From the NCBI RefSeq assembly GCF_021032705.1, contig NZ_JAHVXI010000001.1:558001-622000 (forward strand): a stretch of 64,000 nucleotides of DNA. Direction: 5' to 3'. Positions 1 to 64,000 of this stretch are shown here, piece by piece. The notes under the pieces are model-generated. The model saw only the letters and a list, made by a program, of their open reading frames with translations. It did no database searches and was not told where the DNA came from. A program made the translations under genes and the position numbers. This DNA is from Psychroserpens luteolus. GTDB taxonomy: Bacteria > Bacteroidota > Bacteroidia > Flavobacteriales > Flavobacteriaceae. The stretch's first letter is position 1. Each line of letters opens with the position of its first letter.

Positions 1-969
1 CCATAGTACTGCAACTAAGGTTAGAATTGAATAGGCAATTACAATTTTATAATCATAATATAGGAGTACGAAAAAGAATATTGAAAAGTTAATTATTGAA
101 AATAATGTGACTAGCGATTGTGAGGTTAAAAATTCTTCAATTCTTTCATGATCTTGAATTCTTTGGTTGAAATCACCTATAAGCTTAGAATCAAAAAAGT
201 TAATAGGAAGCTTCAGTATTTTTTTAAAAAAATCTGAAATGATTGTAATATTAATCCTTGTTCCTATATAAAGCATAATCCAATTACGAACAATCTCAAT
301 AACTATAGAACCTAAGAACAAAAAGACTTGTGCTAGCAAAATAATAAAAACAATACTCAAGCTTTTACTCTCAACTCCTTTGTCTATTAACGATTGTGTT
401 AAGAAAGGAAAAATCAAGGTAAATAAACTTCCGGCCATCAGACCCAGAAATAATTGAAAAACTTCTTTTTTATATGGCTTTAAAAAGCCTAGTAAGAACT
501 TGAAGTCTATACGCTTTTTTTTAAGAACCTCCTTTTTATAGAATTCTTCTGTTGGATGCAAAAACAGAGCAACGCCTTTATCGTTTTCGGTAAGCCATCT
601 TGATTTAAATTCTTCTTCGTTTAAAGAAATTAGGCCATGTGAAGGATCTGCAATTTTGTATTTATACTTTCCGGTAAGGATGTTTTTTTTATGATTATAG
701 AGTACAACAAAATGGTTTTGATTCCAATGAAGCACACATGGCAATGTTCCTTCTATATCAAGTGTTGTAAGATCCAGCATACTTGCATGTGTACTAAATC
801 CTATTTTTTCAGCGGCTTCAGAAATCCCTCTTAAACTAACACCATCTCGTTTTAAATAAGAAATATTCCTGATGTAGTCAATTCGGTGTTTTTTTCCGAA
901 ATAAGCTGATATCATGGCAATACAAGCTGGACCACAGTCCATTTGATCATGTTGAGGAATTAACTTCAT
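1..969 (-). CDS. Peptidase-containing ABC exporter (C39 type), 5' part only
   Basis: The reading frame starts at the ATG at 969 and stays open to the left edge, so only the first 323 residues are visible. Residues 1-130 look like a C39 bacteriocin-processing peptidase: the Cys box is QMDCGPACIAM with the catalytic Cys at 12, followed by the His (NQNHFVVLYN) and Asp (IADPSHG) boxes. From about residue 165 hydrophobic segments of an ABC transmembrane domain begin, and the nucleotide-binding domain must lie outside the window. Family knowledge: these exporters cut Gly-Gly leaders and export the peptide core. The neighbouring Gly-Gly precursors are the obvious substrates. It is probably the last visible gene of the leftward RiPP unit, separated from the oxidoreductase gene by a 26-bp palindrome. 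Confidence 0.92.
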   Translation of the reverse strand, partial: MKLIPQHDQMDCGPACIAMISAYFGKKHRIDYIRNISYLKRDGVSLRGISEAAEKIGFSTHASMLDLTTLDIEGTLPCVLHWNQNHFVVLYNHKKNILTGKYKYKIADPSHGLISLNEEEFKSRWLTENDKGVALFLHPTEEFYKKEVLKKKRIDFKFLLGFLKPYKKEVFQLFLGLMAGSLFTLIFPFLTQSLIDKGVESKSLSIVFIILLAQVFLFLGSIVIEIVRNWIMLYIGTRINITIISDFFKKILKLPINFFDSKLIGDFNQRIQDHERIEEFLTSQSLVTLFSIINFSIFFFVLLYYDYKIVIAYSILTLVAVLW

Positions 970-995
970 AAATCTTAAACACTTTTATATTAAGC

Positions 996-1021
996 TATAG
1001 CTATCAAATTTGATAGCTATA
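996..1021. repeat. 26-bp perfect palindrome between oxidoreductase and exporter genes
   Basis: TATAGCTATCAAA is followed directly by its reverse complement. It fills most of the 68-bp gap between the flavin oxidoreductase stop and the exporter start. No T-tract follows on either strand, so it is not a standard terminator. It may be an RNA hairpin that tunes expression between the biosynthesis and export genes, or a protein-binding site. Confidence 0.75.
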
Positions 1022-1037
1022 AAAGGGTTAATGTATA

Positions 1038-2006
1038 TTAATTGACAATTGTTTCTTTTTGCAAATTGAATCGGTCACTTATAGCATTAATATTGGAAAG
1101 CAATTGTTGAGGGTCATCTGTTAGGTCGTGAATAATAAATTCATCAACACCATATAAATCTTGGTATTCTAAGAGCATATTATATAGAGAATCGATGGTA
1201 ACCGCAAAAATTTTAAACCCTTCATTTTCCCCTTGACCATAATGAGCTTTGAGCTGCTCCAATGCTTTTAGAGCTTCAGGCATTGTATTTTTCATACAAA
1301 TTGAAATTCCAATATTCACTTTAGGATAGACCTTGTGTTTTTCAAAAAAGTCTTGCTTAAATTTCAAGAGTTCTTCTTTTTTATAATCATCCTCTCCTGG
1401 CAATGAGTGAAATAATGAACGACTATAGTTAAGTCCATATTTAATAGCTGTTTCAACATTTCTATAAGACGTAGACAAATACCACATTTCTGGTGCTTTT
1501 CCACCATAAGGAGGTATTACTACTTCATTTTCTTCAAGGTTTTTCTTTTCATTATAAAGCAGGTCATAGATTAATTTTAGCTTGTCATCAAAATCTTGTC
1601 TAAAACTTTTTCTGCTATTTAGATCTCTGTCCATTTTAACAACTTTCTTGGTCTCTACAAGTCCGCTTCCCTTAGCTAATCCTAGATCGATTCTATCATA
1701 AAACATATTATTCATTAGCTTATAGTTTGTCACGACAGGATAGGCATCATGTATTATAATTGTAGATCCTGCTGAACCAACTTTTATTTGATCTGTCATT
1801 CCTGCTATGATACCAATTAATAGATCTGGATTTGTAAATGCTGTTGTAGTTAGAGGTCCATGATGTTCCCCTAACCAGAATCTAGAAAACCCTAGTTTAT
1901 CTGCTTCCACAGCATATTCTATGATTTCTTCTATTGTAGCCATACTATTTTTATCTATTCTATAGCCATATTCTAATAGTCCTATTTTAATGTCTCTATT
2001 TATCAT
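1038..2006 (-). CDS. Luciferase-like (LLM class) flavin-dependent oxidoreductase, copy 1
   Basis: A 322-residue protein of the bacterial luciferase-like monooxygenase fold (TIM barrel). Family-like signatures are the N-terminal strand IGLLEYGYR, FSRFWLGEHHG near residue 40, and RIDLGLAKGSG near residue 105. It is a clear paralogue of the adjacent gene: the overlap is ATGA (4 bp), so the two are translationally coupled. LLM proteins use FMN or F420 to oxidise or reduce small molecules; F420-dependent members reduce dehydroamino acids in some lanthipeptide pathways. Inference: it tailors the RiPP encoded just upstream. Cofactor and reaction cannot be read from the sequence. Confidence 0.85.
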   Translation of the reverse strand: MINRDIKIGLLEYGYRIDKNSMATIEEIIEYAVEADKLGFSRFWLGEHHGPLTTTAFTNPDLLIGIIAGMTDQIKVGSAGSTIIIHDAYPVVTNYKLMNNMFYDRIDLGLAKGSGLVETKKVVKMDRDLNSRKSFRQDFDDKLKLIYDLLYNEKKNLEENEVVIPPYGGKAPEMWYLSTSYRNVETAIKYGLNYSRSLFHSLPGEDDYKKEELLKFKQDFFEKHKVYPKVNIGISICMKNTMPEALKALEQLKAHYGQGENEGFKIFAVTIDSLYNMLLEYQDLYGVDEFIIHDLTDDPQQLLSNINAISDRFNLQKETIVN

Positions 2007-2950
2007 ACCAAAGCCAATAGATTAAATTTTTCGCTTATGAGTTCTACATTTTTAATCTTGGCCTCATTAGTTACGGCAAAATCATAAATGATAAATTCAT
2101 CAATACCAAAATCGTCTTGATATGACAATAACATTTCGTGCATAAGGTCTATAGTTGTTGGTATAATATTAAACGCTTCTCTTGCATTTGCTTTTGTTTC
2201 AGCTATAAAATCGTCTACTTTTTTAGTAGCTTCTTCAATAGTATCTCCAATATATACTGCTAATGCTAGTGCTACTTCTGGATAATGACCGTTTTTCTCA
2301 AAGTACAATGACTTACATTTTAAAAGCTCTTCTTTTTTATGCTCTATTTTTCTTCCTGTACCATGAAATATAGATCTACAGAAATTTAATTTATGCTCAA
2401 TAACCGTATCAAAACTGCGGTATGATCCTGACAAATACCATAAATCTGGTGTAGAACCACCAAGAGGTGGAATTAAAAGATTGTGTTCTTTTAAATTCTT
2501 TTCTTCATTATTAAAGAGGTCTACGATACTTTTAAGATTCTCATCAAAAATTTTAAAGCTAGTATCAACATTAAGTTTTTCGTTTGCGAGTTTCATGATA
2601 AGCTTACTATCTGGAATCCCCTTAGACAGCCCTAGATCAATTCTATTGGAGTAAAGATTATTAAGCATTTTAAAATTTGTAGCTGTCGAGTATGGTGAGT
2701 ATAAACTAATCGACGTTCCAGCAGTTCCAACTTTAATTCTTTCGGTCATTCCTGCCAATATGGTTAGCAAAATCTCTCCATTAGAGAACGGGTGGTTAGG
2801 ATAAGTGTAGTGATGTTCGGCCAGCCAAAACCTAGAAAAGCCTTTATTCTCTACTTCAATAGCATAATTAATTATTTGCTCAAGTATACTTAAGCTATCT
2901 ATTTTTTCTCTATATCCGAGTTCTATAATTCCTAATTTAATTTGTCCCAT
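2003..2950 (-). CDS. Luciferase-like (LLM class) flavin-dependent oxidoreductase, copy 2
   Basis: A 315-residue paralogue of the gene at 1038-2006. It shares the IELGYR start, FSRFWLAEHH, the MTERIKVGTAG strand and RIDLGLSKG. It lies 67 bp downstream of the LanC-like gene, and its stop overlaps the start of the next LLM gene by 4 bp, which suggests a two-subunit or two-step enzyme. Bacterial luciferases are heterodimers of paralogous chains, so a heterodimer is possible. Role in tailoring the RiPP is inferred from position only. Confidence 0.85.
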   Translation of the reverse strand: MGQIKLGIIELGYREKIDSLSILEQIINYAIEVENKGFSRFWLAEHHYTYPNHPFSNGEILLTILAGMTERIKVGTAGTSISLYSPYSTATNFKMLNNLYSNRIDLGLSKGIPDSKLIMKLANEKLNVDTSFKIFDENLKSIVDLFNNEEKNLKEHNLLIPPLGGSTPDLWYLSGSYRSFDTVIEHKLNFCRSIFHGTGRKIEHKKEELLKCKSLYFEKNGHYPEVALALAVYIGDTIEEATKKVDDFIAETKANAREAFNIIPTTIDLMHEMLLSYQDDFGIDEFIIYDFAVTNEAKIKNVELISEKFNLLALV

Positions 2951-3017
2951 GTGTTTTCTTATTAAAATATTAATAGTCTATATGATAAGCGTCATTAATA
3001 ATGATGCTAAGCGGTAT

Positions 3018-4196
3018 CTAATAAAAATTTAGAAACCTTAAATAGTCGTGCCCTAATTCTTTTTCCTGAGCCATTAACATGATACCTATACCACAAATTC
3101 CTTCAGAAAATGATAAGTGGGTATAATCATGTTGTGCATTATAATTAGAGTGGTAACCTGCCCAAGCCGATTTCTTGTTATCCTTATTTAGTGTAATGTC
3201 TTTCCAATAATTAACAGCTTCCTGTAGTTTTGAATCTTCTAGTTTTGTATTTACTTTGCTAAACAGCGCACATAAACCAGAAGAGCCATAAAATAAGCTG
3301 GCATCTTTAGTATATTTCTCATTATTGTCTCTAAACTTGGCTGCATTTTGAAGAATATCAGACCCTATAGCTAAAAGGTCATCATTTTGCAAAAGTGTTC
3401 CGGCATTTAAAAATGTATATCCAATTCCAATATCTCCATATGCCAGATCTTGATAATTCAATTTTTCTTTTTCATTGGCTTCTAATCTAAACCAATTGAC
3501 TCCTTTTTTCTCATTAAATTCATAAAGAAAATTAAGACCTCTTAATATTAATGACTTTAAATTGTTATAGGCTATATTTTTTGAATAGGCTTGAAGTAAA
3601 AAATTAACTATACCTGCTACTCCATGAGTCACACCCAATTCTACAATCGGTTCTTGAGGGTCTTTTAGAATGGATTCCCAATACACAAAACTTTCAACTG
3701 TTATCGTTTGTTCTTCAATTGATGATAATAAGGCAATGAGTTCAGAATTAACATCAATAAACTCTAATCTATTTAACAAATAATAACCAGCTTTTATAGC
3801 GCCCAACATTGGATCTAGATTTTTTTTGTTGGTCTCCTCCAATAAAAAATCTTTAATGATGGTATCCGAATCAACTAAAAGCTCATTGATGTCTTCTTTG
3901 TCTATAACACCTTGTTGGTATAAAAAAAACAGATAATCTCCTAGATCAATAATATTGTTAATGATATTGGTCCCTTTATAATGATCGCCAATGCCTTCAA
4001 TACTTTTTTCTAAATAGGTTATTACATCATTTAAATACACATCATCATTAGTAAATAAATAATAATAATAATGATATAATGAAAGTCCTAATAAACCATC
4101 CATAATTCCCATGTTAATAAACTTGGAATCATTTTTTATAAGCGCTTCTCTTATTAAATCTGGCTTCGTATTAATGTGTTTTGTTATCACCTTCAT
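3018..4196 (-). CDS. LanC-like protein without zinc ligands
   Basis: A 392-residue alpha/alpha-barrel protein with LanC-type repeats: GVTHGVAG (His191), LAYGDIGIGY (252-260), LFYGSSGL (301-308) and the final FSEGICGIG (363-371). LanC cyclases bind zinc through Cys in WCYG and Cys-His in CHG. Here those positions are Ala252 and Phe302-Tyr303, so all three ligands are missing, while the catalytic-type His191 stays. It sits in a RiPP operon directly after the precursor genes. Inference: either a scaffold or leader-binding partner, or a cyclase working without zinc. The ATG at 4196 lies inside the last codons of the degenerate precursor gene. Start choice is supported by good N-terminal helix content and lack of alternatives upstream. 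Confidence 0.85.
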   Translation of the reverse strand: MKVITKHINTKPDLIREALIKNDSKFINMGIMDGLLGLSLYHYYYYLFTNDDVYLNDVITYLEKSIEGIGDHYKGTNIINNIIDLGDYLFFLYQQGVIDKEDINELLVDSDTIIKDFLLEETNKKNLDPMLGAIKAGYYLLNRLEFIDVNSELIALLSSIEEQTITVESFVYWESILKDPQEPIVELGVTHGVAGIVNFLLQAYSKNIAYNNLKSLILRGLNFLYEFNEKKGVNWFRLEANEKEKLNYQDLAYGDIGIGYTFLNAGTLLQNDDLLAIGSDILQNAAKFRDNNEKYTKDASLFYGSSGLCALFSKVNTKLEDSKLQEAVNYWKDITLNKDNKKSAWAGYHSNYNAQHDYTHLSFSEGICGIGIMLMAQEKELGHDYLRFLNFY

Positions 4197-4350
4197 CTGT
4201 TTGGGTTTCAGAGCAATTTGACCTTGTACGACAGGAATACAATAAACAAGAACCAGCAGCTAAATTATGATGTTCAAATGCTGGTTCTTGCACTTGAAGA
4301 TTAGAGACAATCTTTTTGTTTAATTGTAATTTTTTGTTCAGTCTAATCAC
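4171..4350 (-). CDS. Degenerate RiPP precursor peptide (sixth copy, GTG start)
   Basis: A 59-residue frame beginning with GTG at 4350 (an in-frame TGA lies four codons upstream) and ending at 4171-4173. It aligns with the five neighbouring precursors: IRLNKKLQLNKKIVSNLQ matches the leader, and GSCLLYSC matches the core pattern S-C-x3-[ST]-C. It lacks the two N-terminal lysines, and HHN replaces KGG at the cleavage site. It has a third Cys (SNCSET). The last 26 bp overlap the start of the LanC-like gene in another frame. It may be a decaying copy, or a precursor processed differently. Similarity is seen directly; expression is not known. Confidence 0.7.
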   Translation of the reverse strand: MIRLNKKLQLNKKIVSNLQVQEPAFEHHNLAAGSCLLYSCRTRSNCSETQTDEGDNKTH

Positions 4351-4365
4351 TATTAATGTTCATTA

Positions 4366-4536
4366 TTATTCTTTCTCTTCTCCTTTACATATTTTTGGAT
4401 GCGAATTACATGAAGCGAATAAACATGATACCTCTTGAGCTAAACCTCCTTTGATATTAGTTAAGCTATCGTCTTGTAGTTTACTCACGACTTCTTTGTT
4501 GAGATAGAGACTTTGATTTAGTTTGATTTTTTTCAT
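4366..4536 (-). CDS. RiPP precursor peptide with Gly-Gly leader (copy 1)
   Basis: A 56-residue peptide. The leader (residues 1-31) begins MKKIKLNQSLYLNKEVVSKL and ends NIKGG, the cut site for C39 exporters. The core is about 25 residues, contains SCLFASCN plus a third Cys near the end (KICKGE), and ends in an acidic/basic tail. It is the most divergent of the five intact copies. The leader type resembles those annotated in Bacteroidota as class I lanthipeptide-like precursors (from memory). Ser/Thr next to Cys would allow lanthionine rings if a dehydratase exists. Confidence 0.88.
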   Translation of the reverse strand: MKKIKLNQSLYLNKEVVSKLQDDSLTNIKGGLAQEVSCLFASCNSHPKICKGEEKE

Positions 4537-4576
4537 AGTACATACGTTTTTAAAGTATTATTATCTAAAATGGTTG

Positions 4577-4744
4577 TTAGGCCTCTTTTTCTTCTTTTTT
4601 AGAGCTGGTATTACAACTAAACATATAACAAGATCCAGATTCTGCTGCCATACCTCCTTTTACATTTGCTAATTGATCTTCTTGTAGCTGACTTACCACC
4701 TCTTTGTTGAGTTGAAGCCCTTTTTGTAGTTTAACTTTTTTCAT
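4577..4744 (-). CDS. RiPP precursor peptide with Gly-Gly leader (copy 2)
   Basis: A 55-residue peptide starting at the ATG at 4744. The leader ends LANVKGG at residue 31. The core is MAAESGSCYMFSCNTSS followed by a Lys/Glu tail, again with the S-C-x3-S-C-N pattern. It lies 40 bp upstream of copy 1 with no obvious hairpin between them. It is likely processed by the C39 exporter of the same locus. Confidence 0.88.
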   Translation of the reverse strand: MKKVKLQKGLQLNKEVVSQLQEDQLANVKGGMAAESGSCYMFSCNTSSKKEEKEA

Positions 4745-4786
4745 AATACATTAGATTTAGTGTTAATATTTAAAGATTTATGACTC

Positions 4787-4939
4787 CTATTTTTCTTTTC
4801 GTTTAGAATTACAGGTTAAGTATATACAGGATGCTCCAGCTGCCATTCCGCCTTTTACATTTGTTAATTGATCTTTTTGCAATCTACTTACAACTTCTTT
4901 TGTAAGTTGAAGTCCATTATTTAGTTTTATTTTTTTCAT
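4787..4939 (-). CDS. RiPP precursor peptide with Gly-Gly leader (copy 3)
   Basis: A 50-residue peptide starting at the ATG at 4939, the shortest copy. The leader ends LTNVKGG at residue 31. The core MAAGASCIYLTCNSKRKEK keeps the pattern, with Thr instead of Ser before the second Cys. Two Cys residues and one Ser/Thr partner before each would allow two small rings, but this is inference. Confidence 0.88.
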   Translation of the reverse strand: MKKIKLNNGLQLTKEVVSRLQKDQLTNVKGGMAAGASCIYLTCNSKRKEK

Positions 4940-4975
4940 GATAATTTGGATTTAAATTTGAAATTAAAAAGAAGA

Positions 4976-5007
4976 TAAACAGCTAGTTTTTAGCAACTAG
5001 CTGTTTA
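4976..5007 (-). terminator. Hairpin between precursor copies 4 and 3
   Basis: A perfect 13-bp inverted repeat (TAAACAGCTAGTT and its complement) with a 6-base loop lies 17 bp after the stop of copy 4. On the transcribed (-) strand it is followed by a T-rich run. It looks like an intrinsic or partial terminator that would lower expression of the genes downstream of the first two precursors. Confidence 0.7.
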
Positions 5008-5023
5008 CTTGTTCATCTAAGAA

Positions 5024-5188
5024 TTAAAGCTCTACTGGAGCATCTTTTTTCTTAGTGTTACATGAGAAGATTCCACATGATCCAGCCGCAGCCATACCAC
5101 CTTTAACATTAGCTAATTGATCTTCTTGTAATTTACTTACAACCTCTTTGTTTAGTTGTAATCCTTTGTTTAATTTGATTTTTTTCAT
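5024..5188 (-). CDS. RiPP precursor peptide with Gly-Gly leader (copy 4)
   Basis: A 54-residue peptide starting at the ATG at 5188. The first 31 residues (through KGG) are identical to copy 5, and the 5' untranslated sequence just before the ATG is also nearly identical, which points to a recent tandem duplication. The core is MAAAGSCGIFSCNTKKK with a short tail. A hairpin precedes and another follows the gene. Confidence 0.9.
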   Translation of the reverse strand: MKKIKLNKGLQLNKEVVSKLQEDQLANVKGGMAAAGSCGIFSCNTKKKDAPVEL

Positions 5189-5220
5189 AATAAATGATTT
5201 TAAAAATTAATGAATAAGAT

Positions 5221-5246
5221 ATAAGTAGCTCTACTAAGCCACTTAT
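5221..5246 (-). terminator. Imperfect hairpin between precursor copies 5 and 4
   Basis: Arms ATAAGTAGCT and AGCCACTTAT pair with one wobble around a 6-base loop, 22 bp after the stop of copy 5. The following T-tract is weak, so an attenuator or RNA stabiliser is as likely as a terminator. Confidence 0.45.
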
Positions 5247-5267
5247 TTGAAACTCAAAAAGACACTA

Positions 5268-5435
5268 CTATTGTTCTTGAGGAGTGTCTTTTTTCTTTTT
5301 AGTATTACATGAGAATAATCCGCAAGAATCAGCTGGTGCTAAACCACCTTTAACATTTGCTAATTGATCTTCTTGTAACTTACTTACAACCTCTTTGTTT
5401 AGTTGTAACCCTTTGTTTAATTTAATTTTTTTCAT
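5268..5435 (-). CDS. RiPP precursor peptide with Gly-Gly leader (copy 5, promoter-proximal)
   Basis: A 55-residue peptide starting at the ATG at 5435. The leader is identical to copy 4 up to KGG. The core LAPADSCGLFSCNTKKKK keeps S-C-x3-S-C-N, and the tail is DTPQEQ. It is the first gene of the leftward array, so it should be the most strongly expressed. The upstream gap holds two adjacent palindromes. Confidence 0.9.
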   Translation of the reverse strand: MKKIKLNKGLQLNKEVVSKLQEDQLANVKGGLAPADSCGLFSCNTKKKKDTPQEQ

Positions 5436-5494
5436 AATAAATGATTTTAAATTAATGAATAAATAAGCTGTCTTTTTGTGTCGTAAAGCTTTTA

Positions 5495-5518
5495 TTGGAC
5501 GTCCAAACTTGCAAGTTT
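5495..5518. promoter_or_regulatory. Two adjacent perfect palindromes upstream of the precursor array
   Basis: TTGGACGTCCAA (5495-5506) abuts AAACTTGCAAGTTT (5505-5518). Both are perfect dyads, 60-83 bp upstream of the first precursor start and in the gap after the receptor gene. They could be operator half-sites for a regulator of the array, such as the nearby response regulators; no T-tract supports a terminator. I could not identify a clear -7 element. Confidence 0.4.
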
Positions 5519-5566
5519 TCTTTTGTATATGTTTTAGGGTTTATAGCGTTTTACGGCATAACCCTT

Positions 5567-7969
5567 TTAGTTTCCTGTTCTAGCTTTTTCTTCTTCATTA
5601 CCGAAGTCTTTTCGGCTAACGTTTATCTTTTTATTTCCAAAATTATATCTGAGAGAAACTCTCAATCTCCTAGAGTCATAATAGTTCTCAAATGTTGTTC
5701 TTACACCATTACTAAATGCTGTAACTTCAGTAATTTGGCTTCTAAACAAATCACTTCCTGTTACAGATAACTGTAGATCTCTGTTTAGAAAGAAAAATTT
5801 AAGAGCAACATCTACACTATAACTAGAGGATGTTTTATAGATGTCATAAACCCCTGGGAAATTATACCAAGCATCAATACTAGAAATTATTGTTCGGTCT
5901 TCATTTAACACAAAACTGTTGCTAGTCGAGATATAAGCATTTACTCCATTTCGTCTATCATTTATAAAATCTAAAAGCGACTTTGTATAACTATAATTAA
6001 TGTTTAGTGTATTAACACTTTCCCATTTTTTCCATGTATTGAATGTGTAAGATTCTGTAAGGCCAACAGTGTAACTATCATAGTAATTTTGAGGAACTAC
6101 GGCTCTTATTCCTGTTTGATTATCTATGGTTACTATTTGTCCAAAACCATCTTTTATCTGTGAGAAGTATAAGCTACTCACCCATTTTTGTTTATTGATA
6201 TAAGAGAGCTCTATATTATCGGAAAATGAAGGTTGTAAAAAAGGATTTCCTTCAACAAAAAGAAAAGGGTTTTGAGTAATTCGGAAAGGGTTCAGATATT
6301 CAAAATCTGGTCTTGATATTCGTTTATTATAGCTCAATGAAAATATATGATCTTCACTTGGAACATAGTTAATATATGCACTAGGGAACACTTTCATATA
6401 ATCATTTTCATTTGTTTGATTTAATTGTTGAGATAGACCTTCAGTAGTTGTATTTTCTAGTCTTAAACCAATTTTAGTGCTCCATTTATCATTAAAGTTC
6501 CTATTAGCTGAAACATAAAGTGCCGTATTGGTTTCTTTGTATTCGAATTGATTGGTTTGATCGAGATCCAAAATTGGAATTCCTGTTGTGGTATCAAAAA
6601 AGCTCACATCATTATCTGAGTTTATAAATGATAGTTTACCTCCAAAATTGATTTCGACCTTTTTTAAAGGAAATTCGACATCTACTTTAAATGAATAATT
6701 ATTAATATTTTGTCTTCCATCATTTTTTCCTGCATTAAAACTCCCAGGAATTTCTTGCTCGTTGTTAAAAAAATTAGAGGAGTTATAGTCTCTAGAACTG
6801 TTATCTATAAATGTGAAATAGTCTAAATTGAATGCGATATTCTTTCCTATAGAATCTAGCTTATAATCTGTATGAAAATTAATAGAATGTAATGGTGTTG
6901 ACTGTTTGATATTCGACTTAGAAATAATTAAAGAGTCTACAGCTAAAGTCGTTTTATTGATAATATTGGTTCTATCATTTTTGTTTTCTATTCTGAGGTC
7001 ATCGTATCCTAATTGGTATTGAAATCCTGAAGATAATCTGTCACTCCACTGATAATTCAGTGCAATTCTTGTACTCACACTATTATCGTAAAATACACGT
7101 CTTGGGTTTTCACTGTCCCAGAGTTGATCATCAAATTCAAACTCATTGGTATCAGTAATAAGTTTAGAACCTTTGTCATAAGATCCATTTATATATAATG
7201 ATGTTTTGTTTTTTCTATATCTAAAACTACCTGCAATATTTCCATCGGGATAAGTGTATTGGGTATAAGTTCCTCTCAAACTGGCTCTCCAACTATTTCT
7301 TACTCCTTTTTTATATATGATATTAATTAATCCACTATTACCTTCTGCTTCATATTTTGCAGGCGGATTAGTAATAATTTCTATTTTTTGAATTTCTTCT
7401 GAAGGAATGGACTTTAAATAATTGGTCAAATCATCTCCAGATAAATTAATGAGGTTACCATTTACCAAAACTCTTATATTGCTTTTTCCAAGCATAATAA
7501 TTTCGTCGTTCCTAAGTCTGAGATAAGGTGCTACTTTTAAGATATCTGTAACATCTCCACCAGAAGCAGATATAGAATTTTCGACATTAAAAACAAGTCT
7601 ATCAACTTTCTTTTCAATAAGGTTCTTACTCGAGGAAATAATAACCTCATCTAACTCATTTTTACTAGGATATAGTATGACATCACCTAATTCTAGTTTT
7701 TCGTTTAAAGTTATATTAATGATTTCTGTTTCGTAGCCTACATAACTTATATTAATGATATAGTTATCCTTTTCGGCCTCTAATTTGAAATAGCCTTTAT
7801 CGTTGGTAATAGTTCCTGAAATTATCTTACCATCTTGCTTGGTTAATACAACATTTGCATAAGCAATGGCAATATTGGAAGAGTCTTTTACAACTCCTAC
7901 AATTTCTACCTGAGAATGTGCTACGGAAGTAACCAAAAAAAACATAAAAAACAGAGGAATTAATTTCAT
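5567..7969 (-). CDS. Outer membrane beta-barrel receptor (TonB-dependent type)
   Basis: An 800-residue outer membrane protein. Residues 1-19 are a signal peptide (MKLIPLFFMFFLVTSVAHS), then comes a CarboxypepD_reg-like domain (about 20-105, with YANVVL and GYFKLEA). A plug-like segment follows (about 115-225, with ILKVAPYLRLRNDEI and IEIITNPPAKYEAEG), and then a long Tyr/Asn-rich beta-barrel ending at residue 800, like the OMP_b-brl_3 family. It is a single gene with its own upstream gap. It lies between the RiPP array and its likely regulators, and may be a sensor, importer or secretion/immunity partner for the peptide; this is inferred from position. Confidence 0.85.
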   Translation of the reverse strand: MKLIPLFFMFFLVTSVAHSQVEIVGVVKDSSNIAIAYANVVLTKQDGKIISGTITNDKGYFKLEAEKDNYIINISYVGYETEIINITLNEKLELGDVILYPSKNELDEVIISSSKNLIEKKVDRLVFNVENSISASGGDVTDILKVAPYLRLRNDEIIMLGKSNIRVLVNGNLINLSGDDLTNYLKSIPSEEIQKIEIITNPPAKYEAEGNSGLINIIYKKGVRNSWRASLRGTYTQYTYPDGNIAGSFRYRKNKTSLYINGSYDKGSKLITDTNEFEFDDQLWDSENPRRVFYDNSVSTRIALNYQWSDRLSSGFQYQLGYDDLRIENKNDRTNIINKTTLAVDSLIISKSNIKQSTPLHSINFHTDYKLDSIGKNIAFNLDYFTFIDNSSRDYNSSNFFNNEQEIPGSFNAGKNDGRQNINNYSFKVDVEFPLKKVEINFGGKLSFINSDNDVSFFDTTTGIPILDLDQTNQFEYKETNTALYVSANRNFNDKWSTKIGLRLENTTTEGLSQQLNQTNENDYMKVFPSAYINYVPSEDHIFSLSYNKRISRPDFEYLNPFRITQNPFLFVEGNPFLQPSFSDNIELSYINKQKWVSSLYFSQIKDGFGQIVTIDNQTGIRAVVPQNYYDSYTVGLTESYTFNTWKKWESVNTLNINYSYTKSLLDFINDRRNGVNAYISTSNSFVLNEDRTIISSIDAWYNFPGVYDIYKTSSSYSVDVALKFFFLNRDLQLSVTGSDLFRSQITEVTAFSNGVRTTFENYYDSRRLRVSLRYNFGNKKINVSRKDFGNEEEKARTGN

Positions 7970-8024
7970 ACGTAGGTTTTCTCAAACTTAGATGTAATTT
8001 CTTTTTTCTTTCCATTTTTAATCA

Positions 8025-8055
8025 TAAAAAAAGTAAGGACAATCCTTACTCTTTT
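8025..8055 (-). terminator. Intrinsic terminator after the response regulator
   Basis: AGTAAGGA and TCCTTACT pair around a TTG loop on the (-) strand and are followed by a run of seven T. It lies 24 bp after the response regulator stop and separates that operon from the receptor gene. Confidence 0.8.
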
Positions 8056-8078
8056 ATACTTTAATATGTCATTTTCAA

Positions 8079-8762
8079 CTAAATAAACCCTTTTTCTTTA
8101 GCTACCAAAAGTAGTTCTCTATCATCAACACTTTTGATATTAAAAAGGTGTTTAAGGTGTCGTTTTCTTTTCTCAATCCCAGCTATAGATAATGGCAAAA
8201 TACTTGGAAGATCTTTCATTCGTGTTCCAATAGACAGTTCGTATAAAATCTTTCTATCAATGTTGTCTAAAAGAAAATCATTAGCTACTTGTTTACGCAA
8301 TAGCCTTATAACAGTTTTACTATAGTAGGGAGGGTCATTTATGATTGTATCTATAGTTTCAATAAGCTCTTTGGGTGTGATATCATTTTTTATTAAAAAT
8401 CCATCTGGATTCAAACTCTTAAAAATACTATGAACCCGATAATTATCATTAAAGGTTGTGGATACAATGATTTTAGTATTGGGTAATAATTTGTTAATTT
8501 TTAAACCAAGGTCTTCACCTGAAATAATTTTTCCGTCTTTAGATGGTGGTAACTTAATATCTAAAAACACAATATCGAGTACTTTTTTTTTTTTGAAAAT
8601 ATCATTAATCATATCCATTGAAGTGTCACAATCCTGAACAGTATCTATTGAAAATGTAATGTTCTCATTTTGCTTACTATAATAATCAAAAGCTGTTTTA
8701 TACGCCTCTGTAATAAGTGGGTGATCATCAATAATAAGAACTGAATATTTCTTGTTTTCCAT
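8079..8762 (-). CDS. Response regulator, NarL/LuxR-like output
   Basis: A 227-residue protein with a receiver domain (acidic pair in IIDDHP; phospho-acceptor Asp68 in IVFLDIKLP; Lys in FLIKND) and a C-terminal helix-turn-helix segment (about 165-227, with LPLSIAGIEKRKRHLKHLF). The gene starts 10 bp after the histidine kinase stop, so the two form an operon and a two-component pair. The insertion after Asp68 (PPSKDGKIISGED) is longer than usual but is common in flavobacterial members. The target genes are not visible from the sequence; the receptor and RiPP genes next door are candidates. Confidence 0.88.
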   Translation of the reverse strand: MENKKYSVLIIDDHPLITEAYKTAFDYYSKQNENITFSIDTVQDCDTSMDMINDIFKKKKVLDIVFLDIKLPPSKDGKIISGEDLGLKINKLLPNTKIIVSTTFNDNYRVHSIFKSLNPDGFLIKNDITPKELIETIDTIINDPPYYSKTVIRLLRKQVANDFLLDNIDRKILYELSIGTRMKDLPSILPLSIAGIEKRKRHLKHLFNIKSVDDRELLLVAKEKGFI

Positions 8763-8772
8763 AGCGGTTTAT

Positions 8773-10812
8773 TTATATTGGAATTTGGGTTTCTATAAGT
8801 GTGCCTATATAGGGTTGGGAATTGATACGAAATTCACCGTTTAATTTTTCGACTCTTGTCTTCATGTTTTTTAATCCTATCCCTTTTTTTCTGCGGTTTA
8901 CATTAAAGCCTTTACCATTGTCACTAATCTTCATCAATAGATCACCTTCATGAATTGAAAAAGTTACGTCTATATTTTTTGCCTGAGCGTATTTGATAAT
9001 ATTTTGTAATGCTTCCTGGATAATTCTATAAAGATTAACTTTAACTATTTCGCTCATCTTTTGCCAATTGATATCAGAGTTGAATGTCAACTCAAATTCA
9101 AAATCACCAATTTTAGACTTACTCACTAATAATTGATGTATAATAGTTTTGAAATTGATCTGAGAACTATCAAAATTAGTGTTTAATCGATGTGATACTT
9201 CTCGTATCTCTTTTTCTATAGTTTGTAATTCTTCCAAAAACTTGTTGTGCTGTTCTTGTGTTTCTTTATTTCCTTTGATCTCTAAAAACCCAAGTCCTAC
9301 TCTGGTTCCAAATAACTTCCCTAAAATTCCATCATGTAATTCTTCTGAAATTCTATTGCGTTCTTTTACTTTTTCTTTTTCTAATTTTTCTTGCTGTTTT
9401 AAGGTAATTAGGTAAACCTGTTCGTTTGCTTTTTGCTGTTCATTCTCCAACACCAGCGTTTTATTTATCAATTTTTGACTATTGACGAAATATAATAACA
9501 TTAGAATCGCCAACAACCCCAGACTAATTAATATGATCCATATCTTTTGTTGAGATAATCGTTTGTTTTCTTCGATGTATTCATCGGTTTCATAAGCGAT
9601 TCTTGTAAACTTATTTTGAATTCTTCGTTCTACAGTTTGAAGACTATCACTAAATTTAATATGCTTTTCTAAATAGTTTTGAGAAGACTTTGTATCTAAT
9701 TCAGCGAGTAATAAAAGTGACTCCAAATAATCTCTACCATTCTTATTAATCTTTGCCAAATCATTAGCTTCTCTAGCATAAATAATTGCCTTACTAGTAT
9801 CTTGAGCAAAAGCATAATATTTTGAAAGATGGATTTTACAAATAATGATTCCCGATTTATAATTTAGGCTATCTCTTATTTGTAAGGACTCTTTTAAATA
9901 ACTGTGCACATTGATAGTATCATTCATTAATAATTTACAATATGCCTTGTTATCTATAACTCTTGCGTAATGATTTATGTTTTGCAGTTTTAAACTGTCA
10001 TTCTTTAAAATTTTGTCAAAATAGCTTAAAGCCTTGGGGTAATTGCCTTTTTTTAAATGAGTAACACCTATATTATTCAAACTAGCCATATACAAGGATT
10101 TACTCTTTTCAATCTTTTTAAGATATTCTAATGACTTATTATAATAAAATAAAGCTCGGTCGTATTCTTGGATATCATTTTGTAATTGTGCCAAATAATT
10201 ATAACACGAAAACAAGGATTTGTAGTTTTCTATCTTTTTAAACTTATCTATGGCTTTAAAGGTTAATACTTCGCTTCCCGAATAATCTTTGAAACGTCCT
10301 TTAATAAAAGCCATTCCGTACTGAGTTTTTGCAGCTTCAAAAAGGTGACCGCTTCTATCAAAATAAGTATTTGCCAGATTAAAATGATAATAAGCACTAT
10401 CAAAGACCTCTACTTTATTATAGTAGCTGGCATAATTCCAGTAGAGATCACCAATTGCCATAGAATCTTTTAAATTTTCGGCTATAGATAATGCTTCTAC
10501 ATTTTGCTTTTTAAACAATAAGGTATCCCCTAGTTTAAAATTCTTATAAGCGATTTCACTTAATCTTCTAACTCCAAATGTGTCTACGCTTGATGTGGTA
10601 ATTGCTTGGTAAGACATAACCAAAAATTGCTTTCTTACATTTAATTCGTAAGTCCTATTTTCTGAAGCTTTTATCCAAAAATCGATGCTATCATTTATAG
10701 TTAGCAGCTCATTGCTATCTGTGTTAATTTCTTTTTTATCACAGGATTGTAAAAACATTCCCCAAAAAAATAGTAAGATGCAAAAAAAGCGATATAAGTA
10801 ATTAATTTTCAA
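8773..10812 (-). CDS. Sensor histidine kinase with TPR sensor region
   Basis: A 679-residue kinase. The N-terminus has a signal or lipobox-like stretch (FLQSCDKKE). Residues about 50-400 are tetratricopeptide-like helices (DSAYYHFNLANTYF, DRALFYYNKSLEYL, PKALSYFDKIL), a membrane helix lies at about 424-446, and a coiled coil follows. The HisKA_3 dimerisation region holds the phospho-acceptor His near 491 (SEELHDGILGKLFG), and the HATPase domain has DNGKGFN and GIGLKNM. It is the first gene of the pair with the response regulator. The TPR region probably senses or binds a periplasmic signal. Confidence 0.9.
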   Translation of the reverse strand: MKINYLYRFFCILLFFWGMFLQSCDKKEINTDSNELLTINDSIDFWIKASENRTYELNVRKQFLVMSYQAITTSSVDTFGVRRLSEIAYKNFKLGDTLLFKKQNVEALSIAENLKDSMAIGDLYWNYASYYNKVEVFDSAYYHFNLANTYFDRSGHLFEAAKTQYGMAFIKGRFKDYSGSEVLTFKAIDKFKKIENYKSLFSCYNYLAQLQNDIQEYDRALFYYNKSLEYLKKIEKSKSLYMASLNNIGVTHLKKGNYPKALSYFDKILKNDSLKLQNINHYARVIDNKAYCKLLMNDTINVHSYLKESLQIRDSLNYKSGIIICKIHLSKYYAFAQDTSKAIIYAREANDLAKINKNGRDYLESLLLLAELDTKSSQNYLEKHIKFSDSLQTVERRIQNKFTRIAYETDEYIEENKRLSQQKIWIILISLGLLAILMLLYFVNSQKLINKTLVLENEQQKANEQVYLITLKQQEKLEKEKVKERNRISEELHDGILGKLFGTRVGLGFLEIKGNKETQEQHNKFLEELQTIEKEIREVSHRLNTNFDSSQINFKTIIHQLLVSKSKIGDFEFELTFNSDINWQKMSEIVKVNLYRIIQEALQNIIKYAQAKNIDVTFSIHEGDLLMKISDNGKGFNVNRRKKGIGLKNMKTRVEKLNGEFRINSQPYIGTLIETQIPI

Positions 10813-10838
10813 CAGATTTGAGTTTCAAACAAAACTAT

Positions 10839-10900
10839 GAAAAAAGCCTTTAATTAATGACAGATTATTTTTTGAATATCCCATCTTTAACTAAAGGCTC
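10839..10900 (-). terminator. Terminator after the small lipoprotein gene
   Basis: GCCTTTAATTAA (10846-10857) and TTAACTAAAGGC (10887-10898) pair with one mismatch across a 29-base loop, and on the (-) strand the stem is followed by six T. It would end the transcript of the small lipoprotein before the kinase operon. Confidence 0.6.
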
Positions 10901-10919
10901 TTATTATGAGTTGTTGGTT

Positions 10920-11081
10920 TTATTCTTTACTTCCATCATCTGGATTTGCATCTTCACCTCCCGTTGCTTGTAAATTTTCTAATGTTGGTTGATCTTGGTC
11001 ATCGTCAAAAGCTGTGTCTGTACAAGACATAATACACATTGATGTTGCTAATAGTAAAAATAATAATCTTAGTGTTTTCAT
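10920..11081 (-). CDS. Small lipoprotein, hypothetical
   Basis: A 53-residue protein starting at the ATG at 11081. It has a hydrophobic signal followed by a lipobox-like CIMSC (Cys20), then a very acidic, Asp-rich mature part of 33 residues (DTAFDDDQDQPTLEN, GGEDANPDDGSKE). It has its own terminator and lies upstream of the kinase gene. Short acidic lipoproteins of this type are frequent in flavobacteria, and no function is known to me. The frame is supported by the signal peptide and a clean stop. Confidence 0.7.
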   Translation of the reverse strand: MKTLRLLFLLLATSMCIMSCTDTAFDDDQDQPTLENLQATGGEDANPDDGSKE

Positions 11082-11294
11082 AATACAAAATTTAAAAGTT
11101 TAATAATAGTTTTTAAGGCCTAATTTTGTTCGATCATAATTAAAATCGAACAGATTTGTTAGTGTTAATTGTTTGAATGTCAATGATTTTATAAGACTAA
11201 ATTATGAAGGCAATATATGTTCTACTATCAAAACTGAATTGTTTTAGTAATTACCATTAGTCTATGAGTGAAATGCTCCTTTTAGATAGGGAAG

Positions 11295-12017
11295 TTAGTT
11301 TAAGGTGATAAGTGTATTTTTTGTTAACGCTGTATTTATCAAATCTACATTTTTGATAAATGTTTTTGTAAAAGGTATTTTATGTTCTCTCTTAACAAAA
11401 CAAATTGATTTGCCATAATGAATTCTAGAAATACAGTTTCTGTTTATGATATAACTCTTATGGATTCTTAAAAAAGTTTTGGGTAGTAAATTCTCAAAGA
11501 CCTTTAGCGTTTTATAAGCACCAATAACTCGGCCATCTGCCATATAGAAATCTGTAGTGTTATTATCTGCTTTTAGATACAGTATGTCTTCAATATTTAA
11601 ATATTGATAATCTTTGTACGATTTCAGGCAAATCGTTTCGCTTTGTTTAATTGGGAATTTTTTTTGGTATTTTAAAAGACTTTTCCTTACTAAATGTTCC
11701 TTTAATGGTTTTAATAAAAAATCTATAAAATCATATTTATAAGCATCAATAGCCTTTTCTTTATAAACTGACAATGCTATAAACAATGGTTGGTTCACAA
11801 CACATTGATTAATCTCTAATAGAAATTCGGAAATATTGATATGAACTGCGTCAATATTGAAAAACACAATTTGAGGCTTATCTTTTAAGACAAGATTTAA
11901 AGCCTTTTCATAATCTTCATCTACGACATTAAATGTAATCTCAGAAAAATCATCAGCTACATTTTGTATGATTTCAGCTGTAGTTTTGTCGTTATCAATT
12001 ATTAAGCAATGTATCAC
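11295..12017 (-). CDS. LytTR-family regulator with degenerate receiver
   Basis: A 240-residue protein. It has a receiver-like domain (residues 1-115; IIDNDK at 6-11 and the Lys switch in LLKPLKEH) and a LytTR DNA-binding domain (about 135-235; LKADNNTTDFYMADG, LRIHKSYIINRN). The phospho-acceptor position reads IVFFNID, with Asn54 where Asp is expected, so it probably is not controlled by ordinary Asp phosphorylation. No kinase partner is adjacent. LytTR proteins bind direct repeats to control secreted peptides, cell-wall or bacteriocin genes. Inference: it may regulate the RiPP locus. Confidence 0.87.
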   Translation of the reverse strand: MIHCLIIDNDKTTAEIIQNVADDFSEITFNVVDEDYEKALNLVLKDKPQIVFFNIDAVHINISEFLLEINQCVVNQPLFIALSVYKEKAIDAYKYDFIDFLLKPLKEHLVRKSLLKYQKKFPIKQSETICLKSYKDYQYLNIEDILYLKADNNTTDFYMADGRVIGAYKTLKVFENLLPKTFLRIHKSYIINRNCISRIHYGKSICFVKREHKIPFTKTFIKNVDLINTALTKNTLITLN

Positions 12018-12188
12018 CTTAACTTTTTGAGTGCAAGTTAATTACTAAAAAGTGTAAGTAAGTATGGTATTTAATTACTATTAATAAGGCTGAAACCTAC
12101 TTTTACTTCGTAAAATTAAATTTTGAAATGAGGTGTAATACAACTCAATGCTTTTTAAGCCTAAAACAATTAGAGCAAACATTTCATG

Positions 12189-12220
12189 ATAAAAGATATT
12201 GTTGCAACAATATCTTTTAT
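12189..12220. repeat. 32-bp perfect palindrome
   Basis: ATAAAAGATATTGTTG is followed immediately by its exact reverse complement, with no spacer and no T-tract next to it. It lies 172 bp upstream of the LytTR regulator start. It could be a regulator binding site or the 5' hairpin of a small RNA. Confidence 0.85.
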
Positions 12221-12350
12221 ATCAACTCCTATAAATCTTGAAAACAAACAGTTAAAGAAAGGGTTATAGTTTGTATAGATAATTAGACTGGATATGTACT
12301 CTAAGGTTCACAAGGTAATATACCAAAACAATTAATTCATAATTAAGTTT

Positions 12351-12379
12351 AAGGAAGCACAATCATGTGCTTCCTTTTT
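12351..12379 (+). terminator. Forward-strand intrinsic terminator without a visible gene
   Basis: GGAAGCACA, an ATCA loop and TGTGCTTCC are followed by seven T on the + strand. The (-) strand lacks a good T-tract. No + strand gene precedes it, so it suggests an unannotated rightward transcript, or it may serve ssb as a poor bidirectional terminator. Confidence 0.7.
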
Positions 12380-12437
12380 TTAAATTCATAAAGCTTTTCA
12401 AATTATTTGTCGATTATTAACAAAAAAGAAATTATGT

Positions 12438-12770
12438 TTATTTCCCCAGCATCAATAACTCATTGCAAATAATCTCTGTAGTATAACGCTTTTGCCCATC
12501 TTTATCATCCCAAGAACGATTGGTGAGCTTACCTTCTATAGCAATTTCCTTTCCTTTGGTTACATATTCTTCTACTACTTTTACTAATCCGCCACGTACC
12601 ACAATATTGTGCCAGTAAGCACGCTCTACTTTAGTCCCATCTTTATCTTTATAGCTATCGTCTGTAGCTAATGAGAATTTTGCCATTTTGTTTCCGTCTT
12701 CAAAGTTGATGATTTCTGGATCTTGTCCTAATCTTCCAATCAACTGTACTCTGTTTCTAAGTGTGTTCAT
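12438..12770 (-). CDS. ssb: Single-stranded DNA-binding protein, short form
   Basis: A 110-residue OB-fold protein with clear SSB motifs: NRVQLIGRLGQDPEI at the start, FSLATDDSY, ERAYWHNIVVRG and YVTKGKEIAIEGKL. It coats single-stranded DNA in replication, repair and recombination. It lacks the usual acidic C-terminal tail (D-D-D-I-P-F type) that binds partner proteins, ending at LLMLGK, so it may be a secondary SSB that does not recruit the standard partners. It stands alone and diverges from the acetyltransferase gene. Confidence 0.93.
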   Translation of the reverse strand: MNTLRNRVQLIGRLGQDPEIINFEDGNKMAKFSLATDDSYKDKDGTKVERAYWHNIVVRGGLVKVVEEYVTKGKEIAIEGKLTNRSWDDKDGQKRYTTEIICNELLMLGK

Positions 12771-12901
12771 AATTTTTAAATTTTTATACCTGCCGTCACT
12801 GGCAAGTGTTAAACAGTTAATGCCATTGAACCTTCAGTGATTCAACAGTGCAAATATGTAACACACTCCAAATATTAGTCGGTAGTTACATGTTTAAAAT
12901 C

Positions 12902-12949
12902 GTTTGTAAATGTTTGTAGTCGTTTGTAAACGGAAAAATTGTATCTTTG
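12902..12949 (+). promoter_or_regulatory. Promoter with three phased GTTTGTA repeats
   Basis: TATCTTTG at 12942-12949 matches the Bacteroidota -7 element. GTTTGTA occurs at 12902, 12912 and 12922, exactly 10 bp apart. The third copy supplies a TTTG that could serve as the -33 element, but the spacing is short (15 bp). The ATG at 12953 lies only 3 bp after the -7 element, so the message may be leaderless. Confidence 0.6.
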
Positions 12950-12952
12950 CAT

Positions 12953-13504
12953 ATGTCATTTTACCTAGAAACAAAACGCCTTATCATGCGTGAACTTTTA
13001 CCATCAGACATTGACGGTATGTTTGAGCTAGACTCAAACCCCGAAGTTCACAAATACCTTGGAAAGCGTCCTATAACTTCAAAATCGCAAGCGCAAGACA
13101 ATATCAATTTTATAAGAGAACAATATCATAAGCGTGGTATTGCTCGATTTGCAACCGTCGAAAAATCATCTGGAGACTTTATAGGTTGGTCTGGTTTAAA
13201 ACTTAATACAGGAGATAAAGAAGCCTTAGGGTCAAAAAGAGACTTCTATGATATAGGCTATCGTTTTATTCCAAGATATTGGGGAAAAGGGTATGCAACT
13301 GAATCATCCCTAGCCGTATTAGATTTTGGATTTAAAGACCTTAAACTAGATGTTATTTACGGTGCGGCCGAAATTAAAAATATAGGTTCTAATAAGGTAC
13401 TTCAGAAAATTGGATTGAATTACATTGAACAATTCCCATACGAAGGTGAACTAATAAATTGGTACGAACTTAAAAACGAAGACTATGCAAAAACAATGTC
13501 CTGA
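12953..13504 (+). CDS. GNAT-family N-acetyltransferase (RimJ/RimL type)
   Basis: A 183-residue GNAT enzyme, likely acetylating a protein N-terminus or small amine with acetyl-CoA. Signatures are the N-terminal ETKRLIMRELLPSD, a central strand DIGYRFIPRYWGKGYATE (the acetyl-CoA loop) and the C-terminal GLNYIEQFPYEGE. A TTG two codons upstream is possible, but the ATG at 12953 fits the promoter better. The stop overlaps the next gene by 20 bp, so the two are probably co-transcribed. Confidence 0.9.
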   Translation: MSFYLETKRLIMRELLPSDIDGMFELDSNPEVHKYLGKRPITSKSQAQDNINFIREQYHKRGIARFATVEKSSGDFIGWSGLKLNTGDKEALGSKRDFYDIGYRFIPRYWGKGYATESSLAVLDFGFKDLKLDVIYGAAEIKNIGSNKVLQKIGLNYIEQFPYEGELINWYELKNEDYAKTMS

Positions 13505-13835
13505 ATGCGGAGAAAAAATAGTGGGTAGAATTGATAAGAAATTCTGTAGTGATGCCTGTCGTAATGCCTATAATAATGCAATTAATAAAGACAGTAAGAA
13601 CTTAATAAGAAATACCAACAACCGATTGAGAAAGAACTATCGTATCCTAGAAGAGCTCAATCCAGATCAAAAGAAAAAAATCTCCAGAGCGCGATTGATA
13701 GAAAAAGGATTTGACTTCAACTACTTTACCAGTATCTATACTACAAAAGCCGGAACCGTATACTATTTTGTATATGATCAAGGCTACTTGCCTTTAGAAG
13801 GAGATTATTATGCACTAGTGAAGCGCGAAAGCTAG
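13485..13835 (+). CDS. Small zinc-ribbon protein, hypothetical
   Basis: A 116-residue basic protein. The N-terminus has a treble-clef-like CPECGEKIVGRIDKKFCSDAC (two C-x2/3-C pairs) typical of DUF2116-like zinc ribbons, followed by helices rich in Lys and Arg and a C-terminal beta strand region (GTVYYFVYDQGY). It overlaps the acetyltransferase gene. It may bind nucleic acid or proteins; there is no assigned function. Confidence 0.75.
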   Translation: MQKQCPECGEKIVGRIDKKFCSDACRNAYNNAINKDSKNLIRNTNNRLRKNYRILEELNPDQKKKISRARLIEKGFDFNYFTSIYTTKAGTVYYFVYDQGYLPLEGDYYALVKRES

Positions 13836-13890
13836 CATTGTAACGTTTTTTAAGTTTTAACTACTTATCTATACAACCAAACCATCTTCA

Positions 13891-14580
13891 ATGAGTACAC
13901 CTCTTATTATCATAATTGCCATTTGTGTTATAGGTCTTATTATTTTCTTAGCTGTTCATTTTAGCAAAAGAAATGTGATTATTAGAACCCTATCTAAAAT
14001 TCCTTATAAACCAGCATCAAGTTTAAAAACCAACGATCTTTCAAAAGTAAGCGGAAAAGCATTGCATGTTAAATCGCCTTTAATCGCACCTTATACTGGA
14101 CGAAAATGTGTGTTCTATCAAATTAGAATTCAGCAACGCGTCAATTCTGGAAAAAGTTCGCATTGGAAAACTTTAGTGCAGGATGAACAATTTCAAGAGT
14201 TTTTTATAGACACCAATGGTGATTTTGTTATTGTAAAACCGTCGGCAAGCCCTCGAAATTATATCAGTTATCTTGTAAAAGATACCAATCAATCATCTGG
14301 AGTGTTTAACAGCCCTACTCCAAAATTTGAAGCGGTTTTAAGACGCTATAATATTAATCCAGAAAATTTCTTTGGCATGAATAAACGTTTACGTTATGAG
14401 GAAGGCATTATCGAAATTGGAGAGCGAATTACAGTTGCTGGAATCGCAAAATGGAAGGCATTAAGCGAGCCTTTACCAGAGTATCCATATTCTAAGATTG
14501 CCGCATTAGAAAGTGAGGGTAAGCAGAAAATCATCATTACCGATTTACCTGAAACCTTGCCTAATCATCGAAGACGATAA
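13891..14580 (+). CDS. GIDE-like domain membrane protein
   Basis: A 229-residue protein with one N-terminal membrane helix (residues 4-23) and a soluble domain with the GIDE-type pattern: KVSGKALHVKSPLIAPYTGRKCVFYQIRIQ followed by WKTLVQDEQFQEFFI. Bacterial homologues of the GIDE domain (named from mitochondrial MUL1) are of unknown function, probably stress or envelope related. It stands alone, 55 bp after the zinc-ribbon gene, and is convergent with the CBS gene 4 bp away. Confidence 0.7.
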   Translation: MSTPLIIIIAICVIGLIIFLAVHFSKRNVIIRTLSKIPYKPASSLKTNDLSKVSGKALHVKSPLIAPYTGRKCVFYQIRIQQRVNSGKSSHWKTLVQDEQFQEFFIDTNGDFVIVKPSASPRNYISYLVKDTNQSSGVFNSPTPKFEAVLRRYNINPENFFGMNKRLRYEEGIIEIGERITVAGIAKWKALSEPLPEYPYSKIAALESEGKQKIIITDLPETLPNHRRR

Positions 14581-14584
14581 TAGC

Positions 14585-15055
14585 TTATTTCCAATTCTGT
14601 CCTTTGAGTTCTATAGCAGCTTTTAGAATATCTTTTTGACTAATTTGCCCAACTAATTTCCCGTTTTCTACAATAGGAAAACGTCTAATTTTAGATTCTA
14701 AAAACTTATTAGCAGCATCGAAAACATTCATATTGCCATCAATGGTTTCAACATTTTTTGCCATTCGATTTTCAACCGTATGTTGCTCCATTGGCATATT
14801 GTAATAACGACTTTCGCTAATTTGCTTCAAACAATCACCTTCAGAAATAATACCAACCAACTCATTGTTATTATTCACGACAGGGCCTCCAGAAATTTTA
14901 TTCTTGATTAACGTTTGAATCACTTCCTCTACAGATTGCTCTGGTTTAAATGTGATTAAATCACGTGTCATAAAATCACTGACTGTAATTGCTTTTACCT
15001 CAGCAGTAGTTTGCTGCTTTCTTGCCCCTTGAAAACTTTTAATGCCCATAACCAA
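14585..15055 (-). CDS. CBS-domain protein
   Basis: A 156-residue protein made of two CBS motifs (about 20-80, VSDFMTRDLITFKPEQSVEE; about 90-150, VENRMAKNVETIDGNMNVFDA, ending IGQISQKDIL-like). CBS pairs bind adenine nucleotides and regulate enzymes or channels. No partner domain is fused. It is convergent with the GIDE gene. The target is not visible. Confidence 0.88.
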   Translation of the reverse strand: MVMGIKSFQGARKQQTTAEVKAITVSDFMTRDLITFKPEQSVEEVIQTLIKNKISGGPVVNNNNELVGIISEGDCLKQISESRYYNMPMEQHTVENRMAKNVETIDGNMNVFDAANKFLESKIRRFPIVENGKLVGQISQKDILKAAIELKGQNWK

Positions 15056-15157
15056 TTCTTTTAGTGTGTTTTAAAGTTACTGAAAATAAGTGAATTTAGC
15101 TAGAGTGGTTATCCAACTAATAATTTGTACATTTCAGTAGAATAAAAATCTAAAAAA

Positions 15158-15964
15158 TTGCGTCACAAAATTTGTGTAATTGGTTGCGGATGGTTAGGCT
15201 TTAAATTAGCAAAACACCTCCTAGAAAATGATTATGAGGTCAATGGGTCTACAACTTCAGAAGACAAAATCCCTGAGCTTCAGCAAGCGAATATTACACC
15301 ATTTATCATACAATTATCTTCGGAAGGTGTTTTAGGTAACATTGAAGCCTGTTTAGATCATTGCGAAATACTTATTGTTAACATTCCTCCTGGTCTACGT
15401 AAAAATCCTGAAGGCAATTATGTGCAGCAAATGACACACCTCGTCAAGCATATTGAAACTGCTTCGGTAAAACATGTGGTGCTTATTGGTTCGACTTCGG
15501 TGTATGATGATGACGAAACATGTCCAATAATTACTGAAGACACGCCAACATCTACGTCTAAAACAGCATCAAAACTAGTTGCGGTAGAACGCCTATTTCA
15601 GCAGAATAAAAACTTTGACACTACCCTATTACGCTTTAGCGGACTCTTCGCTGAAGATAGACATCCAGCTCGTTTTTTATCAGGAAAACAGAATCTTAAA
15701 AATGCTAATGCTCCTGTGAATTTAATTCACCGTAACGATTGTATTGGTATTATTATGTCAATCATCAAACAGCAAGCTTGGTCTACTACTTTGAATGCAT
15801 CTACGCTACCTCATCCCACAAAAAAAGCCTATTACACTTCGGTTTGCAAAGCCATGAATATTCCTGTTCCTGAGTTTGATGAATCTGTAAAAAGTAAAGG
15901 AAAGTATATCGATTCTCAAAAATTGGTACGCCTTTTGAACTATGATTTCAAAGTAAAACTCTAA
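15158..15964 (+). CDS. NAD(P)-binding SDR/epimerase-like protein (YeeZ type)
   Basis: A 268-residue Rossmann protein. It begins with TTG at 15158 (an in-frame TAA lies just upstream and no ATG is near); GCGWLGFKLA is the dinucleotide loop. VVLIGSTSVYDD is the catalytic-Ser region, but no YxxxK pair is obvious, so the catalytic activity may be absent or unusual. It resembles the YeeZ-like atypical SDR group. It stands alone. Confidence 0.75.
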   Translation: MRHKICVIGCGWLGFKLAKHLLENDYEVNGSTTSEDKIPELQQANITPFIIQLSSEGVLGNIEACLDHCEILIVNIPPGLRKNPEGNYVQQMTHLVKHIETASVKHVVLIGSTSVYDDDETCPIITEDTPTSTSKTASKLVAVERLFQQNKNFDTTLLRFSGLFAEDRHPARFLSGKQNLKNANAPVNLIHRNDCIGIIMSIIKQQAWSTTLNASTLPHPTKKAYYTSVCKAMNIPVPEFDESVKSKGKYIDSQKLVRLLNYDFKVKL

Positions 15965-16125
15965 TAATTAGCAGACTTTTAAGAGTATATGCCATATATT
16001 TTTTTAGTTTTGGCGCAATAAATGACGAATATTATGAAACATTCTTAGGTAAGAACTATGCTTAAAAAGCAAATGAACTTGATGAATGTGACATCTGACA
16101 ATTAAAAAACAATAAATCTAAACAG

Positions 16126-16815
16126 ATGAAAAAACTTATCCTCCTTTTAGCTGTAGTATGCACTTTTAGTGTCACTGCACAAACAAAATCTGAACTTGTA
16201 AAACACTTTGAAGCTTATTATCAGCAAATGAAAACTCAAGGTGATATTCAAGGTGTTATTAATGCTATGACACATCTTAATGTTTTACAGCCAAACAAAG
16301 CGAGATTAGATACACTGGCTTACATCTACGCTTCTGAAGGCAGAAACCTTGAAGCTTTGAATACTATTGGAATTGAACAAAACCCAACAGATACCGATAT
16401 GAATACTGAAGTAAAAGCTATTGCTTTAAAGGCTTTAAACCAGCCGCAACGTGCCTTAGTATTTTATGAGGAATTATTTAAAAGAGATGCCAATTCATAT
16501 TTAGCCTATGAAATTGCAGATCTTAAAGTACAAACACAAGATCTAGCAGGTGCGAAAGCAAAAGTAGATTTTGGATTAGCCAATGTTAAAGATGATATGA
16601 AACGTTCATACTACGAATCTCAGAGACCTTATGAAGTTTCATTAAAAGGTGCATTAACCTATCTAAAGGCTTTGATTGTATTTAATATGAATCAAACTGA
16701 TAATTTAGATACAGCAATTGGATTATTGGATGAAGCTATGACCATGGATGCTAACTTTAACTTAGCTAAGTTAAGTAAAGATGCTTTAGTAGCACGAAAA
16801 GAGAAAAAGGAATAA
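16126..16815 (+). CDS. Secreted TPR-like protein, hypothetical
   Basis: A 229-residue protein with a signal peptide (MKKLILLLAVVCTFSVTAQ) and helix pairs resembling tetratricopeptide repeats (ALNTIGIEQ, ALVFYEELFKRDANSYLAYEI, AIGLLDEAMTMDANFNLAKL). It is probably periplasmic and binds partners. It is a single gene that ends at a strong bidirectional terminator shared with the M13 peptidase gene. Confidence 0.75.
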   Translation: MKKLILLLAVVCTFSVTAQTKSELVKHFEAYYQQMKTQGDIQGVINAMTHLNVLQPNKARLDTLAYIYASEGRNLEALNTIGIEQNPTDTDMNTEVKAIALKALNQPQRALVFYEELFKRDANSYLAYEIADLKVQTQDLAGAKAKVDFGLANVKDDMKRSYYESQRPYEVSLKGALTYLKALIVFNMNQTDNLDTAIGLLDEAMTMDANFNLAKLSKDALVARKEKKE

Positions 16816-16831
16816 GCACTTTAATTCTAAT

Positions 16832-16860
16832 AAAAAAGCACCCAATTTGGGTGCTTTTTT
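16832..16860. terminator. Bidirectional terminator between convergent genes
   Basis: AAAAAAGCACCC and GGGTGCTTTTTT form a 12-bp stem around a 5-base loop (AATTT). T-rich runs on both strands let it end both the TPR gene and the M13 peptidase gene, 23 bp further right. Confidence 0.9.
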
Positions 16861-16882
16861 GTTTTTATATACATTGGTACGT

Positions 16883-18946
16883 TTACCAAATTCTAACACG
16901 CTTTTCTGGAGCTAACCACATCGCATCACCTTCTTTTATATCAAATGCTTCATAAAATGCATCAATATTTTTAAGTGGTTGCACTGCTCTTTGAATTCCT
17001 GGTGAGTGAGGATCTGTTTTAACCTGAGTTCTTAAAGCATCTTCTCTAGTTAATGTTCTCCAAACTGTAGCCCATGACATAAAGAAACGCTGCTCTGGTG
17101 TAAAGCCATCAATATTTTCTGGTCTTCCGTTTTCGGCAAAGTATAATTGTAAACCATCATAAGCTCCAAGTACACCACCAAGATCACCAATGTTTTCACC
17201 TAAAGTAAACTTACCATTAATGTAAACGCTATCCATCACTTCTATGGCACTGTATTGCTCTGCTAAAGCATTTCCTCGTTTTGTAAATTCTTCAAGATCT
17301 TGATCAGTCCACCAATTCTTTAAATTTCCATCCGCATCAAAACGCGCTCCAGAATCATCGAAAGCGTGTGAAATCTCATGACCAATAACAGCTCCGATTC
17401 CACCATAGTTTACAGCTTCATCTGCCGTCCAATTATAGAAAGGCGGTTGTAAAATTGCCGCTGGAAAAACGATTTCATTATTAATAGGATTAAAATAAGC
17501 ATTCACCATTTGTGGTGGCATTCCCCATTTTGATTTATCTATAGGTTCATTAATATCTGCTAAATTATCTGCCTTAGCCCAATGACCTACGGCCATCATG
17601 TTTTCGGCATAGGAATTACCTTCATTAACCATGAGTGTTGAATAATCTTCCCACTCATCTGGATATGCAATTTTTACAGTAAATTTTTCTAGTTTTTCTA
17701 TAGCCTTTGCTTTAGTTTCAGGGCTCATCCAATCTAATTTCTCAATTCTATTTTGAAAAGCTGTAATCACATTAGCAATCATTTTTTCAGCTTTTGCTTT
17801 GGCTTCAGGTGGAAACTTAGCATCCACATAAACTTTACCAATAGCTTCTCCTACGGTACCAGTTACAGTTCCTAAAGCACGTTCTTCAGCCGAACGTTGT
17901 TTTTTAGCTCCTCTAAGTGTTTGTGAATAAAACTCCCAATTCGCTCTTTCAATATCTGTAGATAAGAATCCTGCCGCATTGTTAATTGTTGTCCAATCCA
18001 TTAATGTTTTAACATCTTCTAAAGGCGTTTTCTTTAAGAAATCGTTTAAGGCCATCATGTATTTAGGTTGTGCAACAAGTACAGTGTCTATCTTTTTTTC
18101 GATACCAAGATCTGAAATCATTTTACTCCAATCAATAGCAGGACACATTTCTTGTAACTGCGCAATCGAATTTGGATTATTCATATTTCGTAAATCTCTT
18201 CTTGCAACTTTGTCTAGTCTCGGCTCTTGAAGTTGAGTTTCCATGTCGATAATCTTAACAGCAGCAGCATCTGCATCCTCTTTCGAGTATTCAATATACT
18301 GCAACATTCTTGAGACATGCGCCTTATATTGTTCTCTAATCTCTTTAGACTTATCGTCTTGATCTAAATAATAATCGCGTTGTAATCCAGTACCTGCAGG
18401 TCCAACCCAAGTTGTATTCATACTACTATCGTTTAAATCTGGTCCTGCTCCTAATTGAGCAAATGGTGCCGATACACCAATAGAGGTTGCAATTGCAGTT
18501 TGCATATCTTGAAGACTTTTAATACCATCTATTTCTTCTAAAAACGGTCTTAATGGTTTTATGCCTGCTTCGTCGCGAGCAACTGTGTCTAATTCCGATT
18601 CAAAAATCAGTAAGGCTTTTTTCTGATCGGTTCCTTCTTCGTAAGTCTTTAGTTCTTTGGCTTTTTTCATAAGCCCCAAGACGTCATCTCTTGTCGATTT
18701 ACGAAGTACTCCAAATCCTCCCCAACGCGTTTCTTCTTCAGGGATTGTCGTTGTCTTTACCCAATTACCATTAACGTAATTGTAAAAATCATCTTTCGGA
18801 CTTACAGAAGTGTCCATGTTTTCGAGAACAATTCCAGGAATTTTCTCGATCATAGCAGTTTCCTCCTTTGGTTCTTCCTTACATCCTAAAAATGCAAAAA
18901 GTCCCAACACAGAAACCACCAAAATACTCTTGATATTGGTTTTCAT
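16883..18946 (-). CDS. M13-family metallopeptidase lipoprotein (PepO type)
   Basis: A 687-residue zinc peptidase with a lipoprotein signal (FAFLGCKEE, Cys22), so it is anchored in the periplasm or cell surface. The N-terminal M13 propeptide-like domain follows, and the catalytic domain shows GHEISHAF (zinc-binding HExxH near 522) and GENIGDLGG (third ligand Glu near 582). Length fits the M13 family (neprilysin/PepO), which cleaves peptides. A well-conserved C-terminus (VRIW) completes it. It stands alone. Confidence 0.93.
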   Translation of the reverse strand: MKTNIKSILVVSVLGLFAFLGCKEEPKEETAMIEKIPGIVLENMDTSVSPKDDFYNYVNGNWVKTTTIPEEETRWGGFGVLRKSTRDDVLGLMKKAKELKTYEEGTDQKKALLIFESELDTVARDEAGIKPLRPFLEEIDGIKSLQDMQTAIATSIGVSAPFAQLGAGPDLNDSSMNTTWVGPAGTGLQRDYYLDQDDKSKEIREQYKAHVSRMLQYIEYSKEDADAAAVKIIDMETQLQEPRLDKVARRDLRNMNNPNSIAQLQEMCPAIDWSKMISDLGIEKKIDTVLVAQPKYMMALNDFLKKTPLEDVKTLMDWTTINNAAGFLSTDIERANWEFYSQTLRGAKKQRSAEERALGTVTGTVGEAIGKVYVDAKFPPEAKAKAEKMIANVITAFQNRIEKLDWMSPETKAKAIEKLEKFTVKIAYPDEWEDYSTLMVNEGNSYAENMMAVGHWAKADNLADINEPIDKSKWGMPPQMVNAYFNPINNEIVFPAAILQPPFYNWTADEAVNYGGIGAVIGHEISHAFDDSGARFDADGNLKNWWTDQDLEEFTKRGNALAEQYSAIEVMDSVYINGKFTLGENIGDLGGVLGAYDGLQLYFAENGRPENIDGFTPEQRFFMSWATVWRTLTREDALRTQVKTDPHSPGIQRAVQPLKNIDAFYEAFDIKEGDAMWLAPEKRVRIW

Positions 18947-19047
18947 AATGTGGTGAAAATTAAATTTGATTAAAATTAGTTATTAATAAGAAGCCTCAAT
19001 CGCCAAAATGTTACATATTAACAAAATATTAAGACTATTTTAGAAGA

Positions 19048-19572
19048 TTATTCTGGCTTAAAGACATTGTTTTTATCAAACTCAAACTTCTTATTGATTT
19101 GCAAATTAAGGTTAGATACTGCGATTAACAATTCCTTAATTCCTTGAAGTTGGTCTTCCTTACTAACATTATTAATCGTTAAAAGACTATTTAACTTTTG
19201 GCCTTTGGTGTCTAAAGCCGTTATCCTGGCATTAATCTCGTTAGTTTGTAATTGTTCAGGCATTTCGGTTCTTAACTCGGTTAAGAACGTTTTTAACAAT
19301 AAAAGGTCTCCATTAAAAAAACTAAGATCGCTTTTTTTCAATAATTCAATTTGTGTATTAAGCTCTTGATACTTTTGCCAATCGATTACAGCTTTTTGAG
19401 CATCTGAACTCAATCCGAAATCTGCATATCTAAAGCTTTCAATATCTTGTTGTGATATTTTCCGAGCATCAATTTGTTCTTGGGTTTCTTCAATTACTTC
19501 TGAAACTGTATCTCCTTTACAATTGGTGAGTAACAAACTAAAACTTATAAATAAAAGCGTAATGAAGCGCAT
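19048..19572 (-). CDS. Lipoprotein, hypothetical
   Basis: A 174-residue protein with lipobox LLLTNCKGD (Cys18), mostly alpha-helical with coiled-coil-like segments (QTNEINARITALDTKGQKL, LNLQINKKFEFDKNN). I recognise no domain. It is a single gene between the M13 peptidase and threonine dehydrogenase. Confidence 0.65.
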   Translation of the reverse strand: MRFITLLFISFSLLLTNCKGDTVSEVIEETQEQIDARKISQQDIESFRYADFGLSSDAQKAVIDWQKYQELNTQIELLKKSDLSFFNGDLLLLKTFLTELRTEMPEQLQTNEINARITALDTKGQKLNSLLTINNVSKEDQLQGIKELLIAVSNLNLQINKKFEFDKNNVFKPE

Positions 19573-19674
19573 AATTATATCTATTCAATTTGAGGTAAAT
19601 ATAGGCAAAGCGTATAAATCTAATATGCAATTAACAAAAATTAATGAGTTGTTAATTTTACAATTTTATGTTTT

Positions 19675-19701
19675 TTGTACTCTATATTCTTGTTATTTTT
19701 G
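19675..19701 (+). promoter_or_regulatory. Promoter of the threonine dehydrogenase gene
   Basis: TTG at 19675-19677 and TATTTTTG at 19694-19701, 16 bp apart, resemble the Bacteroidota -33/-7 promoter; the spacing is slightly short. The start codon is 25 bp further on. Confidence 0.5.
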
Positions 19702-19726
19702 AGGAACGATTAAACATCATCTATCT

Positions 19727-20692
19727 ATGCCTAAAGTATTAATCATTGGTGCCGGCGGACAAATTGGGTCTGAACTTACATTTAAATTAAAAGATATTCA
19801 TGGATCTGAGAATGTCGTTGCTAGCGATATAGGTTATCACAACCTTGAAGTCGTTAATTCTGGCATCTTTGAAATTGTTGATGCTCAAGACTACAACTCT
19901 ATAAAAATTTGTGTTGAAAAGCACAATATCGATACCATTTACTTAATGGCTGCCATGCTAAGTGCTACAGGTGAAAAATACCCTATGAAAGCATGGGATC
20001 TTAATATGAATTCTCTATTTCACGTATTGAATTTAGCTAAAGACGGCTTTATAAAACGTATCTTTTGGCCATCGAGTATTGCTGTTTTTGGACCAACAAC
20101 GCCTACTGAAAACACACCTCAGCATACCATCATGGAACCTACAACTGTCTATGGTATTACAAAACAAGTTGGAGAACGCTGGTGCGAATATTATCATAAA
20201 AAATATGACGTAGACGTGAGAAGTATTAGGTATCCAGGTATTATTAGTTGGAAGACCATGCCTGGCGGAGGAACTACAGATTACGCTGTTGAGATCTATC
20301 ATCAAGCCATATTAGATAAGCATTATGACTGTTTTTTATCTGAACATACAGAGTTACCAATGATGTTTATGGACGATGCCATTAATGCTACTGTTAATCT
20401 TATGCAAGCGCCTGCCGAACAGGTGAAAATTAGATCATCATATAATTTAGGTGCTATTAGTTTTACACCTTTGACCATTTCCGAAGAAATAAAAAAACAC
20501 ATCCCAGATTTCAAAATCACTTACAGTCCTGACTACAGACAACAGATTGCCGATAGCTGGCCAAAATCAATAGACGATTCTGCAGCAAGAGAAGACTGGA
20601 ACTGGAATCATGAATTTAATCTGGAAAAAATGACGACAGAAATGCTCAAGCAACTGGGTCGTAAGTATCAAGATTCTGAAATCAACTCTTAA
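19727..20692 (+). CDS. tdh: L-threonine 3-dehydrogenase, SDR type
   Basis: A 321-residue extended short-chain dehydrogenase. It has GAGGQIG at 8-14 for NAD, Ser116/117 in FWPSSIAVFG, and Tyr142-Lys146 (VYGITKQVGE). The sequence around it (PTTPTENTPQHT, RYPGIISWKTMPGGGTTDYAVEIY) is characteristic of SDR-type threonine dehydrogenases known from flavobacteria, which oxidise threonine to 2-amino-3-ketobutyrate. It is a single gene, convergent with the HD hydrolase gene (5 bp apart). Confidence 0.9.
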   Translation: MPKVLIIGAGGQIGSELTFKLKDIHGSENVVASDIGYHNLEVVNSGIFEIVDAQDYNSIKICVEKHNIDTIYLMAAMLSATGEKYPMKAWDLNMNSLFHVLNLAKDGFIKRIFWPSSIAVFGPTTPTENTPQHTIMEPTTVYGITKQVGERWCEYYHKKYDVDVRSIRYPGIISWKTMPGGGTTDYAVEIYHQAILDKHYDCFLSEHTELPMMFMDDAINATVNLMQAPAEQVKIRSSYNLGAISFTPLTISEEIKKHIPDFKITYSPDYRQQIADSWPKSIDDSAAREDWNWNHEFNLEKMTTEMLKQLGRKYQDSEINS

Positions 20693-20697
20693 CACGT

Positions 20698-21357
20698 TTA
20701 TTTTTCTCCATCCCATTCGGCATAGAACTGATCTAAAAACTGTTCCATAAATCGATGTCTATTGGTCGCAATTTTTTTACCTGAATTGGTATTCATCCTA
20801 TCTTTTAAAAGCAACAGCTTTTCGTAAAAATGATTAATTGTTGGTGCTTTAGAGGCTTTATACTCCTCTTTGCTCATATTTAAATTTGGTTGTATAGATG
20901 GATCAAAGAGTTTTCGGTTTTTAAACCCTCCATAATTAAAAGCTCTAGCTACTCCTATAGCTCCTATAGCATCTAATCGATCGGCATCTTGAATGACATC
21001 TAATTCTGGTGATTTAAATTTTTGGAGTTGGTTGCCTCCTTTAAATGAAATATTCTCAATGACATTAACAACGTGTTCTATGACTACCGAATCTACATTG
21101 ATACCAAACAAAAACTCACGTGCTTTTTTAGGACCAACAGTTTCATCTCCATTATGAAATTTACTATCTGCTATATCATGAAGCAAAGCGCCTAATGCTA
21201 CTGTAAACTCATCGACAATTTCGTCCTTAGTGATAAGCAAGGCATTATTATAGACTCTTAGGATATGAAACCAATCATGACCGCCTTCTGCATTTTCTAA
21301 TGTTGTCTTCACAAATGTTTTAGTGAGTTGAATTTGGTGGTGTTGTGCCTCTGTCAT
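20698..21357 (-). CDS. HD-domain phosphohydrolase
   Basis: A 219-residue protein with the HD metal motif HDWFH near residue 27, GALLHDIADSKF and later DADRLDAIGAIGVARAF, as in YedJ-like phosphohydrolases acting on nucleotides or other phosphomonoesters. It overlaps the acyltransferase gene by 4 bp (ATGA), so the two are translationally coupled. The substrate is unknown. Confidence 0.9.
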   Translation of the reverse strand: MTEAQHHQIQLTKTFVKTTLENAEGGHDWFHILRVYNNALLITKDEIVDEFTVALGALLHDIADSKFHNGDETVGPKKAREFLFGINVDSVVIEHVVNVIENISFKGGNQLQKFKSPELDVIQDADRLDAIGAIGVARAFNYGGFKNRKLFDPSIQPNLNMSKEEYKASKAPTINHFYEKLLLLKDRMNTNSGKKIATNRHRFMEQFLDQFYAEWDGEK

Positions 21358-22097
21358 TTTTTTAGAATTATAGAACTCGTTATTGTATTCTCTATTGTTT
21401 TGACTAACTCTTTATAGTTCTCTACCTCAGACAAATCAATAGGTTGATGTACTTTAAATTTGATATAACTTCCTATTCCCATTGGGAATTTACCATATCG
21501 CAATGTTTTCCATGAATTATTTACAGTTATAGGAACGATAAGTGCAGATGGCGTGTTTTCCATTAAGAGTTCCAGCCCTCTTGTTTTAAACTGTTTTGGT
21601 TCACCTGTCTTGCTTCGTGTTCCTTCAGGAAAAATAACTGCTGCTCGATTGGTATCCTCTATATATTTTGCAAAAGTAACCATTGCAGGTAAGGCTTGTC
21701 TTGGGTTTTTACGGTCTATTAATACAGAGCCGCCATGACGTAAATTATACGACACACTAGGAAATCCTTTTCCTAATTCTTTTTTAGCAACAAACTTCAC
21801 ATGATGTCGTCGCATATACCACATTATTGGTGATATATCATACATACTTTGATGATTAGAAACGATAAGTAATGGTTTATTTTTAGGAATCTCATAGTCA
21901 TTCTTCCAAGAAAATCGAGTTCCTAAAACATTTAAGCATCGCATTAAGCAAAATTGAAGTGCATCCACACTAATTTTATGAGCTTGATATCCAAAAACAT
22001 TGTAACAAAACCACTGTATCGGATGAAAAATAAGTAAGGTTAATCCAAAGACTATAAAATAGACAACGGTTAAAGGATAAGCTAAAATTTTTTGCAT
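21354..22097 (-). CDS. 1-acylglycerol-3-phosphate acyltransferase (PlsC family)
   Basis: A 247-residue membrane enzyme with an N-terminal hydrophobic segment (residues 6-30), the catalytic NHQSMYD box (His82, Asp87) and FPEGTRSKTG. It would transfer an acyl chain to lysophosphatidate in phospholipid synthesis at the inner membrane; related lipid substrates are possible. It is in an operon with the HD hydrolase. A terminator precedes it. Confidence 0.92.
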   Translation of the reverse strand: MQKILAYPLTVVYFIVFGLTLLIFHPIQWFCYNVFGYQAHKISVDALQFCLMRCLNVLGTRFSWKNDYEIPKNKPLLIVSNHQSMYDISPIMWYMRRHHVKFVAKKELGKGFPSVSYNLRHGGSVLIDRKNPRQALPAMVTFAKYIEDTNRAAVIFPEGTRSKTGEPKQFKTRGLELLMENTPSALIVPITVNNSWKTLRYGKFPMGIGSYIKFKVHQPIDLSEVENYKELVKTIENTITSSIILKK

Positions 22098-22132
22098 GTT
22101 GTAAAATTAATTGAATGAAAATAATACACAAA

Positions 22133-22157
22133 AAAACCACGATTAAATCGTGGTTTT
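22133..22157 (-). terminator. Terminator after bacilliredoxin gene
   Basis: AAAACCACGATT and its complement form a 12-bp stem with a single-base gap at the tip, with T-rich runs on both strands. It lies 25 bp after the bacilliredoxin stop and before the acyltransferase gene. Confidence 0.85.
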
Positions 22158-22181
22158 ATATACTATTCTATATCGTGCTTA

Positions 22182-22592
22182 TTAACAATGGTCGTTATAA
22201 GCATCCATTAGATTTTCAGCAATCAATTCTGCTGGACGACCTTCAATATGATGACGCTCTAACATATGAACCAATTCACCATCTTTAAATAAAGCCATAC
22301 TTGGCGAGCTTGGTGGAAATGGCACCATATGTGCTCTTGCTGCATCTACAGCCTCTCGATCAACACCTGCAAAAACCGTAACGATATGGTCTGGACGTTT
22401 TGCATTTTGTAAACTCTGTCTCGCTCCAGGACGAGCATTGGCAGCTGCACAACCGCAAACCGAATTTACAACGACTAAGGTTGTACCTTCTTTTGCTAAA
22501 GCAGCTTCAACAGCTTCTGCTGTCTGTAATTCTTCAAAACCAACGTTGGTTAAATCTTCACGCATAGGTTTTACTAATTCTGCTGGATACAT
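22182..22592 (-). CDS. Bacilliredoxin (BrxA/BrxB family)
   Basis: A 136-residue thioredoxin-fold protein with the CGC motif at 46-48 (VNSVCGCAAANARPG), the signature of the YphP/BrxA family. It removes low-molecular-weight thiol or other protections from cysteines, acting in redox repair. The surrounding sequence (FPPSSPSMALFKDGELVHMLERH) is well conserved. It is a single-gene unit with its own -7 element and terminator. Confidence 0.95.
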   Translation of the reverse strand: MYPAELVKPMREDLTNVGFEELQTAEAVEAALAKEGTTLVVVNSVCGCAAANARPGARQSLQNAKRPDHIVTVFAGVDREAVDAARAHMVPFPPSSPSMALFKDGELVHMLERHHIEGRPAELIAENLMDAYNDHC

Positions 22593-22625
22593 ATTTTTGT
22601 TTTTTTAATTATTACTATTGAATTG

Positions 22626-22633
22626 CAAAGATA
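22626..22633 (-). promoter_or_regulatory. -7 promoter element of the bacilliredoxin gene
   Basis: On the (-) strand, TATCTTTG matches the Bacteroidota -7 consensus, 34 bp before the ATG at 22592. No clear -33 element was found. Confidence 0.55.
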
Positions 22634-22709
22634 CGCAAAAATAGTGCGAAGAATGCACGAATCGGTAAGCAGTTTGAATGGTACCATTTAAGTTTTCAAT
22701 AGCAGATCA

Positions 22710-23117
22710 TCACCTCGTATAGGTGAGTAAAAATCCATCTGCTGCAACACCTTCATCCAAGACAAGACTTGTTGATGTTATTGAAACTACAGCATAATTA
22801 ACATTATTAATTACTATCGTAGCATCACTTCCTGTTGAAGTCATTACAGCGTAGTCATAAGTTCCTGTTGGTAAGCCGTCATAAATTACAAGTTCAACAT
22901 TGGTATTAGTAACAGTTAACTCTTGGGTATTAAGATTAAAATCCCAAGTGATTAACCCTACGGGAAAATCGTCATCTATACCAGCCAAACCACCTGATAC
23001 GTTAACCAAAGACCATTCACCATGTAATGTAGGCTCATTATTTGATGTACCATCATCGTCATTACTACACGAAAATGCGAACATCGTAAATATCAATAGA
23101 TAAATATAAGGTTTCAT
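22710..23117 (-). CDS. Lipocalin-like lipoprotein, hypothetical
   Basis: A 135-residue lipoprotein with lipobox FAFSCSND (Cys17) and an Asp/Asn-rich linker. The mature part begins LHGEWSLVNVSGG and is beta-rich with WDFNLNTQELTV, like the lipocalin-type/META-like small lipoproteins of Bacteroidota. Function unknown. It diverges from the TerB/J-domain gene across a 126-bp gap. Confidence 0.7.
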   Translation of the reverse strand: MKPYIYLLIFTMFAFSCSNDDDGTSNNEPTLHGEWSLVNVSGGLAGIDDDFPVGLITWDFNLNTQELTVTNTNVELVIYDGLPTGTYDYAVMTSTGSDATIVINNVNYAVVSITSTSLVLDEGVAADGFLLTYTR

Positions 23118-23209
23118 AATACAATCGATTTTATACTAAGAAGATACTAAAACCTCAAAAAGGTTGCGTCTAATCGTAACAAAATCTAAAAAAATCTACT
23201 AACAAATAG

Positions 23210-23217
23210 TATATTTG
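23210..23217 (+). promoter_or_regulatory. -7 promoter element of the J-domain gene
   Basis: TATATTTG matches the -7 consensus 26 bp before the ATG at 23244. A -33 TTG at proper spacing was not seen. Confidence 0.5.
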
Positions 23218-23243
23218 AAATCAACAATAAATAACAGTCGTAC

Positions 23244-24038
23244 ATGAGTTTTGCAAAATGGATAGGAGGTGCTTTAGGATGGTCTTTTGGTGGACCTATA
23301 GGTGCTATAATTGGTCTCGCTATTGGAAGTTTAATTGATGGTGCAGCCGAACAAAGTGGCTTTCTATTAAATGAAGGAAATCCTAAGCAACAAAGACGTT
23401 CAAGACAGTCGACATCACGTTCGCGTTCGCGAACACAAACACGTACAAGACCACAAACACAATCTGGGGATTTTGAAGTGAGCCTCTTAATATTAGCATC
23501 TGTTATTATTAAAGCCGATGGTATTCAAGATCAACGTGAATTGGATTATGTACGTCAGCAATTTGTAAGTATGTATGGGAAACAAAGAGCCAACCACGCT
23601 TTTAAATTGTTTAAAAATATTAACAAACAAAATATCCCTACACGTAAAGTGTGCTTACAAATCAAGCAAATGATGGATCACTCTTCACGATTACAACTGC
23701 TTCATTTTCTCTTCGGAATAGCAAAAGCAGATGGTATGGTTACTGATAACGAGGTGTCACAGATCTATATGATTTCGGGTTATTTAGGAATAAGTTCTCG
23801 TGACTATGGAAGCATTAAAGCTATGTTCTACAATAGTAGTGATAATGCTTATAAAATTTTAGAGATTACTAAAGATGCAACAGATGACGAAGTTAAAAGA
23901 GCCTACAGAAAGATGGCGAAAAAGTATCATCCAGATAAAGTCATTCATTTAGGAAAAGAGCATCAAAAAGGCGCAGAAGAAAAATTCAGGCAAGTGCAAT
24001 TAGCTTATGAACAATTACAGAAGGAACGCGGCTTTTAA
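23244..24038 (+). CDS. TerB-like / J-domain protein (DjlA-like)
   Basis: A 264-residue protein with an N-terminal Gly-rich hydrophobic stretch ([21 protein letters not shown]), a Ser/Arg/Thr-rich linker, a TerB-like helical domain (about 75-185, [18 protein letters not shown] and [14 protein letters not shown]) and a C-terminal J domain with HPD ([12 protein letters not shown], near 230). J domains stimulate DnaK-type chaperones. The layout is that of DjlA, a membrane-linked co-chaperone. Confidence 0.9.
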
Positions 24039-24040
24039 TA

Positions 24041-24184
24041 TTATTTGCCCTTATTATTTATACGCTTCTCAACATCTTTATAGTAGCGTTTTTCTTTGTA
24101 TTTCCTGTAGATAAATACGGCAACTACAATTAAGGCAAGAATCATAAATCCGCCTTTACCAGTGATATATTCAATAAGTTTCAT
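24041..24184 (-). CDS. Small single-pass membrane protein, hypothetical
   Basis: A 47-residue protein from ATG at 24184: a hydrophobic helix at about residues 11-26 (GFMILALIVVAVFIYRK) then a strongly basic tail (KYKEKRYYKDVEKR). It is convergent with the J-domain gene, 2 bp from its stop. No function is recognised; the frame is supported by the membrane segment and the clean start and stop. Confidence 0.55.
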   Translation of the reverse strand: MKLIEYITGKGGFMILALIVVAVFIYRKYKEKRYYKDVEKRINNKGK

Positions 24185-24272
24185 AATAGTATATTAGGGT
24201 CTTATAGTCGTTGCTAAATATAGAACTTTCATTTTTATAGCTTATTTTAGAATCATCAAATAATGTATTGCT

Positions 24273-24596
24273 ATGGATAAAGCACAGATAAAACAAACTG
24301 TTTTGGAGGAAATCTCTAAAACTGAAGCATCAATAGAGCATTATAAAGAACTTACCAAACCCATTTCTCCTAATGATGCCATTGGTCGTGTGAGTAGAAT
24401 GGATGCCATAAATAACAAAAGTGTTAATGAAGCCTCATTAAGACAAGCTGAAATCAAACTCAATAATTTAAAACGTGTATGGTCAAAAATTGATGATACC
24501 GACTTTGGTATATGCCTGAAATGTAAGCAACAAATTCCTGTTGGAAGAATCCTAATAAGACCTGAAAGTTTATTGTGTGTTAACTGTGCGAGATAA
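24273..24596 (+). CDS. DksA/TraR-type C4 zinc-finger protein
   Basis: A 107-residue protein with a coiled-coil N-terminus and a C-terminal C4 zinc finger (CLKCKQQIPVGRILIRPE then LCVNCAR). DksA-like proteins enter the RNA polymerase secondary channel and modulate transcription, though short ones may do otherwise. The two acidic coiled-coil tip residues of DksA are not obvious here. It stands alone. Confidence 0.85.
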   Translation: MDKAQIKQTVLEEISKTEASIEHYKELTKPISPNDAIGRVSRMDAINNKSVNEASLRQAEIKLNNLKRVWSKIDDTDFGICLKCKQQIPVGRILIRPESLLCVNCAR

Positions 24597-24689
24597 TAAA
24601 AACTTCTATTTGGTATCATAATTGTGAGAAATAATTAAAAAAATAGGAGACCTTTTCAACTTTTGACCATTAATAAGTAAAAAGCATGT

Positions 24690-25232
24690 ATGAGTGATCA
24701 AGACATTTTAGTACTTTTTAAAAACGGTCAGCGTGATAAGGCGTTTAAAAAACTCTATCGCCTTTATCCAAGAATAGAGAAACTTGTGCTCTCCAAAGGC
24801 GGGAATAAAGCAGATGCCAATGATGTATTTCAAGAAGCATTAATCATTTTAAATCGAAATTTAGAAACCTCAAACTTTAAATTGACCTCATCGTTTTATA
24901 CGTATCTCTATTCGGTATCACGATTTGTATGGTCGGATATTCAAAAAAACCTCTCGAAACAGCAATTACAACAACTCAATGCGCAAGACGTTGAAGTATT
25001 TCAAGCTGTTATAGAAGAAAAAAAGTACCAACTTGCCGAACATGCTTTTCTAGAAATTGGAAAACGATGTCAACAATTGCTACAACTGTTTTACCACAAG
25101 GCCATGTCATTTCATGATATCGCTAATGTGATGCAATTTAAATCTTCAAAAATTGCAAAAAATCAGAAGTACAAATGCTTACAAAAAGCAAAAGACATTT
25201 ATAAAACCAAATTAAAATCGGTTCAATCCTAA
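24690..25232 (+). CDS. RNA polymerase sigma-70 family factor, ECF-like
   Basis: A 180-residue sigma factor. Region 2 reads RLYPRIEKLVLSKGGNKADANDVFQEALIILNRN. Region 4 is a helix-turn-helix (ALEIGKRCQQLLQLFYHKAMSFHDIANVMQFKS pattern, SSKIAKNQKYKCLQKAKD). It directs a regulon in response to an envelope signal. The next gene starts 11 bp later and encodes a membrane protein, which probably controls it like an anti-sigma factor. Confidence 0.85.
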   Translation: MSDQDILVLFKNGQRDKAFKKLYRLYPRIEKLVLSKGGNKADANDVFQEALIILNRNLETSNFKLTSSFYTYLYSVSRFVWSDIQKNLSKQQLQQLNAQDVEVFQAVIEEKKYQLAEHAFLEIGKRCQQLLQLFYHKAMSFHDIANVMQFKSSKIAKNQKYKCLQKAKDIYKTKLKSVQS

Positions 25233-25243
25233 ATCAAAAAAGC

Positions 25244-27385
25244 ATGGAAACCTATAACCAACATATAGAACTCATTCACAGTTACCTCAATAATTTGTTA
25301 AGCAAAGAGGAACAACTAAACTTTGAAACTAAACTCAAGACCAATCTAGAATTTAATAGTCTTTATGAAGAACATATTGTTTTTGTAAATGGATTAGAGC
25401 GTGTTAAAATTAAAGAAGATATCTTTAAAGCACAACGCGCTTACACCACCCAAAAGTGGATAAAAATTTCAGGGATTTCAATCATTGTAATTGGTGCTTT
25501 AGTCATGTTATATACTTTAGTTTTCAATACTTCGGAAATTGAACCAACTTCAAACAATGATAGTTTAAACACCATACTTGTAGATTCTGTAACAACTAAA
25601 AAAACAGAACGTGATACTACAATTGATCATTCTGAAGTAAAAACAGATAGCATAAAAACAGATTCTGAAGTTGAGGTTAGCTATACCACAACTACCGCTA
25701 ACAAAAAGTTTGGAAGTGTCTCTGAAACACAAGTCAATATCCAAAAGAAGCCTCAAAACATTAAAATCGATGTCACTAACGATACGATAATTAAGTGCAA
25801 AGAAGGCACTATTCTAAAGATCAAAAAAGGAGCTTTCATTAATCCAAACACACAGCAAATTGTTACTGGTAAAATCAACCTAAACGTAACAGAATATTAC
25901 AAATTATCAGATATACTTCTAGCAAATCTTTCAACAGTATCTCATGGAAAACAATTAGAAACTGGTGGTATGCTCTATATAGAGGCTAAACAAAATGGCA
26001 CTGCATTAGAATTAAAGGATGGTACACCAATTGAGATTCAATTTCCGACGACAAACAAAAAACCAGAAATGCAATTATTTTCTGGGCAATGGTCAAATGA
26101 TAATATCAATTGGACGCTTCAGGAGGATGTTATAGACGATTTAGAAATCCTAGAAGACATTGTAGAAGTCCCATTTGGCATTGTAGAGCAAGTTCCAACA
26201 TTTCCAGGTTGCGAAGCTGAAGACAATGAGACTAGAAAAAAATGTACCAAAAATGCTATCTCAAAATTTATGAGTCGGAATTTTAATACTGATATAGGTA
26301 TTGGTTTAGGGTTATCTGGCAAACAACGTATCAACTGTATTTTTAAAATTGATCAAGATGGGAATGTGGTCTTTATTCAAACGCGCGCGGCACATCCTAG
26401 ATTAAGCGAAGAAGCAGATCGCGTACTTAATCTTTTACCACAATTTAATCCAGGAGTACAACGTGGCAAAACAGTAATTGTGCCTTACGCCTTACCTATT
26501 TTATTTGAAATTGAAGGTGAACAAAATAATGTAAGACAGTTTCAGACTGACCTTGTTGCTGAACCTTTAGACGTTATACAACCATCCGATTCAATTGCTG
26601 TTGAAATGGACAGCATATATACCGAACGTCGCGGAATGGTAGAGCTCATTAGAGAAGTGATGCACGACAAGGATTTCCCAGTAGACTCGCTGTTTATTCA
26701 AGAATGGGAAAACTACAAGAAGCAAAGACTTATAAGGCAAATCACATTAGAAGCAAAACCCAATGTCATGGAATGGGCTTATGTACTAAGAAAACCGTTA
26801 TTTGAAATGCAAGGCACTAAATTTAAAATTCTAGAAGATGACTCAATAACACGAGGTGGTCATATTGTGAGAGTTCCTTGGGATGCAACTAAGGTACCTA
26901 CAACAACGAGACTATTACGTTTAGTGCCTAAACAAAAGTTTTCGGCAGGAAGAGTAGCTGTTACCGCTGATAAATTCGATAAACTATTAGAAGAACCTAA
27001 TTCGGATATATCATCAAGAGATGTGAGTTATTATGTTTTGAAAACGTCAAATTTAGGATGGATTAACTGCGATCGTTTTATTAATGGACAAACCAAACGT
27101 ATCAAATACAAACTGAAAATCAAAAATGCAGATGGTGCCAGTATAAGTATGGTATTTAAATCTATGAATTCGGTTTTACCAAGTTGGTACACCAATGGTG
27201 TTTATGATTTTCAAACGATTAGTGCTGGCGAGGACGTAGTTCTTGTAGCTATTAAACGTAAAGATGATAAACTCTATTACGATACCGTAGACACAACGAC
27301 AAAGGCAAATCCGCAACTTGATTTTGATTTTAAGGAAATTAGTATTGGAGACTTAAAACAAGTGTTGGAGACATTAAATCGATAG
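25244..27385 (+). CDS. Membrane protein with TonB-type C-terminal domain (anti-sigma-like)
   Basis: A 713-residue protein. A helical cytoplasmic part (1-70) is followed by one membrane helix (73-95, ISGISIIVIGALVMLYTLVF), a Ser/Thr/Asp-rich linker and a beta-rich domain (about 180-290). A TonB C-terminal-type domain follows at about 305-425 (VPTFPGCE, INCIFKIDQDGNVVF, LPQFNPGVQRGKTVIVPY), and the protein continues to residue 713 with further beta-rich sequence. The layout suggests an anti-sigma factor with a large periplasmic signalling region. It follows the sigma gene in an operon. The TonB domain is usually terminal, so its position here is odd. The stop overlaps the convergent TolC gene by 12 bp. 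Confidence 0.7.
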   Translation: METYNQHIELIHSYLNNLLSKEEQLNFETKLKTNLEFNSLYEEHIVFVNGLERVKIKEDIFKAQRAYTTQKWIKISGISIIVIGALVMLYTLVFNTSEIEPTSNNDSLNTILVDSVTTKKTERDTTIDHSEVKTDSIKTDSEVEVSYTTTTANKKFGSVSETQVNIQKKPQNIKIDVTNDTIIKCKEGTILKIKKGAFINPNTQQIVTGKINLNVTEYYKLSDILLANLSTVSHGKQLETGGMLYIEAKQNGTALELKDGTPIEIQFPTTNKKPEMQLFSGQWSNDNINWTLQEDVIDDLEILEDIVEVPFGIVEQVPTFPGCEAEDNETRKKCTKNAISKFMSRNFNTDIGIGLGLSGKQRINCIFKIDQDGNVVFIQTRAAHPRLSEEADRVLNLLPQFNPGVQRGKTVIVPYALPILFEIEGEQNNVRQFQTDLVAEPLDVIQPSDSIAVEMDSIYTERRGMVELIREVMHDKDFPVDSLFIQEWENYKKQRLIRQITLEAKPNVMEWAYVLRKPLFEMQGTKFKILEDDSITRGGHIVRVPWDATKVPTTTRLLRLVPKQKFSAGRVAVTADKFDKLLEEPNSDISSRDVSYYVLKTSNLGWINCDRFINGQTKRIKYKLKIKNADGASISMVFKSMNSVLPSWYTNGVYDFQTISAGEDVVLVAIKRKDDKLYYDTVDTTTKANPQLDFDFKEISIGDLKQVLETLNR

Positions 27386-28798
27386 ATTTCCTCTATAAAA
27401 ATCTAACACTTTAACACGCAATAAATAGTCGTATTTAGCATTGGTCAAGTTTACTTTAGCATTATCTAGATTGTTCTTACTGGTGATATAGTTTAAGAAA
27501 TTAGAAATTCCATTATTGAATCGAATTTCATTAATACGATACGATTCTTCATAAGCATCAACTTGCTTTAATAAACTTTGATAACGATTGTAAACTGTTT
27601 CCATCTCAAAATGAATTTGAGCTATTGTATTTTTAATATCCAAATGTGTTCGTTCTAATTCTAAAACCGATTCCTCCACTCTAATTTTTTCTAAAGCCAC
27701 ATTATTTTTTGCTCTAAAACCATTAAAAAGAGGCACACTCACTGAAATACCAACGACTGTACTTAAGTTATTATCTAATTGATCTTTAAAATTGATGTTT
27801 TGTGGCGAGAAGGATGTTTGTTCGGTCATCACAGGCAGGTCTTGACCATTAAAAGTCACAAAATCTCCTGTATCTACAATACTTGTCCCTGTTTCAGAAA
27901 ACGTTTCAGCTGCACTTGAGTAATTTGTATTAACACCAGCAAAAATAGATACTTCAGGTGTGAATTGAGATTTAGCAACACTAATTCCTTTTTTTGATGC
28001 TTCAATACGCAATTCTCTTGCTTTAAAAGTTGCTAAATTCTGTAGAGCTTCTGTATAGACCTCATCGGCAGAACGATTGTATTTCTCGAAGTCTAATAGC
28101 ATCAACTCTGTATTTATTTGGATATTTTCTGGTAAATTCAATAATCTTACAAGGCGTAATTTGGCACTATTCAGGTTTGATTCTGAAACCAAAATACTAG
28201 TCTCGTCATTGGCAACTTGTCCTAAAATATCGGCATAGTCGGCTGGGTTTCCAGATTCATTTTTATAAAAATCTTCTTGAATCTTCAGTTGTTTCTTTGT
28301 CGTTTCATAACGTTGTTTCGCTAAATCTAAAACTGCTTTACTATTTAAAACCTGTAAATATGTTAAAGTCACATTCAACACCAGATCTTGCTTAGCAGCT
28401 TCTGTTTCAAGCTCCGATGCTTTTCTATTTAAGTAATTTTGCTTTGCTGCATTCAATAACCTGAATCCATTAAAAATAGTAGCATCCAAGCTTAAACCCA
28501 TATTAGAAAATGTCAATTCTTGATTTATAAAATCATTGGTAAATGGATCTATACTTCTACCATTATTAACCCCTAAATTAAAGTTTCCATTTATGCTTGG
28601 TAACATATTGGCTTTTGATTGTTGATGATTTACTTTAGCTGAATTGGCTCTTAAATTAGCCGATTTTAAATCGAGATTATTCTCTAATGCAATAGATATA
28701 CAGTCGTCTAATGAATAAGGTTTCTGATTCAAATTTTGAGTATATCCTGCCCAACTCATTAAAATTATGAGAGTAATTACTATTCTTTTATGTGTCAT
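27374..28798 (-). CDS. TolC-family outer membrane efflux protein
   Basis: A 474-residue protein with a signal peptide (residues 1-22) and two outer membrane efflux protein repeats rich in long helices (LDDCISIALENNLDLKSANLRANSAKVNHQQSKANML; EKIRVEESVLELERTHLDIKNTIAQIHFEMETVYNRYQSL). It forms the outer membrane channel of a tripartite pump. It is the last gene of a unit with the DUF2807 protein and an ATPase, which share regulation with the adaptor/permease unit. Confidence 0.93.
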   Translation of the reverse strand: MTHKRIVITLIILMSWAGYTQNLNQKPYSLDDCISIALENNLDLKSANLRANSAKVNHQQSKANMLPSINGNFNLGVNNGRSIDPFTNDFINQELTFSNMGLSLDATIFNGFRLLNAAKQNYLNRKASELETEAAKQDLVLNVTLTYLQVLNSKAVLDLAKQRYETTKKQLKIQEDFYKNESGNPADYADILGQVANDETSILVSESNLNSAKLRLVRLLNLPENIQINTELMLLDFEKYNRSADEVYTEALQNLATFKARELRIEASKKGISVAKSQFTPEVSIFAGVNTNYSSAAETFSETGTSIVDTGDFVTFNGQDLPVMTEQTSFSPQNINFKDQLDNNLSTVVGISVSVPLFNGFRAKNNVALEKIRVEESVLELERTHLDIKNTIAQIHFEMETVYNRYQSLLKQVDAYEESYRINEIRFNNGISNFLNYITSKNNLDNAKVNLTNAKYDYLLRVKVLDFYRGNLSI

Positions 28799-28808
28799 GA
28801 TGTTCTTC

Positions 28809-29486
28809 TTATTCTGAGACTATTCGTCCATCTAATAGATTTATAATTCTTGAGCCATAGGATGCATTGTGCTCTGAGTGTGTGGCTTGAATAATTGTAA
28901 CACCCTCTTTGTTTAATTGTGAAAATAATTCCATGATCTCTGTACTCTGTTTAGAATTTAGATTCCCTGTTGGCTCATCTGCCAAAATTAATTTGGGTTT
29001 TCCAATAAGTGCTCTGGCAATTCCTACTAGTTGCTGTTGACCACCACTTAACTGTATTGGGAACAAGTTCTTTTTACCAACAATATTAAAACGGTCTAAC
29101 ATATCTGCTACTAAAGCTTTGCGTTCAGACGATTTTACATTTTTATATAATAATGGCGTTTCGATATTTTCCCAAACCGTTAACTCATCGATGAGATGAT
29201 AGGCTTGAAATACAAATCCGATATATTCTTTATACAGTTTAGACCTGTTCTTTTCTTTCATACTATGAACCGGCTCACCTAGAAACGTATAACCGCCTCC
29301 TGTAAAACTATCTAACATGCCAATACAGTTTAGTAAAGTTGATTTACCAGAACCTGAAGGACCCATTAGAGAAATGAATTCACCTTCTTTTACTTGAAGA
29401 TTAATCTTATCTAATAAGGTTACTGCATTGCTTCCCGAATTAACAGTTCTTGTCGCTACGTTTAAACTTAATAATGCATTTGCCAT
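28809..29486 (-). CDS. ABC transporter ATP-binding protein (MacB/LolD type)
   Basis: A 225-residue ATPase with Walker A GPSGSGKST (near 40), the Q-loop FVFQAY, the signature LSGGQQQLVGIARAL (near 145) and Walker B LILADEPTGNLNS. This subfamily drives FtsX-type permeases. It is distinct from the second ATPase at 40286-40972 and has no permease in its own unit, so it probably serves one or more of the four permeases to the right. It lies 10 bp upstream of the TolC gene. Confidence 0.93.
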   Translation of the reverse strand: MANALLSLNVATRTVNSGSNAVTLLDKINLQVKEGEFISLMGPSGSGKSTLLNCIGMLDSFTGGGYTFLGEPVHSMKEKNRSKLYKEYIGFVFQAYHLIDELTVWENIETPLLYKNVKSSERKALVADMLDRFNIVGKKNLFPIQLSGGQQQLVGIARALIGKPKLILADEPTGNLNSKQSTEIMELFSQLNKEGVTIIQATHSEHNASYGSRIINLLDGRIVSE

Positions 29487-29499
29487 TTTAATTGATGTT

Positions 29500-30246
29500 T
29501 TATAAATCTATACGATTGATTTTTGAATCTCCAAAACTTATTCCTTTGCTCACTTCGGCTGTACCTTTATAATACAACTCAGCCTCGCCATAAGCTGTAA
29601 ATTTGATATGATTTGAAGTTTGTACTTTAAACTCTGCTTCACCATAAGCTTTAAGCTTAGATCTTTTATTATCAACTCCAATAAGGTCAATTTCACTTTC
29701 TCCGTAAGCCGTTATATATTGATTTTCGGTAGTGCCATCTTCAATAGCTAATTGACTCTCACCATAAATATCAGCATCAAATGTTTTGAAGTTTACCTCT
29801 TTAAATGTGACCTCAGATTCGCCATAAATTTTGAGTTTAAAGTGCTCAACAGCTATTAAACTTTCACAAACTGTTTTTTGCTCACCTCTTAAAGACAAAT
29901 TATCAATGACTTTATAAGTCACTTTTACGGTTAGTACTTTTCCTTTATAGATAGGCACATTCATTTTTACTCCATGACGTACTACTTTTTCATGTTTCGT
30001 TGTCACTTTTGCATCATCTAAATATACTCTAAGTGTTCCTCCCTTAACTTCTATATTCACTTTATCGTCTGATACGGCATTTTCTAGTATGGTCACAGAT
30101 TCTTCGTCACCTTGAACAAAAGTGGTTTCTATGTGCGGACTTATAATGACCTTATTAAAAGATGATACAGTCTTCTTTGTTTGTGCTAGCATTGCTTGAC
30201 TAGTTATAATCAAACTCGCTACTAAAATGTGTTTTAAATTTTTCAT
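29500..30246 (-). CDS. DUF2807-type (GIN domain) secreted protein with YGE repeats
   Basis: A 248-residue protein with a signal peptide (MKNLKHILVASLIITSQAMLAQ) and a right-handed beta-helix-like DUF2807 region. The motif Y-G-E-[SA]-[EQ] recurs five times at 18-25-residue steps (IYGESEV, IYGESQL, AYGESEI, AYGEAEF, AYGEAEL), probably one rung each. It is probably periplasmic or surface located. It is the first gene of the unit with an ATPase and TolC, under the copy of the conserved promoter at 30290-30405. Confidence 0.85.
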   Translation of the reverse strand: MKNLKHILVASLIITSQAMLAQTKKTVSSFNKVIISPHIETTFVQGDEESVTILENAVSDDKVNIEVKGGTLRVYLDDAKVTTKHEKVVRHGVKMNVPIYKGKVLTVKVTYKVIDNLSLRGEQKTVCESLIAVEHFKLKIYGESEVTFKEVNFKTFDADIYGESQLAIEDGTTENQYITAYGESEIDLIGVDNKRSKLKAYGEAEFKVQTSNHIKFTAYGEAELYYKGTAEVSKGISFGDSKINRIDL

Positions 30247-30289
30247 GATTATTTGTTTTTTGATGACTCATTGAATAGTTTTACACATA

Positions 30290-30405
30290 ATATATAGTGA
30301 AGATGGTGCCAAACACCTAACTAATTGATAGTCAGATTTTTATTTTTATTAAAAGACTATAAAGTGTTCGATTTTGATACACTTCTTGTTCAGAATCGAA
30401 CACTT
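30290..30405 (-). promoter_or_regulatory. Promoter and paired upstream sites, copy A (before DUF2807 gene)
   Basis: On the (-) strand the core 30290-30313 contains TTTGGCACCATCTTCACTAT, resembling a sigma-54 -24 box (TTGGCAC) but with a poor -12 box. Upstream, at 30361-30384 and 30388-30405, lie two dyad-like sites with GTGT/CACT ends. The same core (22 of 24 bases) and the same sites occur at 42270-42385 with identical spacing (48 bases from core to first site). The sites fit activator binding by the NtrC-type protein at 42454-43806. Confidence 0.7.
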
Positions 30406-30411
30406 ATTGAT

Positions 30412-32766
30412 TTATTCCGTTTTTAAACTATCTACTGGATTTGCAATCGCTGCTTTAACCGCTTGAAAACTCACTGTAGCTAAAGCGATTACTATGGCAA
30501 GCACACCTGCTACGACAAAAATCCACCAGTTTATCTCTATTCTGTAAGCGTAATCTTGAAGCCAATTATATGCTGCATACCATGCAATAGGAATAGAAAT
30601 TAAAATAGAAATACCTACGAGCTTTAAAAAGTCTTTTGATAATAACTTTACAATACCTGAGACACTAGCACCTAAAACTTTACGCACACCAATTTCTTTA
30701 CTGCGTTGCTCAGCTGTATATGCTGCTAGACCAAAAAGTCCTAAACAAGATATAAGTATGGCGAGCATAGCAAATATCTGAGATAATTCGCCAACCAATT
30801 GCTCATTTTTAAACTTGGCATTAAAAGCTTCATCTACAAAAGTATATTCGAAAGGATAAGCTGGATTGTGTTTTTTTAAAACAGCTTCAATATCTGATAG
30901 AGCTTGATCAACAGGAACGCCATCCTTAGTTTTTATAAACATGAATCTTGCATAATTCGGGTAGTGTAAGAATAATACTGGGTCACTAGAGTCAAACATA
31001 TCTCCGTAAACATAGTCTTTTACAACGCCTATAATCTCCATATTGTCTTCACCACGACTAATAATATTTCCTATCGGATTTTCATCACCCATCATTTTAG
31101 CCAATGACTCCGAAACTAATACATAAGCGCTATCTGCTTCTACATTATTACTAAAACCTCTGCCTTCTATAATCTCCATTCCTGTAGTTTCAAAAAAGCT
31201 TTGTGTTACATTTCTAAAAGAGAGTAAAACATCTTCAGTATCGGTTCCACCTTTCCAACGAAAACCTGAACCGTTATTACCACTCGACAATATTTTGGAA
31301 TTACATAAGGTTGCGTTGTGCACAGAACCCGTTCTTATTAATTCTTGTTGAATTAAATCAAATTTTGGTATAAAATCACGGTCAATTCGCATCGACAATA
31401 ATTGGTCTTTATCATAACCCAATTCTCTGTTTTTTGCAAATTGAATTTGCTGATATACCAATATGGTAAAAATGATAAATACGATAGAAATGGTAAACTG
31501 GCCGACCACTAATCCTTTTCGGATAAATGAGGCCGAACCATGTGTAACTTTAAGGCCTTTTAAGACTTCAACAGGTTTAAAAGACGATAAATAAAATGCT
31601 GGATACAAACCTGCAAAAACACCACAAATAATGGCAATACCTAACAGTACAACAATGTGAATTGGATTCGTTAATCCTAAAGACAAATCTTTTTCAATAA
31701 TAAGATTAAACTGCGGTAATAAAAGAGCAAGTAACAAAACGCTAAATACGGCTGCTATAAAGGCTAGAATTAAAGCTTCAGAAATGAACTGAGTGATTAA
31801 TCTTGAACGACTAGAACCCATAGCTTTACGCACACCAACTTCATTAGCTCGTTTTTCACTTCGCGCTGTAGATAAGTTCATAAAATTGATGCATGCTATA
31901 AGTAAAATTATAAATGCGATAATCATAAATAAACGTACATAGGAAATACGACCACCAACAATTTCGCCACCTTCAAATTTGGAACGTAAATGCCAATCTT
32001 TGATAGAATGTAAAAAAGCATAATCATCTGTGAAATCGGCTTTTTTACCAATTAATGCTCTTACTTGAGCATCGACAGTTTCAAAGTTTGCTTCTGGAGA
32101 TAGTTCTACAAATGTATCTGAGAAATTACTACCATATTCTGTCATCCATTGTGCGCCTTCGCTATAACGTTCAAAAGGTGCAACCCAACTAAAAGGGAAT
32201 GAGACATTTTTCGGAAGGTTTTCAATAACACCAGTAACTAGATAATTATCTTTGTTGCTTACTCTAACCACTTTTCCAAGCGCCTTTTCATCTTTACCAA
32301 AAAGTTGTTCGGCTATTTCTTGAGTTAATACAATAGCTTCAGGATTTACAAAAGCGTCTTCACGATTACCTTCAATAAATTTGAGACTGAAAATGTCTAA
32401 GAAATCAGCATCAGCATAGCGTCCTCTCCTAGTAATCGAATTATCTCCAACGGCAAATAAACGCTCTTCGCTGCTAGACCTAGTCGCTTTTACAATACCA
32501 GGGATTTCATCTAACATGTCTTGGGCTAATGGACCAGGAGTAGAGTAAAAAGTTCGCCATTCGCCTTCATAATTTTGATTGGTTGGCACATAATAGACCT
32601 CATCTTGTTTAGCAAAAGATTCATTAAAACTCAGTTCGTCTTCTACCCAAAGAAAAATCAAACTTGCACAGGTAATGCCTATGGCTAGTCCGAAAATATT
32701 AAGAAAGCTATACCCTTTATTTTTGAGTAAACTTCTGAATGCTATTTTTATATAATTAAAAATCAT
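30412..32766 (-). CDS. MacB/FtsX-type ABC permease (paralogue 1)
   Basis: A 784-residue permease of double length: two copies of an N-terminal membrane helix, periplasmic MacB-like domain and FtsX membrane region. It starts IFNYIKIAFRSLLKNKGYSFLN and ends NPVDSLKTE. Conserved FtsX segments are EKRANEVGVRKAMGSSRSRLI and AEQRSKEIGVRKVLGASV. It couples to an ATPase to power export or mechanical transmission across the envelope. It is the last of four tandem paralogues. Confidence 0.92.
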   Translation of the reverse strand: MIFNYIKIAFRSLLKNKGYSFLNIFGLAIGITCASLIFLWVEDELSFNESFAKQDEVYYVPTNQNYEGEWRTFYSTPGPLAQDMLDEIPGIVKATRSSSEERLFAVGDNSITRRGRYADADFLDIFSLKFIEGNREDAFVNPEAIVLTQEIAEQLFGKDEKALGKVVRVSNKDNYLVTGVIENLPKNVSFPFSWVAPFERYSEGAQWMTEYGSNFSDTFVELSPEANFETVDAQVRALIGKKADFTDDYAFLHSIKDWHLRSKFEGGEIVGGRISYVRLFMIIAFIILLIACINFMNLSTARSEKRANEVGVRKAMGSSRSRLITQFISEALILAFIAAVFSVLLLALLLPQFNLIIEKDLSLGLTNPIHIVVLLGIAIICGVFAGLYPAFYLSSFKPVEVLKGLKVTHGSASFIRKGLVVGQFTISIVFIIFTILVYQQIQFAKNRELGYDKDQLLSMRIDRDFIPKFDLIQQELIRTGSVHNATLCNSKILSSGNNGSGFRWKGGTDTEDVLLSFRNVTQSFFETTGMEIIEGRGFSNNVEADSAYVLVSESLAKMMGDENPIGNIISRGEDNMEIIGVVKDYVYGDMFDSSDPVLFLHYPNYARFMFIKTKDGVPVDQALSDIEAVLKKHNPAYPFEYTFVDEAFNAKFKNEQLVGELSQIFAMLAILISCLGLFGLAAYTAEQRSKEIGVRKVLGASVSGIVKLLSKDFLKLVGISILISIPIAWYAAYNWLQDYAYRIEINWWIFVVAGVLAIVIALATVSFQAVKAAIANPVDSLKTE

Positions 32767-32797
32767 AATTTCTGTTTTTTGATGATGATTGATTAAG

Positions 32798-35230
32798 TTA
32801 TTCGGATCTCAGAGAATTAACTGGATTAGCTATTGCAGCTTTAATAGCCTGAAAGCTTAACGTAATTAGAGCCACTACTAATGCAACAAATCCAGTAACT
32901 GCAAAAATTCCCCATGTAAGATCTATTCTAAAAGCAAATTCTTGTAACCATTTATTCATAAACCACCAGGCTATTGGTGTTGCAATTACAAAGGCAATAA
33001 TTACCAACTTCACAAAATCTTTAGACAACATTTTTATAATATTAGCTACAGTTGCACCCAATACTTTACGCACTCCTATTTCTTTTGTACGTTGTTCTGC
33101 TATATATGTTGCTAATCCAAATAAGCCTAAACAAGCGATAATTATAGCTAGTATTGCAAAAGCCATAGCAACTGTACCAACACGTCTTTCTTGTCTATAC
33201 ATATTATCAAAAGCTTCATCTAAAAACTCATATTCAAATGGCATACCTGGAGCTGCAACTTTGTATTTACTTTCAATTGTAGACAATAAACCACTAATAT
33301 CGGTTGTATTAAATCTATAGGCGCTTTCCCAACTGTTATTTCCTAATTGGAAACATAAACCTCCAACATTTTCGCGTAGCGACGCAAAATTGAAATTTTT
33401 AACTACACCAATAATCGTATAGCCTTCGAGGTCACCATCACTATCTATTGTATATAATTTTTTTCCGATAGGATCTCCAAACCCTGCTAATTTAACAGCT
33501 GTTTCATTCAAGATGATCCCTGTAGAATCTGAGCCAAAATCTCTGGAGAAATTTCGACCTGCCTTAATTTCCATACCTATGGTTTCTAAATAATCATAAT
33601 CTATGTTCCAGTACTGCATATTAAATCCATTGGATTCAGTCATAACAGCTTCTGTTGAAAATGTTGTATCCGAACGTGAAGAACTACTTACAGGTAAATA
33701 ACCTGCAAACGAAGCTGATTTCACTTCGGTTAATTGTTCAATTTCATTTTTTAGAGATTGCCTAGTTTCACTTGACAACCCAGAATTACTAACTACCACG
33801 ACCTGGTCTTTATTAAATCCTAAATTAGAATTTTGAATATGGTTGAGTTGTTTATAAATGACTATAGTCCCAACAATTAATATAATGGATGTTGCAAATT
33901 GAAATATGACCAAAAAATTTCTTAAGGTATTTTTCTTATGACCTAATGATAATTTTCCTTTTAAAACTTTAATAGGTTGAAATGAAGATAAAAAGAATGC
34001 TGGATATGCACCTGCTAATCCACCTACTATAAATGGTAATACAACAATGAAAATTAAAAATTTTGGACTCAACAAGGATGTCATTAACATTTCTTTTCCT
34101 GAGACATTATTAAACCAACCTAAAGAAAGCCATACAAACAATAAGCCTACAAAAAGTGCTAAAATTGCTATTAAGGTTGACTCTGTTAAGAACTGACCAA
34201 TTAGCGATTTCTTTTCAGAACCTAAAACTTTACGAATCCCAACCTCTTTTGCCCGACTAGAAGATCTAGCAGTTGTAAGATTTATAAAATTGACACAAGC
34301 AATCAATAATATGAATAGCGCAGCAGCAGAAAAAATATAAACGTACTGAATATTACCATTAGCACTTAATTCAATACCTCTCGAGGAGTGTAGATGAATA
34401 TCTGTAAGTGGTATTAAAGAATACTCCAATTTATTTCCGCTTGCTTCAAAATCATCCATACTAGAAATCTCTATAAACTGGGCTGCCTGTGGAAGTAAAT
34501 ATTTATTAATAATCGCTTTAAAATTCTTATTGAAAGCTTTATAATCGACTCCTTCTTTTAATAGTACATAAGTATGAAAGTTATGACTTAAATAATTTCC
34601 AAAATCATATTCTACATTAGCCATAGAAAAAAAGAAATCGAAATTGAAATGCGAATTTTTGGGTATATCTTCAATAACTGAAGTTACTTTATACAATGTC
34701 TTACCATTATCGTCAGTTTCTAAAAATTGCCCTATTGCTAATTGAGGGCTACCAAAATAGCGATTAGCAGCTGTCTCTGTAATAACTACTGTATTTGGAT
34801 CTTTAAGTGCTATTTTGGGATCGCCTAATATTGTAGGTAAAGTAAAGACATTAAATAAGGTAGAGTCGGCATGAGCCACAGCTCCTTCGTTAATATATTC
34901 ACTTCCTTTTTTTATTAGCTTAGACCCTCGCGATGCATAGAATCTCACATAATTCTCAACCTCTGGGTAATCATTCTTTAAGACCTCTCCCATTGGATCT
35001 GAAGTTACAGCCATACTCAATTCGGTTCCACCAAAAATGACATCAGAATTAATACGATAAATACGGTTGGCTTTCTCATGGTAACGATCATAACTTATTT
35101 CATCTATCACGAACATAGAAATCATAATAAAGCAACCTATACCTAATGATAAACCAATAATATTTATGGCTGTAAAACCTTTTTTCTTTAGAAGGTTTCT
35201 CCATGCTATTTTAAAATAATTCTTAATCAT
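32798..35230 (-). CDS. MacB/FtsX-type ABC permease (paralogue 2)
   Basis: An 810-residue paralogue with the same double architecture: MIKNYFKIAWRNLLKKKGFTA at the start, the central FtsX motif SSRAKEVGIRKVLGSEKKSLI, the second motif AEQRTKEIGVRKVLGATVANI and the end PVNSLRSE. It is 31 bp from the next paralogue and shares its promoter. Sequence between the membrane regions differs most from its neighbours, suggesting different periplasmic partners. Confidence 0.92.
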   Translation of the reverse strand: MIKNYFKIAWRNLLKKKGFTAINIIGLSLGIGCFIMISMFVIDEISYDRYHEKANRIYRINSDVIFGGTELSMAVTSDPMGEVLKNDYPEVENYVRFYASRGSKLIKKGSEYINEGAVAHADSTLFNVFTLPTILGDPKIALKDPNTVVITETAANRYFGSPQLAIGQFLETDDNGKTLYKVTSVIEDIPKNSHFNFDFFFSMANVEYDFGNYLSHNFHTYVLLKEGVDYKAFNKNFKAIINKYLLPQAAQFIEISSMDDFEASGNKLEYSLIPLTDIHLHSSRGIELSANGNIQYVYIFSAAALFILLIACVNFINLTTARSSSRAKEVGIRKVLGSEKKSLIGQFLTESTLIAILALFVGLLFVWLSLGWFNNVSGKEMLMTSLLSPKFLIFIVVLPFIVGGLAGAYPAFFLSSFQPIKVLKGKLSLGHKKNTLRNFLVIFQFATSIILIVGTIVIYKQLNHIQNSNLGFNKDQVVVVSNSGLSSETRQSLKNEIEQLTEVKSASFAGYLPVSSSSRSDTTFSTEAVMTESNGFNMQYWNIDYDYLETIGMEIKAGRNFSRDFGSDSTGIILNETAVKLAGFGDPIGKKLYTIDSDGDLEGYTIIGVVKNFNFASLRENVGGLCFQLGNNSWESAYRFNTTDISGLLSTIESKYKVAAPGMPFEYEFLDEAFDNMYRQERRVGTVAMAFAILAIIIACLGLFGLATYIAEQRTKEIGVRKVLGATVANIIKMLSKDFVKLVIIAFVIATPIAWWFMNKWLQEFAFRIDLTWGIFAVTGFVALVVALITLSFQAIKAAIANPVNSLRSE

Positions 35231-35284
35231 GATTTTATATTTTTAATTGATGATGCTGAAACTAATTCAACACAGATTGATTTA

Positions 35285-37729
35285 TTATTCCGAGCGCAAT
35301 GAATTCACCGGATTTGCATTTGCTGCTTGTAAAGTCTTGGCGCTAATTACAATTAAAGCAAACAAAATCATGGCGCATCCACTTATTAGAAAGACCCAAA
35401 AGCTGATATTGGTTTTATAAGTAAAGTCTTGAAGCCAGCTATTAATTCCGTACCATGCTATTGGTGATGCTACAATAAATGCTATCGCCACAAGAATCAG
35501 AAACTCTTTACATAGCAAAGTGTTGATTTGTAATAATGATGCCCCTAAAACTTTACGAACACCTATTTCTTTTACACGTCGATTGGTTGTATAGATGACC
35601 AAGCCTAAAAGTCCTAAACAGCTAATTAAAATAGACAGACCTGTAGCCCAATTCAAAAGCTTTGATATTTTCTGTTCTCTTTTATAGAATTTCTCAACGG
35701 TTTCATCAACAAACTCAAGCCTAATATTACTTTTTGGATATACGTCTTTGTATGCATTTTCAATTTTTGTTAGACTGCGTTTAAGGTTTTCGGGCGAATC
35801 ACTTTTAAAGACAATATGTGCTGCTTGAAAATAAGACCACATTTCTCTATACCAATCACCACGTAATGTCATAGGCTTTATTTCAGATTTCAAAGAGCGT
35901 TGATGAAAATCGCCCATCACACCAACAATAGGTAAATATTCATTTTCAAAAAGCAAAGTCTTACCTATAGCGTCTTCAGGTGATTTAAATCTATAGAATT
36001 TTCTAGCCGCTTCATTGATAACTAATTCTCTTATGGTGTCATTTCTATGAACACGACCAGCAAGAAGTTCGATTTCAAAAAGATCTAAATAGTTTGTATC
36101 GCCTGCAAGTAATTGCATTTCACCATAAATCTCTTCGGTATCGATCATACGTCTCATATCTGTAGTATTGCTACTTTGAGATGCTGGCGGAGGACCGCCT
36201 AAGCTAACGCCTTTTATTTCTGGAATTGAAGCTAACTTTTCTGCATACAATTCAATTTTCTCTAAACTATTTTCTTCAATAGGTTTATAAACAGAGACAA
36301 TAGCATCTGTTTTAAAGCCCATATCTTTATTCAGCAAATAATTAATTTGCTTACCAACTAAAAGTGTTGCTATTATAAATACTTGAGCAATAGTAAATTG
36401 AAATACCGTTAAAAATTTTCTTAGACCAACCTTTTTATCACCTACTCCTAAATGATTTTTTAATACTGAAACCGTATTGAACCTTGATAATATTATAGCA
36501 GGATAAAATCCAGATAAAAAAGTAACTATTATCAATAGGATGATAGCGCCAATTACTAAAACTGGAGCTTTAAACAACTCAAAACTTAAGCCTTCTGGCA
36601 CGAAATCAGAAAACACACCAATTAACCATCTTGATAGTAAAAGTGATAATGCGGCAGAAACTAATACTAATAAAAGTGTTTCACCCATAAACTGACCAAT
36701 TAGTTGTTTCCTTGAGCTTCCCAATGTTTTTCGTATCCCTATTTCCTTTGCTCGCTGAGTCGCTTGAGCCGTATTCAGATTTATAAAATTTATGCAGCCC
36801 AATAGCAATAAGAATAAGGCTACTAAAACTAAGTTCTTTAATAATGATTTACTAGCTTGCCCACTAGACCAATCATAAATTCCATAATTTTCATTAAAGT
36901 GGATATCACTTAATGGTTGTAATTGAAATATTCGCTCCTCTCCATATTTTTTGTCCTCTTCATCGGCATGTTCATCAGACAAATTTTTAAACCTTGAATT
37001 AATTGATGAGATGTCTGCGTTTGGGTTTAGCTTCACGAATAATTGAGAACTAGAGTTGGTGTTGTTCCAATTCTTTCCAATGATATTATCTCGCAATCGT
37101 GTTTGAAGTAATGTTGGATGTGATATAAATTCCTGAAAAACGATATCTGTTCTGCCTTCAAAGTTCTCGACGATACCAGTTACTTTTGTGTTTACAGAAT
37201 CATTATAAACCAAAGTCTTCCCTATGATTTCTGAAACTTGAGTATTTGGAAAATATTTTAATGCACGTTCTTTAGTAAGTATAACTTCGTTTGGATTACT
37301 TAAGGCATTATCGTTATTTCCTGCAATAAATTTATAATCGAAAATTTTAAAATAGTCTTGATCTGCAAAAATCACGAACTTTGGTAATTTAAATTCCTTA
37401 TCGTTAGCTCTATTCTCAACCTTCATTGGTCTTTCTCTATAGAACTCACTAATAGCCTCAAAATTCAAATCATCTTCAATAGCACTTTTCAAAGCTAAAG
37501 TGACACCTGGATTATAAAACTCACCATCTGGTGTTTTAAAATCGGTCACCACTCTATAAATACGATCACCATCTTTATGGAACGTATCAAAAGTAGAATC
37601 GTAAAAAATCATTAGACCTATAACAAACGATGCACTTAAACCTATAGTAAGACCAATAACATTGATAAGAGAGAACACTTTGTGCTTCATAATGTTTCTC
37701 CATGCTATTTTGAAATAGTTTTTAATCAT
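35285..37729 (-). CDS. MacB/FtsX-type ABC permease (paralogue 3)
   Basis: An 814-residue paralogue. It begins MIKNYFKIAWRNIMKHKVFSL; the first FtsX motif is ATQRAKEIGIRKTLGSSRKQL and the second TNRRVKEIGVRKVLGASLLQI (without the AEQR lead found in the others). It ends NPVNSLRSE. Periplasmic domains lie between the membrane regions. It is co-oriented, 54 bp after the stop of the preceding gene at the right. Confidence 0.92.
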   Translation of the reverse strand: MIKNYFKIAWRNIMKHKVFSLINVIGLTIGLSASFVIGLMIFYDSTFDTFHKDGDRIYRVVTDFKTPDGEFYNPGVTLALKSAIEDDLNFEAISEFYRERPMKVENRANDKEFKLPKFVIFADQDYFKIFDYKFIAGNNDNALSNPNEVILTKERALKYFPNTQVSEIIGKTLVYNDSVNTKVTGIVENFEGRTDIVFQEFISHPTLLQTRLRDNIIGKNWNNTNSSSQLFVKLNPNADISSINSRFKNLSDEHADEEDKKYGEERIFQLQPLSDIHFNENYGIYDWSSGQASKSLLKNLVLVALFLLLLGCINFINLNTAQATQRAKEIGIRKTLGSSRKQLIGQFMGETLLLVLVSAALSLLLSRWLIGVFSDFVPEGLSFELFKAPVLVIGAIILLIIVTFLSGFYPAIILSRFNTVSVLKNHLGVGDKKVGLRKFLTVFQFTIAQVFIIATLLVGKQINYLLNKDMGFKTDAIVSVYKPIEENSLEKIELYAEKLASIPEIKGVSLGGPPPASQSSNTTDMRRMIDTEEIYGEMQLLAGDTNYLDLFEIELLAGRVHRNDTIRELVINEAARKFYRFKSPEDAIGKTLLFENEYLPIVGVMGDFHQRSLKSEIKPMTLRGDWYREMWSYFQAAHIVFKSDSPENLKRSLTKIENAYKDVYPKSNIRLEFVDETVEKFYKREQKISKLLNWATGLSILISCLGLLGLVIYTTNRRVKEIGVRKVLGASLLQINTLLCKEFLILVAIAFIVASPIAWYGINSWLQDFTYKTNISFWVFLISGCAMILFALIVISAKTLQAANANPVNSLRSE

Positions 37730-37751
37730 GACTGTTCGTTTTTTGATTGAT

Positions 37752-40157
37752 TTACTCTGTACGTAATGATTTTACAGGATTTGCAGTTGCGGCTTTAATC
37801 GCCTGAAAACTTACTGTGATTAGTGTGATTATTAATGCTCCAAAACATGCTATTGCAAACACGTCCCAACCAACAGATGTACGGTAACTAAACTTTTGTA
37901 ACCATTGCCCCATAACATAATATGCTAAAGGAGAAGCCACAATAAGTGAAATGATTACAAGTGTTATAAAGTCTTTTGAAAGCAATAACCATAATTGACT
38001 GATAGAAGCGCCTAATACTTTCCTAACTCCAATTTCTTTAGTGCGCTGTTCTGCCACAAAAGATGCTAATCCAAATAAGCCTAGACAGCTAATAAAAATG
38101 GCTAAAGCCGTAAACACTTTTGCTAGACTTGCTATACGCTCTTCTGCTCTAAATTTTTTACCATATTCTTCATCTACAAATTGATAATCAAATGGTGTAT
38201 TTGGGAAGTTCTTTTTAAAAACACTTTCTATAAGTGCTAAATTTTCACTTGTGCTCTTTTCAGGGTTTAGTCTAAGGTTATAAAACGCAATATTTCCGTA
38301 TTTTTCAAAAACATACATGGCTTGTTTTACAGGACTATATGGCGATTGTATAACCATATCTTCAACAACACCTACAATTTTTAAAGGAGGCTCTGGATCG
38401 GGATCGTCAACATCGGAGTCACGTATAAACTTGCCGATAGGATTAGTTAATCCCATGTACTTAACGGCAGTTGCATTAAGAATAACGGCATTCGAATCTG
38501 TCGCAAATTCACGAGAGAACCCTCTCCCTTCAATAAGTTTTAAGCCTAAAGTTTCTACAAAATCATAATTTACCGACGTATGTGCTAAATCTTCTTGAAA
38601 CCCTACTGGTTTACCTTCCCAAGTATAACCACTACGGTTAGACCATACATTTGTTGTAGGGCTGCTCATAGTTGTCATACTCATGGCTCCACCAGAAGCT
38701 ACAAATTGAGTTCGCATGGTTTCATGCTTACCCACAAATTCTGAACTCATCACAGGAACTTGGATAAGACCTTCTCTATCGTATCCAACTGGCCTATCTT
38801 TACTAAATTGAATTTGATTCATTACGACTAAAGTTCCAATGATTAAAGCAATAGACACTGTAAACTGAGCTACAACTAATACTTTTCTTGGTAATGAAGA
38901 ATAACGACCTGCTCTAAACGTTCCTTTTAAAACTGCTACAGGATTGAATGACGATAAATACAATGCTGGATAACTACCTGCTAAGAATGCAGTAATAATG
39001 ACAAACACTAATGAGATTACCCAGAATATTGGGTTTTCCCACGGAAAGACAATGGCTTTACTCGCCAAATTATTAAAGCCATTTAAAAACAATAGCACAA
39101 TACCAAGCGCCAAAACAAATGATAAGATGACAATTAAAAACGATTCACTCAAGAATTGAAATATGAGCTGACCTCGTTGAGATCCAATAGATTTTCTAAT
39201 TCCAACTTCTGTAGCTCGTTTCTCAGAACGTGCTGTGCTAAGATTTACAAAATTGATACATGCTAATAATAGTACAAATAAACCTATAATTCCAAATAAC
39301 CATACGTTTTCTATTCTTCCTCCTGTTTGTACTCCATTTTCAAAATCACTTCTTAAATACCAATCTTCCATTGGAAATAAGAACATTTCTGGATTGAACT
39401 CAGCCTCATCAGGATCGCCAATTTTCTTAACATCTCTAATTTTAGTAGAAACCGCTTCCATGGTTGTATTGTCATTAATCTGAACAAACATTTGAAATGA
39501 ATTATTTCCCCAAGACGTTTTCGCTCTTTCCAGCCATGGTTGAGTGCTTACATAATGTTTCCATGGCATTAAATAATCCATATCGCTAAACGAATTGTTC
39601 TCTGGAATATCTTTATAAACACCAGTTACAATGAGATCATCTTGGTTATTAACTTTGACTATTTTTCCTATGGCAACATCGTCTCCAAATAAAGACGTTG
39701 CTGTAGATTGAGAAAGCATAATCGAATTCTTCTCTTTTAAACCATCTTTTATGCCTTCAACAATATCAAGATTCAACATGTCTGTTGCGCCTTCTTGCAT
39801 AGCATTTCCTAAACGATTAATATTAGTTTCACCATATTTCAGATATCTTGGTTGCTCCCAAGACGACATGATAATATGCTTAAAATTGTCGGCATGATCT
39901 TGGCGTAATGCAAATTCAAGTGGTCTAGGAATTGCAGGACCAGTATCGGTTTCATTGTTATTGGTTTCATGCTGAAAAACTTGTGCGATAGTCACTTTAT
40001 CATCAAAGTAATCGTTATAACTAAGCTCATCAAAAATCCAAAGTCCAATAAGCATAGTAGCCGCCATTCCAATCGCTAAACCCGAAATATTTATAAATGA
40101 ATACACCTTGTTTTTAAGAAGGTTTCTAAAGGCTATTTTGAAATAATTTTTAAGCAT
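37752..40157 (-). CDS. MacB/FtsX-type ABC permease (paralogue 4)
   Basis: An 801-residue paralogue and the first permease of the unit. It begins MLKNYFKIAFRNLLKNKVYSF, with EKRATEVGIRKSIGSQRGQL and AEQRTKEIGVRKVLGASISQL as FtsX motifs, and ends NPVKSLRTE. A 13-bp inverted repeat lies just upstream, between it and the ATPase gene. Confidence 0.92.
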   Translation of the reverse strand: MLKNYFKIAFRNLLKNKVYSFINISGLAIGMAATMLIGLWIFDELSYNDYFDDKVTIAQVFQHETNNNETDTGPAIPRPLEFALRQDHADNFKHIIMSSWEQPRYLKYGETNINRLGNAMQEGATDMLNLDIVEGIKDGLKEKNSIMLSQSTATSLFGDDVAIGKIVKVNNQDDLIVTGVYKDIPENNSFSDMDYLMPWKHYVSTQPWLERAKTSWGNNSFQMFVQINDNTTMEAVSTKIRDVKKIGDPDEAEFNPEMFLFPMEDWYLRSDFENGVQTGGRIENVWLFGIIGLFVLLLACINFVNLSTARSEKRATEVGIRKSIGSQRGQLIFQFLSESFLIVILSFVLALGIVLLFLNGFNNLASKAIVFPWENPIFWVISLVFVIITAFLAGSYPALYLSSFNPVAVLKGTFRAGRYSSLPRKVLVVAQFTVSIALIIGTLVVMNQIQFSKDRPVGYDREGLIQVPVMSSEFVGKHETMRTQFVASGGAMSMTTMSSPTTNVWSNRSGYTWEGKPVGFQEDLAHTSVNYDFVETLGLKLIEGRGFSREFATDSNAVILNATAVKYMGLTNPIGKFIRDSDVDDPDPEPPLKIVGVVEDMVIQSPYSPVKQAMYVFEKYGNIAFYNLRLNPEKSTSENLALIESVFKKNFPNTPFDYQFVDEEYGKKFRAEERIASLAKVFTALAIFISCLGLFGLASFVAEQRTKEIGVRKVLGASISQLWLLLSKDFITLVIISLIVASPLAYYVMGQWLQKFSYRTSVGWDVFAIACFGALIITLITVSFQAIKAATANPVKSLRTE

Positions 40158-40200
40158 GATTTCTAAAGATTACTATTCGTTTTTGATTGATTTGGTTTCA

Positions 40201-40248
40201 ACACTTCAGTATAGTTGATTTGATTGGTTAGTGTTTATACTGAAGTGT
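40201..40248. repeat. 13-bp inverted repeat between ATPase and permease genes
   Basis: ACACTTCAGTATA (40201-40213) and TATACTGAAGTGT (40236-40248) are perfect complements around a 22-base spacer. There is no T-tract. In the leftward transcript it would form a hairpin between the ATPase and the first permease, perhaps an RNA processing or stability element that sets different protein levels, or a regulator site. Confidence 0.7.
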
Positions 40249-40285
40249 GTTCACCTGGTTGATTGATTTTGATTGATACTATTGT

Positions 40286-40972
40286 TTAAGCCAGAATATT
40301 CTCTGTTACTTTTTGACCGTCTAACATTCTAATAATACGATGACTATATTTTGCATCGTGCTCACTATGTGTTACCATTATAATAGTTGTACCTGCTTCA
40401 TTTAAGTCTATAAGCAAGTCCATAACTTCATTACCATTGGTACTATCTAAGTTTCCTGTTGGCTCATCTGCCAAGATTAATTTTGGATTATTAACTACTG
40501 CTCGGGCAACTGCTACACGCTGTTGTTGACCACCAGACAGTTGCTGAGGAAAGTGATTTCTACGATGCATAATTTGCATTTTTTCTAAAACCTCTTCAAC
40601 TTTTTTCTTTCGTTCTGAAGGCTTAACACCTGTATAGATTAATGGTAATTCTACATTTTCAAAAACAGTAAGCTCGTCAATAAGATTAAAGCTTTGGAAT
40701 ACGAAACCTATATTATGTTTACGCAACTCTGAACGTTTTCGTTCATTATAACCAGCGACTTCTTGACCATTAAACATAAAACTGCCTCCATCTGGATCAT
40801 CCAATAAGCCCAAGATGTTTAATAATGTAGATTTCCCACAACCTGAAGGTCCCATTATCGCAACAAACTCGCCTTCTTTAACACCAAAGGATAATTTATT
40901 TAAAGCAATAGTCTGAACTTCCTCTGTTCTGTAAAATTTCTCTAAATCCGTAATCTGTATCATTGTATTCAT
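40286..40972 (-). CDS. ABC transporter ATP-binding protein (MacB/LolD type), second
   Basis: A 228-residue ATPase with Walker A GPSGCGKST, the Q-loop [21 protein letters not shown] and Walker B LILADEPTGNLDS. It follows the adaptor gene at 23 bp and precedes the four permeases. Compared with the ATPase at 28809-29486 it has the more standard signature ([14 protein letters not shown]). Confidence 0.95.
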   Translation of the reverse strand: MNTMIQITDLEKFYRTEEVQTIALNKLSFGVKEGEFVAIMGPSGCGKSTLLNILGLLDDPDGGSFMFNGQEVAGYNERKRSELRKHNIGFVFQSFNLIDELTVFENVELPLIYTGVKPSERKKKVEEVLEKMQIMHRRNHFPQQLSGGQQQRVAVARAVVNNPKLILADEPTGNLDSTNGNEVMDLLIDLNEAGTTIIMVTHSEHDAKYSHRIIRMLDGQKVTENILA

Positions 40973-40995
40973 TTTTTAATTGATTGTCTTCTATT

Positions 40996-42246
40996 CTATT
41001 TTAAAATAAGTTCTTCAACGTCTCCAAAAGAGTCATAACTAGACGTTATAACCTTATCTCCTGGATTTAATCCTTCAAGAACTTCATAATATTCTGTATT
41101 TTGACTGCCTAATCTTACAGCTATTTTATAGGCTGTAGACCCATCTTCAGTTACTTTAAACATCCAGTTACCTCCAGTTTTTTGAAAGAAACCGCCTTTG
41201 GTAACTAATAAAGCTTCTTTCTCGGCACTAAGTGCAACACGTATCTGAAGATTTTGTCCTCTTCTAATACCTTCAGGCACTTCACCTTCAAACTTCATAT
41301 CAACTTGAAAACGACCATTAGTTACTTGAGTAAATACTTTCTTTATCACTAAAGTGTAGGTTTTATTATTAAGTGTAAATGTTCCTGTTTGTCCATTGTA
41401 AATTCTAGAGATATAGTGTTCATCGATATCGACTCTTACTTTATATCCACTAGTAACATCTACTTGACCTAATCGCGTTCCTTTATTTATAGATTGTCCT
41501 ATCTCGGCATCTAAAGATGTTAATTGACCATCAATTGGTGCGCGTACTACTAAGTCTCCTACTTTTTTTCGCATTAACTCTAAAGCACTTTGCGTTCTGG
41601 CATAAGAACTTTTAGCTTGATTTATTTCAAGTTTTGAAGAGATAGAATCTTCAGATAACACTTGTTTAGCCAATTTCATACGTTCTTTCTGGTAATCGAA
41701 ATTATTTTTAGACGATTCGAAATCCATTCTTCCAATAGCACCTTTATCGTATAATCTTTTGTTTAGCGTATATACACGTTCTGCTTCAATAAGGCTATTC
41801 TCAACATCTGTAAATTGATTTTGTCTATTAATAGTATTCTGACGTGCTGCATTTTGAGAGATCTGCATCTGTGTCAGTAGATTATAAACTGAGGTTTCTT
41901 GATTGACCAGACTTAATTCTAAATCTGTATTTGATAAACGAAGAATTGGCTCCCCTTTCTTCATCATCGCACCATCTTCTACAAATTTTTCTTCAACACG
42001 ACCACCTTCTAAAGCATCTAGATAAATTGTCGTTATTGGTAATACAATACCATTCACTGGAATATTCTCTTGAAATACATCTTTACTAACAGTATGAATA
42101 GAAATTCGTTCCTTTTCAACGTTCAATTTAGAACCACCAGAAGTTTGAACAATGACATAAACTATTAAGGCAACAATAATTAAAACACCAGTAATAAGTC
42201 CTAGTTTTTGCTTTGAAAATTTTTTCTTTTTAATTGGTAGGTCCAT
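40996..42246 (-). CDS. HlyD/MacA-type periplasmic adaptor
   Basis: A 416-residue membrane fusion protein: one N-terminal membrane helix (about 16-35), coiled-coil hairpin helices (QNAARQNTINRQNQFTDVENSLIEAERVYTLNK), a lipoyl-like barrel (VVRAPIDGQLTSLDAEIGQSI) and beta-barrel domains. It links inner membrane transporters to the TolC channel. It is the first gene of the leftward unit and is placed directly under promoter copy B. Confidence 0.93.
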   Translation of the reverse strand: MDLPIKKKKFSKQKLGLITGVLIIVALIVYVIVQTSGGSKLNVEKERISIHTVSKDVFQENIPVNGIVLPITTIYLDALEGGRVEEKFVEDGAMMKKGEPILRLSNTDLELSLVNQETSVYNLLTQMQISQNAARQNTINRQNQFTDVENSLIEAERVYTLNKRLYDKGAIGRMDFESSKNNFDYQKERMKLAKQVLSEDSISSKLEINQAKSSYARTQSALELMRKKVGDLVVRAPIDGQLTSLDAEIGQSINKGTRLGQVDVTSGYKVRVDIDEHYISRIYNGQTGTFTLNNKTYTLVIKKVFTQVTNGRFQVDMKFEGEVPEGIRRGQNLQIRVALSAEKEALLVTKGGFFQKTGGNWMFKVTEDGSTAYKIAVRLGSQNTEYYEVLEGLNPGDKVITSSYDSFGDVEELILK

Positions 42247-42269
42247 CTTTATTTTTTTTATGACACTAC

Positions 42270-42385
42270 ATATATAGTCAAGATGATGCCAAAGTCGTAT
42301 TTTACTAACAATCAGTTGTTTATATAAAAATTAAAAATTAAAAGTGTTCGATTTTGATACACTTTGTGTTCGATAGTGTACACTT
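42270..42385 (-). promoter_or_regulatory. Promoter and paired upstream sites, copy B (before adaptor gene)
   Basis: The (-) strand core 42270-42293 carries TTTGGCATCATCTTGACTAT, 22 of 24 bases identical to copy A, with a sigma-54-like -24 box. The upstream site at 42341-42364 is identical to that of copy A over 24 bases, and the second site spans 42368-42385 with the palindrome AGTGTACACT at 42374-42383. The distances are the same as in copy A. The gap is shared with the divergent NtrC-type gene, which could regulate itself. Confidence 0.72.
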
Positions 42386-42453
42386 TATATCACATAAATA
42401 TTTTTGGTTTTAGAGCCTTTAGAAGCTGAATATAAAATCGTAATATTGTAGTA

Positions 42454-43806
42454 ATGGTTTTAAAAAACGCTTCCATATTAGTAATAGATGACGATGTAGA
42501 TGTCTTAACAGCATTGCGACTACTCCTAAAACCTTTGGTAAGAGACGTTGTCACCGAAAAAAATCCGAATAATATATTATCTCAAATTGAAGGCGCTTCA
42601 TTCGACATTGTTATTTTAGACATGAACTTTAGTGGTTTAGTCAATACTGGTAACGAAGGTATTTTTTGGTTGAATAAAATTCAAAAACAAAATCCTGAAA
42701 TATCAGTTATTCTTATGACGGCTTATGCAGACATTGACCTAGCTATAAAAGGACTTAAAGAAGGTGCTTCAGATTTCTTAATGAAACCATGGAATAATAA
42801 AAAAGTTATTGAGACCATAACAACAATTCTAAGTCAGAAGAAATCAAAGTCTGCTCATAAAGAAAGTTTTAGTTCTAATAGTGTTGAAATTATTGGTGAT
42901 AGTGATGTAATGACTGATGTTTTTGTAAAACTTAAAAAGGTAGCACCAACCGATGCTAATGTACTTATACTAGGCGAAAATGGTACTGGTAAAGATCTAA
43001 TTGCAAGAGCTCTTCATGATAATTCTAACAGAAAAAACAAACCCTTTGTAAAAGTTGATGTAGGTGCGTTAACATCTTCTCTTTTTGAAAGCGAATTATT
43101 TGGCTACAAGAAAGGAGCTTTTACAGACGCCAGAGAAGACCGAAAAGGCCGCTTTGAAGCTGCTAATGGCGGAACCTTATTTTTGGATGAAATTGGAAAT
43201 ATTACCTTAGGACAACAAGTAAGGTTATTAACAGTGCTACAAAATAGGCAAGTTACTCCTCTAGGATCTAATGATTCTATTCCTATCGATATTAGGTTGA
43301 TATGTGCTACAAATGTTGACCCAATAGTTTTGGCAGATGAAAAGAAGTTTCGAAAGGATTTGATCTATAGAATCAACACTGTCGATATTACTATGCCTCC
43401 ACTTAGGGATCGTGGTAAAGATATTACCGAGTTGTCTCATCACTTTGTATCACTTTATGCCGAAAAATATAATAAGAATACATTTTCGTTTGACTCTGGT
43501 TTTATTTCAAAATTGAAAAAGCATGATTTTCCTGGGAATGTAAGAGAGCTTCAATATGTACTTGAACGTGCTGTAATAATGGCAGATGGAACTGTTTTAA
43601 AACCTGATGATTTGGTGTTTTCTTCCATCGAGCATTCTTCGGTAACTACCAATACTACCATCGCCAGCCTAAATTTGCACGACATAGAAAAAAATGCCAT
43701 TCTTACTGTATTAGAAAAGAATAAAGGCAATGTATCTAAATCTGCCAAAGAGTTAGGAATTACAAGAGCTGCTTTATATAGACGACTAGATAAGTATGAA
43801 CTATAG
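42454..43806 (+). CDS. NtrC-type sigma-54-dependent response regulator
   Basis: A 450-residue regulator. The receiver holds the acidic pair IDDDVD and phospho-acceptor Asp55 (FDIVILDMNF). The AAA+ domain has Walker A GENGTGKD, GAFTDAREDRKG (the sigma-54 contact loop) and GGTLFLDEIGN, followed by KFRKDLIYRIN. The C-terminal Fis-like helix-turn-helix ends ITRAALYRRLDKYEL. It is divergent from the pump genes and probably activates both conserved promoters. The kinase gene overlaps it by 11 bp. Confidence 0.95.
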   Translation: MVLKNASILVIDDDVDVLTALRLLLKPLVRDVVTEKNPNNILSQIEGASFDIVILDMNFSGLVNTGNEGIFWLNKIQKQNPEISVILMTAYADIDLAIKGLKEGASDFLMKPWNNKKVIETITTILSQKKSKSAHKESFSSNSVEIIGDSDVMTDVFVKLKKVAPTDANVLILGENGTGKDLIARALHDNSNRKNKPFVKVDVGALTSSLFESELFGYKKGAFTDAREDRKGRFEAANGGTLFLDEIGNITLGQQVRLLTVLQNRQVTPLGSNDSIPIDIRLICATNVDPIVLADEKKFRKDLIYRINTVDITMPPLRDRGKDITELSHHFVSLYAEKYNKNTFSFDSGFISKLKKHDFPGNVRELQYVLERAVIMADGTVLKPDDLVFSSIEHSSVTTNTTIASLNLHDIEKNAILTVLEKNKGNVSKSAKELGITRAALYRRLDKYEL

Positions 43807-45139
43807 AGCTTACATCTTTAGACTTTTTTTTAGAATTCTACTATTAGTTAGTGCCATACTGGCTTTAGTGTATACTATTTATAAAGATCAAACGGTGTAT
43901 TCGGTTATTATAGGTATTGGGTTACTTTATCTTCTTATTAATACATACACTTTTGTTAAGCGTCGATTTGTCGCTATGGACGATTTTTTTGAAGCGGTAA
44001 AATATCGTGATTTCTCAAGGTGGTTTCCAGAAGACAGAGGTCCAAAAGATATACGGTTTTTGTATACGGGTTTTAATGAAATTAATAGAACTATAAAAGA
44101 AATCAACTCTCAGAATCAAGCGCAATATGTTTACCTCCAAAAGATCTTAGAAATGGTTGATATAGGCATCATAGCTTATAACTTAGAAACAGGTGATGTT
44201 TTGTGGGTTAATGACTCTTTTGGTGACATATTAGATATGCCTTCCTTTAAAAATATACGATTTATTGAAAACAGAAAGCCTGAACTATTCAATACTATTT
44301 TTGAAACCTATCATAGGGAGCCAAACTCAATTTCTATAGCCTTGCAAAATGAACGTATTAAAATATTAATTTCTGATACGGTTTTTCAGGTTGATGATGA
44401 TGCTTTTAAACTCATTGTTATTCAGGATATTGATAATACTTTAAACAAAAATGAGTCTGAATCTTGGAAGAAATTATTAAGTGTTATGACTCATGAAATC
44501 ATGAATTCTATTGCGCCCATTTCATCGTTGGCAGATACACTTCAATCTAATTTACAGATAGCCATCAAGCAACCTAAAGACAGTAACCTAGAATTAGACG
44601 ATTTAAACTCTGGTATAAAAACAATCAAAAATCGTAGTGACGGCTTACTGAAATTTGCTAAAACTTATCGTAGTTTAAGTAAGGTCACCAACCTGAATTT
44701 ACAAAGAGTTAAAGTGTCTGAACTGTTTAGTAATATTCAATTGTTAATGGCGCCTTCAATTGAAGCTAAGAACATAGATATAACGTTTAAGATTTCTGGA
44801 CCTAAATTAGAATTAGATATTGATACTCACCTCATCGAGCAAGTTTTGATCAATCTAATACTAAATGCTGTCGATGCCTGCAAACACAAAGAAGATGCTC
44901 AAATTAAAGTATCAGCATCTCAAAATACGAATAGAAATATTGTTCTAAAAGTATATGATAACGGAACGGGTATTCCTCAAGACATTTTAGAAAACATCTT
45001 TGTTCCATTCTTCACAAGTAAAGCCACAGGAAGCGGAATTGGTTTAAGTCTTTGCAAGCAAATCATGCTACTTCATAAAGGCAAAATACTTGTAAAGAGT
45101 TTAGAAGGAGAAGGGTCTGTATTTAGTCTTGTATTTTAA
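43796..45139 (+). CDS. Sensor histidine kinase, NtrB/NtrY-like
   Basis: A 447-residue kinase with two membrane helices at the N-terminus (about 8-27 and 32-52), a short loop, a PAS-like domain (about 120-205, with DIGIIAYNLETGDVLWVNDSF), the phospho-acceptor region SVMTHEIMNSIAPISSLAD, and a HATPase domain with NLILNAVDA, DNGTGIP and GSGIGLSLCKQ. It would phosphorylate the overlapping response regulator. There is almost no periplasmic sensor, so it may sense membrane stress or an internal signal. Start ATG at 43796 lies within the preceding gene. Confidence 0.93.
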   Translation: MNYRAYIFRLFFRILLLVSAILALVYTIYKDQTVYSVIIGIGLLYLLINTYTFVKRRFVAMDDFFEAVKYRDFSRWFPEDRGPKDIRFLYTGFNEINRTIKEINSQNQAQYVYLQKILEMVDIGIIAYNLETGDVLWVNDSFGDILDMPSFKNIRFIENRKPELFNTIFETYHREPNSISIALQNERIKILISDTVFQVDDDAFKLIVIQDIDNTLNKNESESWKKLLSVMTHEIMNSIAPISSLADTLQSNLQIAIKQPKDSNLELDDLNSGIKTIKNRSDGLLKFAKTYRSLSKVTNLNLQRVKVSELFSNIQLLMAPSIEAKNIDITFKISGPKLELDIDTHLIEQVLINLILNAVDACKHKEDAQIKVSASQNTNRNIVLKVYDNGTGIPQDILENIFVPFFTSKATGSGIGLSLCKQIMLLHKGKILVKSLEGEGSVFSLVF

Positions 45140-45144
45140 AGGAA

Positions 45145-46305
45145 CTAGCCTCTAAATAGGAAGAAATCATCTTTCATATCTTCGATCTGAGCGTCTTCAT
45201 TGGTGATAATATAATCTATCGCTTGAGTTGTAAACTCATCACCTTTAGACGTTAATGACACAATATTATTATCGATAATTATCATGTTATTTTTTAAGGC
45301 CAGTTCCAAAACAGTTTTAGATCTCACTTTTTGCCAATTGATATGCTCGTTTAAATGATTGACATGACGTTCACGTTCTTCATCATGATTTTTTAAATGC
45401 AGTAAAAAAGTTAACAGCGACACTTCTGTACGTTGTTGTTTTTCTCGATAAAGTACAGCAATCACACCTTTATTTGGAGCAAATAAATACACCAATAAAA
45501 ATAACACACCTAACATAGTGGTGATAGATCCTGCAATAGAAGCGTCTAGCCAATGTGCAAACCAATAACCTGAAATGGCACTAAATACGCCAAATACAAT
45601 AGACAGAAAGAGCATTTTCTTTAAATCTGTTGTCAATAAATAAGCCGTTGCTGCAGGAGCGATCATAAGAGCGACGACCAAAATCGCGCCAACCGCGTCA
45701 AAAGCACCTACGGTTGTTATGGATGATACTGTCATTAATCCATAGTGAATAATAACAGGAGAAAATCCTAATGATGCCGCCAAGCCCTTGTCAAATGTGC
45801 TCAACTTTAATTCTTTAAAAAATGCGAATAATAATATTATAGTAATCATTAGAATTGCTCCCACAATCCATAATGACTTTGGCCCTAGATCTACACCAGA
45901 AACTAATAATCGATCAAAAGGTGCATAAGCTAATTCGCCTAATAAAACGGCATCGACATCCAAATGAATATCATCTGCATTCTTTTTAATTAGAATAACA
46001 CCAATACTAAACAGTGCAGGAAATACAAGACCAATGGCTGTGTCTTCCTTTACTAAACCTGTCTTTTGAATATACTCTACAAGTACAACGGTAACCACAC
46101 CTGCTAAAGTGGCTAGTAAAATTAAAATTGGCGATCCTAAATCATGTGTTATAAAAAATCCAACTACGATTCCTGGTAGTATCGAGTGACTAATGGCATC
46201 ACTAATCATGGCCATTTTCCGGAGCACTAAAAATGTTCCAGGAATAGCACAAGCAATAGCTACTAAACTTGCAATGAGCTGTATTTCTATTTGCGCATTA
46301 CTCAT
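45145..46305 (-). CDS. Metal ABC transporter permease with C-terminal extension (1)
   Basis: A 386-residue inner membrane protein of the ABC-3 (Mn/Zn/Fe) family with about eight membrane helices (residues 1-285; DAISHSILPGIVVG is the family signature near the N-terminus, DAVGAILVVALMIAPAATAYLL near 215). Residues about 290-386 form a soluble extension (TEVSLLTFLLHLKNHDEERERHVNHL ... TSKGDEFTTQAIDYI) that resembles a winged helix. It overlaps the next permease gene by 8 bp. It is the last gene of the metal import unit. Confidence 0.9.
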   Translation of the reverse strand: MSNAQIEIQLIASLVAIACAIPGTFLVLRKMAMISDAISHSILPGIVVGFFITHDLGSPILILLATLAGVVTVVLVEYIQKTGLVKEDTAIGLVFPALFSIGVILIKKNADDIHLDVDAVLLGELAYAPFDRLLVSGVDLGPKSLWIVGAILMITIILLFAFFKELKLSTFDKGLAASLGFSPVIIHYGLMTVSSITTVGAFDAVGAILVVALMIAPAATAYLLTTDLKKMLFLSIVFGVFSAISGYWFAHWLDASIAGSITTMLGVLFLLVYLFAPNKGVIAVLYREKQQRTEVSLLTFLLHLKNHDEERERHVNHLNEHINWQKVRSKTVLELALKNNMIIIDNNIVSLTSKGDEFTTQAIDYIITNEDAQIEDMKDDFFLFRG

Positions 46306-47425
46306 CGTTTTTGGTTAATTGGTTATATAGATTAGATGCCGATTTAAAGCCTTCGTTAGTTAAACTCCAGGTCGATCCTTGTAGTGTCACGTAGTTTTTT
46401 TCAACTAATTTTTTAAGTGTTCCTTTCGTAAATCCTTGAAAATTATTTAAGATCTTAATCTCATGAGGATGAGAGATATCATCATGGGTCTCGGCAATAT
46501 TATACATAAAGGCTAAGGTTTTATGTAACTGCAAATCACGACGATTCTTGATAAACCGTATTTGTTTAAACAACAAGCCTCGACTAGGTGAAAATATAAA
46601 TGAAATAAATACAAAAACAGCAGCTACAAGAACAATGACTGGTCCAGTAGACAAATTATTCTGACTGGCACTTATTGCTGTTCCGAAAACACCCGAGAAT
46701 GCACCAAAAAGAGCTGCTAGAAACACCATAGTTGCTAAACTGTTTGTCCATTGCCTAGCGGCAGCAGCTGGAGCTAAAAGCATCGCACTCATTAATACAA
46801 CACCTACGGTTTGAAGTCCTAAAACAATGGCTAATACAATAAAGCTAGTAATAAGGATATCGATGGTTTTCGTGTTAAACCCAAGTGTCTTAGCATAATC
46901 TTTATCAAAGAGTAAAATCTTAAATTCTTTCCAGAAGAGTAACAACACAAAAAGGCAAATCCCAGTAACGATAGCCATCATCCATACATCACTTTCTACT
47001 AAAGTTGCAGCCTGACCAAATAAGTACTTATCTAACCCAGCTTGATTGGCATTAGGCTGCTTTTGAATGAACGTTAGCAAAAGCATTCCGAAGCCAAAAA
47101 ATAAGGAAAGTATTAGGCCTAAGGCAGTATCAGATTTGAGATGAGTTTTGGTAATAATGCCGCGTATCCAAAATGTTCCAATCAACCCACTTACTAGAGC
47201 ACCTAATAATAGTGTGTTACTATCTTTTGCTCCAGTAATTAAAAAAGAAATAGCAATTCCTGGTAAAGCAGCATGAGAAATAGCATCACCTAAGAGGCTT
47301 TGTTTTCGCAATACAGCAAAACTGCCTAACATCCCTGTTACAGCACCTAAAATTGCTGTTCCGAGTGTGATTGTACGCAACGTATAATCTGAAAATACTA
47401 AAGAAAAATACTCTTGAATATCCAT
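46298..47425 (-). CDS. Metal ABC transporter permease with C-terminal extension (2)
   Basis: A 375-residue paralogue with the ABC-3 signature DAISHAALPGIAIS and QTVGVVLMSAMLLAPAAAARQ. The C-terminal 90 residues (LHKTLAFMYNIAETHDDISHPHEIKIL, FTKGTLKKLVEKNYVTLQG, LTNEGFKSASNLYNQL) read as a winged-helix domain like those in DtxR-type regulators. The two permeases probably form a heterodimer. The start overlaps the ATPase stop by 1 bp. Confidence 0.9.
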   Translation of the reverse strand: MDIQEYFSLVFSDYTLRTITLGTAILGAVTGMLGSFAVLRKQSLLGDAISHAALPGIAISFLITGAKDSNTLLLGALVSGLIGTFWIRGIITKTHLKSDTALGLILSLFFGFGMLLLTFIQKQPNANQAGLDKYLFGQAATLVESDVWMMAIVTGICLFVLLLFWKEFKILLFDKDYAKTLGFNTKTIDILITSFIVLAIVLGLQTVGVVLMSAMLLAPAAAARQWTNSLATMVFLAALFGAFSGVFGTAISASQNNLSTGPVIVLVAAVFVFISFIFSPSRGLLFKQIRFIKNRRDLQLHKTLAFMYNIAETHDDISHPHEIKILNNFQGFTKGTLKKLVEKNYVTLQGSTWSLTNEGFKSASNLYNQLTKNDE

Positions 47426-48162
47426 TACTCTTGTATACTTACTTTGTAATTAATACCATAGGTCTTTGTCAAATTATCATCATTGAAAATATCCTTAACT
47501 GGTCCAGTCGCAATTTTTTTTACGTTTAAAAAGGTTACCCAATCAAAATACTCTGGAACCGTTTGTAGATCATGATGAACAACAATTACAGTTTTTCCTG
47601 CTTTTCGTAGTTCTTTTAAAATATTGATGATGGCAATTTCTGTTGTAGCATCTACGCCTTGAAAAGGCTCATCCATAAAATAGATAGACGCATCTTGCAC
47701 TAATGCGCGCGCTAAAAATATACGCTGTTGTTGTCCACCAGAAAGCTGACTTATTTGTCGGTTTTTAAACGGTAGCATCCCTACTTTTTCGAGAGCTTCC
47801 AATGCCGCTTTCTTTTGTTTTTGTCTAGGACGTTTGATCCAGCCTAAACTTCCATAAGTTCCCATCATTACAACATCGAGTGCTGTTGTTGGGAAATCCC
47901 AATCCACACTTCCTTTTTGAGGTACATAAGCGACTAAAGAGCGTTGCTTATCGTATGATTTTCCGTAGATCGAAACACTACCAGCTATAGGTTTCAAAAT
48001 TCCTAAAATAGACTTGATAAGTGTAGATTTTCCCGCTCCATTAGGTCCAACAATAGCCATTAAAACCCCTTCAGGTATTTCGAGATCAATATCCCAAAGC
48101 ACAGGCTTGTAGTTATACGCTACAGTTAAATCATCAACTTGTACTGCTATCTTATCACTCAT
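47425..48162 (-). CDS. Metal ABC transporter ATP-binding protein
   Basis: A 245-residue ATPase with Walker [25 protein letters not shown] and Walker [14 protein letters not shown]. It powers the two permeases downstream and follows the substrate-binding gene with 1-bp overlap (TAATG-like junction at 48162). Confidence 0.95.
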
Positions 48163-49079
48163 TATTTTAAGGCATTTACAATCGTATTGACATTATATTC
48201 AAACATACCAATATAGGTTCCTTCTACGGTTCCAGCATCTCCTAATGCATCAGAGTATAAGGTGCCACCAATGGTCACTTCATGACCTTTAGATTTTACT
48301 GCTGCTTGCAACGCTTCAATAGTTCGTTTTGGAACTGAACTTTCGACAAAAATTGCCTTAATCTCTTTTTCAATAATAAATGCTGATAAGTTTTGAACAT
48401 CCTGAACTCCTGCTTCAGTTGCAGTAGATAATCCCTGTAAGCCAACAACTTCAAAGTCAAATGCTTTTCCGAAGTAATTAAAGGCATCATGGGCAGTAAC
48501 TAAAATTCGTTTTTCTTTTGGAAGCGTCTCAATGATCCCTTTTACTTTAGCTTGAAGCGCTTCTAATTTTGCACCATAAGCAGCTTCGTTCGTTTTATAA
48601 TTCTCGGCATTCTTTGGATCTTTTTCTGAAAGCACTTGAGTTACTTTAGACGCAAATTGTTTAAAATAATCGATATCAAACCAAACATGCGGATCATAAT
48701 TAGATGCAAAATAATCTGATCCAATTAAGGTATTTTTATCTAACGCTTCACCTAATGCTATTGGTGTTTTAGTACTGCTTCCCATTTTTTCGAACACCTC
48801 AACAAGTTTACCTTCGAGGTGTAATCCGTTATAAAAAATAATAGTAGCGTCTACCAATTTTGTAACATCACCTTCACTCGCCTTATAGAGGTGTGGGTCG
48901 ACGCCACTTCCCATCAAGCCTTTAACATTCACATGATCTCCACCTATATTTTCAACTAAATCGGTAATCATTGTAGTCGTGGTAACTACATTTAGTTTTC
49001 CATTAGATGGTGTGTCATTTTTACACCCCAAAAAGGCTGTAATTAATACTAGTATTGATAATTTTTTTAATGTATTCAT
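48162..49079 (-). CDS. Metal-binding lipoprotein of the ABC importer (TroA/ZnuA type)
   Basis: A 305-residue substrate-binding lipoprotein (lipobox FLGCKND, Cys19). It shows the metal-site His in [10 protein letters not shown] and [10 protein letters not shown], plus [11 protein letters not shown] and a C-terminal acidic site (YSDALGDAG). There is no His-rich loop, so Mn or Fe is as likely as Zn. It opens the transport part of the operon after the barrel-protein gene. Confidence 0.93.
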
Positions 49080-49088
49080 TGTTGTTTT

Positions 49089-49895
49089 TTATTTAGTAGG
49101 TATTCTAAAACTTGCACCTAAACCAATTAGGATATCTTGACCTTCAGTGATACTTGTACCAACATATGCATCTAATTGTAGGTCGTTTGAAAGTAAATAA
49201 GTAAGTCCTGCATCCCAATAATGATTAGCTGAACTATCTTCTGGTAAATCACCATAGAGTTCGGCATACATACCAAACTTATCTGTAAAACTATAGCCGT
49301 AAGCTAATGTATAAATTGCTGCAGCCTCTGAAGAATCATCTCCCCATTGAGCCCCAATATTATAGCCTAAGCTTGAGTTATCACTTAGCGTATGAGATAA
49401 AGAAAATCTAAAATCGACTCCAGTTGTCTCAGGACGATAATCCTTAGATGCGCTAAATAGCGGAAATACGTGTCCGATGAATGCAATTTCTGGCATACCA
49501 TTTTTCTCTTCAGCGATATCAATTTTTACACCAAGTAGCAATGGAGATAATCCGCTGGTAACATTATTTAGTTTATTACCATTAACTTTTGTCACACCTT
49601 CTACAAAATCCCAACCTAAACGTAATTCTATATTATCAAGGATACCGTAACGTACAAGAGTTGTATTGAAGGTGTAGCTTTGAGATGTCACAGCGTTTTC
49701 TTCAAAAGATTCATATAAACCTCCAGTTTCTATTTGAAGAATGCCTTTTCCAACTGTTGATGAGGCTTCTGTTGCATCAGGTCGATCTGTAACTAATGGT
49801 TCAGACGTTATATTATTTTGGTTTTCATCTTGTGCATTAATAACTATTGAAAATAGCATCAATACAATAAGTAAGTAGGTGTTTTTAGTTTTCAT
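49089..49895 (-). CDS. Outer membrane beta-barrel protein, phenol-MetA-like
   Basis: A 268-residue outer membrane protein, with a signal peptide (MKTKNTYLLIVLMLFSIVINAQ) then a barrel with many strand-like segments (RYGILDNIELRLGWDF, YGYSFTDKFGMYAELYG, LSNDLQLDAYVGTS) resembling the PF13557 family. I chose the ATG at 49895; an in-frame ATG ten codons upstream gives a non-signal N-terminus. It overlaps the regulator stop by 11 bp and precedes the metal-binding lipoprotein, so it may be a porin for the metal. Confidence 0.8.
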   Translation of the reverse strand: MKTKNTYLLIVLMLFSIVINAQDENQNNITSEPLVTDRPDATEASSTVGKGILQIETGGLYESFEENAVTSQSYTFNTTLVRYGILDNIELRLGWDFVEGVTKVNGNKLNNVTSGLSPLLLGVKIDIAEEKNGMPEIAFIGHVFPLFSASKDYRPETTGVDFRFSLSHTLSDNSSLGYNIGAQWGDDSSEAAAIYTLAYGYSFTDKFGMYAELYGDLPEDSSANHYWDAGLTYLLSNDLQLDAYVGTSITEGQDILIGLGASFRIPTK

Positions 49896-50541
49896 CAACA
49901 TAAATAATTTTAGTAAAATCTTCATTCAAAACAATGGTATTGGACCCAATGGAAATTTGAGTCATTTTATTACCGATAAATTGTTTTGAAACGGTTAGTG
50001 TATTTCTATATCTAATTTGGTTTTGAGCACAAAATTCAAAAAATTCTTTATCATCACTCATTAACCTAGCAATAGTGTATGTTTTGCCTTCAACGGCTTC
50101 AGCCAAAGAGATTGACGTGTCTTCGGTGGTGATTTCACCATTAGCATTTGGAATGGGGTCACCATGTGGATCAAACTTTGGGTGGCCTAAATATTCGCTA
50201 ATTTTTTCAGCCAACAAATCTGAGGTTTGGTGTTCTAGTAATTCTGCTTCACGATGAATATCATGTAAGGTCATGTCAAACATTTTAAATAAAAAAGCTT
50301 CCCATAAGCGATGTTTTCTAATCACATTAAGGGCCATTTTTGTACCCTGTTCTGTGAGTTGTAACGCTTGATATTTTTCATAATTAAGTAAATTCTTTGC
50401 TGCTAATTTTTTAGCCATGTCTGTTGCTGCTGCATTAGAAATACCTAACTTTTTAGCGATATTTCCAGGTTTAGTATCCTTAATATCGTGTTGATCATTA
50501 TTGTAAATTGCTTTTACAAAGTTCTCTATAGCTACAGACAT
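49885..50541 (-). CDS. DtxR/MntR-type metal-dependent regulator
   Basis: A 218-residue regulator with an N-terminal winged helix (IKDTKPGNIAKKLGISNAAATDMAKKLAAKNLLNYEKYQALQLTEQG), a metal-binding dimerisation domain (RKHRLWEAFLFKMFDMTLHDIHREAELLEHQTS; HGDPIP) and a C-terminal FeoA-like SH3 segment (GNKMTQISIGSNTIVLNE). With metal it would repress the downstream importer. It is the first gene of the operon. A dyad site lies 22 bp upstream. Confidence 0.93.
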   Translation of the reverse strand: MSVAIENFVKAIYNNDQHDIKDTKPGNIAKKLGISNAAATDMAKKLAAKNLLNYEKYQALQLTEQGTKMALNVIRKHRLWEAFLFKMFDMTLHDIHREAELLEHQTSDLLAEKISEYLGHPKFDPHGDPIPNANGEITTEDTSISLAEAVEGKTYTIARLMSDDKEFFEFCAQNQIRYRNTLTVSKQFIGNKMTQISIGSNTIVLNEDFTKIIYVDEN

Positions 50542-50562
50542 TTTTAAATTACTTTAATTTAT

Positions 50563-50579
50563 TTTTAAGTAAGCTTAAA
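50563..50579 (-). promoter_or_regulatory. Candidate metal-regulator site before the mntR-type gene
   Basis: TTTAAGTAAGCTTAAA (50564-50579) is a 16-base dyad (TTTAAG, 4-base centre, CTTAAA). It contains TTTTAAGTAAGC with its flanking base, found also before feoA, and lies 22-38 bp upstream of the ATG at 50541, where it could block transcription. The assignment to the MntR-type protein is inference. Confidence 0.5.
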
Positions 50580-50658
50580 TATTTTACAAATGTAACTAAA
50601 ATTTCAATATTTTATTAATTTTGGTCACATAAAAGTTATGATTTAATTAAATTGAAGC

Positions 50659-51087
50659 ATGAAAACCTTAAGCTCTACCCTATTATTAAGCTTTGCATTT
50701 ATAGCGATGAATGCTCAAACACCTGTCGTTAAAGATTCTCTAAGCATAAGTGCTTCTGTTGGATTTCATCAGAAAGTAGATTTTGAAGACTATGAAGTGA
50801 AGTTCAAAAAGCTAGTATCAGATTCTAGGTGTCCAAAGGACGTGATGTGCATTAGAGCTGGTGAAGCAAAAGTATTAGTGTCTATATATAAAAAAGGAGA
50901 CTTTCTTCAGGATAAAGAAATTACAATTCATGCAAGTGGTTATGTCATGGAAGAAAACAATCTAGCCTTTAATGGCACTGACTTTAAAATCTATGGTATG
51001 ACCTTGAAACCTTATCCTAAAGGAACAAACAGTATTCCAGAACAGGATTATATTTTAGAAGTTGTATTTCAACCTAAACGACTTTAG
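50659..51087 (+). CDS. Secreted protein, hypothetical (Cys-pair)
   Basis: A 142-residue exported protein (signal MKTLSSTLLLSFAFIAMNAQ) that is beta-rich. It has a conserved SRCPKDVMCIRAGEA stretch with two Cys residues that probably form a disulphide, a pattern I recall from small secreted flavobacterial proteins. The stop overlaps the Cys-rich Feo gene on the other strand by 4 bp. Function unknown. Confidence 0.65.
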   Translation: MKTLSSTLLLSFAFIAMNAQTPVVKDSLSISASVGFHQKVDFEDYEVKFKKLVSDSRCPKDVMCIRAGEAKVLVSIYKKGDFLQDKEITIHASGYVMEENNLAFNGTDFKIYGMTLKPYPKGTNSIPEQDYILEVVFQPKRL

Positions 51088-51227
51088 TGACAACCACAAC
51101 CATCATCACCACAAGCTTTATTGGCCGTTACTTTTTTCTTTGGAAGAACCCCAAACTTGCGCAATAAAAACCATATCGCCAAAGCTACTGAAGTAAAGAC
51201 TAATATGTTCTGCAAAATGGTATTCAT
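51084..51227 (-). CDS. FeoB-associated Cys-rich membrane protein
   Basis: A 47-residue protein from ATG at 51227, with one membrane helix (about 5-24) and a C-terminus rich in Cys/Gly/His (ACGDDGCGCH). It matches the small Cys-rich proteins commonly found after FeoB. It would bind Fe2+ or assist FeoB. It is 30 bp from the feoB stop and in the same direction. Confidence 0.8.
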   Translation of the reverse strand: MNTILQNILVFTSVALAIWFLLRKFGVLPKKKVTANKACGDDGCGCH

Positions 51228-51257
51228 AAGTAATTTGTCGTTAATAATATACTAATC

Positions 51258-53357
51258 TTACTTTAAAAATTGATAAGCAATCAATGCCACTATATAAGCA
51301 AAGGCGCTCATAATAGTTAATTGCAATATAGGCCATTTCCAAGTATTAGTTTCCCGTTTCACTATTGCTAATGTACTCATACACTGCATAGCAAATGCAT
51401 AAAAGAGTAACAATGAAATACCACTTGCGAAATTAAATAATGGTGTACCAAGAACGGGATTAATTTCTTTTGCCATTCTATTTTTTATCGTTTCTTCTTC
51501 ATCACTACCAACACTATAAATAGTTGCCAATGTACCCACAAAAACTTCACGAGCAGCAAACGAACTTACGATTGCAATGCCTATTTTCCAATCGTAACCT
51601 AAAGGTCTAATGACTGGCTCTATGGCATGACCAGCTATACCAATAAAGGAATGCTCTAATTTATGAGAGGCTATTTTTTGATCCAATTCATCTTGTGATA
51701 AATTATCTGTAGCATACTCTGCAGTTACGATTTCTTCAGCATTATTGAATTGTTCTCCTGGTCCATAAGATGCTAAAAACCATAATACAATTGAAATCGC
51801 TAAAATAATTTTACCTGCACCAAACACAAAAGATTTCGTTTTTTCTAAAACCGTCAGCGCCACATTTTTAAGTAAAGGCACCTTATAATTTGGCATTTCA
51901 ACAACGAAAAAAGTCTTACTTTTAATCTTCAATATCTTATTTAAAAGCCAAGCCGAAAAAATAGCAGCTCCAAACCCTATGAGATACAATAACATTAATG
52001 TCAATGCCTGATAACTTAAGCCTAGGAAACGACCTTGAGGAATAACTAGTGAAATGATAATCAAATATACTGGCAAACGTGCCGAACAGGTTGTAAAAGG
52101 TGTTACTAAAATCGTAATTAAACGTTCTTTCCAACTTTCAATATTTCTAGTTGCCATGATAGCTGGAATGGCGCATGCCGTTCCAGAAATTAAAGGTACT
52201 ACACTTTTCCCGCTAAGCCCAAAACGTCTCATAATACGATCCATTAAAAAGACCACTCGACTCATATAACCACTTTCTTCCAAAACGGCTATAAACAAAA
52301 ACAGAAATGCTATTTGGGGAATAAATATCACAATACCGCCAAGTCCAGGAATAACGCCTTCAGCAATTAAGTTAGTAAATGCTCCTTCGGGTAAGACATT
52401 TTTCACCCATTCACTAAGTGAAGCAAATGTACTATCTATGAAATCCATTGGGACTTCAGCCCAATCATAAATGGCTTGAAAAATAGTGAGTAGAATCACA
52501 AAAAAGATGAGATAGCCCCAAATCTTATGTGTTAAAATTCTATCGAGCCTAATACGTAAATCCTTAGCAGAATTTAAGTCAATTGTTTGTCCTTTTTTTA
52601 GAGTATTATTTATAAACTGATAACGTTTAATAGTTTCCTTTTGCTGCAATCGCTTGAGGTCTGACTTTCCTTTTGTCTTAAAACTATTAATAGCGTCAAC
52701 TTCATTTCTATCAATCTTTCCGAAGTTAACATCTTGGGTAATCACTAACCAGAGTTTATACAACAACTGATTTGGAAATGCTTGGCGCAACTTCTCAAAA
52801 TAATCTGTATCTATTTCCGAAGCATTTAAGCAAGGTGCAACCGATAAATCTTTATAATTAGTAATGAGCTCTTTTAATTGATCTATTCCTTTATTTTTTC
52901 TTGTGCTTATAAGAGCAATTTTTGTTTGCAGCTCCTGTTCTAAGTAAGGAATATCCAAATGAATGCCTTTGTATTCCATTCGGTCCGACATATTAATCAC
53001 CAGAATTGTGGGGATTTCTAAGTCTTTTATTTGAGTATAAAGTAATAGGTTACGTTTTAAATTTTCAACATCACTTACTACTACGGCAACATCGGGAAAA
53101 TCTTTGTCGTTTTTATTTAAGAGTAATTCTATAACGACATTTTCATCTAATGAAGACGCATTCAAACTGTATGTTCCTGGCAAATCAATGATATGCGCTT
53201 TAACGCCTCTTGGCAATTTACAGATGCCTTCTTTTTTCTCTACAGTAATCCCAGGATAGTTCCCTACCTTTTGATTTAAACCTGTAAGTGCATTAAATAC
53301 TGAGGTTTTTCCAGTATTAGGGTTTCCAATAAGTGCAACATTAATTTGTTTACTCAT
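51258..53357 (-). CDS. feoB: Ferrous iron transport protein B
   Basis: A 699-residue Fe2+ transporter. The G-protein domain has GNPNTGKT (G1, 11-18), DLPGTYS (G3) and NMSD (G4); two gate regions follow in the membrane domain, with conserved VPLISGTACAIPAIMATR and FAAREVFVGTLATIYSVG. It moves Fe2+ inward across the inner membrane with GTP-dependent regulation. The start overlaps the feoA stop by 8 bp. Length is typical. Confidence 0.97.
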   Translation of the reverse strand: MSKQINVALIGNPNTGKTSVFNALTGLNQKVGNYPGITVEKKEGICKLPRGVKAHIIDLPGTYSLNASSLDENVVIELLLNKNDKDFPDVAVVVSDVENLKRNLLLYTQIKDLEIPTILVINMSDRMEYKGIHLDIPYLEQELQTKIALISTRKNKGIDQLKELITNYKDLSVAPCLNASEIDTDYFEKLRQAFPNQLLYKLWLVITQDVNFGKIDRNEVDAINSFKTKGKSDLKRLQQKETIKRYQFINNTLKKGQTIDLNSAKDLRIRLDRILTHKIWGYLIFFVILLTIFQAIYDWAEVPMDFIDSTFASLSEWVKNVLPEGAFTNLIAEGVIPGLGGIVIFIPQIAFLFLFIAVLEESGYMSRVVFLMDRIMRRFGLSGKSVVPLISGTACAIPAIMATRNIESWKERLITILVTPFTTCSARLPVYLIIISLVIPQGRFLGLSYQALTLMLLYLIGFGAAIFSAWLLNKILKIKSKTFFVVEMPNYKVPLLKNVALTVLEKTKSFVFGAGKIILAISIVLWFLASYGPGEQFNNAEEIVTAEYATDNLSQDELDQKIASHKLEHSFIGIAGHAIEPVIRPLGYDWKIGIAIVSSFAAREVFVGTLATIYSVGSDEEETIKNRMAKEINPVLGTPLFNFASGISLLLFYAFAMQCMSTLAIVKRETNTWKWPILQLTIMSAFAYIVALIAYQFLK

Positions 53358-53583
53358 TAGAAATATCGATTAAAATGTGAATAGCCGTTTCTTTTCTTAT
53401 GGCTAAATGTGTTCCATTAATGTTAAGATACATTGGATCGGCAAATGGTGCTACTTGAACAAGCTCGACCATATTACCTGGCAAACATCCCATTTCTAGA
53501 AGTTTGAGCGGAATATGAATTGAAGAAACGTCAGTAATAACGCCCTGTTGACCTCTTTTTATATCTGCTAATGTGACTTTCAA
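53350..53583 (-). CDS. feoA: Ferrous iron transport protein A
   Basis: A 77-residue SH3-like protein. It starts with TTG at 53583, preceded by an in-frame TAA, and no ATG is near. The core is LADIKRGQQGVITDVSSIHIPLKLLEMGCLPGNMVELVQVAPFADP, matching FeoA. It assists FeoB. The start site is supported by the overlap with the feoB start and by family length. Confidence 0.93.
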   Translation of the reverse strand: MKVTLADIKRGQQGVITDVSSIHIPLKLLEMGCLPGNMVELVQVAPFADPMYLNINGTHLAIRKETAIHILIDISNE

Positions 53584-53598
53584 GCTTATTTAGATTGA

Positions 53599-53610
53599 TT
53601 TTAAGTAAGC
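53599..53610 (-). promoter_or_regulatory. Candidate metal-regulator site before feoA
   Basis: TTTTAAGTAAGC matches the same 12-mer before the mntR-type gene, 16-27 bp upstream of the feoA start. It lies in the place expected for a repressor site. Only half of the dyad is present, so the binding is uncertain. Confidence 0.45.
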
Positions 53611-53655
53611 AAAAATAAAGGAAAAATTCAGTGTAAAAAAATTGTAGCCCTAAAA

Positions 53656-54324
53656 CTATTGATATTCTTTTTTTAAACGTTTAATATCATAAATCAGCGA
53701 ATCTACAGACGCTGGACTTACACCATTATACAACCCTCTTATTTGCTTGTCTTTATCTATAAGTGCGAAGTTTTCGGTATGCACCATACCATATTCTCCC
53801 ATACCATCATCTTTAACAACTAAGTAAGACTTTCTTGCCAGATCATAGATTTGTTTTCGATCTCCAGTGACTAAGTTCCATTTGTTGTCATTAACACCTT
53901 TTTCTATAGCATAACGCTTTAACTGTGCTACACTATCGATCTCAGGTGTTACCGAATGTGATAATAATAAAACCTCATCATCATCAATAATTTCGCTTTG
54001 AATACGACTCATTTGATCTGTCATTACCGGACAAATGGTTTGACACGTCGTAAAAAAGAAATCAGCAACGTAGATTTTATCTTTGTAAGTGTCTTGAGTA
54101 ATGGTATCTCCATTTTGATTTACCAATTTAAAATCGGCTATAGTATGATACTTCTTTTTGTGCTGAATCGTACTATCAACCAAGGATGCATCTACTCTAT
54201 TAGGTTGATAAATTGGTAATGGTTTTTCTACTTTTAGTATTGAATAAATTATTGAAATAATAATCCCTGAGACTAAAAGCAAGACGATAAAAAAGAATTT
54301 AAATTGTTTGATATAAGCAAACAT
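53656..54324 (-). CDS. SCO family protein (copper chaperone/thioredoxin-like)
   Basis: A 222-residue protein anchored by an N-terminal membrane helix (about 8-28) with a thioredoxin fold. FFFTTCQTICPVM holds the copper-binding CxxxC; MVHTENFALID carries the His ligand. SCO proteins assemble the CuA centre of cytochrome c oxidase. It stands alone, with feoA 72 bp to its left. Confidence 0.93.
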   Translation of the reverse strand: MFAYIKQFKFFFIVLLLVSGIIISIIYSILKVEKPLPIYQPNRVDASLVDSTIQHKKKYHTIADFKLVNQNGDTITQDTYKDKIYVADFFFTTCQTICPVMTDQMSRIQSEIIDDDEVLLLSHSVTPEIDSVAQLKRYAIEKGVNDNKWNLVTGDRKQIYDLARKSYLVVKDDGMGEYGMVHTENFALIDKDKQIRGLYNGVSPASVDSLIYDIKRLKKEYQ

Positions 54325-54437
54325 CTCTTGATTTTTAAGGCTTTAATGTAAGATTTGAGTGCAAAAATACGACAGAATAGCAACAAAATGACTACTTTTA
54401 ACAAGCTATATTGTTAAAAAAGAAAAAGATTATTACC

Positions 54438-56372
54438 ATGAAGTTAAGACTACTCATTTTTTTGGGACTGTTTTCGACAGTATCATTTTCTCAAGATTAC
54501 AACGAAACTTTAAATACCATCCGTGAAGCCGAAGCAAAATCTGCCTTAAACCGCATCATGCAGCGCTCAAACTTAAATACTGGTAATTACGATTTAAAAT
54601 ATCACAGATTGGAATTAGACATAGATCCTGCGGTTTCATTTATCTCAGGAGACATTACCTCGTATTTTACAGCTAAGAGTAATATGACCACCATAACTTT
54701 TGATTTATCAGCAAACATGACGGTTAATCAGGTTTTACAACGTGGTAATCTATTATCATACTCGCATCTTGGTGATGAGCTTATCATTACACTTCCTTCA
54801 ACCTTAAGTACAGGAACTTTAGATTCTTTAACGGTAAGTTACTCTGGAAATCCTGAGTTTTCTGGACTAGGTTCATTTGAACAGAATCAACATAATGGTG
54901 ACCCAATCATCTGGACACTTTCTGAACCATATGGAGCTAAAGCTTGGTGGCCTTGTAAGCAAGACCTCATTGACAAAATAGATTCTATAGATGTTTTTAT
55001 GACAACACCTCGATTCAATCCATCGAACGAAGAATATATTTCAGTATCGAACGGACTTGAACAAAGTCAGGTATTAAATGGAAATGAAAAGACAACACAT
55101 TTTAAACATCGTTATCCCATTCCTGCATACCTTATCGCTATTGCAGCAACTAATTATAGTGTCTTTACACAAACGGTTCCTAATAATGGAAACCCCTTTG
55201 AAATTGTAAACTATGTTTATCCCGAAAGCTTAAGTACCGCTCAAGCTGGCACAGCTGTGACAGTACCTATAATGAATCTTTTTAATGATTTGTTTGAAGA
55301 ATATCCTTTTGCTAATGAAAAATATGGCCATGCACAATTTGGTTGGGGCGGAGGAATGGAACACACTACAGTGTCATTTATGGGAAATTTTGGACGTAAC
55401 TTAATTGCTCATGAACTAGCACATCAATGGTTTGGAAATAAAATTACATGTGGTAGTTGGAAAGATATTTGGCTCAACGAAGGTTTTGCAACCTATTTGT
55501 CTGGGATCGTTATTGAACATTTAGATGGAAATAATGCATTCACAACCTGGAAACAACAACGAAATAATTCAATTACAGCCGCACCCAATGGAGCTGTATA
55601 TCTTTCAGATGCAGATACAACATCCGTTGGAAGAATTTTTAGCGGCCGTCTTTCCTACAACAAAGGTGCTATGGTATTACATATGCTTAGAAAAAAGCTT
55701 GGTGATGTTACCTTTTATCAAGCGCTTCAAGATTATTTAAATACATCTGAACATGCCTATGATTATGCTAAAACGGAGGATTTTATTGCTATTGTTGAAA
55801 CAACATCAGGAGAAGATTTAACCGAATTTTTTGACGACTGGCTGTATAATCAAGGATATCCTAGCTATACAATTACCTGGAATCAACCTACAACTAATCA
55901 AGTAGGAATTACTATAGAACAAATACAAAGTCATGCTTCAGTTTCCTATTTTGAAGCACCTGTACCTATACGATTAATAGGAACGTTTGGTGAACAAATG
56001 GACCTTGTTTTAGATAATACGACTAACGGGCAAAGCTTTTTGGAAACCGTAAACTTTACGGTTCAAACGGTGTTATTTGATCCAGAATCTGATTTGATCT
56101 CAGCAAACAACAATGTGCTATTAAGTACAGATGAGTTTGACATCAATACAGAGCTTATAGTATATCCTAATCCGACATCTGAGGTACTTCATATTGAAAA
56201 ACCTCAAGCTACCGAAGTTTCAGAAATTAGAATCTACAACACACTTGGGCAGTTAATTAATCAATTGCCTTGGAGTTCGACACTGGATACATCCTATTGG
56301 TCGTCTGGATTATTATTTGTTCAATTTCAAACTAATAAAGGCGTCATTACTAAATCGGTGTTAAAAAATTAG
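54438..56372 (+). CDS. M1-family aminopeptidase with type IX secretion sorting domain
   Basis: A 644-residue exported peptidase. I use the ATG at 54438 (a TTG at 54411 extends it nine codons without a signal), followed by a signal peptide (MKLRLLIFLGLFSTVSFSQ). The M1 catalytic part has GGMEH (near 306) and HELAHQWFGN (near 325) with the third ligand Glu in NEGFATYL. The last 75 residues (DINTELIVYPNPTSEVLHIEK to VLKN) form a type IX C-terminal sorting domain (YPNP, GQL, KSVLK), so it is exported by T9SS. GGMEH instead of GAMEN appears common in Bacteroidota. Confidence 0.9.
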   Translation: MKLRLLIFLGLFSTVSFSQDYNETLNTIREAEAKSALNRIMQRSNLNTGNYDLKYHRLELDIDPAVSFISGDITSYFTAKSNMTTITFDLSANMTVNQVLQRGNLLSYSHLGDELIITLPSTLSTGTLDSLTVSYSGNPEFSGLGSFEQNQHNGDPIIWTLSEPYGAKAWWPCKQDLIDKIDSIDVFMTTPRFNPSNEEYISVSNGLEQSQVLNGNEKTTHFKHRYPIPAYLIAIAATNYSVFTQTVPNNGNPFEIVNYVYPESLSTAQAGTAVTVPIMNLFNDLFEEYPFANEKYGHAQFGWGGGMEHTTVSFMGNFGRNLIAHELAHQWFGNKITCGSWKDIWLNEGFATYLSGIVIEHLDGNNAFTTWKQQRNNSITAAPNGAVYLSDADTTSVGRIFSGRLSYNKGAMVLHMLRKKLGDVTFYQALQDYLNTSEHAYDYAKTEDFIAIVETTSGEDLTEFFDDWLYNQGYPSYTITWNQPTTNQVGITIEQIQSHASVSYFEAPVPIRLIGTFGEQMDLVLDNTTNGQSFLETVNFTVQTVLFDPESDLISANNNVLLSTDEFDINTELIVYPNPTSEVLHIEKPQATEVSEIRIYNTLGQLINQLPWSSTLDTSYWSSGLLFVQFQTNKGVITKSVLKN

Positions 56373-56451
56373 CCATTAAACCGATTAAAATTTTCTAAAT
56401 GCGGCTAAAACACTACTTTTGTCGACTAGAATTTTATTTGACTAACGATAC

Positions 56452-57777
56452 ATGGAGTTTGTAATAAGAATATCTCAATTTTTACTGAGTCTTTCATTAC
56501 TAATCGTATTACACGAATTAGGACATTTTATACCAGCAAAACTATTTAAAACCAGAGTAGAAAAGTTTTACCTCTTTTTTGACATTAAGTTTTCTTTATT
56601 CAAAAAGAAAATCGGTGAAACTGTTTATGGTATTGGATGGCTACCGCTTGGTGGTTATGTGAAGATTGCTGGAATGATTGATGAAAGTATGGACAAAGAG
56701 CAAATGGCGCAGCCACCTCAGCCATGGGAGTTTCGCTCTAAGCCAGCTTGGCAACGTTTGATTATTATGTTAGGTGGTGTCACTGTTAATTTCATATTAG
56801 CCTATTTTATTTATGTGTTTGTCGCTTTTGTATATGGAGACAAGACCACGACTATAGAAAGTTTAAAAGATGGGTATTGGATCGAAAATGAACTGTTACA
56901 AGACATTGGTTTTAAAACAGGAGATAAGATTATAAAAGTTAATGACGTTGCAGTTGTCAATGATTATGACGTTAAGTCTAACATTATTGGAGCCGAAACA
57001 TTCACCATAAGAAGACATGGCCAAGAGCAAGTCATTACCTTACCTGAAGATTTTCTGGGTCAGTTTTCATCTGCAAAAAGTAGAGATCTATTTGAGCGAC
57101 GCATTCCATTTATGATTCGTAAAATAGCGGATACCTCATTGAACAAAAATGCAGGCATTGAGCCAAAAGATATTATCACATCTATCGATGGAAAAGAACT
57201 AAGATATTTTGATCAATTAGACTCGTTAATGACGGGCTATAAAAACGAAACCTTAACGGTTCAACTACTTCGAGGTGAAGAAGCAATCACCAAACAATTA
57301 AAAGTTGATGGAGACGGTAAGTTTGGGTTTCAAGCTGGATATGATGAAGATCGTTTTGTGGAGTTGGGTTACTTTGATCGTACCATTCAAACCTATACGT
57401 TTGGAGAAAGTTTTGGCGCTGGTGCTTTTGATTTTGTAGATACCTTACGAAAGTATGGTGCACAATTAAAAGCCATATTTACACCTAGTACTGGAGCTTA
57501 CAAAGGTGTTGGAGGCTTTAAAGCCATTTATGAAGTATTTCCTCCTTTTTGGAGCTGGCAAGCCTTTTGGGTATTAACGGCCTTTTTATCAATCATGTTA
57601 GGCGTACTAAACTTATTGCCTATACCAGCATTAGATGGTGGTCATGTTATGTTTTTATTATTTGAAATCATCTCAGGAAGAAAACCTAGCGAGAAGTTTT
57701 TAGAACGTGCACAGCTTGTAGGATTCGTGATTTTAATCACCTTGGTTCTATTTGCGAATATCAACGATTGGATTTAG
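56452..57777 (+). CDS. rseP: Site-2 protease RseP
   Basis: A 441-residue membrane metalloprotease. The zinc motif HELGH is at 21-25; one or two PDZ-like domains sit in the middle (KTGDKIIKVNDVAVV; GIEPKDIITSIDGKELRY), and the second zinc-binding motif LPIPALDGGH lies near 395. It cuts membrane anchors such as anti-sigma factors in regulated proteolysis and could release the sigma at 24690. There are four membrane helices. It is a single gene. Confidence 0.95.
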   Translation: MEFVIRISQFLLSLSLLIVLHELGHFIPAKLFKTRVEKFYLFFDIKFSLFKKKIGETVYGIGWLPLGGYVKIAGMIDESMDKEQMAQPPQPWEFRSKPAWQRLIIMLGGVTVNFILAYFIYVFVAFVYGDKTTTIESLKDGYWIENELLQDIGFKTGDKIIKVNDVAVVNDYDVKSNIIGAETFTIRRHGQEQVITLPEDFLGQFSSAKSRDLFERRIPFMIRKIADTSLNKNAGIEPKDIITSIDGKELRYFDQLDSLMTGYKNETLTVQLLRGEEAITKQLKVDGDGKFGFQAGYDEDRFVELGYFDRTIQTYTFGESFGAGAFDFVDTLRKYGAQLKAIFTPSTGAYKGVGGFKAIYEVFPPFWSWQAFWVLTAFLSIMLGVLNLLPIPALDGGHVMFLLFEIISGRKPSEKFLERAQLVGFVILITLVLFANINDWI

Positions 57778-57904
57778 AAAAAATTAAGCAATTTTTTTAA
57801 AAAAATTGTTTACGATGTGCGTTATCATTTTATAATCATGTCATCGTGAAACTTTGTTGTAGATTATTATTTAAAAAAAAATTAAATAAATTTTAAAAGA
57901 CGTT

Positions 57905-57934
57905 TTGACAAACTTAAAAAATAGCATATATTTG
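57905..57934 (+). promoter_or_regulatory. Promoter of tRNA-Asn
   Basis: TTG (57905-57907) and TATATTTG (57927-57934) are separated by 19 bases, a full Bacteroidota -33/-7 promoter. The mature tRNA begins 22 bases later. Confidence 0.8.
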
Positions 57935-57956
57935 CGCTCGCTAAAGCGATTAACAC

Positions 57957-58030
57957 TCCTCTTTAGCTCAGTTGGTTAGAGCATCTGACTGTTAATCAGA
58001 GGGTCCTTGGTTCGAGCCCAAGAAGAGGAG
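57957..58030 (+). tRNA. tRNA-Asn(GTT)
   Basis: A 74-nt cloverleaf. The acceptor arm TCCTCTT pairs with AAGAGGA, followed by discriminator G. The D arm is AGCTCAGTTGGTTAGAGC, the anticodon loop CTGTTAA gives GTT, and the T arm contains GGTTCGAGCC. No CCA is encoded. It is followed by a terminator. Confidence 0.97.
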
Positions 58031-58038
58031 CAAACAAA

Positions 58039-58066
58039 AGTTCAACAGAAATGTTGGACTTTTTTT
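58039..58066 (+). terminator. Terminator of tRNA-Asn
   Basis: AGTTCAAC and GTTGGACT (8-bp stem with one wobble) around a 6-base loop are followed by six T. It lies 9 bp after the tRNA end. Confidence 0.8.
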
Positions 58067-58116
58067 GTGGAATGAATTGGGAGAGAAGTTTATCCCGAAA
58101 GTAAAGTGCTTCTGGA

Positions 58117-58135
58117 AGCCCAAGAAGAGGAGCAA
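58117..58135 (+). repeat. Second copy of the tRNA-Asn 3' end
   Basis: AGCCCAAGAAGAGGAGCAA is an exact 19-base copy of 58015-58033 (tRNA T-arm end, acceptor and 3 bases beyond). It has its own terminator right after. It is either the far attachment site of an integrated element or the relic of a second tRNA-Asn. Confidence 0.8.
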
Positions 58136-58139
58136 CATT

Positions 58140-58169
58140 AAAATCCGGTCTTTTTAGATCGGATTTTTT
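58140..58169 (+). terminator. Terminator after the tRNA-end copy
   Basis: AAAATCCGGTC and GATCGGATTTT pair with one G-T wobble around a 5-base loop, followed by a T-run. It closes the unit that starts at the tRNA duplicate. Confidence 0.75.
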
Positions 58170-58316
58170 AGTTTATAGCTAAGTCTAATTAGCTTAAACC
58201 ACTAGTGTTATACATCTGTAAAGATGACCAAAACTTCCTGTTTTTGGGAACATAGACCCCAAAAACGCGTATATTTATCTCTATATAACCAGTTGCCAGT
58301 AATTTGACCAAACCGA

Positions 58317-58979
58317 ATGGAAGTCACAAAAAAAGATGTTGAAGAATTAATTGAATTAAGAAAAAAAGACAGTTTTCTTAATCACTTATGGAATATCTTT
58401 TCACGTGATATGCGAGCGAAAGGAGAAATAAATCGGAATGAAATAAAAGTGTGGAGCCAAAATATGTGGAATCTGACTTTCTATTCGATTTTTACATTCG
58501 AATTTAATACTAATAATCATCTGACAAACATAACGGATAAGATGAATCCTGTTGGAAAAACTCTAATTGGAATTGCATCTTTATGGTTTCTGTATTTGAT
58601 TTTCCCTAACAATCCGACTGAATTTAATCCAATTGATAATTGGCAATGGATTACCATAATTGCTGTTTTCGTCTTTTTAGTAGCTTGGGTTTCTCGAAAG
58701 ATTTACAAAATGGAAAGGAAAAATCAACTTGAGGAAATATACGAGATTCTGGATATTGAAATTGAGGAAAAAGCACCTGAAAATGAATGGTCGCTGAAAA
58801 ACATTCTGATTAGATTATTTACTTATCCTTTTGCGGTTTTTGTAATAACTATTTGTGTTTGGAGCTTATTTTCGAATGGAATAAAAAGCATCTTTTTAAC
58901 CTTATTTGGAATCGGAATTTGTGGAATGTATCTGTATTCAGATGTAAGAATGATAATAAAAAATAAAAAGGCTGAATAA
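58317..58979 (+). CDS. Membrane protein, hypothetical (accessory)
   Basis: A 220-residue protein with about four membrane helices (about 83-99, 110-130, 170-187, 195-212), a charged helical N-terminus (KKDVEELIELRKKDSF) and a basic end. I recognise no domain. It is the first gene after the tRNA-end copy and stands alone. The AT content is typical of the region. Confidence 0.6.
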   Translation: MEVTKKDVEELIELRKKDSFLNHLWNIFSRDMRAKGEINRNEIKVWSQNMWNLTFYSIFTFEFNTNNHLTNITDKMNPVGKTLIGIASLWFLYLIFPNNPTEFNPIDNWQWITIIAVFVFLVAWVSRKIYKMERKNQLEEIYEILDIEIEEKAPENEWSLKNILIRLFTYPFAVFVITICVWSLFSNGIKSIFLTLFGIGICGMYLYSDVRMIIKNKKAE

Positions 58980-58993
58980 TAAAAAACCACTGC

Positions 58994-59154
58994 CAACAAC
59001 GTGTATAGCTAATTGCTTACTCTGTCTGCACTCGGACACGAGCGTAGCGAACTGGCACAAGCAAAATCCGCAGGATTTTCCTAACGGTTTGTTCCTTTTT
59101 ACTAACTTAGAACTAACCATACACGAACACGTTCAACTATTTTGAGACGTTGTT
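58994..59154. repeat. 160-bp element with inverted AACAACGTGT ends
   Basis: AACAACGT (58994-59001) and ACGTTGTT (59147-59154) are complementary ends. GTGTAT at 59000 and ATACAC at 59119 are a second, inner pair. Inside, AAAATCCGCAGGATTTT (59062-59078) is a perfect hairpin. This looks like a flavobacterial dispersed repeat or a recombination site between accessory genes. Confidence 0.55.
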
Positions 59155-59189
59155 CTAAACGATAAACATAACTATTGAAAAACAAAAAT

Positions 59190-59738
59190 ATGATTAAGAA
59201 ACTACACCTCATTTTACTATTGATTTTACCAATTACCATGTTTGGGCAATTATCTGAATCGCTTAACGAAATGAAAGCCGACAAAAATGCGGATTATAAA
59301 AAATACGAACCATTACTATTTAAAGCAAGTGAATATATTTTTGACAATCCTGTAAACGTAAAATCAAAGGAATTTATTTCTGCAACACAAATTGTCGGAT
59401 TTTGGATGAATAAAGATACTGGAATGGGAATTCCAACGTTTGGGAATTTTTTCACGTCTCTAACCAATAAGAACAAACAACAATTTTTGTATACAGTTGC
59501 GATGATTAATTATGGTTTAAACCAAAAAATCAATCATAACCGAATTTTGACTTGTAAAAAAATTGACGGACAAAAATTCAGCGAACAAGAAGATGTTAGA
59601 GAAGTCCAACTTGGTGGAGCGAAAATTTTGCTGGAATATATAGGAAATAAAAAGAATAACGTTCCAATTAATTCAAAGACAAAAAAGTATGTAAAAGCAT
59701 ACAAAAAAGGAAAGTTGGACGATATGTTTTTTGACTAA
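59190..59738 (+). CDS. Exported protein, hypothetical (accessory)
   Basis: A 182-residue protein with a signal peptide (MIKKLHLILLLILPITMFGQ) and a mixed helical/beta mature part (SEYIFDNPVNVKSKEF, QIVGFWMNKDTGMGIPTFG). I recognise no family. It is preceded by the repeat at 58994-59154, and a TTG start five codons upstream is less likely. Foreign origin is inferred only from its position. Confidence 0.6.
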   Translation: MIKKLHLILLLILPITMFGQLSESLNEMKADKNADYKKYEPLLFKASEYIFDNPVNVKSKEFISATQIVGFWMNKDTGMGIPTFGNFFTSLTNKNKQQFLYTVAMINYGLNQKINHNRILTCKKIDGQKFSEQEDVREVQLGGAKILLEYIGNKKNNVPINSKTKKYVKAYKKGKLDDMFFD

Positions 59739-59751
59739 TAAGTCGAAGTAG

Positions 59752-59761
59752 AAAACGTGTA
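59752..59761. repeat. Partial AACGTGT repeat after the second accessory gene
   Basis: AAAACGTGTA lies 13 bp after the stop of the exported protein gene and resembles the start of the repeat at 58994. It is the weakest of the three. Confidence 0.3.
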
Positions 59762-59845
59762 GCAACTGCTCGTATAACTTGAGAACACTAGGTTTTAAAA
59801 AGAAATATTTGAATCTAACTTTTGGACATAAGAAGTAAACTAACT

Positions 59846-60259
59846 ATGGAAAAACATTTTGAACTTTCTGATTCTGACTTTGAAAAAAAATTCATTAGTT
59901 GCGAGTTAGATCCATCACACTTTACTCACGAAGCTCACTTAAGGTTGGCTTGGATTAACATCAACCTATACGGTATTAAACAAGCCGAAAAAAACATTCA
60001 AAGTGGATTGCAACACTTTGTAGAATTTGTAGGAGCTAAAGACAAATATAATATGACTTTGACTTTAGCAGCTATAAAAGCAGTGCATCACTTTATGCGC
60101 AAATCAAAGTCTAACAATTTTAAAGATTTTATATCCGAATTTCCAAGACTGAAAACTAATTTTAAGGATTTAATGGCGTGTCATTACGGATTTGATATTT
60201 ACAATTCTAGCAAAGCCAAAACGACATTTTTAGAACCTGATTTGATTTCATTTGATTAA
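59846..60259 (+). CDS. Hypothetical protein, accessory
   Basis: A 137-residue, mainly helical protein (ATG at 59846; a TTG eight codons upstream is less likely). It has a conserved-looking segment FTHEAHLRLAWININLYG and KYNMTLTLAAIKAVHHFMRK. There is no signal peptide, and no family is recognised. It is the last gene of the island. Confidence 0.55.
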   Translation: MEKHFELSDSDFEKKFISCELDPSHFTHEAHLRLAWININLYGIKQAEKNIQSGLQHFVEFVGAKDKYNMTLTLAAIKAVHHFMRKSKSNNFKDFISEFPRLKTNFKDLMACHYGFDIYNSSKAKTTFLEPDLISFD

Positions 60260-60280
60260 TTCGGAATAAAATTTACTAAC

Positions 60281-60292
60281 AACAACGTGCAT
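60281..60292. repeat. AACAACGTG repeat after the third accessory gene
   Basis: AACAACGTGCAT, 22 bp after the stop of the preceding gene, matches the end of the element at 58994 in ten of twelve bases. Confidence 0.45.
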
Positions 60293-60313
60293 CATTAAGC
60301 CTGTAGTTTGGAT

Positions 60314-61147
60314 CTATTTTATTTTAATAATCACATTAAAAGTTAATCCAATAATAATAAGCGACACACCTATAAAACTCCAAAAAGTATAAATTTCGTC
60401 AAGCCAAATTGCACCAATTAACATGGTAAAAATAACTTCGATGTATTTTAATGGGCCAACTTGATTGACTTCACCTATTAGAAATGCCTTGGTCATATAA
60501 TATTGTCCGAAATAACCAAAAACACCAAGGCTTAAAAGAATTATCCATTCTATACCAACAGGGTTATTCCATTCAGAAACTGCAAAAAGACCTCCAAGAC
60601 ATGCCGCAATGATCATAAAGTAGTTCACAATCACAATCGGGTGATCGTTATTTCCAATTTTTTTTATGATTATAAATACTAAGCCTGTAAAAAAAGCAGA
60701 TGCAATTGCATACAACAAACCTATTTCGTTGATTTGAGTATCAAATCCTTTCAATATAAGCACTCCTGAAAATGCGATAGCAAAACAAAACCATTGTAAA
60801 TACTTTATTTTTTCCTTTAACATAACAAGTGCTAACAGTGCTGCAAAAATGGGAGAGAGATACCGTATAGAAACGGCCGATCCCATAGAAAGATGTTTAA
60901 TTGAGGAAAAAAAAAGAGTCATTGCAACAAAACCAACAACACCTCGTAAGATAAGTAACGTTTTTTTTTTACCAAGAAGAGAAATTTTATGATGTAACAA
61001 AAATGGAATTGTAAAAGCCAAAGATCCTATTGATCTAAAAAACACAATTTGATACACATTAAATTGATTTAGACTTTTGACAAATACATTTAAAATAGCA
61101 AAAGCAAAAGCACTTATAATCATTAAAACGATTGCTTTTTTAAACAT
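60314..61147 (-). CDS. EamA/DMT-family transporter
   Basis: A 277-residue inner membrane protein with ten hydrophobic segments arranged as two EamA repeats (residues 1-138 and 139-277). Such proteins export or import small metabolites. It is the last gene of the KDG operon, so it may carry the sugar acid or a related compound. The substrate is unknown. Confidence 0.87.
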   Translation of the reverse strand: MFKKAIVLMIISAFAFAILNVFVKSLNQFNVYQIVFFRSIGSLAFTIPFLLHHKISLLGKKKTLLILRGVVGFVAMTLFFSSIKHLSMGSAVSIRYLSPIFAALLALVMLKEKIKYLQWFCFAIAFSGVLILKGFDTQINEIGLLYAIASAFFTGLVFIIIKKIGNNDHPIVIVNYFMIIAACLGGLFAVSEWNNPVGIEWIILLSLGVFGYFGQYYMTKAFLIGEVNQVGPLKYIEVIFTMLIGAIWLDEIYTFWSFIGVSLIIIGLTFNVIIKIK

Positions 61148-61156
61148 AGAGTAATT

Positions 61157-61687
61157 TTAACTTTTAAACTTTGTTATCCGTCTTAGCAAATTACTAAAAT
61201 GCATTATGCTTTCTTTTTTTAATTGCGCTTCGGAAATAATATCATTAATCTTAACATACTCTACTGGTAAGATATTTTTCCCTTCTGATGCGATATTAAG
61301 TTCGTTACTACATGAAATTATGATGACACCATCAACACTGCCATCATTACTACTATTTATAAATTCCTTTTCTCTGGAAGCATCCTGCAAAGACTGAAAT
61401 AGTATCACTCTATAGCCTCGAGAATATGCAATTTTTTCAATGTTAAACAAGAAGCAACTGTAAAAAGATGTATTTACTTGAGGAACAATGACAGAGATCA
61501 CCTTGGTTTTCTTTTTCCTCAGAGCTACAGCAGAATTATTTGGAATGTAGTTATACTTATTGGCTATCGTTTTAATAACCTCTCTTGTGTTTTTACTTAT
61601 ATCCGATTTATTGTTAAGTGCTTTAGATACAGTAGATACAGAGTAACCTGATACAAGTGAGAGTTCTTTTAGTGTGATTGTTGACAC
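61157..61687 (-). CDS. LacI-family regulator, half length
   Basis: A 176-residue protein with a complete LacI-type DNA-binding head (ITLKELSLVSGYSVSTVSKALN), then the first half of the sugar-binding domain (VISVIVPQVNTSFYS, SVDGVIIISCSNEL). Family members have about 340 residues, and the C-terminal half is missing: the stop is only 9 bp before the next gene, with no frameshifted remains. It may bind DNA as a truncated regulator or be a relic. It lies inside the KDG operon it would control. Confidence 0.85.
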   Translation of the reverse strand: MSTITLKELSLVSGYSVSTVSKALNNKSDISKNTREVIKTIANKYNYIPNNSAVALRKKKTKVISVIVPQVNTSFYSCFLFNIEKIAYSRGYRVILFQSLQDASREKEFINSSNDGSVDGVIIISCSNELNIASEGKNILPVEYVKINDIISEAQLKKESIMHFSNLLRRITKFKS

Positions 61688-61694
61688 AATATAA

Positions 61695-62363
61695 TTATTT
61701 TCTTATGGCTTCAATTATTTGCAAAGCATCTCGAGTCGTGGTTTCAATACTTTCTATATCATAGTTTCCATTAGCGTCTTTCTTAATAAGCTTTGAGCCT
61801 ATTCCAACACATGTGACTCCTGCATCAAACCATTGACTTAAATTCTCCTTTGTTGGTGACACACCTCCAGTAGGCATTATACTAGTCCAAGGTTGTGGCG
61901 CTTTAATTGCCTTTACAAAATCAGGTCCATAAATTCCACCTGGAAAGAGTTTTACAACTTCACAACCAAGTTCTTCGGCTTTAGCAATCTCAGAAAGAGA
62001 ACCACAGCCAGGAGACCAAAGTACTTTTCTCCTGTTACAAACTATAGCTATATCTTCTCGCAATACTGGAGTCACAATAAAATTAGCTCCTAATGCCATA
62101 TACCTCGAGGCCGAAGCAGCATCAGTCACAGAACCTACTCCCAATATCATTCCTGGAAGTTTTGCCAAAGCATAGGTATTAAGTTTGGCAAAAATGTCTT
62201 CAGCAAAATCGCCTCTGGCTGTAAACTCTAAGAGCCTTGCTCCTCCTTTGTACAAAGCATTTAATATACTTTTACAATGCTCTATATCAGAATCATAAAA
62301 CAATGGCACAAGCCCTGTTCTAGACATTACATTTACAACTTCTATTCTTGAATATTTTGACAT
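61695..62363 (-). CDS. eda: KDPG/KHG aldolase
   Basis: A 222-residue class I aldolase with Schiff-base Lys138 (VVKLFPGGIYGPDFVKAIKAPQP) and the family pattern FTARGD (47-52) and LGVGSV. It splits 2-keto-3-deoxy-6-phosphogluconate into pyruvate and glyceraldehyde 3-phosphate, the last step of KDG use. It is co-directional with the kinase (9 bp apart). Confidence 0.95.
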   Translation of the reverse strand: MSKYSRIEVVNVMSRTGLVPLFYDSDIEHCKSILNALYKGGARLLEFTARGDFAEDIFAKLNTYALAKLPGMILGVGSVTDAASASRYMALGANFIVTPVLREDIAIVCNRRKVLWSPGCGSLSEIAKAEELGCEVVKLFPGGIYGPDFVKAIKAPQPWTSIMPTGGVSPTKENLSQWFDAGVTCVGIGSKLIKKDANGNYDIESIETTTRDALQIIEAIRK

Positions 62364-62372
62364 ATCTCTAAT

Positions 62373-63392
62373 TTATCTGGATACTTTTCCTGTGTTCTCT
62401 CCATCTAAGAACTTATTAATATCATCAATTGACACCAAGTTATAATCACCATATATGGTATGTTTAAGGCAACAAGACGCTACAGCGATATTTATTGCTC
62501 GTTGCTTATCTTCAGAGTTTAGTAATCCATAAATTAATCCGCCCATAAAGGCATCTCCACTTCCAACACGGTCAACAACAGGTGTAACTTCTTTTATATT
62601 AGCATCATAAATATTTTTCCGATCATATAGAATTCCTCCAATTCTTTGATGAGATGCACTAACAGAGTATCTTAGGGTAGTTGCTATAAGTTCTAGGTTT
62701 GGGCATTCTTCTATTATTTTATCATAAAGAAGAGGTAGCGATTTTAGGTCTTGATAGTTAGGGTTTTCTTTATGGCGACCTAGCATAAAATAGGCGGTAT
62801 CAATATCTCCTAAAATGACATTACTGTACTTGAGGAGTTCTGGCATAATTTCATGAGGCTCTTTGCCGTACTTCCATAGTTTAGACCTATAATTCAAATC
62901 ACATGAGATAGTAAGCCCTAATTTATGAGCAGCTTTTACTGCTTCAAGACATTCTTCAGCAGCAGAGTTTGATATGGCAGGAGTAATACCGCTCCAGTGA
63001 AACCAAGTTGCACCTTTAAGTATCGTTTCCCAATTAAACGTGCCTTTTTCAATTTTAGCCATAGCACTATGAGCTCTATCATAAACGACATTGCTTGCTC
63101 TAGTTCCGGCACCTGTTTCAAGAAAATAAATCCCTAAGCGGTCTTTTCCAAAAAGAACATTTTTAGAAATTACGTTTCGTTTACGCATTTCCATCAATGC
63201 ACTTTCTCCTATTTCATTATCAGGTAATTTTGTAACAAACTCAGAAGGAATCCCAAAATTAGCTAAAGATACAGCTACATTAAACTCTCCTCCTCCATAA
63301 GTAGCGTTAAATGATTTGGCTTGAGAAAATCTTAAAAAGCGCTCTGTGGAAAGACGTAACATGATTTCACCAAATGTGACAATCTTACTCAT
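62373..63392 (-). CDS. kdgK: 2-keto-3-deoxygluconate kinase (PfkB family)
   Basis: A 339-residue ribokinase-fold enzyme: IVTFGEIMLRLS at the N-terminus, YGGGEFNVAVSLANFG near 30-45, and the ATP/catalytic GSGDAFMGGLIYGLL near 287. It phosphorylates 2-keto-3-deoxygluconate to the aldolase substrate. Order SDR, kinase, aldolase is that of uronate (alginate, pectin) degradation. It ends 9 bp before the aldolase gene. Confidence 0.9.
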   Translation of the reverse strand: MSKIVTFGEIMLRLSTERFLRFSQAKSFNATYGGGEFNVAVSLANFGIPSEFVTKLPDNEIGESALMEMRKRNVISKNVLFGKDRLGIYFLETGAGTRASNVVYDRAHSAMAKIEKGTFNWETILKGATWFHWSGITPAISNSAAEECLEAVKAAHKLGLTISCDLNYRSKLWKYGKEPHEIMPELLKYSNVILGDIDTAYFMLGRHKENPNYQDLKSLPLLYDKIIEECPNLELIATTLRYSVSASHQRIGGILYDRKNIYDANIKEVTPVVDRVGSGDAFMGGLIYGLLNSEDKQRAINIAVASCCLKHTIYGDYNLVSIDDINKFLDGENTGKVSR

Positions 63393-63446
63393 TCTCTAAA
63401 TTTAAATACTATTCTTTATCTTTTTAAATCTAACAGCTTTATTTTT

Positions 63447-64000
63447 TTAAATTCCTAAAGCTTGTCCTCCTCCAATTTGAATGGTTTCGGCTGTTATGAA
63501 AGCAGCATCTTCACTTGCTAAAAATGAAATGACTCCTGCAACATCTTCTGGTTGACCTAACCTTCCTAACATAATATTATTTGCCCAAGATGCAAAAACT
63601 TCTGGTTTAGTTGATTTAATTTGCGCGTGAAATGGCGTGTCAATTGTACCTGGAGATACAGCATTTGCTCTAATCCCATATTCAGCTAAATCTTTTGCTA
63701 AAGCTCTGGTTATAGCATGAACACCAGCTTTAGAAGTTCCATAAACTCCTGCTCCTGGTCCTCCAGCTGTCCATCCAGCATTAGATGTATAATTAATTAT
63801 AGAAGGGTGTTCTCCCTTTTTAAGATATGGTATTGCTGCTCTTGAAGCAAAAAACACAGAATCTAAGTTAAGTGCCATTACAAACCTATAAAACTCAGTT
63901 GTCATCTCTTCAAATCGAGACCGTCCACCTAATCCACCAGCATTATTAACTAGCACATCTATTTTTCCGTATTTTTCACCAATGTTTTTAATGTTTGATG
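63447..64000 (-). CDS. SDR oxidoreductase, uronate pathway (5' end outside the window)
   Basis: The frame is open to the right edge. The visible 184 residues begin with sequence before the LVNNAGGLGG motif; catalytic SerTyr region is YTSNAGWTAGGPGAGVYGTSKAGVHAITRALA (Tyr and Lys spaced by three), followed by GIRANAVSPGTIDTPFH and an end QIGGGQALGI. Family members reduce or oxidise ketones in sugar acid catabolism (KduD or DEH reductase type). It is the first visible gene of the operon. Confidence 0.88.
   Translation of the reverse strand, partial: SNIKNIGEKYGKIDVLVNNAGGLGGRSRFEEMTTEFYRFVMALNLDSVFFASRAAIPYLKKGEHPSIINYTSNAGWTAGGPGAGVYGTSKAGVHAITRALAKDLAEYGIRANAVSPGTIDTPFHAQIKSTKPEVFASWANNIMLGRLGQPEDVAGVISFLASEDAAFITAETIQIGGGQALGI

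Follow-up and report, generated by a model that had tools for sequence, protein, structure and literature searches.

A conserved homologue of class I lanthipeptide precursors, without a Gly-Gly end, overlaps a zinc-less LanC-like gene in Psychroserpens luteolus

The region analysed is a stretch of 64,000 nucleotides from Psychroserpens luteolus (contig NZ_JAHVXI010000001.1, positions 558,001 to 622,000), referred to here as the window. Its minus strand carries, in this order, an outer-membrane beta-barrel protein (5567..7969), five Gly-Gly precursors, which we call P1 (5268..5435), P2 (5024..5188), P3 (4787..4939), P4 (4577..4744) and P5 (4366..4536), a precursor-like peptide lacking Gly-Gly, P6 (4171..4350), the LanC-like protein LanC1 (3018..4196), two luciferase-like flavoproteins (2003..2950 and 1038..2006) and the N-terminal part of a C39 peptidase ABC transporter (1..969), which continues left of the window. 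Beyond the left edge of the window (locus L007) follow LanC2, a 745-aa LanB (PF04738) and, encoded separately, an elimination protein of 296 aa (PF14028). LanB and LanC are present in the same cluster, the proteins at L007 matching PF04738, PF14028 and PF05147. The surroundings of P6 are a class I lanthipeptide cluster, with a split LanB, a canonical LanC, flavoproteins and a C39 transporter.

The same arrangement of beta-barrel protein and precursors was observed in two other genomes discussed below, those of a Psychroserpens sp. (G010, locus L066) and of an uncultured member of Flavobacteriaceae (L067). A terminator-like hairpin stands after P2 in the window (4975..5008, minus strand) and a similar one after P2 in G010, whereas in L067 it lies just upstream of P6, between the sister precursors and P6. 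Terminator-like hairpins between precursor genes (e.g. 4975-5008 and 5221-5246) were found at 5 sites, against 0.4 expected from shuffles, and hairpins like those of the window are also present in G010 and L067. The P1 protein of G010 has the same sequence but for one extra C-terminal residue, while P3 to P5 differ; this near-identity of P1 beside diverging P3-P5 may point to a signalling rather than an antibiotic role.

Both flavoproteins carry the PF00296 domain, which they share with LanJC of the birimositide cluster, a flavoprotein proposed in PMC7268733 to reduce dehydrated residues (Ser to D-Ala). By analogy, both are candidate LanJC-type proteins, with a putative reductase activity; unlike in the birimositide cluster, there are two copies here, in a flavobacterial cluster of class I. 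The split LanB recalls pinensin biosynthesis as described in PMC7268733; what the present cluster has in addition is the pair of luciferase-like proteins, a LanC-like protein devoid of zinc ligands and a precursor that lacks Gly-Gly. The cluster and neighbouring regulators form an island of about 18.3 kb (window 1-12434 and onward left of the window) that is missing in the near relative G006. The left flank in G006 is 94% identical over 3.3 kb, and its sequence then jumps from G000:C11:552129 to 570435 (window position 12435), from which we conclude that G006 lacks the entire island; support for the right flank comes from 177 bp at 89% only. G006 carries no broken copy of P6.

P6 is a frame of 59 residues (4171..4350, minus strand) that begins with GTG and is present in the list of open reading frames. 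As originally described, it contains LQLNKKIVSNLQ and GSCLLYSC, has a third Cys (residue 46) and lacks Gly-Gly. We divided it into a leader (residues 1-19; 4294..4350) bearing the LxLxKx5L motif, a linker (residues 20-28; 4267..4293), which is part of the double-glycine recognition and cleavage region of the sisters, and a core region (residues 29-50, NLAAGSCLLYSCRTRSNCSETQ; 4201..4266), all on the minus strand. The overlap of 26 bp with the LanC-like frame, reported previously, holds when counted from the ATG at 4196. If the GTG at 4190 is taken instead, which in the alignment matches the starts assigned in the relatives (GTG and TTG, as assigned by the ORF lister), the overlap is 20 bp, and a 20-bp overlap is found in all three genomes. 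The start codon of P6 is GTG in two of them and ATG in the third.

P6 is a real homologue of the five adjacent Gly-Gly precursors. The NCBIfam family NF038153 (lant_leader_L1a), with a curated cut-off of 22 bits, scored 23.7 bits for P6 of the window, 22.8 for that of G010 and 26.8 for that of L067. Using a profile built from 12 Gly-Gly precursors of the three clusters, the three P6 scored 30.5, 39.4 and 33.3 bits, respectively, while the best frame from shuffled DNA reached 13.6 bits (15,000 dinucleotide shuffles in six frames, with 75,805 of the 90,000 frames reported). On a tree, the three P6 fall on one side of a branch and the 12 Gly-Gly precursors on the other (support 95/94), and a single loss of Gly-Gly is therefore the simplest account. 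The idea of a hidden sixth RiPP precursor is hence backed by homology, by position and by orthologues in three genomes. P6 resembles the L1a-leader class I precursors of Bacteroidota (NF038153; PMC7268733, which describes the LxLxKx5L motif) in its leader motif and in a core with Ser/Thr and Cys, and the cluster likewise has LanB and LanC genes, a C39 transporter and several precursors. Unlike them, P6 has no Gly-Gly end, overlaps a LanC-like gene and matches NF038153 only over approximately positions 5-25 of 32, the match stopping at 24-25.

Conservation near the LanC-like gene in flavobacterial relatives, which the original prediction had proposed to look for, was observed: P6 has orthologues in the same genomic place in G010 and L067. 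All three lack Gly-Gly, retain LxLxKx5L, SCLLYSCRT and the cysteine spacing C35-x4-C40, and have an open frame; neither the lack of conservation nor the disrupted frame that had been named as evidence against the prediction was seen. The two orthologues, L066 and L067, came from a scan of genome contigs with the patterns MI[RS]LNKKL and RSNCSETQ, which relatives carrying neither would escape. Since L067 matches the first pattern, the conservation of SCLLYSCRT in it was not imposed by the scan.

P6 looks rare; it was found in three genomes, two of them in one genus. When 23 genomes of the genus were searched with P6, six gave a match at E 1, strong in the window's genome and G010 only; the matches in the other four (L041, L042, L043 and L044) were weak (E 0.15-0.9). 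Inspection of L041 and of an extra match in G010 (L054) showed that neither is a precursor. L1a leaders above the cut-off are confined to the window's genome and G010 among the 23, and all 11 matches lie inside this cluster. LanC1 gave a similar picture, with matches in 4 of 57 relatives that were close only in the window and G010; all other matches among 397 family genomes had only 22-30% identity, and among 198 relatives of the L067 genome, a match past E 1e-40 was obtained in the L067 genome only. No LanC1 was found in one scan of viral contigs, and a search of plasmids returned two matches at 28% identity. A class-wide search with the P6 profile gave 17 weak matches in 16 genomes besides its own (E 6.5e-4 to 0.0089), 12 of which were inspected, the others (L074, L075, L079, L081, L082) being frames of 354-388 residues. 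Of the 12, L069, L086 and L071 are Gly-Gly precursors, L070, L073, L076, L077, L080 and L084 are open frames without the leader motif and by eye chance matches, and L072, L078 and L083 have no open frame with Cys.

The three parts of P6 have evolved differently. Between the window and G010, pN/pS is 0.42 for the leader, 1.10 for the linker and 0.39 for the whole of P6, and the core region shows 8 synonymous and no non-synonymous changes, with region borders that were chosen after the alignment had been seen. In 200,000 simulations, all eight changes came out synonymous 2 times under a uniform model and 7 times under a transition-biased one. The sisters P1 (0.02) and P2 (0.07) are more constrained than P6 as a whole, and its weaker overall constraint is due to its leader, its linker and its tail, which overlaps LanC1.

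The linker is where the export signal would be expected. The double-glycine rule asks for Gly-Gly, Gly-Ala or Gly-Ser at -2/-1 and hydrophobic residues at -4, -7 and -12, and the C39 domain of LahT contacts Val-4, Leu-7 and Leu-12 in addition to the double Gly (both from PMC6363468). With Leu18 taken as -12, P6 of the window, G010 and L067 has HN, EN and EK at -2/-1, E, E and D at -4, and P, S and L at -7; Leu-12 is thus kept, Leu-7 is kept in L067 only, and P6 does not qualify as a double-glycine leader. Among 33 LanC loci we collected 41 frames with the leader motif and Cys, two of which were dropped by eye as chance; 34 of the other 39 have GG after the leader, 2 have KAG, and in the three P6 this place carries neither of the two, although the script tags two P6 as AG/GA owing to an AG beside the core. 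No alternative cleavage site or motif common to the three linkers was visible by eye, and the linkers differ in all three genomes. Given such free drift in the cleavage region, a cut there that depends on a specific sequence is not to be expected.

Based on these observations, we propose that P6 is a paralogue of the class I (L1a-leader) precursors that still functions and is modified, but escapes cutting and export by the C39 transporter and in all likelihood remains cytosolic, leader attached, a reading to which we would assign a probability of about one half. Since leader motif and core are both kept, we argue that P6 should still be a substrate of LanB. Its translation would be coupled to that of the LanC1 gene behind it; it would bind LanB, be dehydrated and perhaps be cyclised or reduced like its sisters. 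Escaping the transporter, it would remain in the cell with its leader on, or be trimmed by an enzyme encoded elsewhere, and the retained peptide may act on the pathway or protect the producer instead of adding to the secreted products. Its overlap with the LanC1 gene, together with the position of the L067 hairpin between sisters and P6, suggests that P6 is made with the enzymes; this is less clear in the window and G010, where the hairpin follows P2 and does not precede P6.

Retention in the cell is deduced from the absence of a known site, and a protease encoded elsewhere would give the same picture. It is possible, if in our judgement doubtful, that P6 gives rise to a secreted lanthipeptide and loses its leader to such a protease or through trimming by general peptidases. 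The core region is kept as that of a product would be, and unclustered lanthipeptide proteases are described (PMC8960859). This explanation has to contend with a linker that drifts at about the neutral rate and has no common cleavage motif by eye, and it leaves the overlap with an enzyme gene unexplained. The nearest protease-like neighbour, a metalloprotease-like protein, was rejected as a clustered leader protease, since it is not specific to the cluster: it occurs in 6 of the 23 genus genomes, 4 of which are without the precursors.

The gene that P6 overlaps is itself unusual. LanC1 has a LANC_like domain (PF05147, E 1.6e-22) and evolves under purifying selection (pN/pS 0.17, window against G010). 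We take the zinc-ligand set, after NisC, to be a Cys followed by a Cys-His pair, which agrees with 31 of 36 aligned rows. At these columns all three LanC1 have Ala and then Phe-Tyr, and they keep the His (A252, F302, Y303 and His191 in the window), while 31 of the 33 other rows, LanC2 included, have Cys and Cys-His. The five rows without the set are the three LanC1, L003 and L036. The LanC-like proteins of L003 and L036 keep the first Cys and have lost the Cys-His pair. The wording for LanC zinc ligands in PMC9934072 is two His and one Cys. The best fold matches of a LanC1 model (mean pLDDT 68) were MadC (8byk) and LanCL2 (6wq1), at TM 0.5-0.6. A sequence-profile search of the PDB gave no match at E 0.01. 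Near the C-terminus, the three LanC1 share an identical SNYNAQHDYTHLSFSEGICGIG, from which LanC2 differs; in the model, residues 339-392 have pLDDT below 50, which left the conserved HDYTH stretch without a placement. Each of the three genomes encodes two LanC-like proteins. Cyclase domains without zinc residues also exist in class III LanKC (PMC7268733), which has in common with LanC1 a LanC fold without zinc ligands; unlike these domains, LanC1 forms a protein of its own, and its cluster is of class I and also encodes a ligand-bearing LanC.

In a different role, P6 would be translated and left unmodified, its conserved Cys pair binding a partner or a metal; it might, for instance, be a small subunit that joins the zinc-less LanC1. 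The C35-x4-C40 spacing, the 20-bp overlap and the missing zinc ligands of LanC1, each found in all three genomes, are in line with it. However, an unmodified subunit would have no need of the leader motif, and in genome G681 the nearest relative of LanC1 found beyond the three genomes (218 bits, 32% identity) has no adjoining P6; we consider this role improbable. The related G681 cluster contains four Gly-Gly precursors, one PF00296 flavoprotein, a C39 transporter, a LanB with both domains in one protein and two LanC-like proteins (L099 3824-4957 and 11161-12342, the second being that relative). Both lack the zinc-ligand set in the alignment, no P6-like frame was found by eye before either gene, and a PF05147 search of the G681 genome revealed no further LanC-like gene (three matched stretches, all in those two). 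The pairing of P6 with LanC1 is thus not obligatory, and zinc-less LanC-like proteins do not depend on P6. Another long shot is that P6 has turned from a product into a part of the machinery, leader-bearing, non-exported and possibly modified, which would bind LanC1 and provide it with thiols or a metal site, or would control the pathway in another way.

That P6 derives from a Gly-Gly precursor and is decaying, as had been considered originally, appears very unlikely to us. Gly-Gly has been lost and the start codon is GTG, and the G010 linker, read in the +1 frame, resembles the EDQLANVKGG of the sisters (reached by 16 of 3000 shuffles), a hint of compensating frameshifts. The resemblance is clearest in G010 (262 of 3000 shuffles reach it in the window) and is weak since nine frame tests were made. 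Plain nucleotide alignments of the linkers did not stand out from shuffles, of which 2000, 1472 and 2000 of 2000 scored as high. Against decay, the frame is open in three genomes and the core has accumulated only synonymous changes between the two closest. Finally, continued cutting of P6 by the C39 transporter, at an Ala-Gly that adjoins the core in the window and G010, is scarcely credible: AG does precede Ser34 in two of the three P6, and KAG occurs in the family precursors L004 and L038, but the AG lies four residues past the usual site, P6 of L067 has no Gly between leader and core, and all three P6 have Glu or Asp where Val-4 would be.

L1a precursors, the split LanB and LanJC-type flavoproteins are of known kinds (PMC7268733). 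Among the matches listed from the open-access literature, in the text accessible, we found no conserved precursor that lacks the Gly-Gly end, belongs to a C39 cluster and overlaps the gene of a zinc-less LanC-like protein, though one may still have been published; for the genus, the matches listed contain one mention of Psychroserpens, in a genome survey. Precursors without a Gly-Gly end are easily dismissed as remnants, and yet the core here has the same amino-acid sequence in the two closest genomes while the cleavage region drifts. The zinc-less LanC-like proteins, being under purifying selection, pose the question of the role of a LanC fold without zinc. If P6 is modified, recognition by the modifying enzymes would be separated from export, and P6 would be a natural test of action inside the producer.
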